This document shows positions 1 through 64,000 of a stretch of DNA of 64,000 nt, in pieces. The stretch covers positions 62,001-126,000 of the forward strand of contig JAKALM010000001.1 of assembly GCA_021824145.1 (NCBI GenBank), read 5' to 3'. Numbering within the stretch: position 1 is the first letter of the stretch; the number at the start of each line of letters is the position of its first letter. The translations under genes and the position numbers were made by a program. The notes under the pieces are model-generated. The model was not told where the DNA came from and ran no database searches. It saw only the letters and a program-made list of their open reading frames with translations. Origin of the DNA: Bacteroidota bacterium. Lineage in GTDB: Bacteria > Bacteroidota > Ignavibacteria > Ignavibacteriales > Ignavibacteriaceae.

Positions 1-543
1 GCAGAAAATTGGTATTACAAGTACGCAAATATTAATTCTCCCAATAGAAAATTTGCTGTATGGTTTAATAGTGATAATTCCTTGTATATTACTTCTGATT
101 CAGCAGCGAACAAAGATACTTTAACAACTCCGGTAGTTCGCCCTGTAAAAAGCGGTTACAATATTTTCTACGCCGAATTATTTGGCAACGGATTTTTCTC
201 ATCTCTAAATTATGAGCGTGTTGTTTCTAAATATTTCAGCATACGATTGGCAATGGCAATAATATTTAGCAGTTCATCGTCTAATTCCGGTTCTCATACA
301 GACTTTGGTGTATTTCCATTCATGATGGTAAATTTTTTACTTAACATTCATGGTAATAACTACTTTGAATTTGGGGCTGGTTCGTTCGTATTTTTCGAAG
401 CATTTTTCCCAGATTTTGCGATTGGCTATAGATACAGCGTTAAAGAAGGCGGCTTTTTCTTCAGTCTTACATTCGATATAGTTTCTGTTACTGAAAACAA
501 AATGATTCCCTGGGGAGGAATTGGAGTAGGATTTAGTTTTTAG
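1..543 (+). CDS. C-terminal part of an outer-membrane beta-barrel-like protein (cut by left edge)
   Basis: The reading frame is open from base 1, so the start lies outside the window; the first possible internal start (TTG at 82) is only a codon in the middle of the gene. The visible 180 residues are rich in alternating aromatic/small residues, and the protein ends in Gly-Phe-Ser-Phe, a terminal aromatic as in outer-membrane barrels. There is no recognisable catalytic motif. It converges on ftsK. Function unknown; barrel assignment is inference from residue pattern. Confidence 0.6.
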   Translation, partial: AENWYYKYANINSPNRKFAVWFNSDNSLYITSDSAANKDTLTTPVVRPVKSGYNIFYAELFGNGFFSSLNYERVVSKYFSIRLAMAIIFSSSSSNSGSHTDFGVFPFMMVNFLLNIHGNNYFEFGAGSFVFFEAFFPDFAIGYRYSVKEGGFFFSLTFDIVSVTENKMIPWGGIGVGFSF

Positions 544-553
544 TTAAATAGGT

Positions 554-575
554 AGAAATTATTTATTTCTTTTTC
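554..575 (+). terminator. Weak hairpin plus T-run after the left-edge barrel gene
   Basis: AGAAAT (554-559) pairs with ATTTCT (565-570) around a five-base loop and is followed by five T. It lies 11 bases after the stop of the barrel gene, before convergent ftsK. The stem is short and AT-rich, so the call is tentative. Confidence 0.3.
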
Positions 576-630
576 CATTAATATTTTTCTTTGTCGGCTG
601 CACAGAAATTTTTATATAAAAAGAAAAATT

Positions 631-3054
631 CTATAAATTTCTAAGAATTGTTTCAAGCTGTTCTTCGTTTTCAACAAGAACTGATCTTGCTTTGCTTCCA
701 TCGTTTGGGCCAACAATTCCTGCTTCCTCAAGCTGGTCAACAATTCTTGCCGCGCGCGAATATCCGAGCTTCAGTCTTCTTTGAAGAAGTGAAACCGATC
801 CTTGCTGATGGCGAACAATGACCCGTGCCGCATCTTCAAACATTGGATCAAGATCAGTTAAAAATCCTGCAGATGCCTCTTTCTTCTTGTCATATAATGA
901 AGGAAGGAAATATGGTTTGGAATATCCGGGCTGTGAGAAAATATAATTTGTAATTTCTTCAACTTCTTCGGTTGAGATAAAAGCGTTTTGAATTCTTATC
1001 GGCTTTGGAGAGCCGGTTGGAAGGAAAAGCATATCGCCGCGTCCGAGCAATTGTTCTGCACCGTTCATATCTAGAATTGTTCGTGAATCAATTTTTGTTG
1101 CAACCTGATAAGCAACTCTCGCGCTAAAGTTTGCTTTGATAACTCCGGTTATAACATTAACTGAAGGACGCTGAGTTGCAAGCACAAGATGAATTCCAAC
1201 AGCTCTTGCAAGCTGAGCAAGACGTGCAATCGGTTCTTCTACTTCTTTGCCGGCAGTTATCATCAAGTCAGCCAGCTCATCAATTACAACAACCAAGTAC
1301 GGAATTGGATGATGTTTTATTTCGTCGGTATCTTTCGGCCGCCGCTTCGGATCTAAAACTTTTTGGTTGTAATCAACAATATTTCTTACGCCGGCTTTAG
1401 CAAGTTTGTCGTAGCGTTTTTCCATTTCATACTCCACAGATTTAAGAAGAATTACAGCGTTCTGCGGATTGGTAATTATTTCTTCTTCAAGATCGGGAGA
1501 AACAGCAAGATAATGCCTGCGAAGTTTGTTGTAGAAAGAAAGCTCGATTTTTTTAGGATCAATCATTATCAGCTTTACTTCGGAAGGTTGTTTTGAATAA
1601 AGCAAGCTTGTAATTATCATATTGATGCCAACGCTTTTGCCGGAACCGGTAGAACCTGCAATAAGCATGTGAGGCATTTTAGAAAGATCTGTTACATAAA
1701 CATCGCCGTTTATTGTTTTGCCAAGTGCAATTGGCAATTCTGCTTTTGATTCGGAAATTTTTCCAAGTACCGAACGAGCATTAACTAACGATGCTACAGC
1801 GTTCGGTATTTCAACTCCAATTGCGCTCTTACCTGGAATTGGTGCAATAATTCTTATTCCTCTTGCAGCAAGAGCAAGTGCGATATCATGTTCAAGTCCA
1901 ACTATTCGGCTTATCTTTACTCCAGGCGCCGGAACAATTTCGTAAAGAGTGACAACCGGTCCCGGAGTTACAGAAATATCCTGAATGTCAATGTCGAATA
2001 ACTTTAGTTTTTCTTTCAGCAGTTCGGCATTTCGTTTAAGTTCTTCTTCGGCAACTTTAAAATTTTCTTCTGGGGCTTGCTCAAGAAGATCCAAGCCTGG
2101 CTTTTTATAATTTATTTTTTCATCCCACTGGTTTGGAAGCTCTGCCTCTTTCTCACGATCAATTTCTTTTAAGGGGATTTCTTTAACTTTTTCTAAATCA
2201 ACTTTTTTATTTTCTTCATTTTGAACTTCATTTACTTCCTGCTTGGCTGGAACTTCGTCTTTTCTTATGATTCTGATTTTGGTCTGTTTTTCAGCTTCCT
2301 CTTCCATTAATTTTTCTGCGGAAGCTGCTTCATCTTTAGCAAAAAGTTTTTTCTTTTTCTTCTCTTTTCCAAGCTCTTTAATTTTTTTCAGATTCTCTTT
2401 TTCCATTTCCTCCTTGTCTTCAACAACGGCAGATTCTTCAGCTTCTTCAGATTTTGAAAACAGTTCATGAAAAAAATGAAAGATAGTTTCTATTTTAATA
2501 TCGAAAGCAACAACCAAAAGAATAACTGATGCGGCAAAAAGAAAAATTAAGCTTCCAATTCCGCCAATAAGCCTGCTGAAAAACTCACCAAGATAATTTC
2601 CAACAGCTCCAGGCAATTCATAAACATCGGAAAATAAATTGAAATGAGTTCCTAAAACTCCGAAGAACGAGCATAAAATTAATCCGGTAAGTAAAAGGAA
2701 GTTTGATATGTTTATTAGTCGCCGAAAATTTAAATTAATGAAAAATGAAATTCCCCAGATAAATAAAATTGCCGGAAAGATGATTGAGAAATATCCGATT
2801 GTTGACTTAACAAAAAATAATGCTGTATATGCACCGACTAATCCAAGCCAGTTTCCTATTACTTCATTTTGATTTGTTAAATTTTTTATTTGAAGATTTG
2901 CTTCGTCAAATCGCGAATAAGAAATAATACTTAGAAGAATAATTATCGAAAACAAAATAAACAGAATGCCAATAATCTTTTTCTTTTTTGCGGAGGTTAC
3001 AGAATTTTGATTTTCTCCGTTGACAAGTTTTGTTGTTTTTGCTTTTTTCTTCAC
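631..3054 (-). CDS. ftsK: DNA translocase FtsK/SpoIIIE
   Basis: Septum-bound ATPase that pumps chromosomal DNA during division and helps resolve dimers. The 807-residue protein has four to five membrane segments in the first ~185 residues and a highly charged Lys/Glu linker (about 195-320). The RecA-like motor follows with Walker A GSTGSGKS near residue 465 and Walker B VVVIDELADLM near 593. A C-terminal winged-helix gamma domain (about 735-807) reads DNA polarity signals. Length is normal for the family. The start is GTG at 3054; the only nearby ATG is out of frame. It is the last gene of the minus-strand run, 39 bases beyond comB. The linker is shorter than in E. coli FtsK, as in most non-enteric versions. 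Confidence 0.96.
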   Translation of the reverse strand: MKKKAKTTKLVNGENQNSVTSAKKKKIIGILFILFSIIILLSIISYSRFDEANLQIKNLTNQNEVIGNWLGLVGAYTALFFVKSTIGYFSIIFPAILFIWGISFFINLNFRRLINISNFLLLTGLILCSFFGVLGTHFNLFSDVYELPGAVGNYLGEFFSRLIGGIGSLIFLFAASVILLVVAFDIKIETIFHFFHELFSKSEEAEESAVVEDKEEMEKENLKKIKELGKEKKKKKLFAKDEAASAEKLMEEEAEKQTKIRIIRKDEVPAKQEVNEVQNEENKKVDLEKVKEIPLKEIDREKEAELPNQWDEKINYKKPGLDLLEQAPEENFKVAEEELKRNAELLKEKLKLFDIDIQDISVTPGPVVTLYEIVPAPGVKISRIVGLEHDIALALAARGIRIIAPIPGKSAIGVEIPNAVASLVNARSVLGKISESKAELPIALGKTINGDVYVTDLSKMPHMLIAGSTGSGKSVGINMIITSLLYSKQPSEVKLIMIDPKKIELSFYNKLRRHYLAVSPDLEEEIITNPQNAVILLKSVEYEMEKRYDKLAKAGVRNIVDYNQKVLDPKRRPKDTDEIKHHPIPYLVVVIDELADLMITAGKEVEEPIARLAQLARAVGIHLVLATQRPSVNVITGVIKANFSARVAYQVATKIDSRTILDMNGAEQLLGRGDMLFLPTGSPKPIRIQNAFISTEEVEEITNYIFSQPGYSKPYFLPSLYDKKKEASAGFLTDLDPMFEDAARVIVRHQQGSVSLLQRRLKLGYSRAARIVDQLEEAGIVGPNDGSKARSVLVENEEQLETILRNL

Positions 3055-3093
3055 AGCATTATTAATTTTTTATCAAAATTCCTTGCGATGGAA

Positions 3094-3867
3094 TTAAGTT
3101 GTTCCGGTATTTTTAGAAATTGATTCGGCAGAAGCCAATAAATTTTCCGGCAGCAGTTTCAGTACATTTCCTGTATAATAAGGTATTGCATCGGTATTGC
3201 TTAACTTACTGCAAAAATTTAAATCATCTTCAAAGCCGTTTTCAATTAATATTTTTCCATGCTCACTTTCTTTAAGCATTTTTAAAATACTTTTCCCAAA
3301 AGATTTACTTAAAGCTTGGCTTGCACGGGCCGAATCGGAAAGGATTAAATCATCATGCAATTTTTCAATTTCTGAAATTAATTTTCCAGCACAAACAGTA
3401 TCTTCAATTGAAAAGTTATTTGATCTTCCAGAGCAAACAATTTCAAAATCTTTATTTATAGCAGCAAGATGATTGGCAAGCGCATTAATATTTAAAAATG
3501 AACATATAAAAAGATCAGTGGAGAATTTTGCTTTAACAATTGCTTTGGTTCCGTTTGTTGTGTAAAGAATTACAGATTTTCCAGAAACAACTTCTTCTGA
3601 ATATTCAAATGGCGAATTGCCCAAAGCAAACCCTTCAATTTTTTTCGTGTTACGTTCGCCGCCAAGCAAAGTTTGCCCCCCAAACATTCCTCCAGAAACT
3701 TTTACCGCAAACTCAACAGTTCCAACAGGAATTATTTCTTTGGCACCATTTTGCAGGGCGGTAATAATTGTTGATGAAGCTCGTAATACATCAATTACAA
3801 CTGTTGTCTTACCTGTAAAATATAATTCATCAATGCTTAATGGTGTAAAGTATACGTTTATTTTCAT
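3094..3867 (-). CDS. comB: ComB family 2-phosphosulfolactate phosphatase (probable)
   Basis: A 257-residue member of the ComB family. In methanogens the enzyme dephosphorylates (2R)-phospho-3-sulfolactate to sulfolactate in coenzyme M synthesis. The family signature is visible as VVIDVLRASSTI near residue 23, LLGGER near 67 and LYTTNGT near 100, with a late CSGRSNNFSIEDTVCAG segment. Length matches the family. It sits 22 bases beyond gcvT on the same strand. No ComA, ComC or other sulfolactate/CoM genes are in the window, so the physiological substrate here is open: sulfolactate metabolism or another phosphoester are both possible. Family assignment is firm, substrate inferred. Confidence 0.85.
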   Translation of the reverse strand: MKINVYFTPLSIDELYFTGKTTVVIDVLRASSTIITALQNGAKEIIPVGTVEFAVKVSGGMFGGQTLLGGERNTKKIEGFALGNSPFEYSEEVVSGKSVILYTTNGTKAIVKAKFSTDLFICSFLNINALANHLAAINKDFEIVCSGRSNNFSIEDTVCAGKLISEIEKLHDDLILSDSARASQALSKSFGKSILKMLKESEHGKILIENGFEDDLNFCSKLSNTDAIPYYTGNVLKLLPENLLASAESISKNTGTT

Positions 3868-3889
3868 AAAATAAATTATTTGATCATTT

Positions 3890-4972
3890 TTATTTTTTTA
3901 TAAAAGGAAGTTTAACAATTTTTGCCGGAATTTCCTTGCCTCTTATAAGAAAATTAATTTTCGAATTTTCATTTGTATAATCAGAATCTACGTAACCAAG
4001 TGCAATTGGTTTTTCTAAAACCGGACTAACTGTTCCGCTAGTAATTGTTCCAACTTTTTTGCCTTCAACTGTTAGATCATAACCATGGCGTGGAAAAGCT
4101 TTTTCATCTGAAACAAGCGGTGTAAGTTTCCTTTTTAATCCTTCAGCTTTAACCTTCATCAAAACATCTTTAGCTATGAAATTTTCTTTTGATAATTTTG
4201 TTATCCAGCCCAATCCTGCTTCTAGCGGATTTGTGGTTTGATCAATGTCGTTTCCATAAAGACAAAATCCCATTTCAAGTCGTAAAGAATCTCTTGCTCC
4301 AAGTCCGACCGGTTGAATATCAAAATCTTTGCCTGCTTCAAAAATTTCATTCCAGACTTCTTCGGCAAGTTTTTCATCGCCTTTAAAATAAATTTCAAAT
4401 CCAAGCTCGCCGGTATAACCGGTTCTGGAAACAATCATATCGTAGCCGGCTATTTTTGCTTCGAAGAAATTATAATATTCAATATTCAATTCTTTGTCGC
4501 AAATTTTCTGAAGTACTTCTTTTGATTTTGGACCTTGAATTGCTAGAAGAGAATATTCATCGCTTTTATTTTCTAATTTAACTCCGAACTTATTGTTTTG
4601 AAGCATCCAGTTGAAATCTTTTTCAATATTAGATGCGTTTATAACAAGCATAAATTGAGTATCAGAAATTTTATAAACAAGAAGATCATCAACAATACCG
4701 CCGTCAGGGTAGCACATTGCAGAATACTGTACTTTCCCGGGAAATAATTTTGATGCATCGTTAATTGTTATATACTGAATAAAGTCCAATGCGTTTTCGC
4801 CAGAAACGAAAACTTCACCCATGTGAGAAACATCGAAAACACCAACAGAATTTCTGACTGCTTTATGTTCTGCAATTATTGAAGAATATTGAATAGGCAT
4901 TAGATAGCCTGCAAACTCTACAATCTTTGCGCCTAATTTTTCATGTACGGAATATAATGTTGTCTTTTTCAT
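3890..4972 (-). CDS. gcvT: Glycine cleavage system T protein (aminomethyltransferase)
   Basis: Transfers the methylene group from the aminomethyl-lipoyl H protein to tetrahydrofolate, releasing ammonia. At 360 residues it is the usual size. Recognisable motifs are VFDVSHMGE near residue 45, the [13 protein letters not shown] segment near 85 with the folate-site Asp, [12 protein letters not shown] near 185 and [13 protein letters not shown] near 225. The C-terminal barrel contains [10 protein letters not shown]. The ATG at 4972 overlaps the stop of the upstream aldolase by four bases (ATGA type), implying translational coupling. H and P proteins are not in the window. Confidence 0.96.
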
Positions 4973-5616
4973 TTTTTATTCAGCTTATTCCAATCTTTCA
5001 AGAATTTTTCAAGACCAATATCGGTCAAAGGATGATTAAACAATTTATTAATTACATCGAAAGGCATTGTACAAACATCAGCGCCAATTAAAGCAGCTTC
5101 CACTAGATGAAGTGGATGGCGAATGCTTGCAACAAGCACTTGAGTTTCGTAATTATAATTTTTGTAAATCTGAACTATTTGAGAAATCAAATCCATACCT
5201 GAAGTGCTTATATCATCAAGTCGGCCAACAAACGGACTAATATATGTTGCGCCAGCTTTAGCGGCAAGCAATGCTTGAGAAGGTGAGAAACAAAGAGTAA
5301 CATTTGTTTTTATTCCTTTATCGCTTAAAGATTTTACAGCTTTCAATCCTTCCTTAATAAGAGGAACTTTAACAACAATATTTTTGTGAATTTTGGAATA
5401 CTCAATTGCTTCCTTCATTATTCCATCGTAATCCGTTGAAATAACTTCTGCACTGACTGGACCATCTACAATTGCTAAAATTTCATCAAGAAGTTTTCTA
5501 AAATCTTTCCCTTCTTTTGAAACAAGCGATGGATTTGTGGTAACTCCATCAAGAATTCCGAGTGCGGCAGCTTCCTTTATTTCATTAATGTTGGCAGTAT
5601 CGATAAAAAATTTCAT
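4969..5616 (-). CDS. Transaldolase / fructose-6-phosphate aldolase family (TalC-type)
   Basis: A 215-residue single-domain TIM barrel of the small transaldolase subfamily that includes bacterial TalC and E. coli FSA. It opens with [16 protein letters not shown] and shows [10 protein letters not shown] near residue 25, the Schiff-base lysine in NIVVKVPL near residue 83, TNVTLCFS near 105 and [11 protein letters not shown] near 125. True transaldolase (pentose phosphate pathway) and FSA activity cannot be separated by eye; RpiB elsewhere in the window (52007) fits a pentose phosphate role. It is the first gene of a tal-gcvT-comB-ftsK run and overlaps gcvT by four bases. Confidence 0.9.
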
Positions 5617-5669
5617 CTTTTTCCCTTATTTATGATAAGATAATAATTATTAAAAATTATGACACAAAT

Positions 5670-7265
5670 TTAAGAATTTCCTATCTCTTCAGTTAGTTCC
5701 TTTTGTGTTTTCTTCGAAAAGAATTTCACTTGTCCAATCGGAATTTTTTCATCTTCTTCAATTGTTAATCGAACTCCATATTTAAAGCGGAATTTGAAAA
5801 ACATTTTTAGCTTTCCAACTTTTAATTTAGATGCAAAAGTTGGGTGACATTTAATAATGAGCGATTTTTCTTTAGAATGTGTTTTGAATTTCTTAATCCA
5901 TTCTTCCAAATCGTAAACCACATGCGAATGTTTGGTTAATAATCCAGTTCCAAGGCAGTAAGGACAAACCTCTTTCATTGCCTGCATAATATTTTGCCTA
6001 ATTCTTTGCCGTGTAATTTGAACTAATCCAAAATCAGACATTGGAAGTACAGAAACTTTAGCTCTGTCTCTTCTGAATTCTTTTCTTAATTCGTCGTAAA
6101 TCTTTTTGCGGTTCTTTTCATCTTCAAGATCGATGAAATCAATTACAATTATTCCGCCTATATCGCGTAGTCTAAGCTGTCGCGCAACTTCTCTTGCGGC
6201 TTCTAAATCAGTTTTTAATGAATTTAATTCCTGCTCTTTGCTCTTAGCATATCTTCCGCTGTTAACATCAATAACAACCATTGCTTCGGTATGTTCGATT
6301 ATCAGATATCCGCCGCTTGGAAGAGGAACTTTTCTACCCATTAAAGTTTTGATTTGTTCTTCAATTTTAAAAGCATCAAAAATTGAGTTTGAAGATTTGA
6401 AAGATTCAATTTTATCAACCAAACTTGGCTGAACAAGTTGAACATAATTTTTAATTTGTTTGTAAAGTTTTTTGGAATCAATAAAAACTTTGGAAACATC
6501 TTGAGTAAATAAATCTCGAATAACGCTTGAGGTTGTGTTGAGATCTTGATAAATAAGCGAAGGTGGCTCTTCAGTCTTTACTGTAGCTTGAATTTGTTCC
6601 CAAGTTTTAAGAAGATTTCTTAAATCATCTCGCAAAGCTTCTTCCGGTTGGTTGCGTGCAACGGTGCGAATAATAAGACCAAATCTCTGAGGAAGGATAC
6701 TTCTTGCAATATGACGAAGGCGTTTTCTTTCTCGAAAATCTGAGATTTTTTTACTTACGCCAACCTTATTGTCAAAAGGAAGTAGAACACAAAATCTTCC
6801 GGCTAAAGAAACTGAAGATGTAACTCGAACACCTTTATTGTTAACAGGTTCTTTAGTTATTTGGATTAGAATATCCTGCCCTTTATGCAGCTTCGGAACA
6901 GAAGGTGCCTCATGAATTTCGGCAGTGTTTTCTTTTTCGTGTCTATTTGAATGATTTTCCTTATCCTGAGATTCCTCTTCATCATCTTCTTCAACGTCAC
7001 TGTCATCATCACCAAGCATATCCTGAAATTGTTGAGTGCGTGCGCCAATATCAGAAAAGTGAAGGAAAGCATCGTGTTTCATCCCGATGTCTATAAAAGC
7101 GGCTTTTATCCCCGGCAAGACTCTTGCAACTTTACCCAAATAAATGTCACCGACCATTCGTCGGTTTTCAGGATAATCGACAAAGAAGTCGACTAAATTT
7201 CCATCTTCCGTGATGGCTACACGTGTTTGTGTAGTAGATGAATTGATTATAATTTCTTTTGTCAT
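5670..7265 (-). CDS. rng: Ribonuclease G/E family endoribonuclease
   Basis: Single-strand-specific endonuclease for rRNA maturation and mRNA decay. The S1 domain (about residues 35-130) is interrupted by a very acidic insert with long Asp/Glu runs. The DNase I-like catalytic part shows VVIDVNSGRYA near 310 and IIVIDFIDLED near 345 with the metal-binding aspartates. The Zn-link CPYCLGTG follows near 435. I chose ATG at 7265 over an in-frame TTG at 7274, because an AAAGAG ribosome-binding site lies about ten bases upstream of the ATG. There is no C-terminal degradosome scaffold, so it is RNase G-like in size. pnp lies upstream, separated by about 380 bases. Confidence 0.93.
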   Translation of the reverse strand: MTKEIIINSSTTQTRVAITEDGNLVDFFVDYPENRRMVGDIYLGKVARVLPGIKAAFIDIGMKHDAFLHFSDIGARTQQFQDMLGDDDSDVEEDDEEESQDKENHSNRHEKENTAEIHEAPSVPKLHKGQDILIQITKEPVNNKGVRVTSSVSLAGRFCVLLPFDNKVGVSKKISDFRERKRLRHIARSILPQRFGLIIRTVARNQPEEALRDDLRNLLKTWEQIQATVKTEEPPSLIYQDLNTTSSVIRDLFTQDVSKVFIDSKKLYKQIKNYVQLVQPSLVDKIESFKSSNSIFDAFKIEEQIKTLMGRKVPLPSGGYLIIEHTEAMVVIDVNSGRYAKSKEQELNSLKTDLEAAREVARQLRLRDIGGIIVIDFIDLEDEKNRKKIYDELRKEFRRDRAKVSVLPMSDFGLVQITRQRIRQNIMQAMKEVCPYCLGTGLLTKHSHVVYDLEEWIKKFKTHSKEKSLIIKCHPTFASKLKVGKLKMFFKFRFKYGVRLTIEEDEKIPIGQVKFFSKKTQKELTEEIGNS

Positions 7266-7645
7266 ATAAAACAAACTCTTTTAATGAAATATTATATTTC
7301 ATAATAAAAACTTTAAAAACATTTAATTCTGCTCTTCCATCATTATGGGCTTTAAGAATTAAACGTAAGCTTTGGCTGTATAAAGAAATTGATTGCTGGT
7401 TATTATCAATTCTTTCCACGTTTTCACCTATGTTGATTTTTGTGTAAATCAACAAATATAAAAGCGTAAAAATATTTAATCTTTTTTCTTTCACAGTAGA
7501 GCTTTAATAATTAATACTAAAAAAATCAGTAAACCTTTTTGAAATTTACCTTTCTTTATTAAATCGACTGGCAATTAAAATTTTGTAACCATTTTCTCTC
7601 CTTTTCTTTTATAGAGATTAGAAGAGAAATTTTAAAAATAAAAAA
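7266..7645. other. Intergenic stretch between pnp and rng
   Basis: About 380 AT-rich bases between two minus-strand genes. A perfect inverted repeat, ATGAAATA/TATTTCAT (7284-7291 and 7295-7302), lies about 19 bases upstream of the rng start and could be part of its leader. A looser pair, TTTCTCT/AGAGAAA around 7590-7630, lies just after pnp and might be a weak 3' end. Reading frames here (for example 7168-7494 minus) overlap rng out of frame and look spurious. No tRNA or recognisable RNA was seen. Confidence 0.5.
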
Positions 7646-9757
7646 CTATTTTTCTTCTGTTATCTGAGTTTCTTTACCGTTTTCTTTTAATAATTCTTTT
7701 CGGCTAAGAGAGAATTTACCATTCTCGATTTTAATTAACTTAACAGTTACTTTGTCGCCTTCTTTGTAATAATCAGTTACCTTATTAACTCGCTTATTAT
7801 CTATTTGCGAAATATGCAGCAATCCTTCTTTGCCGGGAAGAATTTCTACAAAAGCGCCGAAGTCCATAATCTTAGTAATTATTCCATCATAAACTTCACC
7901 AACTTCTGGAGTAGCAGTCATTTTTCTAATATACTCTTTACACTTTGTGGCGTTTTCTTTGTTCGGAGAAGCAATGTTAATTGTTCCGTCGTCATCAATA
8001 TTTATATCAACGCCGAACAATCTTTGCATTCCTTGAATAGTTTTACCTCCAGGGCCAATTATTAATCCAATTTGATCTTGATCGACTTTCATTGTAATTA
8101 ATCTTGGGGCTAATGGTGACAGCGATTCGCGTGGACTCTTTATTGCTTCACTCATAATTCCGAGAATGTGGAAGCGTCCATCTTTTGCTTGTGCAAGAGC
8201 TTTCTCCATAATCTCAAATGATATTCCTTTAATTTTAATATCCATTTGAAATGCTGTTATTCCATCAACTGTTCCGGCAACTTTGAAATCCATGTCACCC
8301 AAATGATCTTCGTTTCCAAGAATATCTGAAAGAATAGCAAATTGATCGCCCTCCTTAACCAAACCCATAGCAATACCTGCACAGGGTTTTTGTAAAGGAA
8401 CACCAGCGTCCATCAAACCTAACGAACCAGCACAAACCGTTGCCATTGAAGATGAGCCGTTTGATTCAAGAATATCTGAATTAACACGAACAGTATAAGG
8501 GAAAGTTTCTTCAGACGGCATCAAAACTTTTAATGCTCTTTCGGCAAGATTACCGTGGCCAATTTCTCTTCTTCCAACACCAGACATTTTTCCAACTTCA
8601 CCAACACTAAACGGCGGGAAGTTGTAATGAAGCATGAATTTTTTTGAATATTCATCAGCAAGTCCATCAATTATTTGTTCATCATTTTTGGTGCCGAGAG
8701 TAACTGTTGTTAAACTTTGAGTTTCTCCACGAGTAAATAATGACGAACCATGAGTTCTAGGAAGGAGTCCGAGTTCAATTGTTATAGGACGAATTTGTTT
8801 TGTGTCCCTTCCGTCCAATCTAATGCCTTCGGTTAAAATTCTTGTTCTCATTAATTCTTTTTCAAGATCATGAAGAATTTCTCCGATTGCTTTTTCTTGT
8901 TCGGGATATTTTTCCACAAGTGAAGTTTTAACATATTCTGCAAGTTCTTTGTTCTTTGCACTGCGTTCTTCTTTTGCAAGAACCGAATGAACAATTGCTT
9001 TGAACTTTTCAAAAGCCAAATCGTATACATCTTTTTTAAGTTCTTCGTTTACTTGAACAACTTTGGTTTCGCGTTTAGGCTTACCTGCTTCGTTGCGTAA
9101 ATCTATTTGAAGCTGTATGAGCTTCTTGATTGCTTCATGGGCGAATTTAAGAGCTTCAAGTAATTCAACCTCACTAATTTCTTTAGATTCTCCCTCAACC
9201 ATCATTATTGAATCAGAAGTTCCGGCTACGACTAATTCAACATCACTCTCTTTTATCTGTTGAATAGTGGGATTGATAACGAATTGTCCATTTACTCTGC
9301 CGACTCTAACTTCGGCGGCCGGCCCATCAAAAGGAATATCCGAAATTGTTAACGCAGCTGATGCACCAACAGCAGCAAGAACATCTGCATCATTTTCACC
9401 ATCGTGTGAAAAGACAAATGCAATCACTTGAGTTTCGTTCTTAAAATCTTTTGGGAAGAGAGGACGTATTGGTCTGTCAATCAATCTCGAGCTTAAGATT
9501 TCTTTTTCACTCGGTCTTCCTTCTCTTTTAATATAACCGCCAGGAAATTTTCCGGCGGCTGAAGTTTTTTCTCTATATTCAACTTGAAGCGGAAAGAAAT
9601 CTTGATCTTCTTTTGCTTCTTCAGTAGCAACTGCGGTAACCAATACCATCGTGTCTGCATACCGTACCATAACTGCACCGTTCGATTGTTTTGCAAATCT
9701 TCCGGTTTCTATTGAATAAATTTTACCGCCAATTTCTACTTCTTTTCTGACTATCAT
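7646..9757 (-). CDS. pnp: Polyribonucleotide nucleotidyltransferase (PNPase)
   Basis: Phosphorolytic 3'-5' exoribonuclease. The 703 residues have the full family order. First RNase PH core (about 10-140) includes FPGGYIKREGRPSEKEIL. An alpha-helical linker follows, then a second PH core (about 320-460) with TRGETQSL and VNSDILESNGSSSMA. A KH domain (about 555-615) has LIIGPGGKTI, and an S1 domain (about 620-690) has GAFVEILPGKEGLLHIS. It starts with ATG 12 bases after rpsO. The rpsO-pnp order is the classic arrangement in which S15 synthesis and PNPase are linked. Length and motifs are normal. Confidence 0.98.
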   Translation of the reverse strand: MIVRKEVEIGGKIYSIETGRFAKQSNGAVMVRYADTMVLVTAVATEEAKEDQDFFPLQVEYREKTSAAGKFPGGYIKREGRPSEKEILSSRLIDRPIRPLFPKDFKNETQVIAFVFSHDGENDADVLAAVGASAALTISDIPFDGPAAEVRVGRVNGQFVINPTIQQIKESDVELVVAGTSDSIMMVEGESKEISEVELLEALKFAHEAIKKLIQLQIDLRNEAGKPKRETKVVQVNEELKKDVYDLAFEKFKAIVHSVLAKEERSAKNKELAEYVKTSLVEKYPEQEKAIGEILHDLEKELMRTRILTEGIRLDGRDTKQIRPITIELGLLPRTHGSSLFTRGETQSLTTVTLGTKNDEQIIDGLADEYSKKFMLHYNFPPFSVGEVGKMSGVGRREIGHGNLAERALKVLMPSEETFPYTVRVNSDILESNGSSSMATVCAGSLGLMDAGVPLQKPCAGIAMGLVKEGDQFAILSDILGNEDHLGDMDFKVAGTVDGITAFQMDIKIKGISFEIMEKALAQAKDGRFHILGIMSEAIKSPRESLSPLAPRLITMKVDQDQIGLIIGPGGKTIQGMQRLFGVDINIDDDGTINIASPNKENATKCKEYIRKMTATPEVGEVYDGIITKIMDFGAFVEILPGKEGLLHISQIDNKRVNKVTDYYKEGDKVTVKLIKIENGKFSLSRKELLKENGKETQITEEK

Positions 9758-9769
9758 TTACTTACCTTT

Positions 9770-10033
9770 TTACTTTCTAATATTCAATTCTTTAATTATT
9801 GATCTGTATCTTTCGATATCTTTCTTTACAAGATAATCTAAAAGTCTTCTTCTTTTTCCAACCATCATCATAAGGCCGCGTCTTGAGTGATGATCTTTTT
9901 TATGCACATTAAAATGATCTGTTAAATCATTAATTCTTTTTGTTAGAAGTGCAATTTGAACCTCCGGCTTTCCGGAATCTTTATCATTAGCTCCGTATTG
10001 TTTAATTATACCGAGTTTTTCTTCTTTTGTCAT
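9770..10033 (-). CDS. rpsO: 30S ribosomal protein S15
   Basis: An 87-residue primary binder of 16S rRNA helix 22, near the usual 88-89. Conserved features are [15 protein letters not shown] near residue 20, the DHHSRRGL segment near 48 and KRRRLLDYL near 60. ATG at 10033 is preceded by an AAAGGAAAG ribosome-binding site. It sits between ribF (67-base gap with a hairpin) and pnp (12-base gap). Confidence 0.98.
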
Positions 10034-10065
10034 TATATCTTTCCTTTATTTTATTTATACAATAT

Positions 10066-10087
10066 AATCCCAGAATTTACCGGGATT
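10066..10087 (-). promoter_or_regulatory. Hairpin in the rpsO leader
   Basis: AATCCC (10066-10071) and GGGATT (10082-10087) form a six-pair stem with a ten-base loop in the ribF-rpsO gap, about 33 bases upstream of the rpsO ATG. No T-run follows on the minus strand, so it is a poor terminator. S15 is known in several bacteria to bind its own leader; whether this hairpin is such a site is inference. Confidence 0.3.
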
Positions 10088-10100
10088 AATTAATTTAAAC

Positions 10101-11036
10101 TTAATTTGTAAGCTTACTTAAAATTTCTAACCCTACACTTTTATCTTTGTTCATTTGAACAATCAATTCATCTGCAGAAGAAAATTTTTCTTCGCCTCTA
10201 ATCCGTTCAATCATATTTACTTTTACATTCTTACCGTAAATATTTTCTTTAAAATCATAAATATAAACCTCGGTAGTTACTTGGCCGTCATTGTAAAATG
10301 TTGGTCTCTTACCTATGCTCATTAAACCAAAATATTTTTCATTCTCAATTATCAACTCAACAACATAAATTCCAATCGCTGGTAAAAGCTTAGTTTCATC
10401 ATCTAATTTTATATTTGCAGTTGGAAAACCAAGTTCCTTGCCTCTTCCGTCCCCTGCGATAACAATTCCTGTGAAAGAATAATTTCTTCCTAATAATTGA
10501 TTAGCAAGTTTTACATCACCACTAAGAAGAGCATTTCTTATCTTTGTACTACTTACTGTAATTTCGCCAATATTTACTGCATCTACTCTTGAAACAATAA
10601 AGTTAAATTCCAAACCCAATTCTTTTAAAGTGTTTTCATCACCGCCACGGCCTTTGCCAAAATGATGATCGTAACCGATAATAATTTCTTTAATTCCAAC
10701 TTTATTAACAATATAACTTTTAAAAAAATCTTCTGAGCTGTTTTGGGAAAATTCTTTAGTGAAATTAATTACTAAAACATTCTCAACGCCAAGGCTATTT
10801 AATATTTCAAGTTTTTCAGGTAAAGTATTTAACAACTTTATTTTATTTGCAGAAAGAACGTTTCTTGGATGGGGATCAAAAGTAATAAGAAAACTTCTTC
10901 CACCTATCTGAGACGCTTTCTCAGTCAAACGATCAATAATTTTTTTATGTCCAAGATGAATTCCATCGAAAGTGCCCAAAGTAAGGACTGTTTTATTGTC
11001 CTTTTGTACTTCCGATAAATTATAAAACACATTCAT
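10101..11036 (-). CDS. ribF: Bifunctional riboflavin kinase / FAD synthetase
   Basis: Makes FMN and then FAD from riboflavin. The N-terminal nucleotidyltransferase half (about 1-180) shows TLGTFDGIHLGHKKII with the HxGH-type nucleotide site, and the IIIGYDHHFGKGRGG loop near 120. The C-terminal flavokinase half (about 185-305) shows GRGKELGFPTANI. At 311 residues it is the usual size. It lies between truB (84-base gap) and rpsO in the translation gene block, a placement common in bacteria. Confidence 0.97.
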   Translation of the reverse strand: MNVFYNLSEVQKDNKTVLTLGTFDGIHLGHKKIIDRLTEKASQIGGRSFLITFDPHPRNVLSANKIKLLNTLPEKLEILNSLGVENVLVINFTKEFSQNSSEDFFKSYIVNKVGIKEIIIGYDHHFGKGRGGDENTLKELGLEFNFIVSRVDAVNIGEITVSSTKIRNALLSGDVKLANQLLGRNYSFTGIVIAGDGRGKELGFPTANIKLDDETKLLPAIGIYVVELIIENEKYFGLMSIGKRPTFYNDGQVTTEVYIYDFKENIYGKNVKVNMIERIRGEEKFSSADELIVQMNKDKSVGLEILSKLTN

Positions 11037-11120
11037 AACTATATTTTATATAAACAAAAGTCTATAAATATAAGCCTTTTCTTTCTGAAATGGAAATTCG
11101 TTAATCACTCAATTATCCAA

Positions 11121-11846
11121 CTAAGAATTACTTAAAGCTAAATTTTCAGACGTAGATTTCAATTTTTGCAATAATTCCTCAACCTCAAAAGCATCATCTA
11201 CAGAAAAATTGCCAATTTTTGTTCTCCTTAACGAACTTAACAGACCACCGCATCCGAGTTTTTCACCAAAATCATTAGCAATAACTCTAATATAAGTTCC
11301 CTTAGAACAAACAATTTCGAATTCAATTTCCGGTAAATTTATTTTTTTCAATTCAAATTTATGAATTACAACTTTTCTAGGTTCTCTCTCCAAAGTTTTC
11401 CCTTTGCGTGCAAGTTTATAAAGAGTTTTTCCATTCATTTTAACTGCGGAGAACATAGGAGGGACTTGTAAAATATTACCTAAAAATAAATCTCTTGTTT
11501 TTAATATTTGATCAATAGTTATATTTTCAACGGATTTAATTTCATTTGCCGGGCTTTCCAAATCCATTGATGCCGAAGTTTTCCCAAGTAAAATTGTACC
11601 AGAATATGTTTTTTCAAAATCCTGATATTTTGATATTTCTTTAGTTTTTTTGCCTGTACAAATTATTAATAAACCAGTGGCAAGAGGGTCAAGTGTTCCA
11701 GCATGGCCAACTTTCTTTTCTTTTACTGCATGTCTTAACTTGTGAACCACCCTAAATGAAGTCCAACCATATGGTTTATCAATTAAAATTGCTTCGCCAG
11801 AATGAAAGTCTAGATTGGAAAAATCAGTCGTATCCTTTGTTATCAT
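11121..11846 (-). CDS. truB: tRNA pseudouridine-55 synthase
   Basis: Converts U55 of the T-loop of tRNAs to pseudouridine. The catalytic motif [14 protein letters not shown] near residue 50 contains the nucleophilic Asp. [20 protein letters not shown] near 130 and [15 protein letters not shown] near 185 are also family-typical. At 241 residues it lacks the extra PUA domain seen in longer TruB proteins. Its start overlaps the 3' end of rbfA by 23 bases, indicating coupled translation. Confidence 0.97.
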
Positions 11847-12192
11847 CTTCGTGGATTTTTTTAATTAAACCTTCAATCTTTTCAACATAATCAAGCGTAT
11901 CATCAATAAAAAATTTTAATTCCGGTACAAATTTAATTCGTATTCTTGATGCGAGTTCAGATCTAATATAACCAGAGATGGATTTTATTTTTTCCAATGC
12001 TTCTTCTCGTTTATCCTTTTCAAGAACCGAGATATAAATTTTTGCAATTTTTAAATCCGGACTTACTTTTACAGAAGTTATTGTTATAAATCCGAATGAT
12101 ATATTTTGGAATTTATTTTGAAGTTTATATAAAAAAATTAAACTTATTTCCTCTTTTATCAAATGTTCAACCCGATCAATTCTATGCGTCAT
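11824..12192 (-). CDS. rbfA: Ribosome-binding factor A
   Basis: Late 30S maturation factor, a small KH-fold protein. At 122 residues it is normal length. It opens with MTHRIDRVEHLIKEEIS and shows VSPDLKIAKIYISVL near residue 43 and a C-terminal VPELKFFIDDTLDY segment. It sits between infB (52-base gap) and truB (23-base overlap). Confidence 0.96.
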   Translation of the reverse strand: MTHRIDRVEHLIKEEISLIFLYKLQNKFQNISFGFITITSVKVSPDLKIAKIYISVLEKDKREEALEKIKSISGYIRSELASRIRIKFVPELKFFIDDTLDYVEKIEGLIKKIHEDDNKGYD

Positions 12193-12244
12193 TTTATCAT
12201 CTCCTGTTAAACCGGCAAAAGTAAATTTGATTTCTTTTTTAATT

Positions 12245-14899
12245 TTAAGCCAGTTTTTTCTTGGTTTCGACTATCTTGAACGCTTCAATTGTGTCGCCTA
12301 CTTTTATATCGTTGAAATTAGCAATATTCAATCCGCATTCGTAACCAGAATCTACTTCTCTAACGTCGTCCTTAAATCGTTTTAGAGAAGCAATTTCACC
12401 CTCGTGAATAACAATTCCATCACGAACTATTCTTACTTTGCTGTTTCTTGTAATTTTTCCATCTTGAACATAACAGCCTGCAATTGTTCCAAATTTTGGA
12501 ATTTTGAAAGTATCTCTTATTTCAACGGTGGCTGTAACTTCTTCAGAAAGTACTGGAGACAGCAATCCTTCAAGAGCTGATTTAACTTCATTTATTGCAT
12601 CATAAATTACATTGTAAAGACGGATATCTACATTTTGAGTTTCGGCAAGCTTTCTTGCATTTAAATTAGGTCGAACATGGAATCCTATTATAATTGCATT
12701 TGAAGCTGATGCGAGTAATACGTCGCTTTCGGAAATTCCACCAACGCCTTTATGAATAACTTTTACAATTACTTCTTCGTTTGAAAGTTTCATTAAAGAA
12801 TCTGAAAGAGCCTCAACAGATCCGTCAACGTCGCCTTTAACAATTAATGGAAGATCTTTTACTCCACCTATGCTAATTTGTTTTGCAATTTCATCAAGAG
12901 TAACATGGTGAACTTGTTTTTGATCCTGTTCTCGTTTCAATTGCTGTCTTTTAATTCCGATTTCTCTAGCCATTCTATCAGATTCAACAACAACAAAAGT
13001 ATCGCCTGCTTGAGGCGCACCTTCAAATCCTAAAACAAGTACTGGTGTTGATGGCGGCGCATCAAAAACTTTATTACCTCGCTCATCAAACATTGCGCGA
13101 ACTTTGCCTTGATAAATTCCCGCAATAAAAGGATCACCAATTCTTAAAGTTCCTTTTTGGACTAAAATTGTTCCAGTAATTCCTCTGCCTTTATCAAGCT
13201 GAGATTCAATTACAACACCGCGAGCTGTTCTGTTTGGATTAGCTTTTAAATCAAGTATTTCTGATTCAAGAAGTATTTTTTCAAGCAGTAAATCAACATT
13301 AAGTCCAGTCTTAGCAGAAATTTCAACACATTGATATTTCCCGCCCCAATCTTCAACTAAAATATTTCTATCAGCAAGTTGCTGTTTTATTCTTTCGATG
13401 TTTGAGCCAGGCTTATCAATCTTATTGATTGCAATTACAATAGGGACATTAGCTGCCTGAGCGTGATTGATAGCTTCAACCGTCTGAGGCATAACCGCAT
13501 CATCAGCTGCAACAACAAGAACCACAATATCTGTTAGTTGAGCGCCACGAGCACGCATTGCAGTAAATGCTTCGTGACCAGGAGTATCAAGAAATGAAAT
13601 AAATTTTCCCTTCCCAACATCTACTCTGTAGGCGCCTATGTGTTGTGTAATTCCACCGGCTTCACCGGCAACAACATTTGTTCTTCTAATATAATCAAGA
13701 AGAGAAGTTTTACCGTGATCAACGTGTCCCATTATTGTAACAACAGGAGGTCTAAATAATAATGTTGAAGGTTCGTCTACGATGTCTTCAAGAACATCAG
13801 CAGTATATTCTTTTAAAAATTCAACTTCAAAGCCAAATTCGTCGGCAACCAAAGTAATAGTTTCAACATCAAGCCTTTGATTAATTGAAACCATTAAACC
13901 AAGCTCTATACACTTTGAAATTACATCCCCAACGGGGACATTCATTAGATTTGCAAGCTCATTAACGGCTATGAACTCAGTAACTGCTATTTTATTTTGT
14001 TCAAGAGCTTTTAATTCCATCTTGCGTTCTTCTTCAGCTTCGCGTTCTTTTCTTTTTTTCTTTCTTTGGATTGCCCTGCCGGAAATAACGGAGTCATCCA
14101 TGCTGAGTAAAGTTTTCCTAATTGCTTCTTTTACTTCACGCTGGTCAATTTCAAAGAGTTTAACTCTTTTTTTCTTTTTAGTAACTATTGGCTCGTCGGA
14201 AGTTGGTTCTGTAATTTTCTTTTTAGCTTTAGGCTTTTTCTTTTTCTTTGGCTTTTCGGCAGAAGTGTGAAGACTTATTGTTTCTCTCTCAATTTCAACT
14301 TCTTTATTTTCAGTCTTTTTATCGTCACCTAGGTCAATTTTCCCTACAACTTTTAATCCTTTTTTCTTCCCAGCTTCAATTTCTTTGGGTGAAAGGAATA
14401 CTTTTGTTTCTTCTTTAAAAGATTCTTCTTCTTTTGCAGAAACTTCTTCTATTATTGTCTCTTCAATTACAGGTTGTTCAAGTATTGTTTCTTCATTTGA
14501 AACTGTTTCATTTTTTTCTTCAGATATTATTTCTGTAGCCTCTGCCGGAACTTCTTCATGCACTTGCTCAATTTTTTCTTCATCTATCTTAGGCTGTTCA
14601 ATTTCAATTTGCTTTTCGTGCCCTTTATCTTCTGCTTGAACTGTTTTTTCTTCGTGTTCAGTTTTCTCTGTTCTTTTCTTATTAAATTCAGCAATTTTTT
14701 TATAATGTTTTTCAGCTTTCTCAATATCTTTTTTGAAATGGTCATTTATTTCTTTGATCATTTCATCGGTCAGCAAAGACATATGAGATTTAACATCATG
14801 CCCTTTCTTTTTAAGAAATTCCATGAGGTTTTCTGCCGAAAGATTATACTCCGCTGCTAATTTATAAACTCGAACTTTTTTCTCTTTAGTTTCCGACAT
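12245..14899 (-). CDS. infB: Translation initiation factor IF-2
   Basis: GTPase that places initiator tRNA on the 30S subunit. The 884-residue protein begins with an IF2_N helical domain (about 5-55), followed by a long Glu/Lys-rich low-complexity linker (about 60-300) and a second IF2_N (about 307-357). The G domain follows with [12 protein letters not shown] near residue 392, DTPGHEAF, and NKID. Domains II-IV run to the end ([17 protein letters not shown]). Start ATG 14899, 23 bases after nusA. The linker is typical of Bacteroidota-type IF-2 and varies strongly in length. Confidence 0.97.
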
Positions 14900-14922
14900 A
14901 AAATGCTTACCTATAATTTAAG

Positions 14923-16170
14923 CTACTCTTCTTCTTCAAATTGGGATTTAATTATATCAATTATTTCGTTTATCTTTGCCTCATCCAAACCTTCAATTTC
15001 TTTAAGCTTTTCTGGGCCCGCTGTTAATACTTCGAGAGCAGTATCGTAGCGATTATTTATTAATAATTCATAAATATCAGCGCCTAATTCATCCTTAAGG
15101 TCAATAAGTTCAATATCTTCTTCATATTCTTCAAATGGCTTTTCTTCTCTTAAAATTTCTATTTCATAACCAGTTAATTTCATTGCAAGTCGAATGTTTA
15201 CACCATTTCTACCAACTATCAAAGAAACCTGATCACTATCTGCTGTTACAATAGCTTTTTTTGCCGCATTATTCAATTCAATTTTTTTCAATTTAGCAGG
15301 AGCTAATGCTCTTTGAATGAAAGTTGCAGGATCATCAGAATAACTTATTACATCAATATTTTCATTATTTAATTCTCTTACAATTGCATGGATACGAACG
15401 CCTTTCATTCCAACACACGCTCCAACTGCATCAATTCTCGCATCTTGAGATTCAACAGCAACTTTAGCGCGTTCTCCGGGTTCGCGGGCAATTGCTTTAA
15501 TATCAATTATGCCATCGTATATTTCAGGTATTTCAATTTCAAATAATCTTCTTAAGAAAGTATTATCGGCTCTAGAAATAATAATTACTGGTCCGCTGTT
15601 ACTCTTCTTAACTTCTTTAACAATCGAGCGAACGGTTTCACCTTTCTTGTATCTTTCATAAGGTATTTGCTCATTTCGTGGGAGAATTAGCTCGTTTTTA
15701 TTATGATTTACAAGAATGTCATTTTTTCTTATTTGGTAAATATCGCCAACAACAATTTCGCCTAACAACTCTTTATATTCATTATAAACAAGATCTTTTT
15801 CAATTTCTCTAATTTTCTGATTCAAATTTTGCTTTGCCAAAGTAATAAGTCTTCTTCCAAATGAAGCAAGCTGAAGCTTTTCTACAAAATCGTCACCAAC
15901 TTCAAGTTCTTCATCATTTCCGCGTTGATTTACTTCTTCAATACTGATTTGAGTATTAGGATTTTCAACTTTATCTACTATTTCTCTTTCCAAGAAAATT
16001 TCAATATCGCCTCTATCCATATTTACAACAACATCGTGTTTGGCGTCTTCACCGTATTTTTTTTTAACAAGCGTTCCAAAAATTTCTTCTATAATGCCTG
16101 CTAATACATCTTTATCAACCCCTTTTTCCCTCACCATCTGAGCAAAGGATTCAACGATATCTGCATTCAT
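14923..16170 (-). CDS. nusA: Transcription termination/antitermination factor NusA
   Basis: Binds RNA polymerase and modulates pausing, termination and antitermination. Order: N-terminal polymerase-binding domain (1-125), S1 (about 135-200), KH1 with VGACVGMKGVRIHAIVREL (about 250-270) and KH2 with LIVGRNGVNIRLAMKLTG (about 310-330). A final helix-hairpin-helix-like stretch has LEVLTAGPEKLKEIEGL. At 415 residues it lacks the acidic repeats of E. coli NusA, as do most relatives. It lies 16 bases beyond rimP. Confidence 0.97.
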   Translation of the reverse strand: MNADIVESFAQMVREKGVDKDVLAGIIEEIFGTLVKKKYGEDAKHDVVVNMDRGDIEIFLEREIVDKVENPNTQISIEEVNQRGNDEELEVGDDFVEKLQLASFGRRLITLAKQNLNQKIREIEKDLVYNEYKELLGEIVVGDIYQIRKNDILVNHNKNELILPRNEQIPYERYKKGETVRSIVKEVKKSNSGPVIIISRADNTFLRRLFEIEIPEIYDGIIDIKAIAREPGERAKVAVESQDARIDAVGACVGMKGVRIHAIVRELNNENIDVISYSDDPATFIQRALAPAKLKKIELNNAAKKAIVTADSDQVSLIVGRNGVNIRLAMKLTGYEIEILREEKPFEEYEEDIELIDLKDELGADIYELLINNRYDTALEVLTAGPEKLKEIEGLDEAKINEIIDIIKSQFEEEE

Positions 16171-16186
16171 GTCTAACTTCCTCCGT

Positions 16187-16642
16187 TTAAGAAAAACTGA
16201 TTAATACTTTAGCTTTAATTATGTTATTAAAATTGATTTTAATTTCGTTGTTGTTTGAAGAAAAAGTTAGTTTTTCTCCTTCAATCTTTAATAATTTGGC
16301 AGCTACTTTTTTTGTTTCATCGCCAAACTTATATACAAGTTCGAATTTTCTATTTATATGTTTTGGATATTGTCTTAAGAATTTCAATGGTCTATCGACA
16401 CCGGGAGATGAAACTTCGAGATTATAATTAAGACCTATATTCGGGATATTTTCCAGTTGTGCATTTATTTCTTGGCTTATAATAGCGCAGTCATCTGCCG
16501 AAACATTTTTTTCTCCATCAATAAAAATTTCAATTGAGCGACTTCCACGGTTTCCGTGAATAGATAAATCGATTAAAAAGAAATTATTCTTTTCAACAAT
16601 TTCGGCGGCGATATTTTTTATTTCTTCTTCTAATAAATTCAT
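16187..16642 (-). CDS. rimP: Ribosome maturation factor RimP
   Basis: 30S assembly factor. The 151-residue form starts at ATG 16642. An upstream in-frame start at 16705 would force translation through a strong hairpin and adds residues not seen in RimP proteins, so I rejected it. Motifs are IEIFIDGEKNVSADDCA near residue 40 and the NYNLEVSSPGVDRPLKF segment near 75 (conserved SPG-DRPL). First gene of the rimP-nusA-infB block. The hairpin 7 bases upstream of the ATG suggests control at the level of transcription read-through. Confidence 0.94.
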   Translation of the reverse strand: MNLLEEEIKNIAAEIVEKNNFFLIDLSIHGNRGSRSIEIFIDGEKNVSADDCAIISQEINAQLENIPNIGLNYNLEVSSPGVDRPLKFLRQYPKHINRKFELVYKFGDETKKVAAKLLKIEGEKLTFSSNNNEIKINFNNIIKAKVLISFS

Positions 16643-16648
16643 ACAAAC

Positions 16649-16671
16649 AAAAATCGCCCTCAAGAGGGCGA
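16649..16671 (-). terminator. GC-rich hairpin with T-run directly upstream of rimP
   Basis: An eight-pair stem, core CGCCCTC/GAGGGCG (16655-16661 and 16664-16670) with a two-base loop, or six pairs with a CAAG/CTTG tetraloop. It is followed on the minus strand by TTTTT (16653-16649) and, 7 bases later, the rimP ATG. It has the form of an intrinsic terminator. It can end the upstream FecR-protein transcript and/or act as an attenuator in the rimP-nusA leader. The structure is directly visible; the role is inferred. Confidence 0.75.
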
Positions 16672-16778
16672 AATAACTGAACAAAATTAGTATTATTTTA
16701 TTCAATAAGCAAGCAGCAAGTTGTTTGACTGATTAAATTGCGCTTTAACACAAAATAAATTTTTTCAAAATTTTGAGA

Positions 16779-17462
16779 TTATTTCTGAGAAAGTTTTGAT
16801 GCTAATATTTCTAATTTATTCTTCACAATTTCTTTTTGATCGTTGGATAAATTTAAAGATTGAATTGATTTAAATTCATCATAAGCTTCTTCATTTAATC
16901 CAAAATCTGAAAGAATATTTGCAAAATATATTCTGAACGAAGCAAGATTTTTTGTCTCTGGATATTTCCTATAAGTATTCTTTGCATCAACAACGGCAGA
17001 TTCTTTATAGCCACTTTCTGCAAGTTGAACGGCACCATTTAATTTTTTAATTCCGAAATTATCAGTTTCAACTATTGGATTTTTTATCCCATTTATTTGA
17101 GCTCCGTAAACAGCAGTATTTTTAGAATTTGCTTCTTCTTTTTTCTTTGGTGCATTTAACATGTCTTCCATTGCCAAAGCAAGAATTAAATCATTTACAC
17201 CCATTTTTTTTATATCTGACAATTGAAGAGCCGATGAGCCCTTCAAAGTAAATTTTGATTTATTGCCGCTCAGAACAATAAGAGAATTTTTTCCGGTTTC
17301 AATTATTGAGTTTGTGTTTAGAGTTTGGTTTTCAACAACGTTCGACCAATTTTCACTTGTACCCACCTGAACTTTTACGTTTCCTTGAACTTTATCAACA
17401 TGAAATGATTGACCAAAAACAATTCCTGTAGAAATTATTATTGCCAATAAAATATTTTTCAT
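16779..17462 (-). CDS. Exported FecR-domain protein
   Basis: Starts with a signal peptide (MKNILLAIIISTGIVFG, cleavage near Gln). A FecR-like domain follows (about residues 20-90: VQGNVKVQVG, W-x-NV, N-x-IIETG-x-NS, KFTLKGSSALQL). The C-terminal half is helical, with AQLAESGYKESAV-like TPR character. The start is ATG 17462, because GAGG lies six bases upstream; the in-frame GTG at 17474 overlaps that site. FecR domains bind extracellular polymers or take part in signalling; no sigma factor is adjacent. It is the last gene of a barrel/lipoprotein operon, 31 bases beyond the barrel-transglutaminase gene. Confidence 0.8.
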   Translation of the reverse strand: MKNILLAIIISTGIVFGQSFHVDKVQGNVKVQVGTSENWSNVVENQTLNTNSIIETGKNSLIVLSGNKSKFTLKGSSALQLSDIKKMGVNDLILALAMEDMLNAPKKKEEANSKNTAVYGAQINGIKNPIVETDNFGIKKLNGAVQLAESGYKESAVVDAKNTYRKYPETKNLASFRIYFANILSDFGLNEEAYDEFKSIQSLNLSNDQKEIVKNKLEILASKLSQK

Positions 17463-17493
17463 TTTTAACCTCACTATACTTTTCCTAGTTTAA

Positions 17494-19485
17494 TTAATAT
17501 ATATCAACAATCGCCACACTTCCTTTTGCTATGCCAAGATTGTTAAGGGCATCTTCATTAAACTTTTGAGCGCCTAAATCCCAAGCTGTGTTAAAATTTG
17601 TTAGTGTTGTGGTTTCAATTGGAATCCAAATCTCATCTGCGCCGGATTCATTTTTTCGAATAAAATATTTGCTGTCATTTTGGGTTATTAGTTTTGCTTG
17701 TTCCGGTGAAAGTTGCGTATTTACCAAAACATTAACATGCCCAATCCCATTTACGGGTTTATAATCAACAAGCGCAGTTTGAATGCCAACACTTTCCAAA
17801 AGCGAACTGAAACAGACACTCAAGTCATCGCAATTGCCGCCTTTTAATTTTAAGGTTTCGTGTGGAAATTGGACATAATCAGCTTCTGCCCTTGGGTTTG
17901 CAGTATAAACTAGATTTTTTACAAAGTTATCGAATAAAAATTTTGTTTTGTAAAAAATAGAAAGCGCATAAGACATAGTGTCTAAGTCACTTTTATAATG
18001 ACTCAAAATATTTTTTGCATAATCCATTGAGAAATCAAAATCTCGTTTTATAAAATATCTAAGGTTAATTACTTTACCATCCCACGAATTTATTCCATTA
18101 ATCAAAATTGGTTTCTGAGCTTGATCTTCCAGTTCTTGGTTAGCCGATGCTAAATAAAAATCTACATAAGAAATTCCGGCTTTTTGTTTATCGTATGATT
18201 GTGGAATAATTGTATAGAAAGGAACTTTAACAGTGTCTTTCGGTGGAATCGAAACAACCGGCGACTCAATTTTACCATTATTAATACCTTCAATTTTACT
18301 AGATGGTTTTATCTGGACGAAATGGTTTGTCAGATTTACAACACGGCCAATTGCAAATGGTTTGTCTAAATAATTTTCAGTCAATGTTGGATAAATTTCA
18401 TTTAATATTTCTACATCTTGAAATTCAACTGTTTTTTCCGGAATTGCATTTATGTTAAAAGTTAAAGTAAGGATAGCTTTATCGAAACTGTAGCGGTTAT
18501 TAATTATGTTGCTGATTCCTTGATCTTGAAATAAAGAAAATGATTGAGGAATATTTCTATTTGAAAAATATTTCACACCAGAAAGTACAATTCCAAATAA
18601 ATTATTTGAATATGAAATAGCTGGAATAATTCCGGCAAAATAAGGCGATTGAAAATTATCGTGGAATGCTGTAATTCCAATTCCTAAATTTCCGCCAAAA
18701 GCATTTAAAAATTCATTTAAACCAATCTGAAGATTATTACCGGTTTCAAACAGTAAATTAAAATTAAACGAATCAATAGGATTTGCTGAAAAGCCTAACA
18801 AAATATTTTTTACTCTTCTAATATTGTATTGTGAAATATTTGGGTCGATGGAATTTTCATTTATGTTAATCAAATTAATTGATGAAAGTGAGAACGAAAT
18901 TTTTTCAGATGGCGAATAATTTATCCCAATATCACCGCGCCAAAAATTTGCTTTGTAATCTTCACTTTGTCTAACTAAATAAAGAGTATCAGAAAATACT
19001 GGCAATACACCTTCTTGGTTAAAATCTTGAGTAAAATATCGAAACGAAAATCCTGCAGAAAATTGATTTGAAATTCTATAAGAATATCCCAAGCCAAATA
19101 ATTCTTTATAAGTAAATTTAGAATCTAATTGCTGCGAAGTTGAATCTTGCAATACAATTGATTGGCCATTATTAAAAATAAATTCTTTCTGATAACCAGG
19201 AGTATAACGGAGTGAAACAAAATTATTGCCAATTTTTTTTGATAATGAAATCAAATATAAATTAGAAGTAGCGCTTGAAGAAAACTCGCCGCCGTATGAA
19301 AGAGTTAATCCCCAGTCTTTTAGATTTGAATAATTTGATGGATTGCTTTCAAAGCTATTCATCAAAGAAAAGTTTATAAAATCCGGAGACCAATATCCCG
19401 TAAGCTCGAATGAGCTTTGAGCTGATATCTTAATTGACATAAACAAAGCAATTATTAAAGTAACTTTGTAAAAATTTTTCTTCAA
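17494..19485 (-). CDS. Outer-membrane beta-barrel fused to a transglutaminase-like domain
   Basis: A 663-residue exported protein: signal peptide ending near AQS, then a PorV-like/OMP beta-barrel of about 330 residues. A beta-sandwich-like linker (about 360-475) has PPKDTVKVPF. The C-terminal part is a transglutaminase/cysteine-protease-like domain. Its likely catalytic triad is Cys552 in KGGNCDDLS, His583 in GIGHVNVLVN and Glu624 in WIPIETT (Asp is commoner at this last position). The barrel should hold the domain at the cell surface or in the periplasm. The start overlaps the upstream lipoprotein gene by four bases. I know of no named protein with this order; activity (peptidase or crosslinking) is inferred from the triad only. 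Confidence 0.8.
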   Translation of the reverse strand: MKKNFYKVTLIIALFMSIKISAQSSFELTGYWSPDFINFSLMNSFESNPSNYSNLKDWGLTLSYGGEFSSSATSNLYLISLSKKIGNNFVSLRYTPGYQKEFIFNNGQSIVLQDSTSQQLDSKFTYKELFGLGYSYRISNQFSAGFSFRYFTQDFNQEGVLPVFSDTLYLVRQSEDYKANFWRGDIGINYSPSEKISFSLSSINLININENSIDPNISQYNIRRVKNILLGFSANPIDSFNFNLLFETGNNLQIGLNEFLNAFGGNLGIGITAFHDNFQSPYFAGIIPAISYSNNLFGIVLSGVKYFSNRNIPQSFSLFQDQGISNIINNRYSFDKAILTLTFNINAIPEKTVEFQDVEILNEIYPTLTENYLDKPFAIGRVVNLTNHFVQIKPSSKIEGINNGKIESPVVSIPPKDTVKVPFYTIIPQSYDKQKAGISYVDFYLASANQELEDQAQKPILINGINSWDGKVINLRYFIKRDFDFSMDYAKNILSHYKSDLDTMSYALSIFYKTKFLFDNFVKNLVYTANPRAEADYVQFPHETLKLKGGNCDDLSVCFSSLLESVGIQTALVDYKPVNGIGHVNVLVNTQLSPEQAKLITQNDSKYFIRKNESGADEIWIPIETTTLTNFNTAWDLGAQKFNEDALNNLGIAKGSVAIVDIY

Positions 19486-20414
19486 GGAATATCTAGAATA
19501 ATACTGTGAATGCTTTGAGATAAAATAAATAAATCGCTTCCGCTGCCGGTAAAATGAATTTGATATTTTCTTACAAAAGTTAAAACCAACTTATTAAATT
19601 TGTTCTGCGGAATTTCATTTACCAGCTTTGCTGGAATTAATAATTTACCGGTATCTCGTGTTTTAATTTTATATAACGGTAATGTTGAATAAGTTCCATT
19701 AGAATTTTGAGCGGTTGTAACTGCGCCAAGGATAATTTCAATACTATCACTAGGATTTCCCTTATCCCAATTTAATAAACAGCTAAGAGTTTTATTTTTA
19801 ATTTTACCAGATAAAATTACTTTGCCTATTATTTCTTTAGGAGTTGGAATATCAAAATTAACAGAGTGTCCTTGCATTGGGATATATTGAAAATTTATTG
19901 AAGAATTATAATCAAAATTAAACTGTCCCATCATACCGCGAGTTAAAGCAAACATATTTCCCAATATTGTATCGGCATGCATTCCGTGGTTATTATAATT
20001 AATTTTGTAAGGAACAGTCATTGCAAAAATATTATTGAACTTAACTTTTCCAGGCGTAACAGTTTGGTAGCCAATTAATCTTCCGCTCGGCTCTCTAAAT
20101 GGCATGTTTCGATTATAAAAAATTGCCTGTGCAAATGAAATTTTTGTGGTAACATTATTTTCGGTTGTTTTTATCCCGCTCACATTAATTACATTGGAAT
20201 AATTTATTACTGGATTAGCTACCCCAGTCGTATCAAAACCATTATTATAATATTCGTCGGTTGGGTCTTTTGTTACAACCTCTACTTGAATAGGATTTTG
20301 TATTGAAGGATTGTCTTGTACCAATTCAGTTGGTGCTGGATTGTTGCAGCTATTGAGTAATATTCCACAAGCTACAAAGCACAAACAATATATAAATCTA
20401 AACAACTTTTTCAT
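19482..20414 (-). CDS. Lipoprotein of unknown function
   Basis: A 310-residue protein with a lipoprotein signal peptide (lipobox LLNSC, Cys23), so likely membrane-anchored in the envelope. The rest is beta-rich with two His-containing loops (NNHGMHADT and MQGHSVNF) that could hold a metal, but no family is recognised. It is the first gene of the cassette with the barrel-transglutaminase gene, whose start it overlaps by four bases, implying that the two proteins are made together. The function is unknown; partner or anchor of the barrel protein is inference. Confidence 0.75.
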   Translation of the reverse strand: MKKLFRFIYCLCFVACGILLNSCNNPAPTELVQDNPSIQNPIQVEVVTKDPTDEYYNNGFDTTGVANPVINYSNVINVSGIKTTENNVTTKISFAQAIFYNRNMPFREPSGRLIGYQTVTPGKVKFNNIFAMTVPYKINYNNHGMHADTILGNMFALTRGMMGQFNFDYNSSINFQYIPMQGHSVNFDIPTPKEIIGKVILSGKIKNKTLSCLLNWDKGNPSDSIEIILGAVTTAQNSNGTYSTLPLYKIKTRDTGKLLIPAKLVNEIPQNKFNKLVLTFVRKYQIHFTGSGSDLFILSQSIHSIILDIP

Positions 20415-20504
20415 TTTATAAACTTAATATCGGTATTAATTATTTGCAATCTATTTTATCGTATTAAACAGCATTTTAGCATTATTCAAGAAAATTTGAA
20501 AAAA

Positions 20505-20536
20505 TAAAATCTCTCCGTCCTCTTCGGAGAGATTTT
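20505..20536 (-). terminator. Intrinsic terminator after the 20566-21519 lipoprotein
   Basis: A perfect 12-pair stem, AAAATCTCTCCG (20506-20517) and CGGAGAGATTTT (20525-20536), with a seven-base loop. On the minus strand it is followed by ATTTTTTC. It lies about 30 bases after the lipoprotein stop and separates that gene from the downstream lipoprotein/barrel operon. Confidence 0.9.
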
Positions 20537-20565
20537 GAATAATTATTTTTATTAAAAAATATTTT

Positions 20566-21519
20566 TCATTTTCGAACATAATATGGTACGCCCCAAGTGT
20601 TAGATTCAACTGGGGTAGAATCATCAAAAATAACTTGCTTAGGAAAAACATTTATAACAGCATGAAAATAACCTGGCCAAGTATGTGTTACAAAAGTTTG
20701 TTGATATACTTTTGCATAAGTATTTCCATTTTGAGTTGATGAAATAAGATTAAATTTAATTTTTTCTCTATGCAAGCCTTGCATATCGGCGCCATGTGTG
20801 AGCGTTACAAAATCAGTATCGGCATAAGCGCTGGTAACGCTTAGTTGGATAGTAACTTTTTGCCCGCTTTTGAAATGCGGAACTTGTTTCCATCTTCCTT
20901 GGCCAAGGGCCAAATAATAATCATTCGGATCATTAATAATTAGTATATCTCCATTCGGCATGTTTATCGTCATCTGAGTGATATAAACATTGGAGTTTAA
21001 TGTTCCGCCTTCAGGTAATGAAACAGCAATTACCTTCCAATCAAAATTAACAGAATCCAGCGGATTGTTATTCTTTTTAAGCAGAACCACTTTTCTTGTA
21101 ATTACAGCAGTAAATGGTTTTTGAATCGTTGTGTCGTGAGTGTGTGTTGTTGAGTCATAAGAAGCTGCAATATATAAAACTCCTTCAAATGTTCTAGTAT
21201 AAGTTCCATAAGCAGTATCACCAGACATTGAATAAGTAAAATCTGTAGAAACAACTCTCATCTTTTGTCCAACACGCAATGGATAGATTGCCGTAGTAGT
21301 TTTTCCAATCAAATTCATTGCAGATTCTTCATTATAATTATAATCAAACGAAGAAATTGCAGAATCACCTTCTACAGCTTTTAACATTGCCTGCTGAGTT
21401 GAACTACTTTGAACCCCAACTGGTCCAGTTGGCAAATTCTTACAACCTGTAACAAGCATCAATATTACAGAAACTGAAATAATAGCCAAGTTCTTTAATG
21501 CGAAAATTTTGCCATTCAT
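20566..21519 (-). CDS. Lipoprotein of unknown function
   Basis: A 317-residue lipoprotein: hydrophobic signal of about 24 residues ending in the lipobox LVTGC (Cys26). The mature part is beta-rich and full of Ser/Thr/Asp, with a TTHTHDTT stretch near residue 140 and THGADMQGLHRE near 245. No family is recognised. It is monocistronic by structure, ending in a strong terminator. It sits just upstream of the barrel-transglutaminase operon but need not be functionally tied to it. Confidence 0.75.
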   Translation of the reverse strand: MNGKIFALKNLAIISVSVILMLVTGCKNLPTGPVGVQSSSTQQAMLKAVEGDSAISSFDYNYNEESAMNLIGKTTTAIYPLRVGQKMRVVSTDFTYSMSGDTAYGTYTRTFEGVLYIAASYDSTTHTHDTTIQKPFTAVITRKVVLLKKNNNPLDSVNFDWKVIAVSLPEGGTLNSNVYITQMTINMPNGDILIINDPNDYYLALGQGRWKQVPHFKSGQKVTIQLSVTSAYADTDFVTLTHGADMQGLHREKIKFNLISSTQNGNTYAKVYQQTFVTHTWPGYFHAVINVFPKQVIFDDSTPVESNTWGVPYYVRK

Positions 21520-21773
21520 ACGTATATCCTTTCAATAATAATTTGTTATAAAAACTCAATGCCTTTAAAGAGGCGATAAACATGATTTATAAGAACTATG
21601 CCAAATTGTTAATATGACTCAAATTATTATTATATATGCAATTACAATTTATGCCTTATTTAACAATATACCTGGAAATTCAATTGAAATGCCTGATGAA
21701 ATTATTTCAGGCAAAGGGTTATACAATCTAAGTTTAAATTTTATTTTTTCATTAAATGAAAGTAGTCAACTTT

Positions 21774-22223
21774 ATGTTTAATGAATTACGAAATTTCGCA
21801 ATTAAAGGAAATGTTCTCGACATGGCAGTTGGTGTTATTTGCGCAGCTTTTGGAACAATTGTAAAATCTTTAGTAAGTGATGTTTTAATAAAATTTTAAG
21901 GATTGCTACTAAAAAATGTTGATTCTTCAGAATTATTTAATACTTAAATCGGGTTCTAAAATTGCAGTTTCAAATGCAAATTTTTAAGAAACTTCTTTGA
22001 CAGGTACAGTAACTTTAAATTATGGATTATTTATAATTGTATTGTCGGCTTTTTTATTATTGCTATTTGAGCTCTCTCTGTTATAAAAATGTTTCAACAG
22101 CTTAGGCGTAGAGAAGAAATAAATGCAATTGTTGAACTTGAAAAGAAAGAATGTCCTTATTGTTTATCTAAAATTTAAAATAAAGCAACTAAATGTACTT
22201 ATTGAATTTCACAATTTTTATAA
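21774..22223 (+). pseudogene. mscL: Decayed large-conductance mechanosensitive channel gene (mscL)
   Basis: The fragment starts [20 protein letters not shown], the hallmark N-terminus and first membrane helix of MscL, and continues with [14 protein letters not shown]. It is then broken by stops at 21897 and 21945. It resumes one frame over (LKSGSKIAVSNANF, stop at 21985, then TVTLNYGLF). It shifts back to the first frame at about 22083 (IKMFQQLRRREEINAIVE, KKECPYCLSKI, stops at 22176 and 22203). The zinc-ribbon-like tail (CPYC...ATKC) is the one found on many longer MscL proteins. One residue is also missing in helix 1. Several independent lesions exclude a single sequencing error. Intact MscL would protect against hypo-osmotic shock. 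Confidence 0.88.
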
Positions 22224-22244
22224 TGTAAAACTTTGAAGGTAAAA

Positions 22245-23006
22245 ATGAAGTTTAGAACATTTCCAATCTTATTTTTTCTATTACTAATTTCTGTTAATAA
22301 TTATTCTCAGAAAAAAAATAGTAAAACTTTATATCAAACATCTCCAATAATTTCTCTTCTTAATGGCGTAATGAATGATAGTATTACGATTGGAGAAGTA
22401 GAGCATTATGGTGATTTTGGCCTTGGCACATATAACGGTGTTGATGGCGAAATGATAGTATTAAACAAAAAAGTTTATCGCGTTGATTATGATGGTAAAG
22501 TTAATCAGCCAGAAAAATCGGAAAAAACTCCATTTGCTTGTGTAACATTTTTTCATTCTGATGAATCTTTTGATTGGAACAACGAAATGGATTACAATAA
22601 ATTTATTGAAAAACTTGACGAGAAACTTCCATCCCAAAATTTAATTTATGCAATTAAAATAACCGGTCGCTTTGTTGAAATGGAAACAAGAAGTGAATCA
22701 AAACAAGCTAAACCTTATTCAAATCTTTCTGATGTTTTAAAAAATCAATCTGTTTTTAAATTCAAAAATATACAAGGTACATTGGTAGGATTTAAATTTC
22801 CCAATTATATGCAAGGCGTAAATGTTCCAGGATATCATTTTCATTTTTTATCATTGGATAAAAAAGAAGGCGGACATGTTTTAAACTTTACAAGTGGAAA
22901 AGTAAAAATTGAGATTGAAATGATAAATACTTTTGAAATGAATTTCCCCCAGACAAAAGAATTTTTAAAAGCTGATTTTGATAAAAAGCCAGCTCCAGGT
23001 TTGTAA
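22245..23006 (+). CDS. budA: Exported alpha-acetolactate decarboxylase
   Basis: Converts acetolactate to acetoin and CO2. The 253-residue protein has the family layout: YQTSPIISLLNGVM near residue 30, the FGLGTYNGVDGEM segment near 65 and TFFHSD near 100. The zinc site is GYHFHFLS followed by GGH near 197-212 (His-x-His...His). A signal peptide precedes it (MKFRTFPILFFLLLISV, cleavage near NYSQ). I take ATG 22245 because GAAGG lies five bases upstream; the in-frame TTG at 22233 overlaps this site. It sits 21 bases after the mscL remnant. The alternative symbol is alsD. Export is predicted by sequence only. Confidence 0.9.
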   Translation: MKFRTFPILFFLLLISVNNYSQKKNSKTLYQTSPIISLLNGVMNDSITIGEVEHYGDFGLGTYNGVDGEMIVLNKKVYRVDYDGKVNQPEKSEKTPFACVTFFHSDESFDWNNEMDYNKFIEKLDEKLPSQNLIYAIKITGRFVEMETRSESKQAKPYSNLSDVLKNQSVFKFKNIQGTLVGFKFPNYMQGVNVPGYHFHFLSLDKKEGGHVLNFTSGKVKIEIEMINTFEMNFPQTKEFLKADFDKKPAPGL

Positions 23007-23009
23007 GAA

Positions 23010-23585
23010 TTATTTTTTCAATTTTTCAATTTCAATTTGGCTTAATTCTCGAACAGAACCCGGGAGTAAATTTCCAAGCGAAATATTTTTAATTCTTACT
23101 CTGATCAATCTTAAAGTTGGATAGCCGATACTTGCAGTCATTTTGCGGACTTGTCTATTTCGCCCTTCAATAATCGTTAAACTTATCCATGAAGTGGGAA
23201 TATTTTTTCTCTCTCTTATTGGTGGAATTCGAGGTGGGAATGGTGGTTCATTTATCATCTTTACTTTTGCGGGTAATGTTTTAATATTTTGAATTATTAC
23301 TCCACGTCGCAATTTTTCTAAATCATCTTCGGCGGGAATTTTTTCAACTTGAACAAAATATTCTCTCTCGTGTTGTTGTTTAGGATTTAACAGGAAATTG
23401 GTAAGCGCTTTATCATTTGTAAGCAGCAATAATCCTTCGCTGTCAAAATCAAGCCGTCCCACGGGGAAAACATCTTTAGGGAAATTAAATAAATCTGCTA
23501 AAGTTTTTCTTCCATCTTTATCTGTAAATTGTGAAAGAATTCCATACGGTTTGTTCAAAATAAAGTATTTATAATCTCGGTGCAT
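23010..23585 (-). CDS. RsuA/RluE-type rRNA pseudouridine synthase
   Basis: Makes pseudouridine in rRNA. At 191 residues it lacks the N-terminal S4 domain of RsuA/RluB and is the length of RluE. Motifs: YFILNKPYGILSQF at the start, the catalytic GRLDFDSEGLLLLTND near residue 43 with the nucleophilic Asp, and EGRNRQVRKMTASIG near 147. It starts with ATG inside the last codons of the upstream glycosyltransferase (17-base overlap) and converges on the decarboxylase three bases away. RluE (23S U2457) is the nearest by architecture, but the target site is not provable here. Confidence 0.92.
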   Translation of the reverse strand: MHRDYKYFILNKPYGILSQFTDKDGRKTLADLFNFPKDVFPVGRLDFDSEGLLLLTNDKALTNFLLNPKQQHEREYFVQVEKIPAEDDLEKLRRGVIIQNIKTLPAKVKMINEPPFPPRIPPIRERKNIPTSWISLTIIEGRNRQVRKMTASIGYPTLRLIRVRIKNISLGNLLPGSVRELSQIEIEKLKK

Positions 23586-24213
23586 ATGTATTTGTTATGC
23601 TGTCTGGTGCGTCGCGGTGATATTTATAAGTATTGAAATTAACTTTCACAACATTGTAATGTTTTTTAGCTCTTTCTAAAAACTCAGAGTCTTCGCTATA
23701 ATCAATATTTCTAAATCCATTTAAATTCAGAAAAACTTCTCTCTTACCAAAAAAAGTTGCTCCAATTGTGCATTTGGAAAGATGAATAAATTTTTGAGGA
23801 TTATTTTTATCTCGCACATATTCATCGCCAATAATATTAACTCCGCCGTGTATTAAATCTAACTTAGGTAATTTTTCCAAATAATTATATCGAACAAGTA
23901 AATGATCCTTTTCATATTCATCGTCGCTGTCTAAAAAAGTAATGTATTTTCCAGAAGAATTTTTAATTCCTCTATTTCTGCTTAAAGGCAGTTTAATATT
24001 TTCATGGCGAAAAATTTTTATGTTAGAGTATTTTAAATAATATTCAGTTAAAATTTTAAATGAATTATCTTCACTGCCGTCATCAACAGCAATAAGTTCC
24101 CATTCTTTTAATGATTGCCTAAGAAGCGAATCTATGCTTCGTTTTAGAAAAGATTCTCTGTTATAGACTGTAAGAATTACAGATACTTTATAATCTCTTT
24201 CATGAATTGGCAC
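23569..24213 (-). CDS. Family 2 glycosyltransferase
   Basis: A compact GT-A enzyme of 214 residues. It shows VSVILTVYNRESFLKRSI at the start, LIAVDDGSEDNS near residue 38 and the metal-binding FLDSDDE near 92. The acceptor-side DYSEDSEFLERA comes near 172. Transfers a sugar from a nucleotide donor to a glycan or lipid; donor and acceptor unknown. It overlaps the downstream pseudouridine synthase by 17 bases, so the two are cotranscribed although functionally unrelated. No membrane segment. Shorter than many GT2 enzymes but catalytic motifs are complete. Confidence 0.88.
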   Translation of the reverse strand: MPIHERDYKVSVILTVYNRESFLKRSIDSLLRQSLKEWELIAVDDGSEDNSFKILTEYYLKYSNIKIFRHENIKLPLSRNRGIKNSSGKYITFLDSDDEYEKDHLLVRYNYLEKLPKLDLIHGGVNIIGDEYVRDKNNPQKFIHLSKCTIGATFFGKREVFLNLNGFRNIDYSEDSEFLERAKKHYNVVKVNFNTYKYHRDAPDSITNTYAPRL

Positions 24214-24430
24214 ATTTTGCCTTTCTTTGAGTTAAAAATCTTGTCAAATAAAAATCAGGTTATATTATAAAATAAAATTTTAAAATTAATCGTGTTGTAA
24301 GTATATCAGATTTCTTTTATTCAATTTTTGTTTATTTTTAAACTGTGAAATTGATCAGGTTAAGATGATAATTAATGTTGTCTAATAAATAAGATTTAAT
24401 TAGAAAGTCAATTAACCGGCGAGGTTTTAT

Positions 24431-24655
24431 ATGTCGTTTAGAGATCAACAAAAATATTTAGATGAATTAAGAAAGTATGAAAAGAAATTCGATCACGCCG
24501 AACTTGAAGATTACAAAATGTTTGTAAAAATGCACAAAGACGAAGAAGAATTTGATTCTATTTCTCTTCAAAGACTAACAGAACTTTACGAAAAATATTA
24601 TAAGCCTGTAGATAGGCACAAATATGATTCTTTCTTTAAGAAGAAAGATGAATAA
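24431..24655 (+). CDS. Small highly charged protein of unknown function
   Basis: 74 residues, about half of them charged and rich in Tyr, Asp, Glu and Lys, with no signal peptide or membrane segment; predicted mostly helical. A good GCGAGG ribosome-binding site lies ten bases before the ATG, which supports it as a real gene. It stands alone between the glycosyltransferases. No family is recognised. Confidence 0.65.
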   Translation: MSFRDQQKYLDELRKYEKKFDHAELEDYKMFVKMHKDEEEFDSISLQRLTELYEKYYKPVDRHKYDSFFKKKDE

Positions 24656-24679
24656 TAGAATAAATTAAAAAAGTTCTTT

Positions 24680-24706
24680 CCTAAAAATATTTTAAAGGGT
24701 TTTTTT
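24680..24706 (+). terminator. Possible weak terminator after the small charged protein
   Basis: An AT-rich imperfect stem closed by CCT/AGG (24680-24698) is followed by seven T (24700-24706), 25 bases after the stop. The stem is weak, so this is tentative. Confidence 0.35.
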
Positions 24707-24769
24707 ACGCGTCTGATTAGATATTCATAAAAAATTCTTAAATTTTCACATCAAAATTAAAACTATCTA

Positions 24770-25828
24770 ATGAAGATATTAATATTGGCACTTTCCGGAA
24801 TAGGTGACGCACTTATGTTTACGCCAGCCTTAAAATTACTGCGCCAAACTTATCCCGATGTTCAAATTGATGCGCTCGTAATGTTCAAAGCTGTAAAGGA
24901 TATGTATGAAAGAAATTCTGACATAAATAAAATTCATTATTTCGAATTTCTAAATAGTGGATTTCTGCCGTCATTAAAATTTCTATTTGGGTTAAGAAAA
25001 AAATATGATGTTTCAATTAATGTTTATCCATCCAATAGAAAAGAATACAACGTTATAAATTTTTTACTCGGTGCGCCTAAAAGAGCCGGTGTTAATTATT
25101 TAAGAATGAATTTCCAGGAGTTTGGATTCTTAAATAACATTTCAATAATAGAAGATGATTCTTTGCATAATGTTCAAACAAATATAAAATTGGTTGAAAA
25201 ATTATTGCATAAAAAATTTGATGAAGAGCCTGATCTCAATTTTTCATTAAATAAAGGAGATGAGACTTTTGCAGAAGAATTTATTGCAAATACAAAAATC
25301 AACCCAAATGATTTGGTGATCGGTTTTCATCCAGGTTCTGCAACGTTAAAAAATCATATTAAAAGGAGATGGGAGCCGGAAAAGTACATTCAGCTTGGTA
25401 AAAAATTAATAGATGTAAAAAATGCAAAAATTTTAATTTTCGGCGGTCCCGAAGAAGAAGAGTTGAAAAATTTTATTTTGTCTGGGATAAATTCTAAAAA
25501 TGTTAATTCTGTGGTAACAAAAAATTTACCACAAAGTGCTGCAATTTTGAAGCGATGTGATGTTTTTGTAACTAATGATTCAAGTATGCTGCATATTGCT
25601 TCTGCAATGAAAAGAAAAGTTGTTGCTTTAATTGGGCCGACAAATAAAAACTACATTCATCCTTGGAAAACGGATTACAAAATTGTTTCGTTAAATTTGG
25701 AATGCGCCCCTTGCTTTATATATTCACCCCGTCCTTTAACTTGTTCCCGGAATGATGTGAAATTCAAATGTATAAAAGAGATGAGCGTTGATTTAGTTTA
25801 TAGTGCAGTATTAGATTTTCTGCAATAA
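24770..25828 (+). CDS. Family 9 glycosyltransferase (heptosyltransferase-like)
   Basis: A 352-residue GT-B enzyme of the LPS heptosyltransferase family. It opens with ILALSGIGDALMFTPALKLL, has VIGFHPGSATLKN near residue 180 (donor-side start), ILIFGGPEEEEL near 222, and VTNDSSMLHIASAM near 266 with the nucleotide-sugar site. A Cys-rich tail has CAPCFIY and CSRND...FKC. Likely adds a sugar to lipid A core or a surface glycan in the cytoplasm. The last 18 bases overlap the convergent LOG-family gene. Confidence 0.9.
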   Translation: MKILILALSGIGDALMFTPALKLLRQTYPDVQIDALVMFKAVKDMYERNSDINKIHYFEFLNSGFLPSLKFLFGLRKKYDVSINVYPSNRKEYNVINFLLGAPKRAGVNYLRMNFQEFGFLNNISIIEDDSLHNVQTNIKLVEKLLHKKFDEEPDLNFSLNKGDETFAEEFIANTKINPNDLVIGFHPGSATLKNHIKRRWEPEKYIQLGKKLIDVKNAKILIFGGPEEEELKNFILSGINSKNVNSVVTKNLPQSAAILKRCDVFVTNDSSMLHIASAMKRKVVALIGPTNKNYIHPWKTDYKIVSLNLECAPCFIYSPRPLTCSRNDVKFKCIKEMSVDLVYSAVLDFLQ

Positions 25829-26362
25829 AATTCTTTCTAAATAATCAGCAATTTCTTCCGGCGTATTAAAAAATTTTACCAAGCCATTTTTTCTTCCTTC
25901 GTGTTCAATCTGTTTTTCCATTAAGCTTACAATTTCTTTCCACAAATTTGAGTGGCAAGCAATTGGCTTAATTGGTGAAAGATTTTTGTTCATAAATTCC
26001 CAAACAACAGAAAGTTCAAGCAATGTTCCAGTTCCTCCTTGAAGAATTACATAACCATTGCCAAATTCTACAAGTTTTGTAATTCTTTCGAAAAGAGTTT
26101 TGCATTCAATTTGTCTGGTTAAATATTTACTTGGCTTTGCACCCCAAAGATCAACGGTAATTCCAATTGCTTCCGCGCCATATTCTGTTGCGCCTTTCGA
26201 AACCGCATCCATTATTCCATGATATCCGCCTGTGCAAACATCAAATCCTTTCTTTGCAAGAAGAATACCAAGTTTATATGCAACTTCATATTCTTTTTCA
26301 CCTTCTTTAGGAATTGAACTGCCGAAGATAGTTATAGTTTTCTTATTTTGAACTGAATTCAA
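25811..26362 (-). CDS. LOG-family (TIGR00725/00730-like) Rossmann-fold protein
   Basis: A 183-residue nucleotide-binding fold of the lysine-decarboxylase-like/LOG superfamily. It has TIFGSSIPKEG at the start, VCTGGYHGIMDAVSKGA near residue 42 and VILQGGTGTLLELSVVWEF near 105. This last is a variant of the PGGxGTxxE motif, with Gln replacing Pro. LOG proteins release free base from cytokinin-type or AMP-like nucleotides, and many bacterial members are uncharacterised. Its 3' end overlaps the GT9 gene by 18 bases. The aldo/keto reductase lies 53 bases upstream on the same strand. Confidence 0.8.
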   Translation of the reverse strand: MNSVQNKKTITIFGSSIPKEGEKEYEVAYKLGILLAKKGFDVCTGGYHGIMDAVSKGATEYGAEAIGITVDLWGAKPSKYLTRQIECKTLFERITKLVEFGNGYVILQGGTGTLLELSVVWEFMNKNLSPIKPIACHSNLWKEIVSLMEKQIEHEGRKNGLVKFFNTPEEIADYLERILLQKI

Positions 26363-26415
26363 ATTATTTTTTCTGTGGTGCTATTTTAATCAAATAAAAA
26401 TTTGTTGGAATAAAT

Positions 26416-27384
26416 TTACTCGTAATAATTTTTATCCCATTTGTGAACTTTTAGTTCCTCTAGTAGTTTTGGTGAAAGCGGTCCTTTTTTTACACTTGCT
26501 ATATTTGCTAAAAGATTTTTCTCTTTACGCATTCCGGGAATTACAGAAGTTACCGCATCAAAGCTGATGATAAATCTCAACGCAGCTTCTGCAAGAGAAC
26601 TTGTTTCAAATTTTACGTCGTTCCAAATTTTATCGGCTCTTAATTTTACGTCAACTTTTCTTTTATCCCGGAAATAATTATTCCTAAAATCGCCTACTGG
26701 AAATTCTGTGGATGGATTAATATTGCCTGTTAAAGCGCCTTCATCAAATGGAACTCTGGCAATAATGCTGATATTATTCTCTTTACAAAATGGGAATAAT
26801 CTTTCAATCGGTTTCTGTTCAAAAATATTAAAAATTACCTGATAGCTGTCGATCAATCCTGTTTTGCCTGCTTCAATTCCGTTTGCCGGCTGATGATCAT
26901 TTATAGAAATTCCCCAGTATCGAACTTTGCCATCTTTCTTTAATTTTTGAACAGCTTCTTTCCATTCATCATGATGGCTCCATTTATCATTCCAAACATG
27001 AAACTGCATTAAATCGACATAATCTCTTTTTAAATTACGCAGACTTTCTTCAGTTTTTTTAATTATATGATTTTTAGAAAAAGATTCTTCTAAAGTAGAA
27101 GTTGGCGAAGCAGGCCATTCGTATTTTTGCGAAGGAATTTTGGAAGCAATAAATAAATTTTTACCCGATTCTTTTTCAACTTCTCCAACTAAATTTTCGC
27201 TATGCCCGTTGCCATAAACAAGTGCAGTATCAAAAAAATTTATACCTTCTTCAATTGCTTTATAAAGTATTTTTTTTGATTCCTTGTCGTCTGCTCCAAT
27301 CCACATTGTTTTGCCAATGCCCCAGCAGCCAAAACCCAAAGTAGAAATTTTTTGGTTTGTCTTTGCAAATTTTCTTAATTCCAT
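26416..27384 (-). CDS. Aldo/keto reductase
   Basis: A 322-residue NAD(P)H-dependent TIM-barrel oxidoreductase. Family motifs are LGFGCWGIG near residue 17, INFFDTALVYGNGHSE near 50 (catalytic Asp and Tyr), the DYVDLMQFHVW strand near 121 with the His, and a C-terminal cofactor segment with FDAVTSVIPGMRK near 275. The substrate is unknown. Resembles the subfamily with Y-x-x-x-SE helix (YajO/YccK-like, group AKR). Probably cotranscribed with the LOG-family gene. Confidence 0.92.
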   Translation of the reverse strand: MELRKFAKTNQKISTLGFGCWGIGKTMWIGADDKESKKILYKAIEEGINFFDTALVYGNGHSENLVGEVEKESGKNLFIASKIPSQKYEWPASPTSTLEESFSKNHIIKKTEESLRNLKRDYVDLMQFHVWNDKWSHHDEWKEAVQKLKKDGKVRYWGISINDHQPANGIEAGKTGLIDSYQVIFNIFEQKPIERLFPFCKENNISIIARVPFDEGALTGNINPSTEFPVGDFRNNYFRDKRKVDVKLRADKIWNDVKFETSSLAEAALRFIISFDAVTSVIPGMRKEKNLLANIASVKKGPLSPKLLEELKVHKWDKNYYE

Positions 27385-27659
27385 AAAATTATTTCATCTA
27401 ATATTTTATTCAAATTATCTTCAAATCAAAATAATATATTTAAACTTATTTACAAACTGATAAATAAAAAGTCAACCGATTACGAAAGTTTTGAAAAAAA
27501 TTGTGAAAAATATCATCAAATTTTGAAATTAATTTTTTAAAAATAATTGGGCATTTGAGCGAAAGAATTAATATTTTAAAACAGGGTTAACATAAATTAT
27601 TTTCATCCCACAACCTTTTAAATTAAATGTGGTCTAACTAATCAGAAGAAAAGGATTAA

Positions 27660-28238
27660 ATGACAAAAGAAGAAAACAACTTGATAATTGCGGCACAGAA
27701 AGGAGATAGAGCGGCTTTCGAAGAACTTATATACCTTTATGACAAAAATGTTCTAGGAATTGCATATTCATTTGTTGGAAGCAATGAAGATGCAAAAGAT
27801 ATTTATCAAGAAGTTTTTTTAAGAGTTTTTAAAGGTATAAAGAAGTTTGAATTTCGGAGTGAATTCTCTACTTGGCTTTACCGGATAACGACCAACGTTT
27901 GCCTGACGTATCGTTCGCAGAAAAAGAAGCTAGCGTACACTTCTTTGGATGAAGAATTTGATTCTGAAGATGGTGAGCCGAGGTCGTTAGCCGAAAGTAT
28001 AACCGGCGAGGAAAAAACCGATAGCAAGGCAATAAGTGCCGAAATATCTGAACAAATTGAAAATGGATTAGAAAAACTTTCACCGCAGCAAAAAATGGTT
28101 TTTACGCTTAAGCATTATAAAGGTTATAAGATCAAGGAAATTTCTTCTATGATGAATTGTACTGAGGGCACGGTGAAAAATTATCTCTTCTTTGCAACGC
28201 AAAAGATGAGAGAACATTTAAAAGATTTCTTGGATTAG
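27660..28238 (+). CDS. ECF-type RNA polymerase sigma factor
   Basis: 192 residues with sigma region 2 (DAKDIYQEVFLRVFKGI near 42 and FSTWLYRITTNVCL near 68) and region 4 (LSPQQKMVFTLKHYKGYKIKEIS near 140, then MNCTEGTVKNYL). An AAGGA site lies seven bases before the ATG. The next gene, two bases on, encodes a zinc anti-sigma factor, so this is an RpoE-like group controlled at the membrane. The third gene (DUF4097) is coupled and probably part of the same output. A 275-base AT-rich upstream gap presumably holds its own promoter. Confidence 0.95.
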   Translation: MTKEENNLIIAAQKGDRAAFEELIYLYDKNVLGIAYSFVGSNEDAKDIYQEVFLRVFKGIKKFEFRSEFSTWLYRITTNVCLTYRSQKKKLAYTSLDEEFDSEDGEPRSLAESITGEEKTDSKAISAEISEQIENGLEKLSPQQKMVFTLKHYKGYKIKEISSMMNCTEGTVKNYLFFATQKMREHLKDFLD

Positions 28239-28246
28239 GAGTGAAA

Positions 28247-29227
28247 ATGGACCATAAAATTATTAAAGAAATGATTCAACTGGCACTGCTTGATGAATTG
28301 AACGACGAAGAAATGAAAAAACTTCATCAGCATTTAATTGAATGCAGCGAATGCCAGGTAGAGTATGATAATCTAAATAAATATATTAACGCTATAAATC
28401 AAAATAAAAGCGGCGAATTTGATGATGAACTTCTTCGCGAAGCTCGGGACCAATTCCACAGAAAACTTAATTATGATCTATCTAAGCAATCAATCTTCGA
28501 AAAAATATTCAATTTATTTAGAAAAAATATTTGGGTTTATAAAAAGCCAGTTTTAGCGGGTGCGTTTTCGCTTGTGCTTGGTATGTTTACTGGATATTTA
28601 ATTTTTTCTCCATCCAGTTCGAATAATATTAATTTGCTTGATGAGAAAAAAAGTTCAGGTGAAGGACCTACAACAATTGCAAATGTTAGATTTATAAATG
28701 ACTCTTTGCAAAGCGGCGAAGTAGAATTTACTTTTGATGCAATTAAACAAGTTACTATGAAAGGCAAATTGAGCGATCCTTCAGTTCAAAGAATTTTAGC
28801 CGAAGCTTTGGTTAACGAAAAAAACCCTGGCACTAGAATTCAAACTGTAAATGCTCTTGCAAATCTTTCTACTAATCAAGAAAAATTTTCTGCCGGTAAG
28901 TTTAATGTAAACCCCAAAGTAAAATCAGCATTATTAATAGCATTAAAATACGATGGCAACCCTGCGGTAAGAATGGAAGCGTTGAAAGCACTGATGAATT
29001 TTCCATTTGATAATCAAATAAACGATGCTTTACTTTTTGTACTTCAGCGAGATAAAAATTCAGGGCTTCGTATAGCAGCAATAAATGGACTTGCAACTGC
29101 TACTCAGAATGGAAAGACAATTGATCCAGAAACAATTAAAATCTTAAATCAAAAAATCAAAAACGATGACAACGAATATGTACGCATTCGTGCTGCATCC
29201 TTAGTAAAGGAAGAGAGTGTACAATGA
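28247..29227 (+). CDS. Zinc anti-sigma factor with a membrane helix and HEAT-like repeats
   Basis: The N-terminus is a zf-HC2 anti-sigma domain with HLIECSECQVEY (His-x3-Cys-x2-Cys) near residue 27. One membrane helix follows (about 104-124: KPVLAGAFSLVLGMFTGYLI). The extracytoplasmic part has at least three HEAT-like repeats (IQTVNALANLS, VRMEALKALMN, LRIAAINGLAT, VRIRAASLV). The ATG at 28247 is chosen because AGGAG sits five to six bases upstream; GTG at 28241 is in frame but inside the spacing. HEAT repeats on the sensor side suggest protein-protein sensing, an unusual arrangement. The stop overlaps the next start (ATGA). Confidence 0.88.
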   Translation: MDHKIIKEMIQLALLDELNDEEMKKLHQHLIECSECQVEYDNLNKYINAINQNKSGEFDDELLREARDQFHRKLNYDLSKQSIFEKIFNLFRKNIWVYKKPVLAGAFSLVLGMFTGYLIFSPSSSNNINLLDEKKSSGEGPTTIANVRFINDSLQSGEVEFTFDAIKQVTMKGKLSDPSVQRILAEALVNEKNPGTRIQTVNALANLSTNQEKFSAGKFNVNPKVKSALLIALKYDGNPAVRMEALKALMNFPFDNQINDALLFVLQRDKNSGLRIAAINGLATATQNGKTIDPETIKILNQKIKNDDNEYVRIRAASLVKEESVQ

Positions 29228-30411
29228 AATCAATGAGATTAATAGCAGCTTTTTTATTTTTTTCGTCTATAGTTCTTTTTCTAAAAGCAGCTGATGGCGA
29301 AGATGTAGTAAAATCATTCAAAGTTGATAAAGGCGGAACGCTTAAAATATCTCTTATGAACGGCAGTATTTCAATTGATACTTGGAATAAGAATGAAGTA
29401 AATATTTCAATTGAAAATGTTGATGATAGCCAAAAAAATTTGCTAAGTTTTGGTCAAACCGGAAACAATGTAACGGTAAAATTTGACGGCAGCGGAAGCT
29501 ATGGCAGTACAGAAGTAAGAGTTTCAGTTCCTTCGGAATTCAATTTGATTTTGCAAACCAACAAAGGCGATATTAAACTTTCAAATAACTTAAAAGGCAA
29601 TATACAGATTGATACCAAAAGCGGCGATATAACTCTTGCTAGTGTTAATGGGTACTTGAAAGCGCTAACTTATGGCGGTGATATCAATTTAAGCTCGCTC
29701 AGCGGCAATGCAGAAGTTTCGACCTATGGCGGTGATATTACTACTGGAAATATAAACGGTAACTTAGAGCTTTCAACTATGGGAGGTGATATAGAAACAA
29801 AAAACATATCTGGAAAAGCTAATATTGTTACAAAAGGTGGAACAATAAGTTTAATGAATATTGGGAAAGATCTTAAAGCAAAAACAAATGGCGGCGATGT
29901 TATTGTTGGAGATGTTGGGGGAAGCGTTGACATAAGTACTTTGGGAGGAAGCATTCACGCAAAAAAAATTTCTGGAAATGCAACACTTAAGACCAACGGC
30001 GGTAATATTAAACTTCTTGGTGCTTCAGGCTCAACAATTGCAAGAACATTCGGCGGTAACCTTGAATTATATAATATCACCGGCAATGTTGATGCAAATA
30101 CCAACAGCGGAGATATCTATATCGAACTCAAACCAAGCAGCAGTGGAAGCAGCAGTATTTCTTCTATGAATGGAGGAGTAAAATTATTTATTGATCCTTC
30201 AGCTAAAGTTACTATAAATGCAGTTGCATATGGCGTAAAGTATGGCGAGTCAATTGCAGATTATATCAAATCGGATTTTCCAATTAAACGATCAGACGAT
30301 TCAGAATACAGCAGTTCGGCAAAAGGAACTGTAATTTTGAACGGCGGCGGAAGCACGATTAATATTAGATCGGATAACGATCGGATCGAAATCCGGAAAT
30401 TGAAAAAATAA
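29224..30411 (+). CDS. Exported DUF4097-family beta-repeat protein
   Basis: A 395-residue protein with signal peptide (MKSMRLIAAFLFFSSIVLF) and a long series of about 20-residue repeats, each with a Gly-Gly-Asp-Ile type turn (YGGDINL, YGGDITT, MGGDIET, KGGTISL, NGGDVIV, LGGSIHA, NGGNIKL, FGGNLEL). This predicts a right-handed beta-helix. The end has Ser-rich and Gly-rich linkers. DUF4097 proteins are often found beside sigma/anti-sigma pairs; their function is not settled. It overlaps the anti-sigma gene by four bases (ATGA), so the three genes form one unit. Confidence 0.88.
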   Translation: MKSMRLIAAFLFFSSIVLFLKAADGEDVVKSFKVDKGGTLKISLMNGSISIDTWNKNEVNISIENVDDSQKNLLSFGQTGNNVTVKFDGSGSYGSTEVRVSVPSEFNLILQTNKGDIKLSNNLKGNIQIDTKSGDITLASVNGYLKALTYGGDINLSSLSGNAEVSTYGGDITTGNINGNLELSTMGGDIETKNISGKANIVTKGGTISLMNIGKDLKAKTNGGDVIVGDVGGSVDISTLGGSIHAKKISGNATLKTNGGNIKLLGASGSTIARTFGGNLELYNITGNVDANTNSGDIYIELKPSSSGSSSISSMNGGVKLFIDPSAKVTINAVAYGVKYGESIADYIKSDFPIKRSDDSEYSSSAKGTVILNGGGSTINIRSDNDRIEIRKLKK

Positions 30412-30431
30412 ATTACGGGAAACGAAATAAA

Positions 30432-30487
30432 GGAATGATGGAGTAATGTTTGCACTATTACTCCAACATTCCATCATTCTATTACTC
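30432..30487. repeat. Palindromic intergenic repeat, copy 1
   Basis: GGAGTAAT (30440-30447) pairs with ATTACTCC further on, and AATGATGG before it pairs with CCATCATT. The right arm continues with TATTACTC. It lies 20 bases after the DUF4097 stop. The words TCCA, CATTCC and ATTACTC recur in the two other copies (32887 and 62759), so this appears to be a dispersed REP-like family. No protein is encoded. Confidence 0.6.
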
Positions 30488-30598
30488 TAATTGCATTGCG
30501 TTTATCACTTCCTTCTTGCCGAAAATAAATTTTCACTGTAATTTACCACCGGTTTTGCAATCAATATTTTTTCATAGAATTCCAGCCCGGAGTAAAAC

Positions 30599-32860
30599 AT
30601 GAAAATCAGAAACTATTTACTTTCATTTCTTTTAGTCATTTCATTCTTTCAGCTTGCACAAGCGCAGGAAAGCGATTCAACAGTAATTACACTTAATAAA
30701 ATTTTCAGTACAAATTATTTTAGAGAAGGCTGGTTTGGTCCGGCGCGCTGGCTTGAGGATGGAAAACATTATACAACGCTGGAACCTTCCAAGCAAATTA
30801 AAGGCGGGCGAGACATCGTTGTATGTGATGCCGCAACCGAGACCAGAAAAATTATCGTTCCGGCAGAAAAATTAATTCCGCGGGGAGAAGAAAAGCCTCT
30901 GCAGATTGCGAACTACCACTGGTCTCCAAACAAAGACTTGCTATTGATTTTCACAAACACAGCGCGAGTCTGGCGCCAAAATACTCGCGGTGATTATTGG
31001 GTTTTAAATCTGAAGAACTGGAACTTGTTCAAACTGGGTGGCGATGCAGAACCATCAACATTGATGTTTGCAAAATTTTCTCCTGATGAAACTAGGGCAG
31101 CTTATGTTATGAAAAATAACATTTACGTTGAAGATCTTTCAACTCACAAAATCACTAAGCTTACAAGCGACGGTTCGTTCACCACAATTAACGGAACGTT
31201 TGATTGGGTTTATGAAGAAGAATTGGATTTGCGCGACGGTTTTAGATGGAGCCCGGATGGAAAATCCATTGCTTATTGGCAGCTTGACGCAAGCGGTATC
31301 AGAGATTTTCTTTTAATCGACGATACTGATTCTCTGTATTCATTTGTGAAGCCGGTTCAGTATCCAAAAGCAGGTACAACAAACTCTGCTTGCCGTATTG
31401 GTGTTGTTAGTGCAGAAGGAGGAAGTACTGTGTGGATGAAAATCCCTGGCGATCTGCGGAATAATTATATAGCAAGAATGGAATGGGCAGACAATTCAGA
31501 TGAGCTTATCATTCAGCATCTTAACCGGCTCCAGAATAAAAATGAAATAATGATCTGCAATGCTAAGAATGGTGATGTGAAAACTTTGTTTATTGATGAA
31601 AGTAAAGCGTGGGTAGATGTAATGAATGACGATTTGACTTGGTTTAATAATGGAAATGAATTCCTCTGGTTGAGTGAACGAGACGGCTGGCGGCATATTT
31701 ATATCGTATCGAAAAACAACGGAAATTTAAAACTCGTAAGCCCTGGCAGTTATGATATAATTAGCATAGAAAGTGTTGACAAAAAAAACGGCTGGGTTTA
31801 TTTTATCGCTTCGCCTGATAACGCAACGCAAAGATATTTGTATAGAATAAATATTGACGGAATCGGAAAGCCGGAAAGAATTACCCCGGCAGATGAGCCA
31901 GGCACGCATTCATATCAAATCTCTCCAAATTCAGAATGGGCTATCCATACTTATTCATCTTTCGATGTTCCGTCCACAACGGATATAGTTCATCTTCCGG
32001 ATCATAAAGTTTATCAAACTCTCGTTTCTAATTCTGAATTGAAAGAGAAAATTAAAAATCTGAAAATCAGTCCGGTGGAATTTTTTAAAGTTAATATCGG
32101 CGGCGGAGTAACGCTTGACGGATATTGCATCAAGCCGTACAACTTTGATCCGGCTAAAAAATATCCAGTACTTTTTAACGTATACGGGGAACCTGCTGCG
32201 CAAACTGTTCTTGATAGATGGATGGGTAGAGGCTGGTTATGGCATGAAATGCTCGCCCAACAGGGCTACATAATTATGAGTATTGATAACCAAGGTACGC
32301 CGGCGCCAAAAGGCAGAGAGTGGCGGCAAGTTGTTTATAAGCAGATTGGAATACTTGCGTCGAAAGAACAGGCTGCAGCAGTTGAAGAGTTGCTGAAGAC
32401 AAGACCGTATCTCGATCCAAACCGCGTTGCAGTATGGGGCTGGAGCGGCGGCGGATCGATGACACTGAATCTTCTTTTTAGATATCCCGACATTTACAAA
32501 ACCGGAATGTCTGTTGCACCTGTTACTAACCAGAGATATTATGACACGATTTACCAGGAAAGATACATGGGACTGCCGCAAGATGATTCTGTCGGCTACG
32601 CAAACGGTTCGCCGATTAACTTTGCGCAAAACTTAAAAGGAAATCTTCTGATCGTTCATGGCTCCGGCGACGATAACGTGCATTACCAGAATACCGAAGC
32701 ACTTGTGAATAAATTAATTTCACTCGACAAACCTTTTAGAATGATGGTTTACCCGAATAGAACGCACGGAATTTTTGAAGGCAAAAATACCAGCCTTCAT
32801 TTGTATAGTCTGTTGACAAGATATTTATACGAACACGAACCGGCTGGACCGATAAATTAA
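30599..32860 (+). CDS. S9B dipeptidyl peptidase IV-type serine peptidase
   Basis: A 753-residue exported prolyl dipeptidyl peptidase. It has a signal peptide ending near AQAQ and an eight-bladed beta-propeller (about 40-490) with the DPP-IV Glu-Glu loop DWVYEEELDL near residue 204 that binds the peptide N-terminus. An alpha/beta hydrolase domain follows with Ser616 in GWSGGGSM, Asp692 in HGSGDDNVHY and His723 in NRTHGIF. Removes Xaa-Pro dipeptides in the periplasm. A GGAG site precedes the ATG at 30599. Base composition by eye is richer in GC than the genes on either side of the 30.6-40 kb block. Confidence 0.95.
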   Translation: MKIRNYLLSFLLVISFFQLAQAQESDSTVITLNKIFSTNYFREGWFGPARWLEDGKHYTTLEPSKQIKGGRDIVVCDAATETRKIIVPAEKLIPRGEEKPLQIANYHWSPNKDLLLIFTNTARVWRQNTRGDYWVLNLKNWNLFKLGGDAEPSTLMFAKFSPDETRAAYVMKNNIYVEDLSTHKITKLTSDGSFTTINGTFDWVYEEELDLRDGFRWSPDGKSIAYWQLDASGIRDFLLIDDTDSLYSFVKPVQYPKAGTTNSACRIGVVSAEGGSTVWMKIPGDLRNNYIARMEWADNSDELIIQHLNRLQNKNEIMICNAKNGDVKTLFIDESKAWVDVMNDDLTWFNNGNEFLWLSERDGWRHIYIVSKNNGNLKLVSPGSYDIISIESVDKKNGWVYFIASPDNATQRYLYRINIDGIGKPERITPADEPGTHSYQISPNSEWAIHTYSSFDVPSTTDIVHLPDHKVYQTLVSNSELKEKIKNLKISPVEFFKVNIGGGVTLDGYCIKPYNFDPAKKYPVLFNVYGEPAAQTVLDRWMGRGWLWHEMLAQQGYIIMSIDNQGTPAPKGREWRQVVYKQIGILASKEQAAAVEELLKTRPYLDPNRVAVWGWSGGGSMTLNLLFRYPDIYKTGMSVAPVTNQRYYDTIYQERYMGLPQDDSVGYANGSPINFAQNLKGNLLIVHGSGDDNVHYQNTEALVNKLISLDKPFRMMVYPNRTHGIFEGKNTSLHLYSLLTRYLYEHEPAGPIN

Positions 32861-32886
32861 AATTTTAATTTGTGCAGACTAATAGA

Positions 32887-32946
32887 TGGAATAATGTAAT
32901 TTGAGAATATAGTTATTATTCCATTATTTCAATGCTCCATTACTCT
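32887..32946. repeat. Palindromic intergenic repeat, copy 2
   Basis: TGGAATAAT (32887-32895) pairs with ATTATTCCA (32915-32923). It continues with TTATTTCAATGCTCCATTAC, which echoes copy 1. It lies between the peptidase stop and the DUF2461 gene, upstream of the ribosome-binding site. Confidence 0.6.
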
Positions 32947-32981
32947 GCATTAAATGAATTTAAGAATCACCTGGAGAAATT

Positions 32982-33674
32982 ATGACGAAATTACCGGCGC
33001 TTAAAAATTTTCCGATGAAGACAGTTAACTTCTTGAAGAAGCTTTCCAAAAATAATTCGCGTGAATGGTTTGAAGCTCACCGTGAAGAGTACAATTCGGA
33101 TTTTCTCGAACCGGCGCTTCAGCTTGTTGTGGAGATAGGAGAAAAGCTTTTAGAAATTGCACCGAATATTCAAGCAATTCCTAAGATCGATAAGTCAATA
33201 TTCAGGCTTCACCGCGATGTCCGATTCAGCAAAGATAAATCGCCTTACAAAACTAACCTCGGAATTTATTTCTGGGAAGGAAAGAAAAAGATGGACAGTC
33301 CTGGATTTTATTTGGAAGTTAACACAAAAGGATTTTTCTACGGATCTGGAATTTACATGCCTTCAAAAGAACAGTGGAAACTTTATCGTGATGCAGTTTC
33401 AACCCCGCAGCTTGGTAAAGAACTCGATACCGCAGTTAAAAAAGTTTTAAAGAAAGGTAAATACGGAATTGGTGGAAAAAAGTACAAAAAAATTCCCAAA
33501 GGATATGATTCGGAAATACCTTATGCCGAGTATCTTCTTTACGAAGGACTTTACGCTTTTTATGACAGTGAAAATATAAATGAACTGACGAATGTTGATG
33601 TTGTAGATTTTTCTTTTAAGAAATTTAAAGATATGCTTCCTATCCATCAGTGGCTGGTAAAAGTGTTGGATTGA
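32982..33674 (+). CDS. DUF2461 family protein (TIGR02453)
   Basis: A 230-residue cytoplasmic protein of the DUF2461 family. Motifs include NSREWFEAHREEY near residue 27, IFRLHRDVRFSKDKSPYKTN near 77 and GIYFWEGKKKMDSPGFYLEV near 97, all typical of the family. It starts with ATG behind a GGAG site. The function is unknown; no known catalytic residues. Alone between repeats, no evident partner. Confidence 0.88.
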   Translation: MTKLPALKNFPMKTVNFLKKLSKNNSREWFEAHREEYNSDFLEPALQLVVEIGEKLLEIAPNIQAIPKIDKSIFRLHRDVRFSKDKSPYKTNLGIYFWEGKKKMDSPGFYLEVNTKGFFYGSGIYMPSKEQWKLYRDAVSTPQLGKELDTAVKKVLKKGKYGIGGKKYKKIPKGYDSEIPYAEYLLYEGLYAFYDSENINELTNVDVVDFSFKKFKDMLPIHQWLVKVLD

Positions 33675-33826
33675 AATTTAATATGCCGTCAAAGCGCTTT
33701 TATTACCATTCAAAATAATGAAGCGGAATTTCATCAGATTTTTCTGTACGGCGTAAAAGATAGATTTTATTTTCGGCAGCAAAGATTATTTAATCACTGA
33801 ATCTAGACAAGATGATAAAAAGTATT

Positions 33827-33902
33827 TGTCATACCCGCGAAAGCGGGTATCCAGCTTTTCAAAATAAACAAAAAATGGATTCCCACTTTCGTGGGAATGA
33901 CA
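33827..33902. mobile_element. MITE-like palindromic element (76 bp)
   Basis: Two 27-base arms face each other: TGTCATACCCGCGAAAGCGG... at 33827-33853 and its near-complement ...CGTGGGAATGACA at 33876-33902, with AT-rich filler between. Each arm is itself a small hairpin around CGAAAG. The TGTCATTCCCGC..GCGGGAATCCA word is known as a dispersed repeat in many unrelated bacteria. No open reading frame; mobilisation would need a transposase elsewhere. Confidence 0.75.
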
Positions 33903-33965
33903 AGAAAGAATCTCAAAATAAATTTTTAAGTAACTTCAGTAATCAATCATTCCCGAAGGAATAAA

Positions 33966-34883
33966 ATGATTTCGATTAAAAATGTTTCTAAAAAATTTTC
34001 AGGCGTAACGGCGCTTGATAATATTTCTTTGGAGATTCAGAAAAAAGAAATTTTCGGACTGCTCGGACCGAACGGCGCTGGTAAATCAACTTTAATGAAT
34101 CTTCTTATTGGTTATCTTGACGCCGACGAAGGCGAGCTTGTTGTTGCCGGTGAAAAAGTTACGCGCAACAATCTGGAGTCGAGAAAGAAGATCGGTCTTG
34201 TCCCGCAGTCGATAGCGTTGTACGATGATATTTCCGCACAGGAAAATCTGGAAATATTCGGATCTTTTTTCGGGATAAGAAAAAGTCTTCTCCGCGCGCT
34301 CATCGCAGAAAATCTAAACCGCGTTGAGCTTTACGACAGGCGGAAAGATAAAGTGAAAGGATTCTCCGGCGGAATGAAGCGCCGCTTAAACATTGCTGCA
34401 AGCCTTCTACACAATCCCGAAATACTTCTTTGCGATGAGCCTACAGTCGGTGTCGATCCACAGTCGCGCAATGCAATATTCGATTATCTTGAAAAGCTGA
34501 ACGAAGAAGGCAAGACAATAATCTACACGACTCATTACATGGAAGAAGCGGAACGATTGTGCAGCCGTATTGCGATAATCGACCACGGAAAAATTATCGC
34601 CGCAGGAACTCTTGATGAACTATTACTAATGCTTCCATATGAGCAGACAATATTAATCAACAAAAACCAATTAACTGAACATAAGAAAGATTTGTTTACG
34701 AAATTTGGTACTCTAATTAACGATCAGGAAAAGTATGAACTGAAGCCTAACGAAAAGCTAAAACTTTCAGAATTTTTTAAGATGATGGAAGACAACAGCA
34801 TCGGATATAATTTTATTGATGTGAACAAGCCGTCGCTCGAAGCGCTTTTTCTTCACTTAACCGGAAGGAGATTAAGAGATTGA
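33966..34883 (+). CDS. ABC transporter ATP-binding subunit (ABC-2 type export)
   Basis: A 305-residue ATPase. It has Walker A GLLGPNGAGKST near residue 33, the Q-loop near VPQSIALYDDIS, signature FSGGMKRRLN near 133, Walker B LLCDEPTVGVD near 155 and the switch His in YTTHYMEEAE near 188. A regulatory C-terminal extension follows, as in DrrA/NatA-type exporters. An AAGGA site precedes the ATG. The stop overlaps the TTG start of the permease (TTGA), so the two are coupled. Substrate unknown: drug, Na+ or lipid export are all possible. Confidence 0.94.
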   Translation: MISIKNVSKKFSGVTALDNISLEIQKKEIFGLLGPNGAGKSTLMNLLIGYLDADEGELVVAGEKVTRNNLESRKKIGLVPQSIALYDDISAQENLEIFGSFFGIRKSLLRALIAENLNRVELYDRRKDKVKGFSGGMKRRLNIAASLLHNPEILLCDEPTVGVDPQSRNAIFDYLEKLNEEGKTIIYTTHYMEEAERLCSRIAIIDHGKIIAAGTLDELLLMLPYEQTILINKNQLTEHKKDLFTKFGTLINDQEKYELKPNEKLKLSEFFKMMEDNSIGYNFIDVNKPSLEALFLHLTGRRLRD

Positions 34884-36193
34884 AAACAGTTTTACAGCTC
34901 ATCAGAAAAGATTACATTTTATTCTGGCACGATAAACCGGCGGTAAGCCTTACCTTTGTGGTTCCAATATTTTTGATTTTTTTATTTGGATCAATCTTTA
35001 GCGGTGTAAGCAGCGGGCCAACAGGAATCGACATAGCGTTCATAAATAATAGTGGCGCAAAGGTTGCAAAGAAGCTTGAATCAGTTCTTGATACAACAAA
35101 AGCGTTTCATCTTGTAAGAAAATTCCGCGACGACAATGGAAAGATAGTTCCATTCGATACAAATTCAATTAAAGAATATGTTAGAAAGGGCAGCGCGGTT
35201 GCGGCGCTTATAATTCCTAAAGATGCGTTCACAGATACTTCAATGGGATTGAAGCTGAAATTCTTTTACGATCCGAAGAACGATATGGAAATGCAGATGA
35301 TTGAAGGAATTTTAACACAACGGGTGATGACGCAAATGCCAAGTCTGTTTATGACAAGCATGCAGCACAAAGCCGAGACGTATTTAGGAAATAATGAAGG
35401 TAAAAATTTTAATAAGAAGATTGCGGAGACGGTGAGCAAATATTTTAATGTTGATACTGCACAGATCCTTCATTGGACGAATTTTTCTTTTTCCGATTCA
35501 TCAAACATTGACAGCGCTGCCGGTAAATCGAATTTCTTTTCTAATCTTCTTCAGCTTGATAAAGAGCAGCTTGTTGGGAAAGAGATAAGCAATCCGAATG
35601 CGACACGCAGTGTAGGCGGCTGGGCAATGATGTTTTTGCTTTTTACCTTAACCGCAACATCAACTTCTTTATTTGATGAAAACAAAAGCGGAGTAGTGTT
35701 AAGAATTCTTTCATCTCCTATTTCACGCGTTCATATTCTATGGGGAAAATATCTTTATAATTTTTCTCTAGGATGTATTCAACTTTTAGTAATGTTTTTT
35801 GTCGGTTACCTGCTTTTTAATATAAACATCTTCTCAAATTTTTTTAATTTGTTTTTGGTTATAGTTGCCGGTGCATTAGCCTGCACAGCATTTGGAATGC
35901 TTCTAGCGGCAGTTAGTAAAACAGCAGCACAGGCAAACGGCCTTGGCACTTTGCTAATATTAACAATGAGCGGCATCGGCGGGGCGTGGTTTCCAACATT
36001 TATTCTTCCGCCGTTCATTCAAATCTTAAGCAAGTTTTCTCTCGTCTATTGGGCGATGGAGGGCTTTATGAATGTACTTTGGCGCGGTTCAAACACTATA
36101 GAAATATTGCCCTACGTTGGAGTGCTTATTGGAATAGCCGCAATCGTTAATGTTTTTAGCGTAATTCGATTTAAGAAAGGAAATTTATTTTGA
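34880..36193 (+). CDS. ABC-2 type transporter permease
   Basis: 437 residues: one membrane helix near residue 24-44, a long extracytoplasmic loop (about 45-245), then five C-terminal helices (about 250-430) with the ABC-2 signature region VLRILSSPISRVHILWGKYL. Pairs with the preceding ATPase. It begins at TTG 34880, overlapping the ATPase stop, and its own stop overlaps the TTG start of the 5'-nucleotidase. Resembles the YhgE/DrrB-ABC-2 exporters. Confidence 0.92.
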   Translation: MKTVLQLIRKDYILFWHDKPAVSLTFVVPIFLIFLFGSIFSGVSSGPTGIDIAFINNSGAKVAKKLESVLDTTKAFHLVRKFRDDNGKIVPFDTNSIKEYVRKGSAVAALIIPKDAFTDTSMGLKLKFFYDPKNDMEMQMIEGILTQRVMTQMPSLFMTSMQHKAETYLGNNEGKNFNKKIAETVSKYFNVDTAQILHWTNFSFSDSSNIDSAAGKSNFFSNLLQLDKEQLVGKEISNPNATRSVGGWAMMFLLFTLTATSTSLFDENKSGVVLRILSSPISRVHILWGKYLYNFSLGCIQLLVMFFVGYLLFNINIFSNFFNLFLVIVAGALACTAFGMLLAAVSKTAAQANGLGTLLILTMSGIGGAWFPTFILPPFIQILSKFSLVYWAMEGFMNVLWRGSNTIEILPYVGVLIGIAAIVNVFSVIRFKKGNLF

Positions 36194-37953
36194 AAAAAAG
36201 GCTTCTCTCAAATTTTGTTTTTCTGTTTTTAATTTTAATTTCAAGTTTAATCAATCCTCAGCAGATTAAGCTGAAGATAATTGAAACGAGTGACGTACAC
36301 GGCTCTCTCTTCCCTTATGATTTTATAAATGATAGACCAATCAATACTTCACTTGCGCAAATTTATTCTTACGTTAAAGAAGAAAGAGCCAAGAAAGATC
36401 AAGATGTAATTTTGCTTGATGACGGAGATATTCTTCAAGGGCAGCCCGTGGTTTATTATTATAATTTTGAAAAAACTAACGTTCCGCACATCTGTGCTCA
36501 AGTTATGAATTATATGAAGTACGATGCCGGCACCGTAGGCAACCACGATATTGAACCAGGACATCCAGTGTATGATAGAATAAGAATGGAATTTAATTTT
36601 CCTTGGCTTGCTGCAAATGCTGTTGATGTTAAGGCTAATCAGCCGTACTTCAAACCGTATACGATTATTAGGAAAGCCAATATTAAAATTGCGGTGCTTG
36701 GAATGATTACGCCTGCAATCCCCAACTGGCTTCCTAAAAATATTTGGAAAGGAATGCAGTTTGATGACATGGTTGCCACCGCGCGCAAGTGGATTAAGGT
36801 AATCAATGAAAAAGAAAAGCCTGATTTAATTGTTGGATTATTTCATTCCGGACCTGAAAACGAAATAAAAAATTACGACGAAGGAAAAAGAGAAATTGAA
36901 AATGCGTCGCGTCTGGTTGCCGAACTTGTTCCTGGCTTTGATGTTGTATTTGCAGGCCACGATCATCAAGTATGGAATGAAGTTGTAAAAAATCCGGATG
37001 GCAAAAATGTGTTGATACTCGATCCGGCAAACGCAGCACGGCATGCTGCTGTGGCTGATGTAATTATGAATTACGACAGTTCAACTCATGAATGGAAGAA
37101 AGAAATAAAGGGTGAAATTATCGACAGTAAAAATTACAAACCGGATGAGCCATACATGAAGAAATTCTCTCCGGTAGTTGATGAAGTAAAAAAATATGTT
37201 TCAAAGCCGATTGGAGCTTTTACAAAAACTATTTCAACGAGAGAATCGATTTTTGGCGATTCTCCCTTTGTCGATTTGATTCAGAAAATTCAGCTTGAGC
37301 TCACGCATGCCGATGTTTCCTTTTCCGAACCGCTTTCGTTCAACTCTGAAATTAAGAAAGGGACAATTTATGTCCGCGACATGTTTAATCTTTACAAGTA
37401 TGAAAATTTTCTTTACACTATGAAACTAACCGGACAGGAAATAAAAGATTATCTTGAGTATTCCTACGGCAACTGGTTCAATCAAATGAAAAATGAAAAT
37501 GATCATTTACTGAAGTTTAAGACAGACTCTACTGGCAATATTATTAATGCAAACGGACGACCGCAGCTCGCCGTGCCTTCGTACAGCTATTCATCCGCTG
37601 CCGGAATAAATTACACTGTTGATGTTTCAAAACCTGCCGGTGAAAGAGTTACAATTTTATCTTTTACAAATGGGAAACCGTTTGACTTGTCGAAAACATA
37701 CAAAATTGCGGTAAACTCTTATCGAGGAAACGGCGGCGGCGGACATTTGATTATCGGCGCAAAAATTCAGCAGAAAGAATTATCTTCGCGAGTTATAAAC
37801 TCAACTCAAAAAGATCTTCGATTTTATTTGATGAAATGGATCGAGAAGAAAAAAATAGTTACTCCGGAATCATTAGGAAATTGGAAAGTTGTTCCGAAAA
37901 GTTGGTGGGAAAAAGGAAAAGAAAAAGATTATAAGATTTTATTTGGCGATTAA
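36190..37953 (+). CDS. Secreted 5'-nucleotidase / metallophosphatase
   Basis: Hydrolyses nucleotides or 2',3'-cyclic nucleotides outside the cytoplasm. Signal peptide to about residue 24. The metallophosphatase domain shows ETSDVHGSLFP (near 33), DGDILQGQP (78), GNHDIE (117) and AGHDHQVW (256) metal-site motifs. The C-terminal 5'-nucleotidase domain has FNSEIKKGTIYVRDMFN near 380 and the substrate-stacking YRGNGGGGHL near 515. 587 residues, normal. It starts at TTG 36190, overlapping the permease stop, so it is translated with the exporter, an unusual pairing whose meaning is not clear. Confidence 0.93.
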   Translation: MKKRLLSNFVFLFLILISSLINPQQIKLKIIETSDVHGSLFPYDFINDRPINTSLAQIYSYVKEERAKKDQDVILLDDGDILQGQPVVYYYNFEKTNVPHICAQVMNYMKYDAGTVGNHDIEPGHPVYDRIRMEFNFPWLAANAVDVKANQPYFKPYTIIRKANIKIAVLGMITPAIPNWLPKNIWKGMQFDDMVATARKWIKVINEKEKPDLIVGLFHSGPENEIKNYDEGKREIENASRLVAELVPGFDVVFAGHDHQVWNEVVKNPDGKNVLILDPANAARHAAVADVIMNYDSSTHEWKKEIKGEIIDSKNYKPDEPYMKKFSPVVDEVKKYVSKPIGAFTKTISTRESIFGDSPFVDLIQKIQLELTHADVSFSEPLSFNSEIKKGTIYVRDMFNLYKYENFLYTMKLTGQEIKDYLEYSYGNWFNQMKNENDHLLKFKTDSTGNIINANGRPQLAVPSYSYSSAAGINYTVDVSKPAGERVTILSFTNGKPFDLSKTYKIAVNSYRGNGGGGHLIIGAKIQQKELSSRVINSTQKDLRFYLMKWIEKKKIVTPESLGNWKVVPKSWWEKGKEKDYKILFGD

Positions 37954-38138
37954 AACCCAGAAATTTATTTTACATTGAATTATAGGGTTGTAATTTATTT
38001 AATTCCTTGTTCTAATGCTTAGAAGATTGAAAGCCTAAATTTTTTTGTTCTTAAATTTATTCCTATGTTTTCTTAAACTTTTGATATGTAGAATCTAAGT
38101 AAGTTATTTTATATTTTAGTGTGTAAATTGAGATAATC

Positions 38139-38354
38139 ATGGAAAAGCAAGATATAGTAAAAGAAATAGAAAAAAAGATTACTAAGTTAAATCCCGAACA
38201 GAAAAGAAAACTCTTAAATTCTATAAGAACTTCACTTAAACCTAAGCGTATTCGCAAACATTCTTTGCTTGAGCTTGAAGGATTAGGTTTAGAAATTTGG
38301 GAAAAGATCGATGCTGATAAATATTTGAATGATGAAAGGAATTCCTGGAAGTGA
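38139..38354 (+). CDS. VapB-type antitoxin of a PIN toxin pair
   Basis: 71 residues with the C-terminal block SLLELEGLGLEIWEKIDADK and YLNDERNSW, which is the usual toxin-binding tail of antitoxins upstream of PIN proteins. The N-terminal half is Lys-rich and may bind DNA. The stop overlaps the toxin GTG start by four bases. A minus-strand frame at 38063-38446 covers the same DNA but encodes nothing recognisable. Confidence 0.8.
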   Translation: MEKQDIVKEIEKKITKLNPEQKRKLLNSIRTSLKPKRIRKHSLLELEGLGLEIWEKIDADKYLNDERNSWK

Positions 38355-38788
38355 TTGAAATTTTCAGGAATAAAATAATCGGGGTAGACACTTCTCCTTT
38401 CATTTATTTTCTTGAAAAGAAAGAAGCATATTTGGATTTTCTGCAAGCATTTTTCACTTCATGTTCCAAAGGAGATTTCGAGATAGTTACTTCGTCTATA
38501 ACATTAACAGAAATTCTAGTGAATCCTTATAAGAATAAGAAAGAAGATATTGCCGACACTTATATGGAAATTTTGGATAATTCAAAAGGACTAAGTATAG
38601 TAAATATAGACGTCTCAATATCGAAATTAGCAGCTAAGCTTCGGAGCGACTATTCGATTCGTACTCCTGATGCTCTGCAAATTTCAGCTGCAATTAATTC
38701 AGATGCTGATTATTTTCTGACTAATGATAAAAAGCTTAAAAAAGTTAATGCAATCAAAGTTTTAATTCTTGAAGATTTGATAAAATAA
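38351..38788 (+). CDS. PIN-domain ribonuclease toxin (VapC-like)
   Basis: A 145-residue PIN domain. The four acidic metal ligands are in VDTSPFIYF (Asp13), TLTEIL (Glu near 50), TPDALQ (Asp near 105) and FLTNDKKL (Asp near 124). Predicted Mg2+-dependent RNase neutralised by the upstream antitoxin. Starts with GTG 38351, overlapping the antitoxin stop. The pair is a complete type II toxin-antitoxin module; target RNA unknown. It lies in the 30-40 kb block that also holds dispersed repeats. Confidence 0.9.
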   Translation: MIEIFRNKIIGVDTSPFIYFLEKKEAYLDFLQAFFTSCSKGDFEIVTSSITLTEILVNPYKNKKEDIADTYMEILDNSKGLSIVNIDVSISKLAAKLRSDYSIRTPDALQISAAINSDADYFLTNDKKLKKVNAIKVLILEDLIK

Positions 38789-38802
38789 ACTAACCAATAA
38801 TT

Positions 38803-40095
38803 ATGAAAACATCTAAGAGTGAAAAATTATTTAACGAAGCACAAAAACTTATTCCCGGCGGAGTAAATTCCCCGGTACGCGCCTTCAAAGCGGTAGGCGG
38901 CAGTCCGGTTTTTATTCAACGCGGCGAAGGATCTAAGTTTTATGATGTTGATGGTAATGAATACATCGATTACATCGGAAGCTGGGGACCGCATTTGTTC
39001 GGACATAATCCGCCGTTTATTAAAGAGGCATTGTTAAAAGCAGTTGAGGATGGAACAAGCTTCGGCGCGCCTACAGAGCTTGAAGTTAAAATGGCAAAGC
39101 TGATTTCGGAACTCGTCCCTTCGATAGAAATGGTGCGTATGGTAAACAGTGGAACGGAAGCGACGATGAGCGCGGTTCGTGCAGCCCGCGGATTTACCGG
39201 CAAAGAAAAATTCATAAAGTTCGAAGGCTGCTATCACGGTCATGCGGATTATTTTTTGATAAAAGCCGGATCGGGTGCTTTAACACTTGGAGTTCCAACT
39301 AGTCCCGGCGTTACAAAAGGCAATGCAGCAGATACTCTTCTTGCAGATTACAACGATATCGATTCTGTTAAGAAAATCATTAAGCAAAACAAGAATGAAA
39401 TTGCCGCGGTAATAATTGAACCAATTGCCGGCAATATGGGAGTTGTTCCTGCAGAAAAAAAATTTCTAGAAGATTTAAGAACCATTTGCAGCGAAGAAAA
39501 AATAGTTTTGATCTTTGACGAAGTGATGACAGGTTTCCGCGTAGCAAAAGGCGGAGCGCAGGAACTGTACGGAATAAAACCTGATCTCTCAACCTTCGGT
39601 AAAATTATCGGCGGCGGACTTCCAGTAGGCGCATTCGGAGGTAAAAAAGAAATCATGCAGATGATTGCGCCAAGCGGACCGGTTTATCAAGCCGGAACAT
39701 TAAGCGGCAATCCCCTTGCAATGGCTGCAGGTTATGCCGCTCTCAGCCACATCAAAAGCAACCCGGATATTTATAAATCTCTGGAAGAAAAATCATCTTA
39801 TCTTGAAAAAGGAATTCGCGAAGCGTTGGCGAATGTTAAAAAGAATTATGCGTTAAATAGAGTCGGCTCGATGATGACATTATTCTTTACTGAAGGCGAA
39901 GTAAATAATTTTAAATCGGCAGTTAAATCTGATACTGCTCTTTACGGAAAATTTTACGGCGAGATGCTGAAGCGAGGAATTTATCTGGCGCCGGCGCAGT
40001 TTGAAGCGGCTTTTGTATCCACAGTACACAGCAAAGAAGATTTGGATAAGACAGCTTTGGCGTGCATGGAGGTTTTGCTTTCTGAAAATTTATAA
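38803..40095 (+). CDS. hemL: Glutamate-1-semialdehyde 2,1-aminomutase
   Basis: PLP enzyme that makes 5-aminolevulinate from glutamate-1-semialdehyde (C5 heme pathway). 430 residues. Motifs: [17 protein letters not shown] near residue 17, [19 protein letters not shown] near 116, [10 protein letters not shown] near 235 and the PLP lysine in [15 protein letters not shown] near 265. It ends with the usual [11 protein letters not shown]. No other heme genes are in the window. It sits 14 bases after the PIN toxin. Confidence 0.97.
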
Positions 40096-40176
40096 AAAAT
40101 AAAAAATTCTTTTGAAATTAATTCGAATTTTATCAAATTAAACACGTATAATTTAAAAATTTAAAAGGAGCGATTC

Positions 40177-40797
40177 ATGAAAAAGATAATTCTTCCATTC
40201 ATTCTTTTCTTTCTTGTTGGTGCTGCTTTAGTAAATGCTCAATCCAATTTAAGATTTGGCCCTACAATAGGCCTGAATTTTGCCAATATTGGAGGCAAAG
40301 ATGCTACGGGAAATCTTAGTTCAAAAACTGGTTTATATATTGGCGGTTTTATGACATATCAATTTAGTGATATGTTCGCTTTAGAACCTCAAGTTGTGTA
40401 CTCAATGAAAGGAGCAACTTCTTCTCAAGGAGGAGTAAACAGTACCCTTTCTTTTAACTATATTGAAGTCCCAGTCTTCTTGAAACTTTATATTCCACTT
40501 GCTGGAAATACAAATGTAAAACCTGAAATTTATGCTGGACCTTCATTTGCATTTAATGTTGCAGCAAGCATTGAGCAAACAGCTAATGGTACAACCAATA
40601 CTGCTGATGTAAGCAATCAAGTTAAAGGTTTTGACATGGGCTTGGCTTTTGGCGGCGGTGTTGCTTTTGGTGTTGGAACAGGATTATTAGACTTTTCAGT
40701 TCGTTATTCTTTAGGATTAACATCTTGGGATAATTCCGGCAATAATTTAACACTTACAAACAATGTGGTTTCTTTAATTGCTGGATATGCTTTTTAG
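40177..40797 (+). CDS. Outer-membrane beta-barrel protein (PorT/OMP_b-brl_2 type)
   Basis: 206 residues with a signal peptide ending at VNAQ. The mature protein is built of amphipathic strands (FGPTIGLNFANIGG, GLYIGGFMTYQF, FALEPQVVYSMKGA), ending in Tyr-Ala-Phe, as expected for a small eight-stranded barrel. An AAGGAG site is well placed before the ATG, and a good terminator follows. Role unknown; probably an envelope structural protein. Confidence 0.85.
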   Translation: MKKIILPFILFFLVGAALVNAQSNLRFGPTIGLNFANIGGKDATGNLSSKTGLYIGGFMTYQFSDMFALEPQVVYSMKGATSSQGGVNSTLSFNYIEVPVFLKLYIPLAGNTNVKPEIYAGPSFAFNVAASIEQTANGTTNTADVSNQVKGFDMGLAFGGGVAFGVGTGLLDFSVRYSLGLTSWDNSGNNLTLTNNVVSLIAGYAF

Positions 40798-40832
40798 TAT
40801 TCATTTAGAATAAAATAAATATTATAAAATTT

Positions 40833-40860
40833 AAACCCTGCTAATTTGGCAGGGTTTTTT
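40833..40860 (+). terminator. Intrinsic terminator after the barrel gene
   Basis: AAACCCTGC (40833-40841) pairs with GCAGGGTTT (40849-40857) around a seven-base loop and runs into six T. It lies 36 bases after the stop. Confidence 0.9.
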
Positions 40861-40963
40861 AATGTCATTTCTAATTTCAAATCACAGGTAACTAGGCGGA
40901 CGTTGTAATTGAAGTATGATTTATTAATATTTTTATCTTATTAAAAAACATTTTAGGAATCTT

Positions 40964-43873
40964 ATGAAATTTATAAAAGGGAATGGCAGTATTTCAAAAA
41001 AAATCAAGAATAGTTCTGGATACTTTTTTTTGATTGTCAGTTTGATGGTATTGTTTAGCCTCGGATTTAAGAGTCAATCAGGTTCTTCAACCAGCCAAGC
41101 TGGTTCTCAGTATATTATTCACAATGGTAATCTTTTATATCTTGCAAACACGGTTGTTGTAAAATTAAAAAACCAACCTTTAACCGGACTTTTAAAAGCA
41201 CAGAATTTAACTGCTCAGTTAAACCAAAACTTTGGGCAATTTAAGTTTGCTTCAGCAAAAGAAATGTTTGGCGCTTCAACATCTGCATTTGGTTTAAATA
41301 GAATTATGGTTGTTAAATTTAATACAAATGACGATCCTCTTTATGTATCTTCAAAGTTAAAAGAATTAAGTAATGTAGAATGGGCTGAACCAAAATTTGT
41401 AAGAAGATTAACCTTTGTCCCAAATGATCAATATTATTCGCAGCAGTATAATCTTGCTTTAATTAAAGCTGCACAAGCTTGGGATATCTCGAAAGGCGAT
41501 ACAAATGTTGTTATCGGAATTGTAGACACCGGCGTTGATTGGCCGCATCCCGATTTGTATGCAAACATTTGGCATAACTGGAATTGGCAGAATGATACAC
41601 AATTCCCTGGTGATTCAATTGGTTGGGATTTTGGCGGAAATGGAAGCGGCAATGATCCAACTCCGGATAATAATCCAATTGAAGATAATCCTTACCATGG
41701 AACTTTTGTTGCCGGCGTTGCATCAGCAGTAACAAATAATGGGATTGGTGTTGCCGGTATCGGATATAAATGTAAGATAATGCCTGTTAAAGTTACACAA
41801 GCAAACCAAATTGATCCGACTTCTAATTCTCCTTATGTTATCTTTGGTTTTGAAGGAATACAATATGCAGTAGACCACGGTGCGAAAGTAATTAATTGTA
41901 GCTGGGGCGGCGGCGGTTATTCTAATGCAGAACAAGATGTAATTAATTACGCAGAATCGAAAGGCGCTTTAATTGTTGCGGCTGCTGGAAATGATGGAGT
42001 ATCCGAATCTTTTTATCCGGCTTCTTACAAAGGAGTTCTTTCCGTGGCAGCAACAGACCAGAATGATAATGTAACAAGTTTTTCTAATTTTGGTGAAAAT
42101 ATAGATGTATGCGCACCAGGAATTAATATAGCTTCAACTTGGCAGCCAAACACTTATTATTTTACAGGCGCCGGAACTTCGTTTTCTTCACCGCTTGCTG
42201 CCGGACTTGCAGCTTTAGTCGTTTCTCATTTTCCTAACTATACTCCCGCTCAAGTTGCTGAGCAAATTAGAGTTAATTGCGATAATATTGACAACTTAAA
42301 TCCAAATTATAAATATCAATTGGGCGCTGGAAGAATTGATGCTTACAAAGCACTCGCAATTTCAAATTCTATTTCGGCAAGGGCAATAAGTTATCAATTT
42401 TCTGATGCGGCACCTGGCGGAAACGGAGATGGAGTTTTTCAACCTGGAGAAACAATTTCAGTTGGAATTAAATTTATGAATTATCTGAGTCCGATTAATA
42501 ATTTAACTATTACTCTTAATAGTATGAACTCATATTCAACAATTGTAAACGGCACTTTTAATATTAGCAACGTAGCCACACTTGATTCGTTTGATAATTC
42601 AACATCTCAATTTACAATTAAAATTTCCAATTCACTTCCTTTTGATCAAAACCTTCAATTCAGATTAGATTATTCAGACGGCAATTATTCTGATTTTCAG
42701 ATTTTTAGTATTCCGGTTAATCCTTCATATTCAACACAAACAAATAATATTGTTTCTCTAACAATCGGAAGCAAAGGAAATTTTGGATACAATGATTATC
42801 CAACAAATACAGAGGGAAATGGATTTGAATTCATGAATGGCAACAATATGCTTTTTGAAGGCTCGTTGATAATTGGAAATTCATCTTCAACAATTGAAGA
42901 TGCTGCTCGCGGTGCTGATCAAAATTATGAAGATACTTCATTCAGTATTGTTGAACCTTTTAAAATTCAAATCCCTGGTCACAATGCCGATCAGCAAGGC
43001 GAAACAATTTTTAATGATGATAATGCTGGTGCGTCTAAATTGGGAATTTCAACAAAGCTACAATCATTTAGTTTTAACAATTCGCCTGATAACAACTATA
43101 TTATTCTCAGATATAGTTTTACAAATAATTCCACCAATAACATTTCCAATTTTTACACGGGAATTTTCTGTGACTGGGATTTAGTTGATGGACAGAATGA
43201 TTCGACTGCATGGGATGGATCTGGTAATTTTGGATATGCGCTACATACAATTTCAGGCTTTAATACAATGGTTGCAACTGCATTAATTTCATCAACAAAT
43301 TATGGTTTTTGGGGAATTCTAAATAACGATACTTCAAGTTGGCAGATTTATGATGGGTTCACGCCAACAGAAAAATGGCAAGCAATTTCAAGCGGAATTG
43401 GAAAACCGAGTGCTGGTCCTGGTGATATTTCAAATGTAACTTCCGGCGGACCATTTACAATTCAAGCTGGACAAACTTTAATTGTTGCTTTTGCTATTGC
43501 TGCAGGAAATAATCTAAACGATTTGAGAACAGCAATTAGCGAAGCAAGAATTAAATATCAAAGTATTCTAACTGCTGTAGAAAATAATTCAAATCAAATT
43601 CCACTTACTTACGATTTGATGCAGAACTATCCAAATCCATTTAATCCTTCAACAGTAATTAAGTATCAAATTGCAAAAGAAGGACATGTTACACTAAAGA
43701 TTTATGATATGCTAGGAAGAGAAGTTGAAAAATTAGTTGATGAAGAAAAACCAGCTGGATCTTATGAAGCACAATTTTCAGCTGGAAATAAAAATTTAGC
43801 AAGCGGTGTTTATTTGTATTCACTTAGAGTTAATGATTTTACATCGACGAAAAAATTAATTCTTTTAAAATAA
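40964..43873 (+). CDS. Secreted S8 subtilisin-like peptidase with type A sorting domain
   Basis: A 969-residue exported serine protease: signal region to about residue 37, propeptide-like part with QYIIHNGNLLYLANTVVVKL, then the S8 domain. The triad is Asp188 (GIVDTGVDWPHPDL), His245 (NPYHGTFVAG) and Ser406 (GAGTSFSSP); the oxyanion Asn is in AAGNDG near 343. Beta-rich modules follow (about 480-870). The C-terminal 90 residues are a type A sorting domain (MQNYPNPFNPSTVIKY ... ASGVYLYSLRV ... KKLILLK), the address tag for the type IX secretion system. Probably released to or anchored on the surface to digest extracellular protein. Confidence 0.95.
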   Translation: MKFIKGNGSISKKIKNSSGYFFLIVSLMVLFSLGFKSQSGSSTSQAGSQYIIHNGNLLYLANTVVVKLKNQPLTGLLKAQNLTAQLNQNFGQFKFASAKEMFGASTSAFGLNRIMVVKFNTNDDPLYVSSKLKELSNVEWAEPKFVRRLTFVPNDQYYSQQYNLALIKAAQAWDISKGDTNVVIGIVDTGVDWPHPDLYANIWHNWNWQNDTQFPGDSIGWDFGGNGSGNDPTPDNNPIEDNPYHGTFVAGVASAVTNNGIGVAGIGYKCKIMPVKVTQANQIDPTSNSPYVIFGFEGIQYAVDHGAKVINCSWGGGGYSNAEQDVINYAESKGALIVAAAGNDGVSESFYPASYKGVLSVAATDQNDNVTSFSNFGENIDVCAPGINIASTWQPNTYYFTGAGTSFSSPLAAGLAALVVSHFPNYTPAQVAEQIRVNCDNIDNLNPNYKYQLGAGRIDAYKALAISNSISARAISYQFSDAAPGGNGDGVFQPGETISVGIKFMNYLSPINNLTITLNSMNSYSTIVNGTFNISNVATLDSFDNSTSQFTIKISNSLPFDQNLQFRLDYSDGNYSDFQIFSIPVNPSYSTQTNNIVSLTIGSKGNFGYNDYPTNTEGNGFEFMNGNNMLFEGSLIIGNSSSTIEDAARGADQNYEDTSFSIVEPFKIQIPGHNADQQGETIFNDDNAGASKLGISTKLQSFSFNNSPDNNYIILRYSFTNNSTNNISNFYTGIFCDWDLVDGQNDSTAWDGSGNFGYALHTISGFNTMVATALISSTNYGFWGILNNDTSSWQIYDGFTPTEKWQAISSGIGKPSAGPGDISNVTSGGPFTIQAGQTLIVAFAIAAGNNLNDLRTAISEARIKYQSILTAVENNSNQIPLTYDLMQNYPNPFNPSTVIKYQIAKEGHVTLKIYDMLGREVEKLVDEEKPAGSYEAQFSAGNKNLASGVYLYSLRVNDFTSTKKLILLK

Positions 43874-43896
43874 AAAGTACAATTTAAGATTTTAAC

Positions 43897-43930
43897 GCCG
43901 ATTAGCTTTTTGAAAAACGAATCGGCTTTT
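43897..43930 (+). terminator. Intrinsic terminator after the S8 peptidase
   Basis: GCCGATT (43897-43903) pairs with AATCGGC (43920-43926). The 16-base loop contains CTTTTT/AAAAAC that can extend the stem. TTTT follows. It lies 24 bases after the peptidase stop. Confidence 0.75.
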
Positions 43931-43982
43931 AGATATTTATATAAAAAGCGAAAAACTATTTTTAAATATTTTAAGAAACCGT

Positions 43983-44993
43983 ATGGCTACTAGAAGAAAA
44001 TTTATTATTGAAACAATTGCTGCTACAACTGCAGCCGCCGCTTCAATCCATCCTTCAGGAAGAAAACTAAGCAAAGGATTGATGTCTTTTGAAAAAACTT
44101 TTAATGACTCCAAAACGGTTAATAAACCAGTTGTAATTTCCACATGGGATTTTGGAATTAAAGCTAATGTAAAAGCTTGGGAAGTTTTATCTTCAAATGG
44201 CAGAGCGCTGGATGCTGTTGAAAAAGGTGTAAGCGTAATTGAAGCTGATCCTTCAATAACGACTGTTGGTTACGGCGGTTTCCCTGATCGCGATGGTTTT
44301 GTTACACTTGATGCCAGCATTATGGATGAATACGGAAATGCTGGCGCTGTGGCTTTTCTTCAGCACATTATGCATCCGGCTTCTGTTGCAAGAATGGTTA
44401 TGGAAAAAACTCCGCACGTTATGATTGTCGGCGATGGCGCATTGCAGTTTGCTTTAGCTAATGGTTTTAAGAAAATGAATTTATTGACAAAAACTGCAAA
44501 GGATGCATGGAAAAAATGGTTGAAAGAAAATCATTATGAACCTGTAATCGATAGAAATAACCACGATACAATCGGTATGCTAGCGCTTGATAATAACGGA
44601 AATTTATCCGGCACGTGCACAACAAGCGGATTGGCTTTTAAATATCATGGAAGAGTTGCAGACTCAGCAATAATCGGTGCTGGTTTGTTTGTTGACAATG
44701 AAGTTGGAGCAGCGACATCAACTGGACTTGGAGAATCAGTAATTAAAATTTCCGGAAGCCATCTTGTTGTTGAAAAAATGAGAGAAGGAAAATCACCTAA
44801 GGAAGCCTGTGAAATTGCAATTAAAAGAATTGCAGAAAAACAAAAAGATTACCGAACGTTTCAAGTTGCTTTCATTGCTATTAATAAGCAAGGGGAAGTT
44901 GGCGCATACGCAATTCAAAAAGGCTTTCAATATGCGCTTTACCAGAATGGCGAGAATAAATTATTCGATTCAGATTATTTAGTAAAGACATAA
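43983..44993 (+). CDS. Tat-exported glycosylasparaginase
   Basis: N4-(beta-N-acetylglucosaminyl)-L-asparaginase (Ntn hydrolase family). Cleaves the GlcNAc-Asn link of N-glycopeptides. Begins with a twin-arginine signal (ATRRKFIIETIAATTAAAA). The self-processing site is NHDTIGMLALDNNGNLSG near residue 195, where Thr becomes the new N-terminal nucleophile. The acceptor GRVADSAIIGAGLFVDNEVGA follows near 222. 336 residues, normal. It lies between the S8 peptidase terminator and a histidine kinase gene. The secreted peptidase and this enzyme would work together on extracellular glycoprotein, which is inference. Confidence 0.93.
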   Translation: MATRRKFIIETIAATTAAAASIHPSGRKLSKGLMSFEKTFNDSKTVNKPVVISTWDFGIKANVKAWEVLSSNGRALDAVEKGVSVIEADPSITTVGYGGFPDRDGFVTLDASIMDEYGNAGAVAFLQHIMHPASVARMVMEKTPHVMIVGDGALQFALANGFKKMNLLTKTAKDAWKKWLKENHYEPVIDRNNHDTIGMLALDNNGNLSGTCTTSGLAFKYHGRVADSAIIGAGLFVDNEVGAATSTGLGESVIKISGSHLVVEKMREGKSPKEACEIAIKRIAEKQKDYRTFQVAFIAINKQGEVGAYAIQKGFQYALYQNGENKLFDSDYLVKT

Positions 44994-45076
44994 TTATATC
45001 AAGTACAACTTTATTATTATTTTTTGTAAAGAGTTTAATTAGTATATTTATAAAAAATATTTCATAAACATTTTTA

Positions 45077-46654
45077 ATGGCAACGAAGAAAAATTCAAAA
45101 GTCATATCTGGTGATAATGGCAGTTTAAGTGGTAGTAATCAAAAGATCGAGAAAAGAGCCTCTTCTAAAATTAAGATTGAAAATCCAATTGCAGATTTTG
45201 TTAAAGGTATAGAAAATAGTTTTTTGTGGAGTTTGAAAAAAGATGAAGATAAAGAAATAGTTTTTTATACTGATAATATTTTAAAAGTAACTGGATATTC
45301 TGGCGAAGAGTTAAAGCATTTTCCCGGAAGGGGCAATGCAATTGTATATGAAGAAGATCAGTATAAGATAAAAAAAATTTTTACTGACTTTGTTGAAGAT
45401 TCATCTAGAAATTTTATTAAGCTTATTTATAGAATTATCAGAAAGGATAAAAAAGTTGTTTGGGTTGTGGAAAGTGTTTCTGTGGAACGCAATAATGATG
45501 GCCATGCTTTTGAATTCAATGGAATAGTTACAGATATAACGGACTTAAAAGAAACAGAAATTTCGCTCGAACAATCTTTAGAAAATTACAGGCAGCTTAA
45601 TTCTTCGAAAGATAAATTTATCTCAATGCTTTCGCACGATCTTCGTGCGCCATTTACAAGCATACTTGGCTTCTCAGAAATTTTGATTAATGAACCAAAC
45701 CTAACAAATGAAGAAAGGCTTGAGTATTTAAATTATATAAATGATTCTTCGCAGAACCAATTGCAGCTTGTAAATTATTTGCTTGATTGGTCGCGCTTAC
45801 AAACAGGCAGAATAAAAATTGAACCTCAAAGATTAAACGCTCAATCTATTGTGTTTAATTGTATTTCTTCATTAACCGGAAATGCCATCAGAAAAAACTT
45901 GGAAATAAAAGTTCAAGTTAAAGATTCTCTCTTTGTTCAAGCAGATGAACGACTTTTAACTCAAGTAATTACTAATCTATTAAGCAACGCAATTAAATAT
46001 TCGCCTGAAGGAAAGACTATAGAAATTTCTGCTGATTTTTTTAATGAAAAATTTGTTGAAGTTATTGTTAGAGACGAAGGCCTTGGCATTTCTGAATCCA
46101 ATAAAGCAAAATTGTTTAGAATTGAAAAAATGTTTTCCACCGAAGGTACAAAAGGCGAAAAAGGCACAGGCTTAGGGCTTTCACTTGTAAAGGAAATTAT
46201 TGAAAAACACGAAGGAGACATTTGGTTTTATTCAGAAATAGGTAAAGGAAGCGAATTTCATTTTACTATTCCGTCATCCCCAAATACAATTTTACTTGTT
46301 ATTGATGAATATGTGGAAAGAAAAAGATATGAAATAATTCTAAAAGAAAATTTTCCGGGCCATAATGTTATTTGTGTTAAAAATGGATATGAAGCTTTGA
46401 GTCATTTTTTAACTCAGATTCCTTCGCTAATTATAACTGATAACGAATTACCTCTAATGAACGGAATACAGTTTATAGAATCGATTAGACGTGAAGACAA
46501 AGGCGGTAGAATTCCAATAATAGCTTTAGCTTCAGATGTATCCGAAGATTTAAGAAGAGAATATAAATTATTTGGTGTGGAATCGGTGTTGCAAAAACCT
46601 GTTGATGAAGAACTTTTCAGCGAGAAAATACAAATCGTTTTAGAATATCAATAA
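45077..46654 (+). CDS. Hybrid sensor histidine kinase with terminal receiver domain
   Basis: 525 residues, no membrane segment. A PAS-like domain (about 50-155, TGYSGEELKHF; VTDITDLKE), then HisKA with His187 in SMLSHDLRAPF. HATPase_c (about 290-405) has NLLSNAIKYSP, DEGLGISE and GTGLGLSLV. A receiver domain (about 410-525) has the acidic start VIDE, phosphoacceptor Asp in LIITDNELPLMNG and Lys in LQKP. All phosphorelay residues are present. No HPt or output gene is adjacent, so the receiver probably passes phosphate to an unlinked HPt or feeds back. Signal unknown. Confidence 0.93.
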   Translation: MATKKNSKVISGDNGSLSGSNQKIEKRASSKIKIENPIADFVKGIENSFLWSLKKDEDKEIVFYTDNILKVTGYSGEELKHFPGRGNAIVYEEDQYKIKKIFTDFVEDSSRNFIKLIYRIIRKDKKVVWVVESVSVERNNDGHAFEFNGIVTDITDLKETEISLEQSLENYRQLNSSKDKFISMLSHDLRAPFTSILGFSEILINEPNLTNEERLEYLNYINDSSQNQLQLVNYLLDWSRLQTGRIKIEPQRLNAQSIVFNCISSLTGNAIRKNLEIKVQVKDSLFVQADERLLTQVITNLLSNAIKYSPEGKTIEISADFFNEKFVEVIVRDEGLGISESNKAKLFRIEKMFSTEGTKGEKGTGLGLSLVKEIIEKHEGDIWFYSEIGKGSEFHFTIPSSPNTILLVIDEYVERKRYEIILKENFPGHNVICVKNGYEALSHFLTQIPSLIITDNELPLMNGIQFIESIRREDKGGRIPIIALASDVSEDLRREYKLFGVESVLQKPVDEELFSEKIQIVLEYQ

Positions 46655-46762
46655 AAAGATGGGGACCAATTCAATTAAAGAATATTTAAATTAGGTTTAT
46701 ATTTTTATTACTTTCTGATTTATTTTTGATTTATAAATTCAAAAAAATTAAAGGAGATTATC

Positions 46763-48091
46763 TTGAATATAGCAGTTGTAGGAACAGGTTATGTTGGCTT
46801 GGTTACCGGAACATGTTTTGCTGAAACCGGAAATAATGTAGCATGCGTAGATATTGATAAAGTTAAAGTTGAAAAAATGAAGCAGGGAATAATTCCGATT
46901 TTTGAACCGGGATTAGAAATTCTTTTTGAAAGAAATATTAAAAACGGGAGATTATTCTTTACAACTGATCTAAATGAAGCAGTAAGAAAATCAGAAATAA
47001 TTTTTCTATGTCTGCCAACACCGCAAGATGGCGACGGCAGCGCTGATTTAAAATATATCCTAGGCGTAGCTGATGATCTTGGAAAACTTTTTAAGGCAGA
47101 ACCGAATATTGGGTATAAAGTATTGGTCGATAAAAGCACTGTTCCAGTTGGTACTAGCGACAAAGTTAGAAAAGAAATTCATAAGCATGCTCCAAAATTT
47201 GAATTCGATGTTGCTTCCAATCCAGAGTTTTTACGAGAAGGTATGGCAGTGGATGATTTTATGAAGCCTGAACGTGTCATTATAGGAACAAGCAATGACA
47301 AAACAAAACAACTTCTTGAACAATTATATGAACCATTCGTTCGATCTGGCAATCCAATTTATTTTATGGATGAGCGTTCTGCTGAGATGACTAAGTATGC
47401 CGCGAATTCATTTTTAGCGACAAAAATTTCTTTTATGAATGAGATTGCAAATCTTTGTGAACTTACTGGAGCAGAAGTTGATAAAGTACGAATCGGAATT
47501 GGTTCTGATTCACGAATTGGAAAAAGATTTTTATTCCCTGGAGTTGGATACGGCGGTTCGTGTTTTCCCAAAGATGTAATTGCGCTTGTGAATACAGCTA
47601 ATGAAAACAATTATGATTTTAAAATTCTAAAATCAGTAATAAAAGTTAATGAAAACCAGATAGAGCTATTTTCTAAAAAAATTATGCATCACTACCACAA
47701 TGAAATAAAAGGTAAACATTTTGGACTTTGGGGATTAGCATTTAAACCAAATACCGATGATGTACGCGAAGCTCCTGCAATTAAATTGATAAAACATTTG
47801 CTTGCTAAAGGTGCTACAATTTCAGCCTACGATCCAGAAGCTAAAGAAACTACAAAAGCAGTAATTGGTGAAAAAATAACTTATGCTGAAGATGCTTATA
47901 AGGCATTAGAACACGCAGATGCTTTAATAATTGTTACCGAATGGAATGAATTTAGAACACCAGATTTTCAGAAAATTAAATCTTTGCTGAAAAAACCTGT
48001 AATTTTTGACGGCAGAAATCTATATGATCTTGATAAAATGGAAGCAAATAATTTTACTTATTATTCAATAGGAAGAGTAATAATTAAATAA
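46763..48091 (+). CDS. ugd: UDP-glucose 6-dehydrogenase
   Basis: Makes UDP-glucuronate for surface polysaccharide. 442 residues: N-terminal Rossmann (IAVVGTGYVGLVTGTCFAE), VDKSTVPVGTSDKVR near 132, FDVASNPEFLREG near 153 and the catalytic VGYGGSCFPKD near 258 with Cys. The C-terminal UDP-binding part has GLWGLAFKPNTDDVREAPA near 327. The start is TTG at 46763 behind an AAGGAGA site. The next gene is an UpxY-type antiterminator, 19 bases on, suggesting a polysaccharide operon, though no glycosyltransferases follow. Confidence 0.95.
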   Translation: MNIAVVGTGYVGLVTGTCFAETGNNVACVDIDKVKVEKMKQGIIPIFEPGLEILFERNIKNGRLFFTTDLNEAVRKSEIIFLCLPTPQDGDGSADLKYILGVADDLGKLFKAEPNIGYKVLVDKSTVPVGTSDKVRKEIHKHAPKFEFDVASNPEFLREGMAVDDFMKPERVIIGTSNDKTKQLLEQLYEPFVRSGNPIYFMDERSAEMTKYAANSFLATKISFMNEIANLCELTGAEVDKVRIGIGSDSRIGKRFLFPGVGYGGSCFPKDVIALVNTANENNYDFKILKSVIKVNENQIELFSKKIMHHYHNEIKGKHFGLWGLAFKPNTDDVREAPAIKLIKHLLAKGATISAYDPEAKETTKAVIGEKITYAEDAYKALEHADALIIVTEWNEFRTPDFQKIKSLLKKPVIFDGRNLYDLDKMEANNFTYYSIGRVIIK

Positions 48092-48110
48092 AATTTTTTA
48101 AGATCTAATT

Positions 48111-48677
48111 ATGATTATGGAAAATTCTATGGAAAACGAATTAAACGGTAATAAAAATCCTACTGCAAAAGGGAAGGCCTGGTTTGCACTTTATACTAAA
48201 CCGCGAAGTGAATTTAAGGCAGCCGAACAAATAGAAGAACATGGAATTAATTATTATCTTCCTACTATTACTACATTAAAACAGTGGAGTGATCGCAAGA
48301 AAAAAGTAACTGAGCCGTTGATGAGAGGTTATATTTTTATTTTTGCTGATGAAAAAGAACGAGTAATCTCGCTTGAACAGCAGGCAATTGTTCGGTGTGT
48401 ATTTGATGCTGGCAGGCCTGCCAAAATTCCACAATGGCAAATAGATAATTTAAAAACAATGCTCAGTACAAAATCCGATTTTTATATTCATGAAGGATTG
48501 GTTCCCGGAGTTCAAGTTAAAATTATTGACGGTCCCTTTGCTGGTGTTATTGGAAAAGTTCAAGGTAATGAAAATGACAAGACAATTGCAGTTTCTATTG
48601 ATCTCTTGAATCGCTCAGTTATCGCTCATCTTCCTAAAGAAAGTATATTTGAAGTTATTGCTGAAACTGCTAAATAA
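48111..48677 (+). CDS. UpxY-family NusG-like transcription antiterminator
   Basis: A 188-residue specialised NusG paralogue. It has an NGN domain (WFALYTKPRSEFKAAEQI near residue 24; LKQWSDRKKKVTEPLMRGYIF) and a C-terminal KOW segment (VKIIDGPFAGVIGKVQG near 142). In Bacteroidota UpxY proteins are made at the head of capsule loci and let polymerase read through the leader. Here it follows ugd and is followed by yhaM, with no capsule operon in view. Two further in-frame ATG codons (48117, 48129) could be the real start; none has a clear binding site. Confidence 0.87.
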   Translation: MIMENSMENELNGNKNPTAKGKAWFALYTKPRSEFKAAEQIEEHGINYYLPTITTLKQWSDRKKKVTEPLMRGYIFIFADEKERVISLEQQAIVRCVFDAGRPAKIPQWQIDNLKTMLSTKSDFYIHEGLVPGVQVKIIDGPFAGVIGKVQGNENDKTIAVSIDLLNRSVIAHLPKESIFEVIAETAK

Positions 48678-48792
48678 AATATTTATTCTTTAATAGTATT
48701 TAGCATAAAACTTTCATTTGTGATTTTATTTCTTGTCTTGCAGTAAGAAAATTATTTTTTTAAGTTGATTTCAATTATTTAATCGAAACTAT

Positions 48793-49788
48793 ATGGTTGA
48801 TCAAAAGGATTTAATTACGCTTGAAAAGGGAGAAAAGATAGATCATTTTCTTTTAATTAGGAAATGTGAATCAAAACAGACAAAAGCAAACAAACCATAT
48901 CTGTATTTAGAGCTTGGCGATACTAGCCAAACAATTACCGCTAATATTTGGGAAAATTTTGACAATCTTTTGAAATCTATAAAAGCCGGCGATGTTGCAA
49001 AAGTTCAGGGCAGCATGGATGATTATCAAGGGAATCCTCAGATAAAAGTTTTTTCAATTAGAAAAGCTAAACCGGAAGAAAAAATTACGCCTGAAGATTT
49101 TTTGCCTAAATCAAAAAAGGATTTAGGCGAGATGAAAAAAGAATTTAAAACCAGAGTTGAAAAAATTTCAAATCCTTTTCTAAACCAATTATTAAAAAAT
49201 ATTTTTTCAAATGATAATTTTGAAAAATTTATTAAATCACCTGCTGGCAAATCATGGCATCATTCATATCTTCACGGACTTTTAGAACATACTTTAGAAA
49301 TAATAAAAATTTGCGATTTGATGTGCGACATTCATCCGGAAATAAATCGCGATCTTCTTATTTGCGGTGCAATGCTTCATGATTTTGGAAAGACTGAAGA
49401 ATTAGGCTCAAATGTTTCTTTCGATTATACCGATAAGGGCAAACTGCTTGGGCATATTGTTATTGCATCTATGATTGTGAATGAAGAAACAAAAAAAATT
49501 CCCGGTTTTCCTGAAGACTTGAAGAATTTATTACTTCATTTAATTTTAAGTCATCAAGGAAAGCTTGAATTTGCAACGCCGGTTGTACCAAAAACACTTG
49601 AAGCAATTACACTTTATCAAGCTGATGAATTAAGCGCCAAAGTTAATGCATACAAAAATGTTTTATCACAGAATTCAAATTCAGAAAATAAATGGACGAA
49701 ATTTATTTCTCTTGCCGCAACCGATCTTTACAATCACGGACTATCTTCAGAAGTTGATAACTCAATTAATAAATCCTTATTTGATTAA
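48793..49788 (+). CDS. yhaM: YhaM-type 3'-5' exoribonuclease (OB-fold + HD)
   Basis: 331 residues. The N-terminal OB-fold (about 15-95: FLLIRKCESKQTKANKPYLY, DTSQTITANIW) binds nucleic acid. The HD domain has the split signature WHHSYLHGLLEHTLEI near residue 157, then GAMLHDFGKTEEL near 193 and LILSHQGKLEFATP near 255. The domain order is that of YhaM/CBF1 exoribonucleases in Gram-positives. 116 bases downstream of the UpxY gene. Metal-dependent RNase activity is expected from the family. Confidence 0.88.
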   Translation: MVDQKDLITLEKGEKIDHFLLIRKCESKQTKANKPYLYLELGDTSQTITANIWENFDNLLKSIKAGDVAKVQGSMDDYQGNPQIKVFSIRKAKPEEKITPEDFLPKSKKDLGEMKKEFKTRVEKISNPFLNQLLKNIFSNDNFEKFIKSPAGKSWHHSYLHGLLEHTLEIIKICDLMCDIHPEINRDLLICGAMLHDFGKTEELGSNVSFDYTDKGKLLGHIVIASMIVNEETKKIPGFPEDLKNLLLHLILSHQGKLEFATPVVPKTLEAITLYQADELSAKVNAYKNVLSQNSNSENKWTKFISLAATDLYNHGLSSEVDNSINKSLFD

Positions 49789-49805
49789 TAAAAAAGGGAT
49801 TCATC

Positions 49806-50600
49806 ATGAAACTAACTTCAAAATACTTTCTTTTCTTTTTTTCGCTAATAATTTCATTAGCAATTTCTAATTTGACATTCGGACAAAAGTTAGAAGATTT
49901 ACTTAAGCAAGGAGATGATTATCTTGATGTAAATTTTGATAATCAAAAAGCTCTGGAAGTGTTTCAAAAGGCTGATAAACTTTATCCAAATAATTGGGAA
50001 GTTTACTGGCGCTTAAGTCGTGTTTATGTTTATATCGCAGAAAAAATGCCGGACAATAATAGCACTCAAAAAGATGCGCAGCTTGCTGTTTATCAAAAAG
50101 CTTATGATTATGCAGATAAGTCTGTTAAGCTTGCGCCAGATAAATCAATTACGTATGTGAGACGAGCAATTGCAAATGGTAGAATCGCTTTGTTCAAAGG
50201 AGTTTTTTCAGTTGCTGGTGTTGTTAATGCTGTGAAAGCCGATTGCGATAAAGCAATCAGTTTAGGTAACGGCGGAAATTATGTTCAAGCTCTTGCTCAT
50301 TACGTGCTTGCAAGGACAAATGATAAGGTTAGTGAAAAATGGAAACCTGCTCGCTCAATTCTAGGACTTGGCTGGGCAGATATAGACAATGCTTTTAATG
50401 AATACAATATTGCTATAAAACTTTATCCCAACTTTAGAATGTTCTATTTAGATTATGCAAAGGCATTGATAAAAGAAGATGATTATTCAAAAGCAAAAGA
50501 AATGTTGAATAAAGTAATTGAAAGTCCTAAAAGAGATGAGAATGATGATAGTCAATTGTACGAAGCAAAGAATCTGTTAGAGCAAATTAAAAATAAGTAG
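49806..50600 (+). CDS. Exported TPR protein
   Basis: 264 residues. Signal peptide to about FGQ (residue 27), then tetratricopeptide repeats: DVNFDNQKALEVFQKADKLY near 38, YQKAYDYADKSVKLAPDK near 98, and AFNEYNIAIKLYPN with YSKAKEMLNKVIESP near 195-245. Likely periplasmic scaffold; partner unknown. It is 18 bases beyond yhaM and probably in the same transcript. Confidence 0.85.
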   Translation: MKLTSKYFLFFFSLIISLAISNLTFGQKLEDLLKQGDDYLDVNFDNQKALEVFQKADKLYPNNWEVYWRLSRVYVYIAEKMPDNNSTQKDAQLAVYQKAYDYADKSVKLAPDKSITYVRRAIANGRIALFKGVFSVAGVVNAVKADCDKAISLGNGGNYVQALAHYVLARTNDKVSEKWKPARSILGLGWADIDNAFNEYNIAIKLYPNFRMFYLDYAKALIKEDDYSKAKEMLNKVIESPKRDENDDSQLYEAKNLLEQIKNK

Positions 50601-50624
50601 ATGATAATGTTCCATGTGAAGTAA

Positions 50625-51368
50625 ATGGAAATATCTAAAGAAACTATTGATAGAATTTCAACGGCAAAAACAATTGTATTTTTTACTGAAGCCGGAATAT
50701 CGGCAGAAAGCGGTATTCCGGTTTTTCGCGGTAAAGATGGAATTTGGAATAAACTGAAACCTGAAGAGCTAGCAAATTTTAATGCTTTCTTAAAAAATCC
50801 TGAAATGGTTTGGGAATGGTACAATCATCGAAAAAAAATTATACACGATTCAAAACCAAATTCTGCTCATCTAACAATTGCCAAGCTTCAAAATTTTTTT
50901 CAAAATGTAATTGTCATAACTCAAAACATCGATAATTTACATAGACGTGCCGGAAGCAAAATAATTTATGAACTTCACGGAAATATTGAAAGAAATTACT
51001 GCGTTAAATGTCATACGTTTTACAATCAAGAAATAGATTTATCTCACGGAGTTCCGAAGTGTGAATGTGGCGGGTTAATTCGGCCTGATGTAGTTTGGTT
51101 CGGCGAATATTTACCTGAAGATCAACTTAATGCTGCGGAAAGAGCGGCAGAAAATTGTGATGTGTTTTTTATTATTGGAACATCCGGAGTGGTATATCCT
51201 GCGGCATCTTTAATTTATACTGCAAAAGAAAACAAGGCATATTTAATTGAAATAAATATTGAAAGCACGGAAATATCTTATTTAGCAGATGAATCACTTA
51301 TTGGAAAAGCTGGAGAAATTCTACCTGAAATGCTGGAAAAAATAAAATCGAAAATTGGCAGCACTTAA
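50625..51368 (+). CDS. Sirtuin (NAD-dependent protein deacylase), altered GAG motif
   Basis: 247 residues. Motifs: ESGIPVFRG near 28, TQNIDNLHRRAG near 103, catalytic His in YELHG near 121, zinc ligands C-x2-C (NYCVKC) and C-x-C (KCECGG) near 128-148, and GTSGVVYPAA near 187. A Tyr and Arg in WEWYNHRKK resemble SIRT5/CobB-type enzymes that remove succinyl groups. Unusual: the normally invariant GAG-I-S is TEAGIS, with Glu22 for Gly (50688-50690), which may weaken NAD binding. ATG start; the TPR gene is 24 bases upstream. Convergent with a MarR regulator. Confidence 0.9.
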   Translation: MEISKETIDRISTAKTIVFFTEAGISAESGIPVFRGKDGIWNKLKPEELANFNAFLKNPEMVWEWYNHRKKIIHDSKPNSAHLTIAKLQNFFQNVIVITQNIDNLHRRAGSKIIYELHGNIERNYCVKCHTFYNQEIDLSHGVPKCECGGLIRPDVVWFGEYLPEDQLNAAERAAENCDVFFIIGTSGVVYPAASLIYTAKENKAYLIEINIESTEISYLADESLIGKAGEILPEMLEKIKSKIGST

Positions 51369-51373
51369 AAAAA

Positions 51374-51847
51374 TTATTTAATTTTATCTAACTTTTCTTC
51401 CGAGGATTGTTTTCCAATTAATTTACACAACTTCTGTAATTCAATCATTTCATACTCACTTAAAACATTAAACTCTTTTACAATCGCTTCTAATTGAACA
51501 GGAAAAATTTTTTCATATAAAGCTTTCCCTTTCTTAGTTAGATGAATAGTGAAAAATCTTCGATCTTTTTTTCCTCTTTCACGTTCAACAAGTTCTTGTT
51601 TTTCAAGATTATCAATAACCATAGTTATATTGCCCCCGCTCTTGAAAATCTTTTTGCCCAAATCTCTTTGGCTTAGAGAACCAAGATGAAAAAGTGCATC
51701 TAAAACATTAAACTGACTTTGAGTTAAGCCATTTTTTACTAAACTTAAATTTACACGACTGCTGACAGAATCGGCAGCTCTTAGTAATTTTATAAAAGAA
51801 TTCAGTGAATGAATTTCTTTTTTTGTTCCTTTAAAATGAGTTCCCAT
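51374..51847 (-). CDS. MarR-family transcriptional regulator
   Basis: 157 residues with the winged helix-turn-helix typical of the family (NGLTQSQFNVLDALFHLGSLSQ near 41, FKSGGNITMVIDNLEKQELV near 68, KKDRRFFTIHLTKKGKALY near 93). Dimer that binds operator DNA and is released by a ligand or oxidation; no Cys of the OhrR type is seen near the N-terminus. Divergent from rpiB (159-base gap), so it may control itself and/or rpiB. Ends five bases from the sirtuin. Confidence 0.9.
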   Translation of the reverse strand: MGTHFKGTKKEIHSLNSFIKLLRAADSVSSRVNLSLVKNGLTQSQFNVLDALFHLGSLSQRDLGKKIFKSGGNITMVIDNLEKQELVERERGKKDRRFFTIHLTKKGKALYEKIFPVQLEAIVKEFNVLSEYEMIELQKLCKLIGKQSSEEKLDKIK

Positions 51848-52006
51848 AAAAAAAATGATTAATAAATTAAATTTAAACTATCAGATGAAAACTTAATAAA
51901 CAAATTTAAGTTAAGTTCTAGTAATGATGATTTGTGAAGTGTAGAAGTTGGAAATAAATTATTAAATTAACCTTGAGAGTTTGAATTCTTTTGAAAGGAA
52001 CAAAAA

Positions 52007-52450
52007 TTGAAAATTGCAATTGGATCTGATCACGGTGGTTTTGAATTAAAAAACTTTTTGGTAGATTGGCTTAAAAAGCAAAATTATGAAGTGTTGGATC
52101 TTGGAAATCATGTCTATGATAGAGAAGATGATTATCCGGATTTCGCAAATGCTGTTGCGGTTGAAGTTACAAAGGGAAATGCCGATAGAGGAATTGCAAT
52201 TTGCGGAAGCGGCGTAGGAGCTTGTGTCGCGGCAAATAAAACCAAGGGAATTAGAGCATGTGTTTGTCATGATACTTACTCGGCTCATCAAGGTGTTGAG
52301 CATGATAATATGAATGTGCTTTGTTTAGGCGCTAGAATAGTTGGGGATGAGTTAGCAAAAGAATTAGTAAAAGCTTTTTTAAATGCTAATTTTATTGCCG
52401 AGGGAAGATTCAAAAGAAGATTTGATAAAGTAATTGCATTGGAAAAATGA
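52007..52450 (+). CDS. rpiB: Ribose-5-phosphate isomerase B
   Basis: Interconverts ribose-5-P and ribulose-5-P. 147 residues, family size. It opens with IAIGSDHGGFELK, has ICGSGVGACVAANKTKGIRA near residue 65 (anion-hole Cys and Gly loop), HDTYSAHQGVEHDNMNVLCLG near 88, and a C-terminal RFKRRFDKV. The start is TTG 52007 behind an AAAGGA site seven bases away. Fits with the transaldolase-like gene near 5 kb in a pentose-phosphate role. Confidence 0.95.
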   Translation: MKIAIGSDHGGFELKNFLVDWLKKQNYEVLDLGNHVYDREDDYPDFANAVAVEVTKGNADRGIAICGSGVGACVAANKTKGIRACVCHDTYSAHQGVEHDNMNVLCLGARIVGDELAKELVKAFLNANFIAEGRFKRRFDKVIALEK

Positions 52451-52482
52451 AATTCTATTAACAAATTTTTCAATCTAAAAAT

Positions 52483-54942
52483 TTAGCTGTTAATTAATGT
52501 GATGATAAAAGTTGTGCCAATTCCTTTTTTGCTTTCAACATTTATTTTTGCACCAATCAGATCGCAATAGTTTTTAACTAATGCTAAGCCAAGGCCATTT
52601 CCTTCAAACTTCCTTGAATAACCCATTTCTTCTTGACTAAAAGCGTTGAACAATTTTGGTAAATATTCTTTTGATATTCCAATTCCGCTGTCTTTAACTA
52701 CTATATTTACATTATCATCACGATTATATGTTTTAATTTCAACTCCACCTTTATTTGTATACTTAACGGCATTATCAATTATGTTTTGTAAAATTTCGGT
52801 AATAATGTAATCATCAGTTACAATATTTAGGTTTGAGTCAGTCGAATTAAAATTTAAAGAAATATTTTTCAGTTCAGCAGAATTTTTGAACTCAAAAACA
52901 AGATTTTCTATTATCTCATTTAAATTAATTTTGATGAGCCTTGGTTTCAAATTTCCTGTTTGAACTGCTGCCATATTCAAAATTAAGTTAATGGTTCTTA
53001 AGAGTCGCTTACCAGCAGAGTCTATGGAATTGAAAATAGGAGAATAGACATCGGCAATATTATCTCCCAATTCATCTTTTAATAACGAACTGTAGCTTAA
53101 AATTATATTTAATGGTGTTCTAATTTCGTGAGACATCTGAGCAAGAAATTGAGACTTTAACCTATCGGATTCTTCTGCTTTTTCTTTGGCTTCGATTAAT
53201 TCTTTAGTCATCAATTTTTTAGTTGTAATATCTTCTTTTGTTGCTAAATAATGAGTGATATTATTTTTACTATCTCGTATGGGTGTAATTGAAGCTGATT
53301 CCCAATACAATTCTCCATCTTTCTTTTTATTGTGGAACTCGCCGTGCCATTCTTTTCCATTTGTAATGTTTTCCCAAAGTTTTTTGTATTCTTCTTCTGA
53401 AGTTTCACCAGATTTTAGAATTCTGGGATTTTTCCCAAGAGCTTCATCAAGTGAGTAACCGGTCAACTGAGAGAATTTTGGATTTACATATTCAATATTT
53501 CCTGAGGTATCTGTAATCACTATTGAATTGGGACTTTGTTCAACTGCACGTAATAAAATTCTAATTTGTTCTTCAGTTTGGTATCGTTTTGAAATATCTC
53601 TAACAATTACTTGGATTGCCGTCCTTCCTTGGTAGCTTATTGGAGCAGCTGCAACTTCCACATAAATTATAGAGCCGTCAAGTTTATAAAATCTTTCTTC
53701 GGTCAATGCTTCTGGTTGTTTGAACAAAAGCATTTGTTTAATTCTGTTTGCTGCAATGTTACGGGAATCCGGATGTACAAAATCCATAGCATTTTTTCCA
53801 ATAAGATCTTCTTTGTTTCTAGCTCCCATTAAAGTAACTGCAGCAGCGTTAACAAAAATAATTTTACCATCTGCATGCATTACAACAGCATCAGGAGATG
53901 ATTCAACTAGTTGTCTGTAACGTTCTTCGCTATTTCGCAATTCTTCATCAGCTTTTTTTTGCGGAGAAATATCTACTAAAATTCCTCGTGCACCTAATAG
54001 TTTGTTGTTGCGTATTATTGGGCTTGTAAAAATCATTACTGGAAATTTTTCGCCATTTTTTTTAATTGCTGTATATTCATTTGAATCATTCTGCTGGCCC
54101 ACTAAAATCTTTTTAAAATTTTGTTTTGCTTTTTCCCGATCCTCGGGAACGATCATATCAAAAACAGTAAGATTATTTTTTAGATCTTCATGCATGTAAC
54201 CAAACATTTCAAAGCCGGCGCGATTTCCAAATTTTAACACGCCATTTAAATCGACTTCAAAAACATTTTGCGGCAATAGATCTACAAGTTCTTTGAAATT
54301 TAACTGACTTTCTTGTAATGCTTTTTCGGATTTTTTTCTTTCAGTTATATCTCTTATAATATTTTGATAATACTTCTTTCCATCTATTTCAATAAAACGT
54401 GAGCTTATTTCTACATCTAAGGTTGAGCCATTTCTTCGAGTATGATTAGCTTCAAATAAATTTCCATTTTGTCCTCCGGTTGTTCCAAGACAATCAGGAG
54501 AAAATATCTTACAATCCTTTTTACAGATATCTCTACAATTTAATTTATGAAATTCTTCTTCAGAGTAACCGTATGTTTCAATGGCTCTATCATTAACTTC
54601 TACAATGTTTCCGAATTCATTTAATAATAAAATTATATCGTTTGAAAATTTTGAAAAATTATCAAGAAGTTTAATAAGTGCTTTTTTCTCGGAAGTGGAA
54701 GTTGTAATAGCTTCGGAATATCGGCGAATTAGAAAATATAACATTGTAGCTGTGGCAAGAATAAAGAACCATCCTTTAATAGTTTGAAATTTAGTAATTA
54801 AAATTGGATCGAGAGAAATTTTCTGCAAAATTGAATCGGAAAAAATTATCCACAATCCTCCAACAATTATGTAAATAATTATTGTTTTTAAAGCTCCCGA
54901 GTGGCTTTGAGATTTATAAAACCGTTCTTTTCTTTTATCCAT
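52483..54942 (-). CDS. Multi-PAS membrane sensor histidine kinase
   Basis: 819 residues. Two membrane helices (about 20-40, 56-74) precede a chain of four PAS/PAC domains (starting near 93, 215, 335 and 460; repeated DIT/DIS-ending PAC stretches). HisKA follows with FLAQMSHEIRTPLNIIL (about 600), then HATPase_c with NIIDNAVKYTNKGG, VKDSGIGI and GNGLGLALVKNYC. No receiver. The first PAS has a cysteine cluster (Cys136, 140, 144, 151) that could bind a metal or Fe-S cluster. The signal is unknown. It lies between convergent rpiB and the marC gene. Confidence 0.92.
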   Translation of the reverse strand: MDKRKERFYKSQSHSGALKTIIIYIIVGGLWIIFSDSILQKISLDPILITKFQTIKGWFFILATATMLYFLIRRYSEAITTSTSEKKALIKLLDNFSKFSNDIILLLNEFGNIVEVNDRAIETYGYSEEEFHKLNCRDICKKDCKIFSPDCLGTTGGQNGNLFEANHTRRNGSTLDVEISSRFIEIDGKKYYQNIIRDITERKKSEKALQESQLNFKELVDLLPQNVFEVDLNGVLKFGNRAGFEMFGYMHEDLKNNLTVFDMIVPEDREKAKQNFKKILVGQQNDSNEYTAIKKNGEKFPVMIFTSPIIRNNKLLGARGILVDISPQKKADEELRNSEERYRQLVESSPDAVVMHADGKIIFVNAAAVTLMGARNKEDLIGKNAMDFVHPDSRNIAANRIKQMLLFKQPEALTEERFYKLDGSIIYVEVAAAPISYQGRTAIQVIVRDISKRYQTEEQIRILLRAVEQSPNSIVITDTSGNIEYVNPKFSQLTGYSLDEALGKNPRILKSGETSEEEYKKLWENITNGKEWHGEFHNKKKDGELYWESASITPIRDSKNNITHYLATKEDITTKKLMTKELIEAKEKAEESDRLKSQFLAQMSHEIRTPLNIILSYSSLLKDELGDNIADVYSPIFNSIDSAGKRLLRTINLILNMAAVQTGNLKPRLIKINLNEIIENLVFEFKNSAELKNISLNFNSTDSNLNIVTDDYIITEILQNIIDNAVKYTNKGGVEIKTYNRDDNVNIVVKDSGIGISKEYLPKLFNAFSQEEMGYSRKFEGNGLGLALVKNYCDLIGAKINVESKKGIGTTFIITLINS

Positions 54943-54976
54943 TTATAAATTTTTCCGACAAGTTTTGTTTGCCAAT

Positions 54977-55615
54977 TTATTTAACTGAAAATATATCTCT
55001 CAATATTGGTTTTAGACCACTGAATAGAAATTCAACGGCAATAACCATTACAATAAGTCCCATTATTCTCATTAATACTTTATTACCGCTGTCTCCTAAA
55101 AACCGCATTACTTTTCTTGCGCTTAATAGAATTGCTAATGTAATGCCAAGAACAAGAACAATTGCAAATGATAAGACAATTTTTTGCGAAATTTCATGTG
55201 CGTCATTCATCATAACAATTGCTGCTGTAATTGCACCTGGTCCGCAAATTAATGGAATTGCTAGCGGAGTAATTGATATATCATTTACATAATCTACTAC
55301 ATTTTCTTCGTCGGATTTTGTTCTTATTAATCTTGCTTGCAGCATATCAAACCCAGCCATAAAAAATATAATTCCGCCAACTACTTTTAAACTATTAACA
55401 GAAATCTGAAAAAATTCAAAAATAAATCTTCCACCAAATGCAAAAAGTAAAAGAGTTAACAATGCAGTTAAAACAGATTTAATTGCAACTCGTTTTGCTT
55501 CGGCTGGCAGCATTTCAGAAGTCATCGTAGTATAAATCGGAATTACGCCAAGAGGATTTACCATTGTAAATATTGATGTAAATGAAAGTAAGCCAAATTC
55601 TAAAAGATGTTGCAT
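54977..55615 (-). CDS. MarC-family integral membrane protein
   Basis: 212 residues, six predicted membrane segments. Family landmarks are FTMVNPLGVIPIY near residue 16, FFQISVNSLKVVGGIIFFMAG near 68 and ITPLAIPLICGPGAI near 113. MarC proteins are not drug exporters despite the name, and the transported substrate is unknown. It lies five bases beyond the decarboxylase on the same strand and is probably cotranscribed with it. Confidence 0.92.
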   Translation of the reverse strand: MQHLLEFGLLSFTSIFTMVNPLGVIPIYTTMTSEMLPAEAKRVAIKSVLTALLTLLLFAFGGRFIFEFFQISVNSLKVVGGIIFFMAGFDMLQARLIRTKSDEENVVDYVNDISITPLAIPLICGPGAITAAIVMMNDAHEISQKIVLSFAIVLVLGITLAILLSARKVMRFLGDSGNKVLMRIMGLIVMVIAVEFLFSGLKPILRDIFSVK

Positions 55616-55620
55616 ATTAA

Positions 55621-57096
55621 TTATGATAAAATTTCTAATAATTTATTTTGCAGAATCTCTTGAGCAAGCAATACATGTTTCTCTTCAGTTCTCAATCCGG
55701 AAATAACTAATCTCAATACAAATTTTCCATTCAACTTAGTATGAGTTAAAAATATTTTCCCTGTTGAGTTTACTTCGTTCATTAATTGTTCATTTAATTC
55801 ATTAAGCTGAATTTCATCATTTATATTTTTTGGATGAGCACGAAAACAAATAGTGCTGAATGGTACCGGCGCCATTCTTTCGAAATTATTATTATGGTCA
55901 ATCCACTCAGCAAAATTTTTTCCTAATCTTAAATGTTCTTTAATTCGATTTGCCAAACCTTCAGTTCCAAAATAACGAATGATGAACCAAAGTTTTAAGG
56001 AACGAAATCTTCTTCCTAATTGAATTCCGTAATCCATATAATTTGTTACTGCATTATCTTCAGATGTTTTTAAATATTCCGGAACTAAGCTGAAAGCCTG
56101 TTTTAAAATTTTTGGTTTCCGAGTAAATAAAATGCTTAAATCAACAGGAGTAAACATCCATTTATGAGGATTAACAACCATTGAATCCGCATTTTCAATT
56201 CCATTTAAAATATATCGCATTTCGGGAATCATCGCTGCAACGCCGGCATGAGCAGCATCTACATGAAGCCACAGGTTTTCTTTTTTACAGATATAAGCAA
56301 TTTCATTTACTGGATCAACGCTTGTTGTTGAAGTTGTACCGACTGTAGCCGCGACACAAAATGGCATCCAACCATTTTTTTTATCTTCAGAAATTGCTTT
56401 TGCTAAAAGCGATGGGATCATTCTAAATTCTTTATCGACTGGAATTTTTTGAATACCTTCAATGCCGATTCCAAGCGTTATAGCTCCTTTTTCAATTGAA
56501 GAATGTGCTTGTTCTGAAGTATAAATTTTTAAACGTTTGATTTCTTTTCTTCCAGCCAATCCTTTTTGGCGAATTTGATATTCGCTTATTTGTTCGCGTG
56601 CCGCGGCAATTGCGTGCATAGAACTTACGGAGGCAGTATCATAAATTATTCCCCAAAAATTCTCACTAAGCCCAAGCATTTGTCTGAACCAATTTAATAC
56701 TACTTCTTCAAGTTCAGATGCTGATGGAGAAGTTTTCCAAAGCATGCCATTTGCATTAAAAGCTGTTGATAAAAGTTCAGCAAGAATACCGGGGCCGCTG
56801 GAAGTTGAATTGAAATAAGCCATAAAATTTGGATGGTTCCAATGAGTAATTCCTGGCAAAATTTTTCTATCGATATCTTTTAAAATTTCATTCATCGGCT
56901 CGCCATTTATTGGCGGAGTTTGTGGTAAACTTGATTTTATTTCACCCGGATTTATTTTAGAAAGAACTGGATATGATTCAATATTTTTAAAATAATCTGC
57001 TATCCAATCAATCAACTGATGACCGTATTTTCTAAATTCTTCCGGCGGCATATCGCCGAAATTATCTTTTGAAAAATTATTTTTTTCTTTTTCCAT
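55621..57096 (-). CDS. PLP-dependent aromatic L-amino-acid decarboxylase family
   Basis: 491 residues of the group II decarboxylases (AADC/glutamate/histidine type). Evidence: HWNHPNFMAYFNSTSSGPGI near 82, LWLHVDAAHAG near 278, and the PLP-lysine in VVNPHKWMFTPVD near 313. The C-terminal half is complete (LVISGLRTEEKHV). Members convert aromatic amino acids to amines or (some) aldehydes; substrate is not decided by these motifs. It is divergent from the acyl-CoA synthetase across a 353-base gap. Linked to marC downstream. Confidence 0.92.
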   Translation of the reverse strand: MEKEKNNFSKDNFGDMPPEEFRKYGHQLIDWIADYFKNIESYPVLSKINPGEIKSSLPQTPPINGEPMNEILKDIDRKILPGITHWNHPNFMAYFNSTSSGPGILAELLSTAFNANGMLWKTSPSASELEEVVLNWFRQMLGLSENFWGIIYDTASVSSMHAIAAAREQISEYQIRQKGLAGRKEIKRLKIYTSEQAHSSIEKGAITLGIGIEGIQKIPVDKEFRMIPSLLAKAISEDKKNGWMPFCVAATVGTTSTTSVDPVNEIAYICKKENLWLHVDAAHAGVAAMIPEMRYILNGIENADSMVVNPHKWMFTPVDLSILFTRKPKILKQAFSLVPEYLKTSEDNAVTNYMDYGIQLGRRFRSLKLWFIIRYFGTEGLANRIKEHLRLGKNFAEWIDHNNNFERMAPVPFSTICFRAHPKNINDEIQLNELNEQLMNEVNSTGKIFLTHTKLNGKFVLRLVISGLRTEEKHVLLAQEILQNKLLEILS

Positions 57097-57449
57097 TTTC
57101 GTGAGCTGTTCAATTTTTTACAACAAATATATAATATCAAACTCAATTTAGTTTAAAGAATTGAAAACAATTATAAAAACAGACCTGTCTCCTTTTTCAT
57201 TCCAGATTCCAATTTCCGAAATTATTAGTTGTCTTATATTATTTTCGAAAATTTTATGATAATTTTAAAGAGTTTATAAGTTTTGATAGAGGTTAATATT
57301 CAAATATAGATTGAAATTGCTTACTCTATACAAAAATTATTTCAAAGGAAACAAAATAATTGAAAAAATTTTATAATACTATTTTACTTAATAACAATTG
57401 AGTCTATTAAATTTTTACTAATAAGTTACGTATTCAATTAAAGATTTAA
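57097..57449. other. Divergent intergenic region between the decarboxylase and acyl-CoA synthetase genes
   Basis: About 350 AT-rich bases that must hold promoters for both directions. A possible 13-codon reading frame starts with TTG at 57360 behind an AAAGGA site (57344-57349) and reads MKKFYNTILLNNN. It could be a leader or a decayed signal peptide but is too short to trust. No tRNA or hairpin of note. Confidence 0.4.
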
Positions 57450-59522
57450 ATGTGGATTTTTCTCATGAATTCTCAAATAAAAAATTTTTTCTACCCCAAA
57501 TCTGTTTGTATTGCCGGCGCATCTTCTAAAGAGAAAAGTATTGGTTATGAGATGTTAAAATCAATTAAAGATTTTGGTTTTACTGGAAAAGTTTTTCCTG
57601 TAAATCCTAAAGCCGATTCAATACTTGGATATCATTGTTATAAAAAAATTGAAGAAATAAATGATCATATCGATTTGGCTATTGTTGTAGTTCCCAAAAA
57701 CTTTGTTGAAGAAACAATAGATGAAATTCTTCTCAAAGAAATTAAATCTATAATATTAGTAACTGCTGGTTTTAGAGAGGTAGGCAAAGAAGGAGAAGAA
57801 GCTGAAAAGCGAATATTAGAAAAGGTAAAAAATGCCGGAGCTAGAATTGTCGGTCCAAACTGCATGGGAGTAATTACAACATTTGACGATGTGAAACTCA
57901 ATGCAACATTTGTTGCTGAAAAACCTAAGACAGGTAAAACTGCTTTCCTTTCGCAAAGCGGAGCAATAGGCGCGGCTGTTTTGAATTCACTTAGAGAGAC
58001 AGACATAAAGTTTGGCCACTTTATTAGTGTTGGAAATAAAGCCGACATTTCTGAAAACGATTTACTACAATTTTGGCAAGAAGATGACAACATACAAACA
58101 TTAACATTTTATTTGGAAAGTTTTTCTCATGGAGAAAAATTTTTACAGCAATTTGTTGATCATAAGATTACTAAACCAGTGGTTATTTTAAAAGCCGGAA
58201 GAACAAAAGCCGGAATGAAAGCCGCATCTTCTCATACCGGTGCACTAGGAAGCAGCGATAAAGTTGTTAATTCAGTTCTCGATCAATTTGGAATTATTCG
58301 CGCCGAAAATTTATCTGAGCTTTTTAATACTTCAAAAGGTTTCGAAAATTTTCCGAAACCATTAGGAAATAAAATTGCTGTAATTACTAATGCTGGCGGA
58401 CCAGCAATTTTAGCGGTTGATGCTTTAGAGAAAAATAATCTTCAACTGGCGAAAATATGTGACGAAACAAAAAATAAGCTGAGGGAAATTGTTCATCCCG
58501 AAGGAAGTGTTGAAAATCCGGTTGATCTTCTTCCAAGCGGTTCGGCTGAACAATTTAAAATTGTAAATGAAATAATAATAGAAGACGAAAATGTTGATGC
58601 TATAATTTCAATATTTGTTGAGCCGGTTATGGTTCCGGCATTTGGAGTTATCGAAAATGTAAATTCAATATCGTCGATCAAGCCGATATATCAAGTGGTT
58701 ATGCCGCTGCCGGAGTTTTGGGAAAATTACCTGCGCAATTCAAAATTGAAGAAACCTCTTTTTAGAAATCCAGAAGATCCGGCGAAAGTCATTTCGAACA
58801 TTTTGTTTTATCATAAAAAATCAGAAAAGAAAAATTGTTTAAATCCAAAGATGAAAGAAAATCGATTTGAAAATGAAACCGGATTTATTTCCAATTGGTC
58901 AATTAAAAGATTATCTGAAGAATATAATCTTCCGATAATTACTTCGCACTTGATCAATAAAAATCAACTAAACAATATTGCCGGAGAAATTATTTATCCA
59001 GTTGTATTAAAAGGAATATCAAAATCAGTAATTCATAAATCGGAATTTGATGCAGTGAAATTAAATATTAAAAATGCCGATGAGCTTTTAACTATTGGTG
59101 AATCAATCTCTAATAATTTTAAAGATAACGAAATTGAGTTGGAGAAGTTTCTAATTCAGCCGTTTGTTAAAGCAAAGCATGAAATATTAATCGGCGGATT
59201 TAGAGATAATACTTTCGGCCCGATGATTATGTTTGGAAGCGGCGGAAAGTATGTTGAAATTTTTGATGACACTTGTTTGAAGTCGGTATATTTAAATGAT
59301 AATGACATTGATGAAATTATTGAAAGAACAAAAATTGGAAAAATTTTGAAAGGTGTACGAGGAGAAAAATCTGTCAGTCTTCAAAAGATAAAGGAATTAA
59401 TAAAATCATCTGCACAGATGATGCTTGATAATCTAAGAATAAATGAATTTGATTTTAATCCATTAATTATAACTGAAGATAATGAACTCTATATTGTTGA
59501 TGCAAGAATAAAACTTAATTGA
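57450..59522 (+). CDS. ADP-forming acyl-CoA/acetyl-CoA synthetase (fused alpha-beta)
   Basis: 690 residues. CoA-binding domain (about 12-135: VCIAGASSKEKSIGYEML) and succinyl-CoA ligase-like domains follow, with FLSQSGAIGAAVL near 173 and the phosphohistidine in SSHTGALGSSDKV near 270. The C-terminal ATP-grasp (about 480-690) is typified by YPVVLKGISKSVIHKSE and LIGGFRDNTFGPMIMFGSGG. Makes ATP from acetyl/acyl-CoA in fermentative metabolism. The first ATG is 57450; a second (57465, MNSQIKNFF) is equally plausible; neither has a clear ribosome-binding site. Confidence 0.93.
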   Translation: MWIFLMNSQIKNFFYPKSVCIAGASSKEKSIGYEMLKSIKDFGFTGKVFPVNPKADSILGYHCYKKIEEINDHIDLAIVVVPKNFVEETIDEILLKEIKSIILVTAGFREVGKEGEEAEKRILEKVKNAGARIVGPNCMGVITTFDDVKLNATFVAEKPKTGKTAFLSQSGAIGAAVLNSLRETDIKFGHFISVGNKADISENDLLQFWQEDDNIQTLTFYLESFSHGEKFLQQFVDHKITKPVVILKAGRTKAGMKAASSHTGALGSSDKVVNSVLDQFGIIRAENLSELFNTSKGFENFPKPLGNKIAVITNAGGPAILAVDALEKNNLQLAKICDETKNKLREIVHPEGSVENPVDLLPSGSAEQFKIVNEIIIEDENVDAIISIFVEPVMVPAFGVIENVNSISSIKPIYQVVMPLPEFWENYLRNSKLKKPLFRNPEDPAKVISNILFYHKKSEKKNCLNPKMKENRFENETGFISNWSIKRLSEEYNLPIITSHLINKNQLNNIAGEIIYPVVLKGISKSVIHKSEFDAVKLNIKNADELLTIGESISNNFKDNEIELEKFLIQPFVKAKHEILIGGFRDNTFGPMIMFGSGGKYVEIFDDTCLKSVYLNDNDIDEIIERTKIGKILKGVRGEKSVSLQKIKELIKSSAQMMLDNLRINEFDFNPLIITEDNELYIVDARIKLN

Positions 59523-59534
59523 TAAAAAATTAAA

Positions 59535-60308
59535 TCAATATACAAAATGCTTTATCGCTTCACCTTTAATTTCTAATTCGGTCATGGCTTCTATTCCGAT
59601 TTGCAAATGAAGTTTTGAAAATCTTTCTGTAACTTTTTTATCGGACGCCTCAGTTTTAATTCCTTCCGGTATAAGCGGCATATCCGAAACCAAAAGCAAA
59701 GCACCGCGCGGAATTTGATTTACAAGCCCAACAATAAACAACGTTGCAGTTTCCATATCAATACCGATTGTGTATAGCGTTTTAAGATATTTTTTGAAAC
59801 TTTCATCCCATTCCCAAACTCTTCTGTTGGTTGTGTAAATAACACCGGTTCTGTATTCTTGTTTATGTTCAATTATTTTATCTGAAACAAATTTATGCAG
59901 CTTAAATGATGGCATTGCCGGAACTTCCTGTGGGACATAATCATTACTTGTTCCTTCGCCGCGAATAGCAGCTATTGGTAAAATAAAATGTCCAATTTCT
60001 GTGGAAGATTTTAGTCCGCCGCACTTACCAAGAAATAAAACTCCTTTTGGCTTTTTTGCCACAAGAAGATCCATAATAGTTGCCGCATTAGCCGAGCCAA
60101 TACCAAAATTGATAATTGATAATCCATTTGAGTTTGTTGCCGTTTGCATTGGACGGTTATGGCCTTTAATTTCGCAGCCGAACTGCTCGGCAAAATCAAC
60201 GAGATAATTATTAAAATTTGTAAGCAAGATGTAATCTCCAAATTCATCAAGCTTAGTACCAGTATAGCGCGGAAGCCAATTTTTTGCAATATCAAGTTTA
60301 GTTTTCAT
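59535..60308 (-). CDS. amn: AMP nucleosidase
   Basis: Cleaves AMP to adenine and ribose-5-phosphate. 257 residues, the compact form without the N-terminal domain of E. coli Amn. Nucleoside-phosphorylase-like motifs: NFGIGSANAATIMDLL near 68, VLFLGKCGGLKS near 90, IRGEGTSNDYVPQEVPAMPS near 115, and GIDMETATLFIVG near 178 with the ribose-binding Glu. Convergent with the acyl-CoA synthetase. Links purine turnover to the pentose pool (rpiB). Confidence 0.92.
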   Translation of the reverse strand: MKTKLDIAKNWLPRYTGTKLDEFGDYILLTNFNNYLVDFAEQFGCEIKGHNRPMQTATNSNGLSIINFGIGSANAATIMDLLVAKKPKGVLFLGKCGGLKSSTEIGHFILPIAAIRGEGTSNDYVPQEVPAMPSFKLHKFVSDKIIEHKQEYRTGVIYTTNRRVWEWDESFKKYLKTLYTIGIDMETATLFIVGLVNQIPRGALLLVSDMPLIPEGIKTEASDKKVTERFSKLHLQIGIEAMTELEIKGEAIKHFVY

Positions 60309-60536
60309 TAAATTACTTTTATTGTTTCTTTAAATAATAAAAATTATAATCGATCAAATTATTGGGATCTAATATCTGAATTGTTCTATGATTTTACAAC
60401 ATCATGTGTTTTGAAGACTAAGGTTAAAAATATTTTTTAAAATTATTCTCGGTAATTAGAACTTAAAAAACTATATTTTCAATCGTAAACATAAATTTAA
60501 AATAGGGATTTTATAAATTATAACCGGAGAGTTTTG

Positions 60537-61811
60537 TTGAAAATATATTCTATTCTAAGTTTTATTTTATTAATAATTTTGAATGGTTGTTCAACTACAC
60601 AAAAGATACCTAAGGGATTATATTATGATCCTCCAGGCTCAACAATTACAACAAATAAAACCATAACTCCCGAACACAAAAGAACAATTACAATAAATTC
60701 TTCTGGAGTTTCGGCAAGCAACGAATTTGAAGGTGCAAGGCTGAACGATTTTTTTCAAGTTAACGATACGCTATATGAAGCTGAAATTGAACCTGAAAAT
60801 GCACCGATAAATAATTCTGCTTGGTATTCGTTCAAGCTATGGTCAAATAAAACTCAGACCGTTTGGATAAATTTAAAATACAAAGATGGATCGCACAGAT
60901 ATTATCCTAAGCTTAGCAGCGACCGAATTAATTGGAAGCCGATCGATTCTACAAATTATTTTGTAGAAAAAGCTAACGGTGCATTCCTTAAATTAAGTTT
61001 GGATAAAGACACTCTTTGGGTTTCAGGTCAAGAACTAATAACATCGGCAAATTATGAAAAATGGATCGATAAAATTCTTCAAAACTCTTTTGCAAAGAAA
61101 AAAGTAATTGGTTATTCTTCTTTAGGAAAACCAATAGAAGAATTAGAAATTTCAGAAGCATCTGATCCAGCAGATTATATTGTATTAACTGGTCGACTGC
61201 ATCCTCCGGAAGTTACTGGTGCAATTGCATTGTTCTCTTTTGTTGAAACAATTACAGGTAATTCTGAAACCGCAAATGAATTTAGGAAAAAATTTAAAGT
61301 GTATGTTATTCCATTGTTAAATCCAGACGGAGTTGATAACGGCAATTGGCGGCATAATATTCACGGCGTCGATCTAAACCGCGATTGGTATTATTTCAAT
61401 CAGCCTGAAACTAAAGCAGTTAAAAATGAAATGTTAAGATTAAAAAACTTATCAGGTAAAATGAAATTTTTTATTGATTTTCATTCAACTCAAAAAGATG
61501 TTTTTTATATTTCTAAAAAAGACAGCTTGAATAATTCAATTCCGGAGGATGTTCGCTTGGCTCACGAAAGAGCTTATGACATAACTAAAAAATGGTTTGC
61601 AGAAATTGGAAATGCTTTCCCGGAATATCATATAAATATTGATGAATCATTAAACAATCCGAACTCTCCAACTTCTGACGAATGGATTTATAACAATTTT
61701 TATTGCCCAGCATTAACTTATGAAATGGGTGATGAAGATAATCGCGGAGAAATAAAAAAACTTGCTTCGATAGCAGCAACAGAACTTATGAAATTATTAA
61801 TCGAGAAATAA
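60537..61811 (+). CDS. Lipoprotein M14-family zinc carboxypeptidase
   Basis: Begins with a lipoprotein signal (lipobox ILNGC near residue 18). A beta-rich N-terminal domain (about 50-160) precedes the M14 domain. Its zinc site is HPPE (TGRLHPPEVTG near 221), with the third ligand His in FIDFHSTQ near 315. NPDGVDNGNWRHNIHGVDLNRDW lies near 262, and the catalytic Glu is in ALTYEMGDED near 398. Cytosolic carboxypeptidase-like (M14B subgroup) in shape. The start is TTG 60537, seven bases after GGAGA; TTG 60534 would leave only about four bases. Confidence 0.9.
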   Translation: MKIYSILSFILLIILNGCSTTQKIPKGLYYDPPGSTITTNKTITPEHKRTITINSSGVSASNEFEGARLNDFFQVNDTLYEAEIEPENAPINNSAWYSFKLWSNKTQTVWINLKYKDGSHRYYPKLSSDRINWKPIDSTNYFVEKANGAFLKLSLDKDTLWVSGQELITSANYEKWIDKILQNSFAKKKVIGYSSLGKPIEELEISEASDPADYIVLTGRLHPPEVTGAIALFSFVETITGNSETANEFRKKFKVYVIPLLNPDGVDNGNWRHNIHGVDLNRDWYYFNQPETKAVKNEMLRLKNLSGKMKFFIDFHSTQKDVFYISKKDSLNNSIPEDVRLAHERAYDITKKWFAEIGNAFPEYHINIDESLNNPNSPTSDEWIYNNFYCPALTYEMGDEDNRGEIKKLASIAATELMKLLIEK

Positions 61812-61846
61812 ATTATTTTACTTTATAAAATCATTAGAGCTAAGCT

Positions 61847-62734
61847 ATGAAAAAATATTTTGTGTCTATTATTTTTTTGATCTTCGTTTTCCCGTCAATA
61901 AATTTTTCTCAAGATCAATGTTCTTCAAAAGAACTGCTAATTAGATGCGATGACATTGGAATGAGTCATTCAGTTAATTTAGCTGTTGAAAAAGTAATTA
62001 AAACTGGAATTCCTTTCTCGGCATCTGTAATGTTTGTTTGCCCTTGGTATCAAGAAGCTGTGGATATTTTAAAAGATCATCCGCAAGTTACGGTAGGCAT
62101 ACATTTAACTTTAAATGCTGAATGGAAAAATTATAGATGGGGACCGGTTACCGGAAGGTCGGCAGTGCCAAGTCTTGTTGATAGTTTGGGATATTTCTTC
62201 CCGTCAAGAGCGGCGTTTGAAGCGAATCATCCGAAGCTTAATGAAATTGAGAAAGAGCTCCGCGCTCAAATAGAAAGAGCAGTTCACAGCGGATTGAATA
62301 TTAAATATGTTGATTACCACATGGGCACCGCAGTTGATAAACCTGAATACCGTGCAATTTTGGAGAAGCTTGCAAACGAATATCATCTTGGAATTTCCCG
62401 ATACTTTGGAGAACAAGATATTCCTAGTATGTATTCCGATCCGATTGAAAGTAAAGCCGACAGCCTTTACAAAACGCTTTCAAACATTAATTCGAATCAA
62501 GTAAATTTGCTCGTCTGTCATATTGGAATTGATAACCCCGAACTTCAAGCAATGACTGATTTAAATCCTTTTGGTCCAAAAGAGATGAGCAAAAATCGTC
62601 AAGCAGAATTAAATGCGTTGATTTCCCCCAAATTTTTAGAAGCAATAAAATCAAATCATATTATGCTGATAAATTATGAGCAGCTTATTTCAAAAGTTGG
62701 ATTACAAAATATGAAACGGCCTGAAGAAAATTAA
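61847..62734 (+). CDS. Exported YdjC/ChbG-family carbohydrate deacetylase
   Basis: 295 residues with a signal peptide (to about FSQ, residue 22). The YdjC fold shows LLIRCDDIGMSHSVN near 31 with the metal Asp-Asp, VGIHLTLNAEW near 83 (His), YVDYHMGT near 155 and LLVCHIGIDNPEL near 222. ChbG removes an acetyl group from chitooligosaccharides; substrate here unknown, probably an amino sugar in the periplasm. It follows the carboxypeptidase by 35 bases on the same strand, and both are exported. Confidence 0.85.
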   Translation: MKKYFVSIIFLIFVFPSINFSQDQCSSKELLIRCDDIGMSHSVNLAVEKVIKTGIPFSASVMFVCPWYQEAVDILKDHPQVTVGIHLTLNAEWKNYRWGPVTGRSAVPSLVDSLGYFFPSRAAFEANHPKLNEIEKELRAQIERAVHSGLNIKYVDYHMGTAVDKPEYRAILEKLANEYHLGISRYFGEQDIPSMYSDPIESKADSLYKTLSNINSNQVNLLVCHIGIDNPELQAMTDLNPFGPKEMSKNRQAELNALISPKFLEAIKSNHIMLINYEQLISKVGLQNMKRPEEN

Positions 62735-62758
62735 AATTGTTTTGTTTACTAACAAGAA

Positions 62759-62834
62759 TGGAATATTGCAGTAGTGGAATCTTGTATTTAGTGTTACGTA
62801 TTCTTATACATCATTCCAAAACTCCAATATTCCA
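62759..62834. repeat. Palindromic intergenic repeat, copy 3
   Basis: TGGAATATTG (62759-62768) pairs perfectly with CAATATTCCA (62825-62834), with a 56-base interior. The right arm also holds CATTCCAAAACTCCAATATT, echoing copies 1 and 2. It lies between the YdjC gene and the convergent sorting-domain gene and could serve both ends. Confidence 0.6.
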
Positions 62835-62840
62835 AATTAT

Positions 62841-64000
62841 TTATTTCAACAGCACCATTTTCTTTGTCTGCACGAAGCTTCCGGCTTCAATTCTGTAATA
62901 ATAAACTCCGCTTGAAAGATTATTTCCATCAAATTTTATTGAATAACTTCCCGATGAATATTCTTGATCGGCAATTTGAGAAACTTGCTGCCCAAGCTGG
63001 TTGTAAATTGTTATTCTTACTTTCTCAGCTTTTGGCAAAGTGAAATCAATTGAAGTTGATGGATTGAAAGGATTAGGATAATTCTGCGACAAAGAAAATT
63101 GGCTTGGAGTTAATTCAACTTCCTGTTGTATGCCAGTAACCAAAGAAACATAAGCGCGGATTAAATACTGATATGTTGCGATTGTGCTATCAACATAATA
63201 TAACCAGGTGTTACTACTTACATCATATGTCCAACTATTAGCAAAGTTAGTTCCAGGTGTTTCTGTAACCATTACTTTAGGATTATTAGTCGAAGGTATT
63301 ACAAAAGCTACAGCAAACGGCTGGTTAGTTGATATATTTAAATTTGAAAGATCAACTTTGGACCAATTCGGCCATGGAACAGGATAAGGAATGCCGGGTG
63401 TCGTTGATATTGAAGCCACAAATGGTCCTGCTAACTTTGTTTGTAAAGGTGATTTTGTGAAATTCTGATTATAAGTCCAAATTCCGCCTGTAATAGAACC
63501 AGAAGTTCTTAAACCTATTCTCACCGAATCAAGCTTTCCTCCTTGAAAGGCATCAAATACAACCGCAACCGTATCAGAAGCAGGTAATTGTAAATATCCA
63601 ATAGGCTCGGTGTCATCCCATTTCAATTCGGTTGTATTTGAAGTTACCGTTCCGGTTGCTTGATAGTTGAAGATCTGCGATGAAGACTGATTAGTATCAA
63701 TAACAGCGAATGTAATTGTGGAATAAGTGCTTCCCCAAGCTGGCTCTGAAAATTGCGAATTGAGAGGAACATCCAACACTCTTTTTGTATTGTTTCCAGT
63801 TTCAATAGCTTTTATAACAATTGAATTTGCCGGTGCAGTGAAAGTAATATTTAAATTTGATCCGTTTTTAAAAGTAAGATATTCTGCGGCAAGCCTATTT
63901 ACAGTATCAGTTGCGGTTACATTTGGATTATAAAAAGTTTTACCAACCGAAGCAGGAAGGTTTGGATATAAATATCCCCAAGAAGAATTTATCGTTCTAT
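62841..64000 (-). CDS. C-terminal part of a type A sorting-domain secreted protein (cut by right edge)
   Basis: The frame is open to base 64000, so the start lies outside the window; the first in-window start (GTG at 63779) is internal, and readable codons upstream of it (for example NSSWGYLYPNLPAS) support this. The visible 386 residues are beta-rich and end in the type A sorting domain (LSQNYPNPFNPSTSIDF ... SGVYYYRIEAG ... KKMVLLK). It is type IX cargo. The function of the main domain is not visible. Confidence 0.8.
   Translation of the reverse strand, partial: RTINSSWGYLYPNLPASVGKTFYNPNVTATDTVNRLAAEYLTFKNGSNLNITFTAPANSIVIKAIETGNNTKRVLDVPLNSQFSEPAWGSTYSTITFAVIDTNQSSSQIFNYQATGTVTSNTTELKWDDTEPIGYLQLPASDTVAVVFDAFQGGKLDSVRIGLRTSGSITGGIWTYNQNFTKSPLQTKLAGPFVASISTTPGIPYPVPWPNWSKVDLSNLNISTNQPFAVAFVIPSTNNPKVMVTETPGTNFANSWTYDVSSNTWLYYVDSTIATYQYLIRAYVSLVTGIQQEVELTPSQFSLSQNYPNPFNPSTSIDFTLPKAEKVRITIYNQLGQQVSQIADQEYSSGSYSIKFDGNNLSSGVYYYRIEAGSFVQTKKMVLLK

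Follow-up and report, generated by a model that had tools for sequence, protein, structure and literature searches.

We uncovered, in a member of the Ignavibacteriaceae, a four-gene cluster, LP2-LP1-BAR-FEC, which is conserved across the class and is co-inherited with a gene for a CHASE2-AAA+ sigma54 activator encoded elsewhere in this genome. The cluster lies in a 64,000-nucleotide stretch of DNA (the window) and is centered on BAR, in which an outer-membrane barrel is fused via an Ig-like spacer to a transglutaminase-fold (TG) domain (Table 1). We see it as a serious possibility, short of being probable, that the four gene products form that part of a trans-envelope signaling system which lies in the outer membrane and periplasm, with the CHASE2-AAA+ sigma54 protein as its inner-membrane receptor and output. 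The activator is the most informative partner of the cluster and was overlooked in an earlier note on this DNA.

Gene neighborhood and its conservation

Table 1. Features of the cluster, with positions counted from the first base of the window
Feature	Position	Strand	Description
LP2	20566..21519	(-)	317-aa lipoprotein-like protein; heads the conserved cluster
Hairpin between LP2 and LP1	20506..20536	(-)	intrinsic-terminator-like; 12 pairs then ATTTTTTC
LP1	19482..20414	(-)	310-aa lipoprotein; 4-base overlap with the barrel gene
BAR	17494..19485	(-)	663-aa outer-membrane barrel, Ig-like, transglutaminase-fold protein; TTG start
BAR barrel	18445..19314	(-)	residues 58-347; 14-strand, FadL/PorV type
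BAR Ig-like spacer domain	18100..18429	(-)	about residues 353-462
BAR TG domain	17521..18078	(-)	residues 470-655
BAR Cys552 codon	17830..17832	(-)	C in 42/42
BAR His583 codon	17737..17739	(-)	H in 42/42
BAR Glu624 codon	17614..17616	(-)	E in 42/42
FEC	16779..17462	(-)	227-aa secreted protein, ATG start
FEC TAVYG motif	17103..17117	(-)	residues 116-120, in linker; candidate recognition/cleavage site
Hairpin after FEC, before rimP	16654..16671	(-)	intrinsic-terminator-like; from terminator scan

In 24 further loci (L031-L054), with identities down to about 27%, a FEC homolog is found 3′ of the barrel gene in every case and an LP1 homolog precedes the barrel gene in 22; the earlier note's gene order thus recurs in relatives more often than expected by chance. 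A LP2 homolog is likewise detected in 22 of these loci, with only a 96-aa piece in L032 and none in L052 or in L036, whose contig begins a little ahead of LP1. Hence, the lipoprotein and the FecR-like protein previously placed beside BAR are indeed its constant partners, within a unit that is larger than the three genes then recognized, as it also takes in LP2 and the CHASE2-sigma54 activator. The three genes themselves and the LP1/BAR overlap were correctly described; the 8-base gap reported alongside them was not, since FEC can start either at a GTG at 17474 (231 aa), 19 bases after the BAR TAA, or at the ATG at 17462, 31 bases after it. The latter, with an AGG 6 bases upstream, is the likelier start.

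LP1 has a signal peptide with a Cys lipobox, as read by eye, and its Cys23 is invariant in all 16 sequences aligned (from 23 homologs found). A profile search recovered no known domain in LP1, and LP2 has no Pfam match. Terminator-like sites in the region number three against 2.2 expected, so that the case for the LP2-LP1 hairpin is solely one of consensus; some hairpin with a T-rich tail is present in 17 of the 21 loci where this gap was measured, a raw count from a loose search with no shuffled control.

Co-inheritance with a CHASE2-AAA+ sigma54 activator

Among 296 genomes drawn from the phylum, 22 have a BAR match that covers both the barrel and TG domains, counting matches that start at query residue 44 or before. 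The best matches to the CHASE2-sigma54 protein of locus L040 (E <= 2.4e-124) fall in the same 22 genomes, spanning its whole length in 16; in the other 6 they begin at about residue 222-236 and end at 810. The next matches come from genomes G018 (E 2e-111) and G073 (E 3e-110), both of which have a BAR-length homolog with a FEC-like neighbor, and all remaining genomes match at 1.5e-81 or worse. Within one family, 7 of 11 genomes have both BAR and the activator and 4 have neither; in a second, 8 of 16 have both and 8 neither; and each of two genera includes one species with both and another with neither. Thus, BAR and the activator are inherited together. The activator gene is adjacent to the BAR cluster on its upstream side in 14 of the 22 genomes and on its downstream side in one, and is located elsewhere in 7, including the present genome, where it lies about 375 kb away (G000:C27:456246-458699). 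Given its presence in 22/22 BAR genomes, this larger unit resembles a signaling system no less than the envelope-processing unit suggested by the earlier note.

The activator of this genome matches CHASE2 (E 9.8e-30, 104.4 bits against a cut-off of 26.3) and Sigma54_activat (E 2.5e-70), with the GAFTGA loop present; in 9 of 31 activators this loop carries an Asn (GAFTNA/GSFTNA). When HTH profiles were run on the C-terminal parts of five activators, only that of L081 was matched (HTH_ParB, 1.1e-4), with the aligned positions looking similar in the others. Here, as in L075, L077 and L078, the activator gene comes after genes identified by eye as hslV-hslU, and the cluster also holds one identified likewise as rpoN. 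CHASE2-nucleotide cyclase genes occur one or two positions away from more distant TG genes in L067, L068, L070, L072 and L073 (detected with Pfam) and in L069 (with our own HMMs); at four other TG relatives, L063-L066, there is no CHASE2 gene within six genes.

The barrel, spacer and LapG-like domain of BAR

An AlphaFold2 model built from a shallow alignment bears out the proposed barrel, resolving 14 strands at moderate confidence (block pLDDT about 60-73 in most strands). The modeled barrel matches the FadL-type channel TodX (3bs0_A; Z 19.0, rmsd 4.0, 277 residues aligned) and also the F chain in each of two complexes of type 9 secretion (8gl6, Z 18.6; 6h3i, Z 18.2), chains that we take to be PorV. 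In keeping with this PorV/FadL-type fold, BAR matches the NCBIfam PorV_fam profile at E 4e-7, below the family cut-off, and 14 of 23 BAR homologs match it at E 0.01. The Ig-like spacer is modeled at pLDDT 78-90 over residues 378-427, with lower values at its edges, and resembles beta-sandwich domains at Z of about 9-10.5. A barrel of 14 strands preceded by an N-terminal signal peptide should have both its ends, and hence the TG domain, facing the periplasm; the catalytic domain is accordingly expected there and not at the cell surface.

The assignment of a transglutaminase-like domain holds: Transglut_core (PF01841) scores 22.7 bits on whole BAR, just under the Pfam cut-off of 23, and 25.6 bits on the TG domain alone, and 33 of 35 family TG domains match it at E 0.05. 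The Cys552-His583-Glu624 residues previously picked out are invariant in all 42 aligned proteins, with the residue preceding Cys552 being an Asn in this genome and Asp/Glu in 41 of the 42; the domain is modeled at low pLDDT from an alignment of 4 sequences, so that the modeled geometry of the triad is of low confidence. A profile of the 35 TG domains retrieved from the PDB, as its best matches, two LapG structures (4u65, E 8e-7; 4fgo, E 5e-6), the next best being at 0.03, with the match spanning the Cys half only. By such profile comparison, the TG domain is kin to the LapG proteases, and the NCBIfam LapG model hits 2 of 23 BAR members (best 0.0026). On the other side, the 35 TG domains match 8 families at E 0.05 and PF06035 (LapG/C93) is absent from these, Peptidase_C93 gives two sub-threshold matches and none over the cut-off in the 19 genomes searched, and the acid is Glu in 42/42 in place of the Asp in the C-H-D triad of LapG/BTLCP.

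FEC as the candidate substrate

FEC appears to combine a beta domain like those of FecR and the LapA retention module with a helix, a linker and a TPR-like helical domain, the helix and TPR-like parts being judged from sequence. Its earlier description as a FecR-domain protein stands in part. At E 0.1, Pfam FecR (PF04773) matches none of 20 members of the FEC family, and at E 1 nothing in this genome; in profile-profile comparison (hhalign), FEC matches a group of 6 short Pfam-positive FecR proteins (94% probability, E 1.7e-7) and not to a group of 10 long ones (0.6%), the two groups matching each other at only 66%. The LapA retention module (NF033682) matches 16 of 20 FEC members at E 0.1 (best 2e-6), with none over 50 bits in 19 genomes and hence short of the curated cut-off; the same model picks up FecR-type proteins where the system is missing, and at E 0.1 it hits 4 of 14 control genomes. 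Being sub-cut-off and seen outside the system, these matches may reflect only a shared fold, and lend weak support to a kinship of FEC with FecR/retention modules.

The linker holds a TAVYG island at the position where LapA carries its cleavage site. Over residues 115-120, the mean column entropy in 19 close sequences is 0.41 bits against 2.12 and 2.77 in the flanks, and Gly120 is present in 33/33 counted rows, leaving out 4 further rows without the motif. TAVYG is absent from the neighbors of the 1571-1674-aa TG proteins (L065, L070 and L073) and of L072. We infer that the most likely substrate of BAR is FEC rather than the lipoprotein, which the earlier note offered as anchor or substrate.

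Relation to known systems

Our literature searches, like the earlier note, found no described system of this composition. The closest parallel is the Lap system (LapG/LapA/LapD of Pseudomonas and relatives; Dvh of Desulfovibrio), which likewise features a transglutaminase-fold periplasmic cysteine enzyme, an inner-membrane signaling protein as a third party and, in the available part of PMC13090378, from which the LapG substrate layout is taken, a partner with a retention-type beta domain, a helix and then a linker motif. In the present system, the enzyme is fused to an outer-membrane barrel and has a C-H-E rather than a C-H-D triad; the candidate substrate is a small TPR-like protein instead of a giant adhesin, with TAVYG in place of the cleavage motif [T/A/P]AAG; and a CHASE2-sigma54 protein stands where Lap has the c-di-GMP receptor LapD. 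In the pathway from NsrA to the CHASE2 adenylate cyclases CyaD1/D2/K of Sinorhizobium meliloti, too, an outer-membrane barrel is needed for inner-membrane CHASE2 signaling; compared by description, in the portions of PMC13001267 and PMC7529298 available, our system differs in its sigma54 activator output (cyclases being found in distant relatives) and in its additional TG domain, lipoproteins and FEC. The Burkholderia "BiofilmReg" operon has the gene for a FecR-domain periplasmic protein next to that for a CHASE2 sensor, with a histidine kinase/response-regulator output, a LysM on the FecR protein, and no barrel or TG domain described in the accessible part of PMC5192318. The PorV/PorQ and FadL barrels share the 14-strand fold and the PorV_fam profile, to which BAR adds the C-terminal Ig-like and TG domains.

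Proposed mechanism and alternatives

We propose that the barrel sits in the outer membrane, with the spacer holding a LapG-like cysteine protease on the periplasmic side. FEC would be built like a LapG substrate, with a retention-type beta domain, a helix, a proline and a variable linker bearing the near-invariant TAVYG, and with its TPR-like domain taking the place of the adhesin. A cue at the barrel or in the envelope would allow FEC to be cleaved (or bound), and the released or altered FEC would act on the extracytoplasmic CHASE2 domain of the activator, the putative inner-membrane receptor and output, whose cytoplasmic AAA+ part would then open sigma54 promoters. On this reading, the LapG-like protease of BAR probably clips its FecR-like partner, so switching the activator. 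Several of the above observations tell against the scheme: the Glu of the triad, the missing PF06035 match and the LapG alignment confined to the Cys half, the Asn before Cys552, the low confidence of the TG model, the failure of FEC to match the long FecR proteins and its sub-cut-off retention-module scores, a linker motif that differs from [T/A/P]AAG and is lacking beside some TG proteins, the activators with Asn in the GAFTGA loop, the want of a consistent -24/-12 promoter, and the four TG relatives with no CHASE2 gene nearby. That all this amounts to a new class of system, in which the built-in protease cuts FEC at the linker motif to signal via CHASE2 directly to sigma54 transcription, with a cyclase output in distant relatives, is a tentative and rather doubtful proposal.

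It is about as doubtful that the cluster is a regulated envelope-processing unit with no sensor, in which periplasmic trimming or crosslinking of envelope proteins (LP1, LP2 or others) is the task of BAR, and the CHASE2-sigma54 protein does no more than turn on the unit's expression according to the state of the envelope. The strict co-inheritance and linkage suit such a dedicated regulator equally well, and the terminator-like hairpin after LP2 would let the cell produce LP2 in surplus, as for a structural lipoprotein. However, a consistent -24/-12 sigma54 element is found neither near the activator nor around the BAR cluster, upstream of LP2, LP1, BAR or FEC in the scanned loci (the best single case being L044); CHASE2 partners also come with cyclase outputs; and the most constant neighbor is FEC, ahead of both lipoproteins.

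Many transglutaminase-fold domains are not proteases, and the TG domain might instead serve for binding or as a scaffold, or might hydrolyze a different bond (e.g., in peptidoglycan peptides), the FEC motif being just its docking peptide. Signaling would then work through binding, on the pattern of the NsrA-CHASE2 cyclase pathway, where a barrel feeds CHASE2 cyclases with no protease domain mentioned in the parts of PMC13001267 and PMC7529298 available. We consider this unlikely, as the invariance of C, H and E is more than binding needs and the closest solved relatives are proteases. The PorV_fam and type 9 secretion matches could further point to a PorV/PorQ-type secretion helper, whose barrel ferries substrates or lipoproteins to the cell surface while the TG domain processes them en route; yet the likeness is equally to FadL-type barrels, with Z scores within 1, and the CHASE2 and FEC partners are left unexplained, making this the most improbable of the readings by far.

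Implications

To our knowledge, signaling from the outer membrane to genes has few known examples, and the trans-envelope signaling reading suggests an undescribed route for passing such a signal. In the available part of PMC5192318 (2016), the target sensed by CHASE2 is given as unknown. The set described here is compact and co-inherited, comprising an enzyme in the outer membrane, a candidate for the relay substrate in which the motif is pinpointed, and a receptor whose output is directly transcriptional, and it makes this question testable with purified parts. If the proposal is true, LapG-type proteolysis would reach from adhesin release to gene control.

Composition and conservation of the cluster

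The gene set that the earlier note described as a barrel fused to a transglutaminase-like domain, together with a lipoprotein and a FecR-domain protein, is confirmed, is conserved and extends beyond the three genes listed there. From downstream to upstream on the minus strand, it codes for a FecR-like secreted protein (FEC), a protein combining a barrel, an Ig-like spacer and a transglutaminase-fold (TG) domain (BAR), and two lipoprotein-like proteins (LP1 and LP2). The order holds in relatives: in 24 further loci of a class-level group (L031-L054), a FEC homologue comes after BAR every time, with LP1 homologues ahead of BAR in 22 and LP2 homologues present in 22. At LP1's position, L049 and L051 instead feature a 277- or 323-aa ORF with undetectable similarity. 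BAR has a single match in the window's 3.48 Mb genome, and the named loci recovered are metagenome bins of Ignavibacteriaceae and Melioribacteraceae. While the claimed 4-base overlap is that of LP1 and BAR, the 8-base gap was misjudged, with BAR and FEC being 31 bases apart to an ATG or 19 to a GTG. Terminator-like hairpins are found in the LP2-LP1 gap and after FEC, ahead of rimP (three such sites were found against 2.2 expected); hence, LP1-BAR-FEC looks like a single transcription unit with LP2 in front.

LP1 and LP2 had no supported relatives in Pfam, NCBIfam or solved structures. Searches of an anti-phage library returned no match for BAR, LP1 or LP2 and, for the activator described below, nothing but AAA+ matches. 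In L032, LP2 is apparently broken into a 96-aa piece and a short frame, which could be an assembly error in this metagenome contig. The cluster is adjoined by an acetolactate decarboxylase gene (E 3.5e-82) with a signal peptide-like N-terminal start, which is absent among the neighbours shown for relatives.

Coordinates of the cluster genes and associated features
Feature	Location	Coordinates	Strand	Remark
FEC	window	16779-17462	-	227 aa from ATG
BAR	window	17494-19485	-	663 aa
LP1	window	19482-20414	-	
LP2	window	20566-21519	-	LP1's upstream neighbour
BAR codon 551	window	17833-17835	-	
Acetolactate decarboxylase	window	22233-23006	+	
Broken LP2	L032	5737-6402		
D/E/W/H-rich secreted protein	L074	11021-11914		
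D/E/W/H-rich secreted protein	L075	10632-11534		
D/E/W/H-rich secreted protein	L076	10364-11242		
D/E/W/H-rich secreted protein	L077	3508-4431		
D/E/W/H-rich secreted protein	L079	10425-11372		
D/E/W/H-rich secreted protein	L078			absent
CsgG/LpoB-like protein	L067	10200-10703		

Domain architecture of BAR

The proposed outer-membrane barrel is upheld by the NCBIfam PorV_fam profile, which matches BAR residues 43-197 (E 4e-7, under the family cut-off) and 14 of 23 homologues (best 3e-16), and by an AlphaFold2 model from 4 sequences (pLDDT 53, pTM 0.43) with 14 strands at residues 58-347. Its fold matches include TodX (Z 19.0), CymD (18.9) and chain F of the type 9 secretion complex 8gl6 (18.6), which we take to be PorV. 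Given the even strand number and the signal peptide, both barrel ends would lie on the periplasmic side. Residues 353-462 form an Ig-like domain by model and fold search. As the TG domain was poorly modelled, these fold searches bear on the barrel and spacer only; Foldseek matches to human transglutaminases were rejected as evidence for it, since in the VIA list they were beta-sandwich domains aligned to the spacer.

The transglutaminase-like domain is recovered by Transglut_core at residues 470-655 (25.6 bits; cut-off 23) and in 33 of 35 related TG domains at E 0.05. Against solved structures, a profile of these 35 domains (alignment A6, covering 35 of the 42 aligned proteins; A7 covers 23) retrieved 4u65 (8e-7) and 4fgo (5e-6), named as LapG structures in an excerpt of PMC4359373, with nothing else below 0.03; the LapG match spans the Cys half only. 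The three residues singled out previously, Cys552, His583 and Glu624, are invariant in 42/42 aligned proteins, a set without L069 and L071, where BAR is undetectable by phmmer. They would act as a triad, as judged from sequence because the TG domain was modelled poorly both at full length and in residues 348-663 alone (pLDDT 55, pTM 0.40). Alignments A2, A3 and A4 hold 20, 16 and 20 of the sequences found. Just before the catalytic Cys, residue 551 is Asn in the window's BAR, Asp in 40 and Glu in one of the 41 other aligned homologues, and Asp in the aligned LapG. The NCBIfam model for the anti-phage protein ProA weakly matches residues 538-644, over the TG region (0.0016), and touches 6 of 23 homologues (best 1.1e-4), probably reflecting the shared transglutaminase fold only.

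The FecR-like protein

The FecR assignment stands in part: the Pfam FecR model does not match FEC, whereas profile-profile comparison links it to six short FecR proteins that Pfam does recognise (94%, 1.7e-7) and finds no such link with ten long ones (0.6%), the short and long groups reaching 66% against each other. The same comparison with LP1 or LP2 stayed under 1%, and solved structures yielded no supported relative. In 16 of 20 members, the N-terminal beta domain is recognised by NF033682, the model of the LapA retention module, with 2e-6 as the best value (under the curated cut-off); however, this model also touches FecR-type proteins in BAR-less genomes, as well as 4 of 14 control genomes at E 0.1, and thus cannot separate retention from the FecR fold. 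Beyond it lie a conserved helix-like stretch (85-104), Pro105 and a variable linker with an (N)TAVYG island, whose mean entropy in 19 close sequences is 0.41 bits versus 2.12 and 2.77 in the flanks. Gly120 is kept in 33/33 rows, counted after setting aside four rows for want of the motif (L065, L070, L072 and L073), as for the entropy count on these rows; the "next gene" alignment leaves out L063, L064 and L066-L068, where that gene is longer than 400 aa.

Co-inheritance with a CHASE2-sigma54 activator

A recurrent extra gene codes for a membrane protein with CHASE2 and Sigma54_activat domains (Pfam matches in L033, L040 and L074, the copy of the window's genome). BAR and the L040 activator were used as queries over the same 296-genome draw of the phylum. 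BAR matched 53 genomes, 22 of them through the barrel, and the L040 query matched all 296, its AAA+ domain being common. Values of E <= 2.4e-124 were confined to the 22 genomes with a through-barrel BAR match, spanning the whole query in 16 and running from about residue 222-236 onward in six. Two genomes at 1e-110 (G018, G073) likewise carry a homologue as long as BAR beside a FEC-like gene (L060 and L056), and no other genome did better than 1.5e-81. Among the 22 genomes, the activator adjoins the cluster upstream in 14 and downstream, on the opposite strand, in one (G132). It lies elsewhere in the other seven: distant on the same contig in the window's genome (G000), G236 and G294, and on a different contig in G140, G148, G152 and G255, the BAR-activator distance being uncertain in G255 because both contigs end near the genes. 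In the window's genome it lies about 375 kb away, after hslV-hslU-like genes in a cluster including an rpoN-like gene (read by eye). In one family (f1), 7 of 11 genomes have both BAR and activator and four neither; in another (f2), the split is 8 and 8 of 16. This matched presence and absence, even at unlinked loci, is the main argument that the two work together. The 22 co-occurrences come from nested relatives of one phylum and are not independent events, so they carry no independent-event statistic; beyond the phylum, one peptide-pattern scan found three loci of the same group. Both the composition and the co-inheritance of the set are well supported.

Downstream of the unlinked activator gene, five of six family loci encode, by eye, a secreted protein of about 300 aa, D/E/W/H-rich after its signal peptide, possibly a target or further component. 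In 9 of 31 activators (L033, L038, L042-L048), the GAFTGA loop carries Asn as its fifth residue (GAFTNA or GSFTNA). Scans for -24/-12 elements upstream of LP2, LP1, BAR, FEC, the activator and its downstream gene gave nothing consistent, and self-regulation of the cluster by sigma54 was rejected on this ground. L044 has good-looking sites 43 bases before LP2 (score 12.5) and 365 before the activator (13), levels reached by 1.0% and 0.3% of 782 gene upstreams; applied genome-wide, a strict pattern returned 2 sites against 0 in the control.

More distant TG loci

Lower-scoring homologues of BAR length (L055, L057-L059, L061, L062) lie directly behind a CHASE2-type AAA+ gene, with Pfam support for CHASE2 in L057; the stronger CHASE2 match in L055 falls on a short frame of its own. 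Among the longer TG proteins (826-1674 aa), the four examined with Pfam each have a TPR match that is at least weak, and the matches listed for them include no barrel family. CHASE2-guanylate/adenylate cyclases lie 1-2 genes from the longer TG genes in L067-L070, L072 and L073. On re-check, L069 has a 1513-aa TG gene followed by a FEC-like gene (1e-4) and the CHASE2-cyclase. FEC-like genes occur at part of these loci; L065 has only such a neighbour, and L063, L064 and L066 have no CHASE2 neighbour. L071, an unrelated lipoprotein-like TG protein lacking FEC and CHASE2 neighbours, was rejected as a member. The HMM labels of neighbours are partly circular, training sequences being among the targets; independent of this are the Pfam CHASE2 matches and the FEC-like neighbours of L055-L057, L060-L062 and L065. 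The FEC model at 1e-3 did not reach L058 and L059, the former being reached by phmmer (8e-4). Thus, CHASE2 genes repeatedly accompany a TG gene, with different output domains placed behind CHASE2. Directly upstream of the TG-CHASE2-cyclase pair of L067 is a gene for a CsgG/LpoB-like protein (E 2.6e-15).

A proposed signalling chain

We propose that a signal might pass from the barrel to FEC, on to CHASE2 and thence to sigma54. More specifically, we infer a proteolytic relay, in which the TG domain would act on FEC as LapG does on LapA. LapG substrates, as set out in an excerpt of PMC13090378, present in order a retention domain, a targeting helix, DP and [T/A/P]AAG; in our reading, the FEC order of beta domain, helix, Pro105 and TAVYG linker resembles this. 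Counting against the chain, the acid in BAR is Glu rather than the Asp of LapG, its TG domain falls outside Peptidase C93, and FEC has TAVYG instead of [T/A/P]AAG; further, the window's BAR is alone among 42 in its Asn before Cys552, and scans near both gene sets gave no consistent sigma54 promoter pattern.

The combination is not described in the literature searched on CHASE2, LapG, PorV and transglutaminase partners, subscription papers and preprints being outside its scope. Excerpts of published work describe a FecR-domain protein of Sinorhizobium, regulated by Clr, that is dispensable for signal perception (PMC5498481), which urges caution in taking FecR-type proteins as relays. The chain is rendered plausible by two systems, as portrayed in excerpts: in Sinorhizobium, the outer-membrane barrel NsrA feeds CHASE2 cyclases (PMC13001267, PMC7529298), and a biofilm operon of Burkholderia includes genes for both a FecR/LysM protein and a CHASE2 kinase (PMC5192318). 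Transmission from barrel to sigma54 by way of FEC and CHASE2 is the most economical reading of this gene set.
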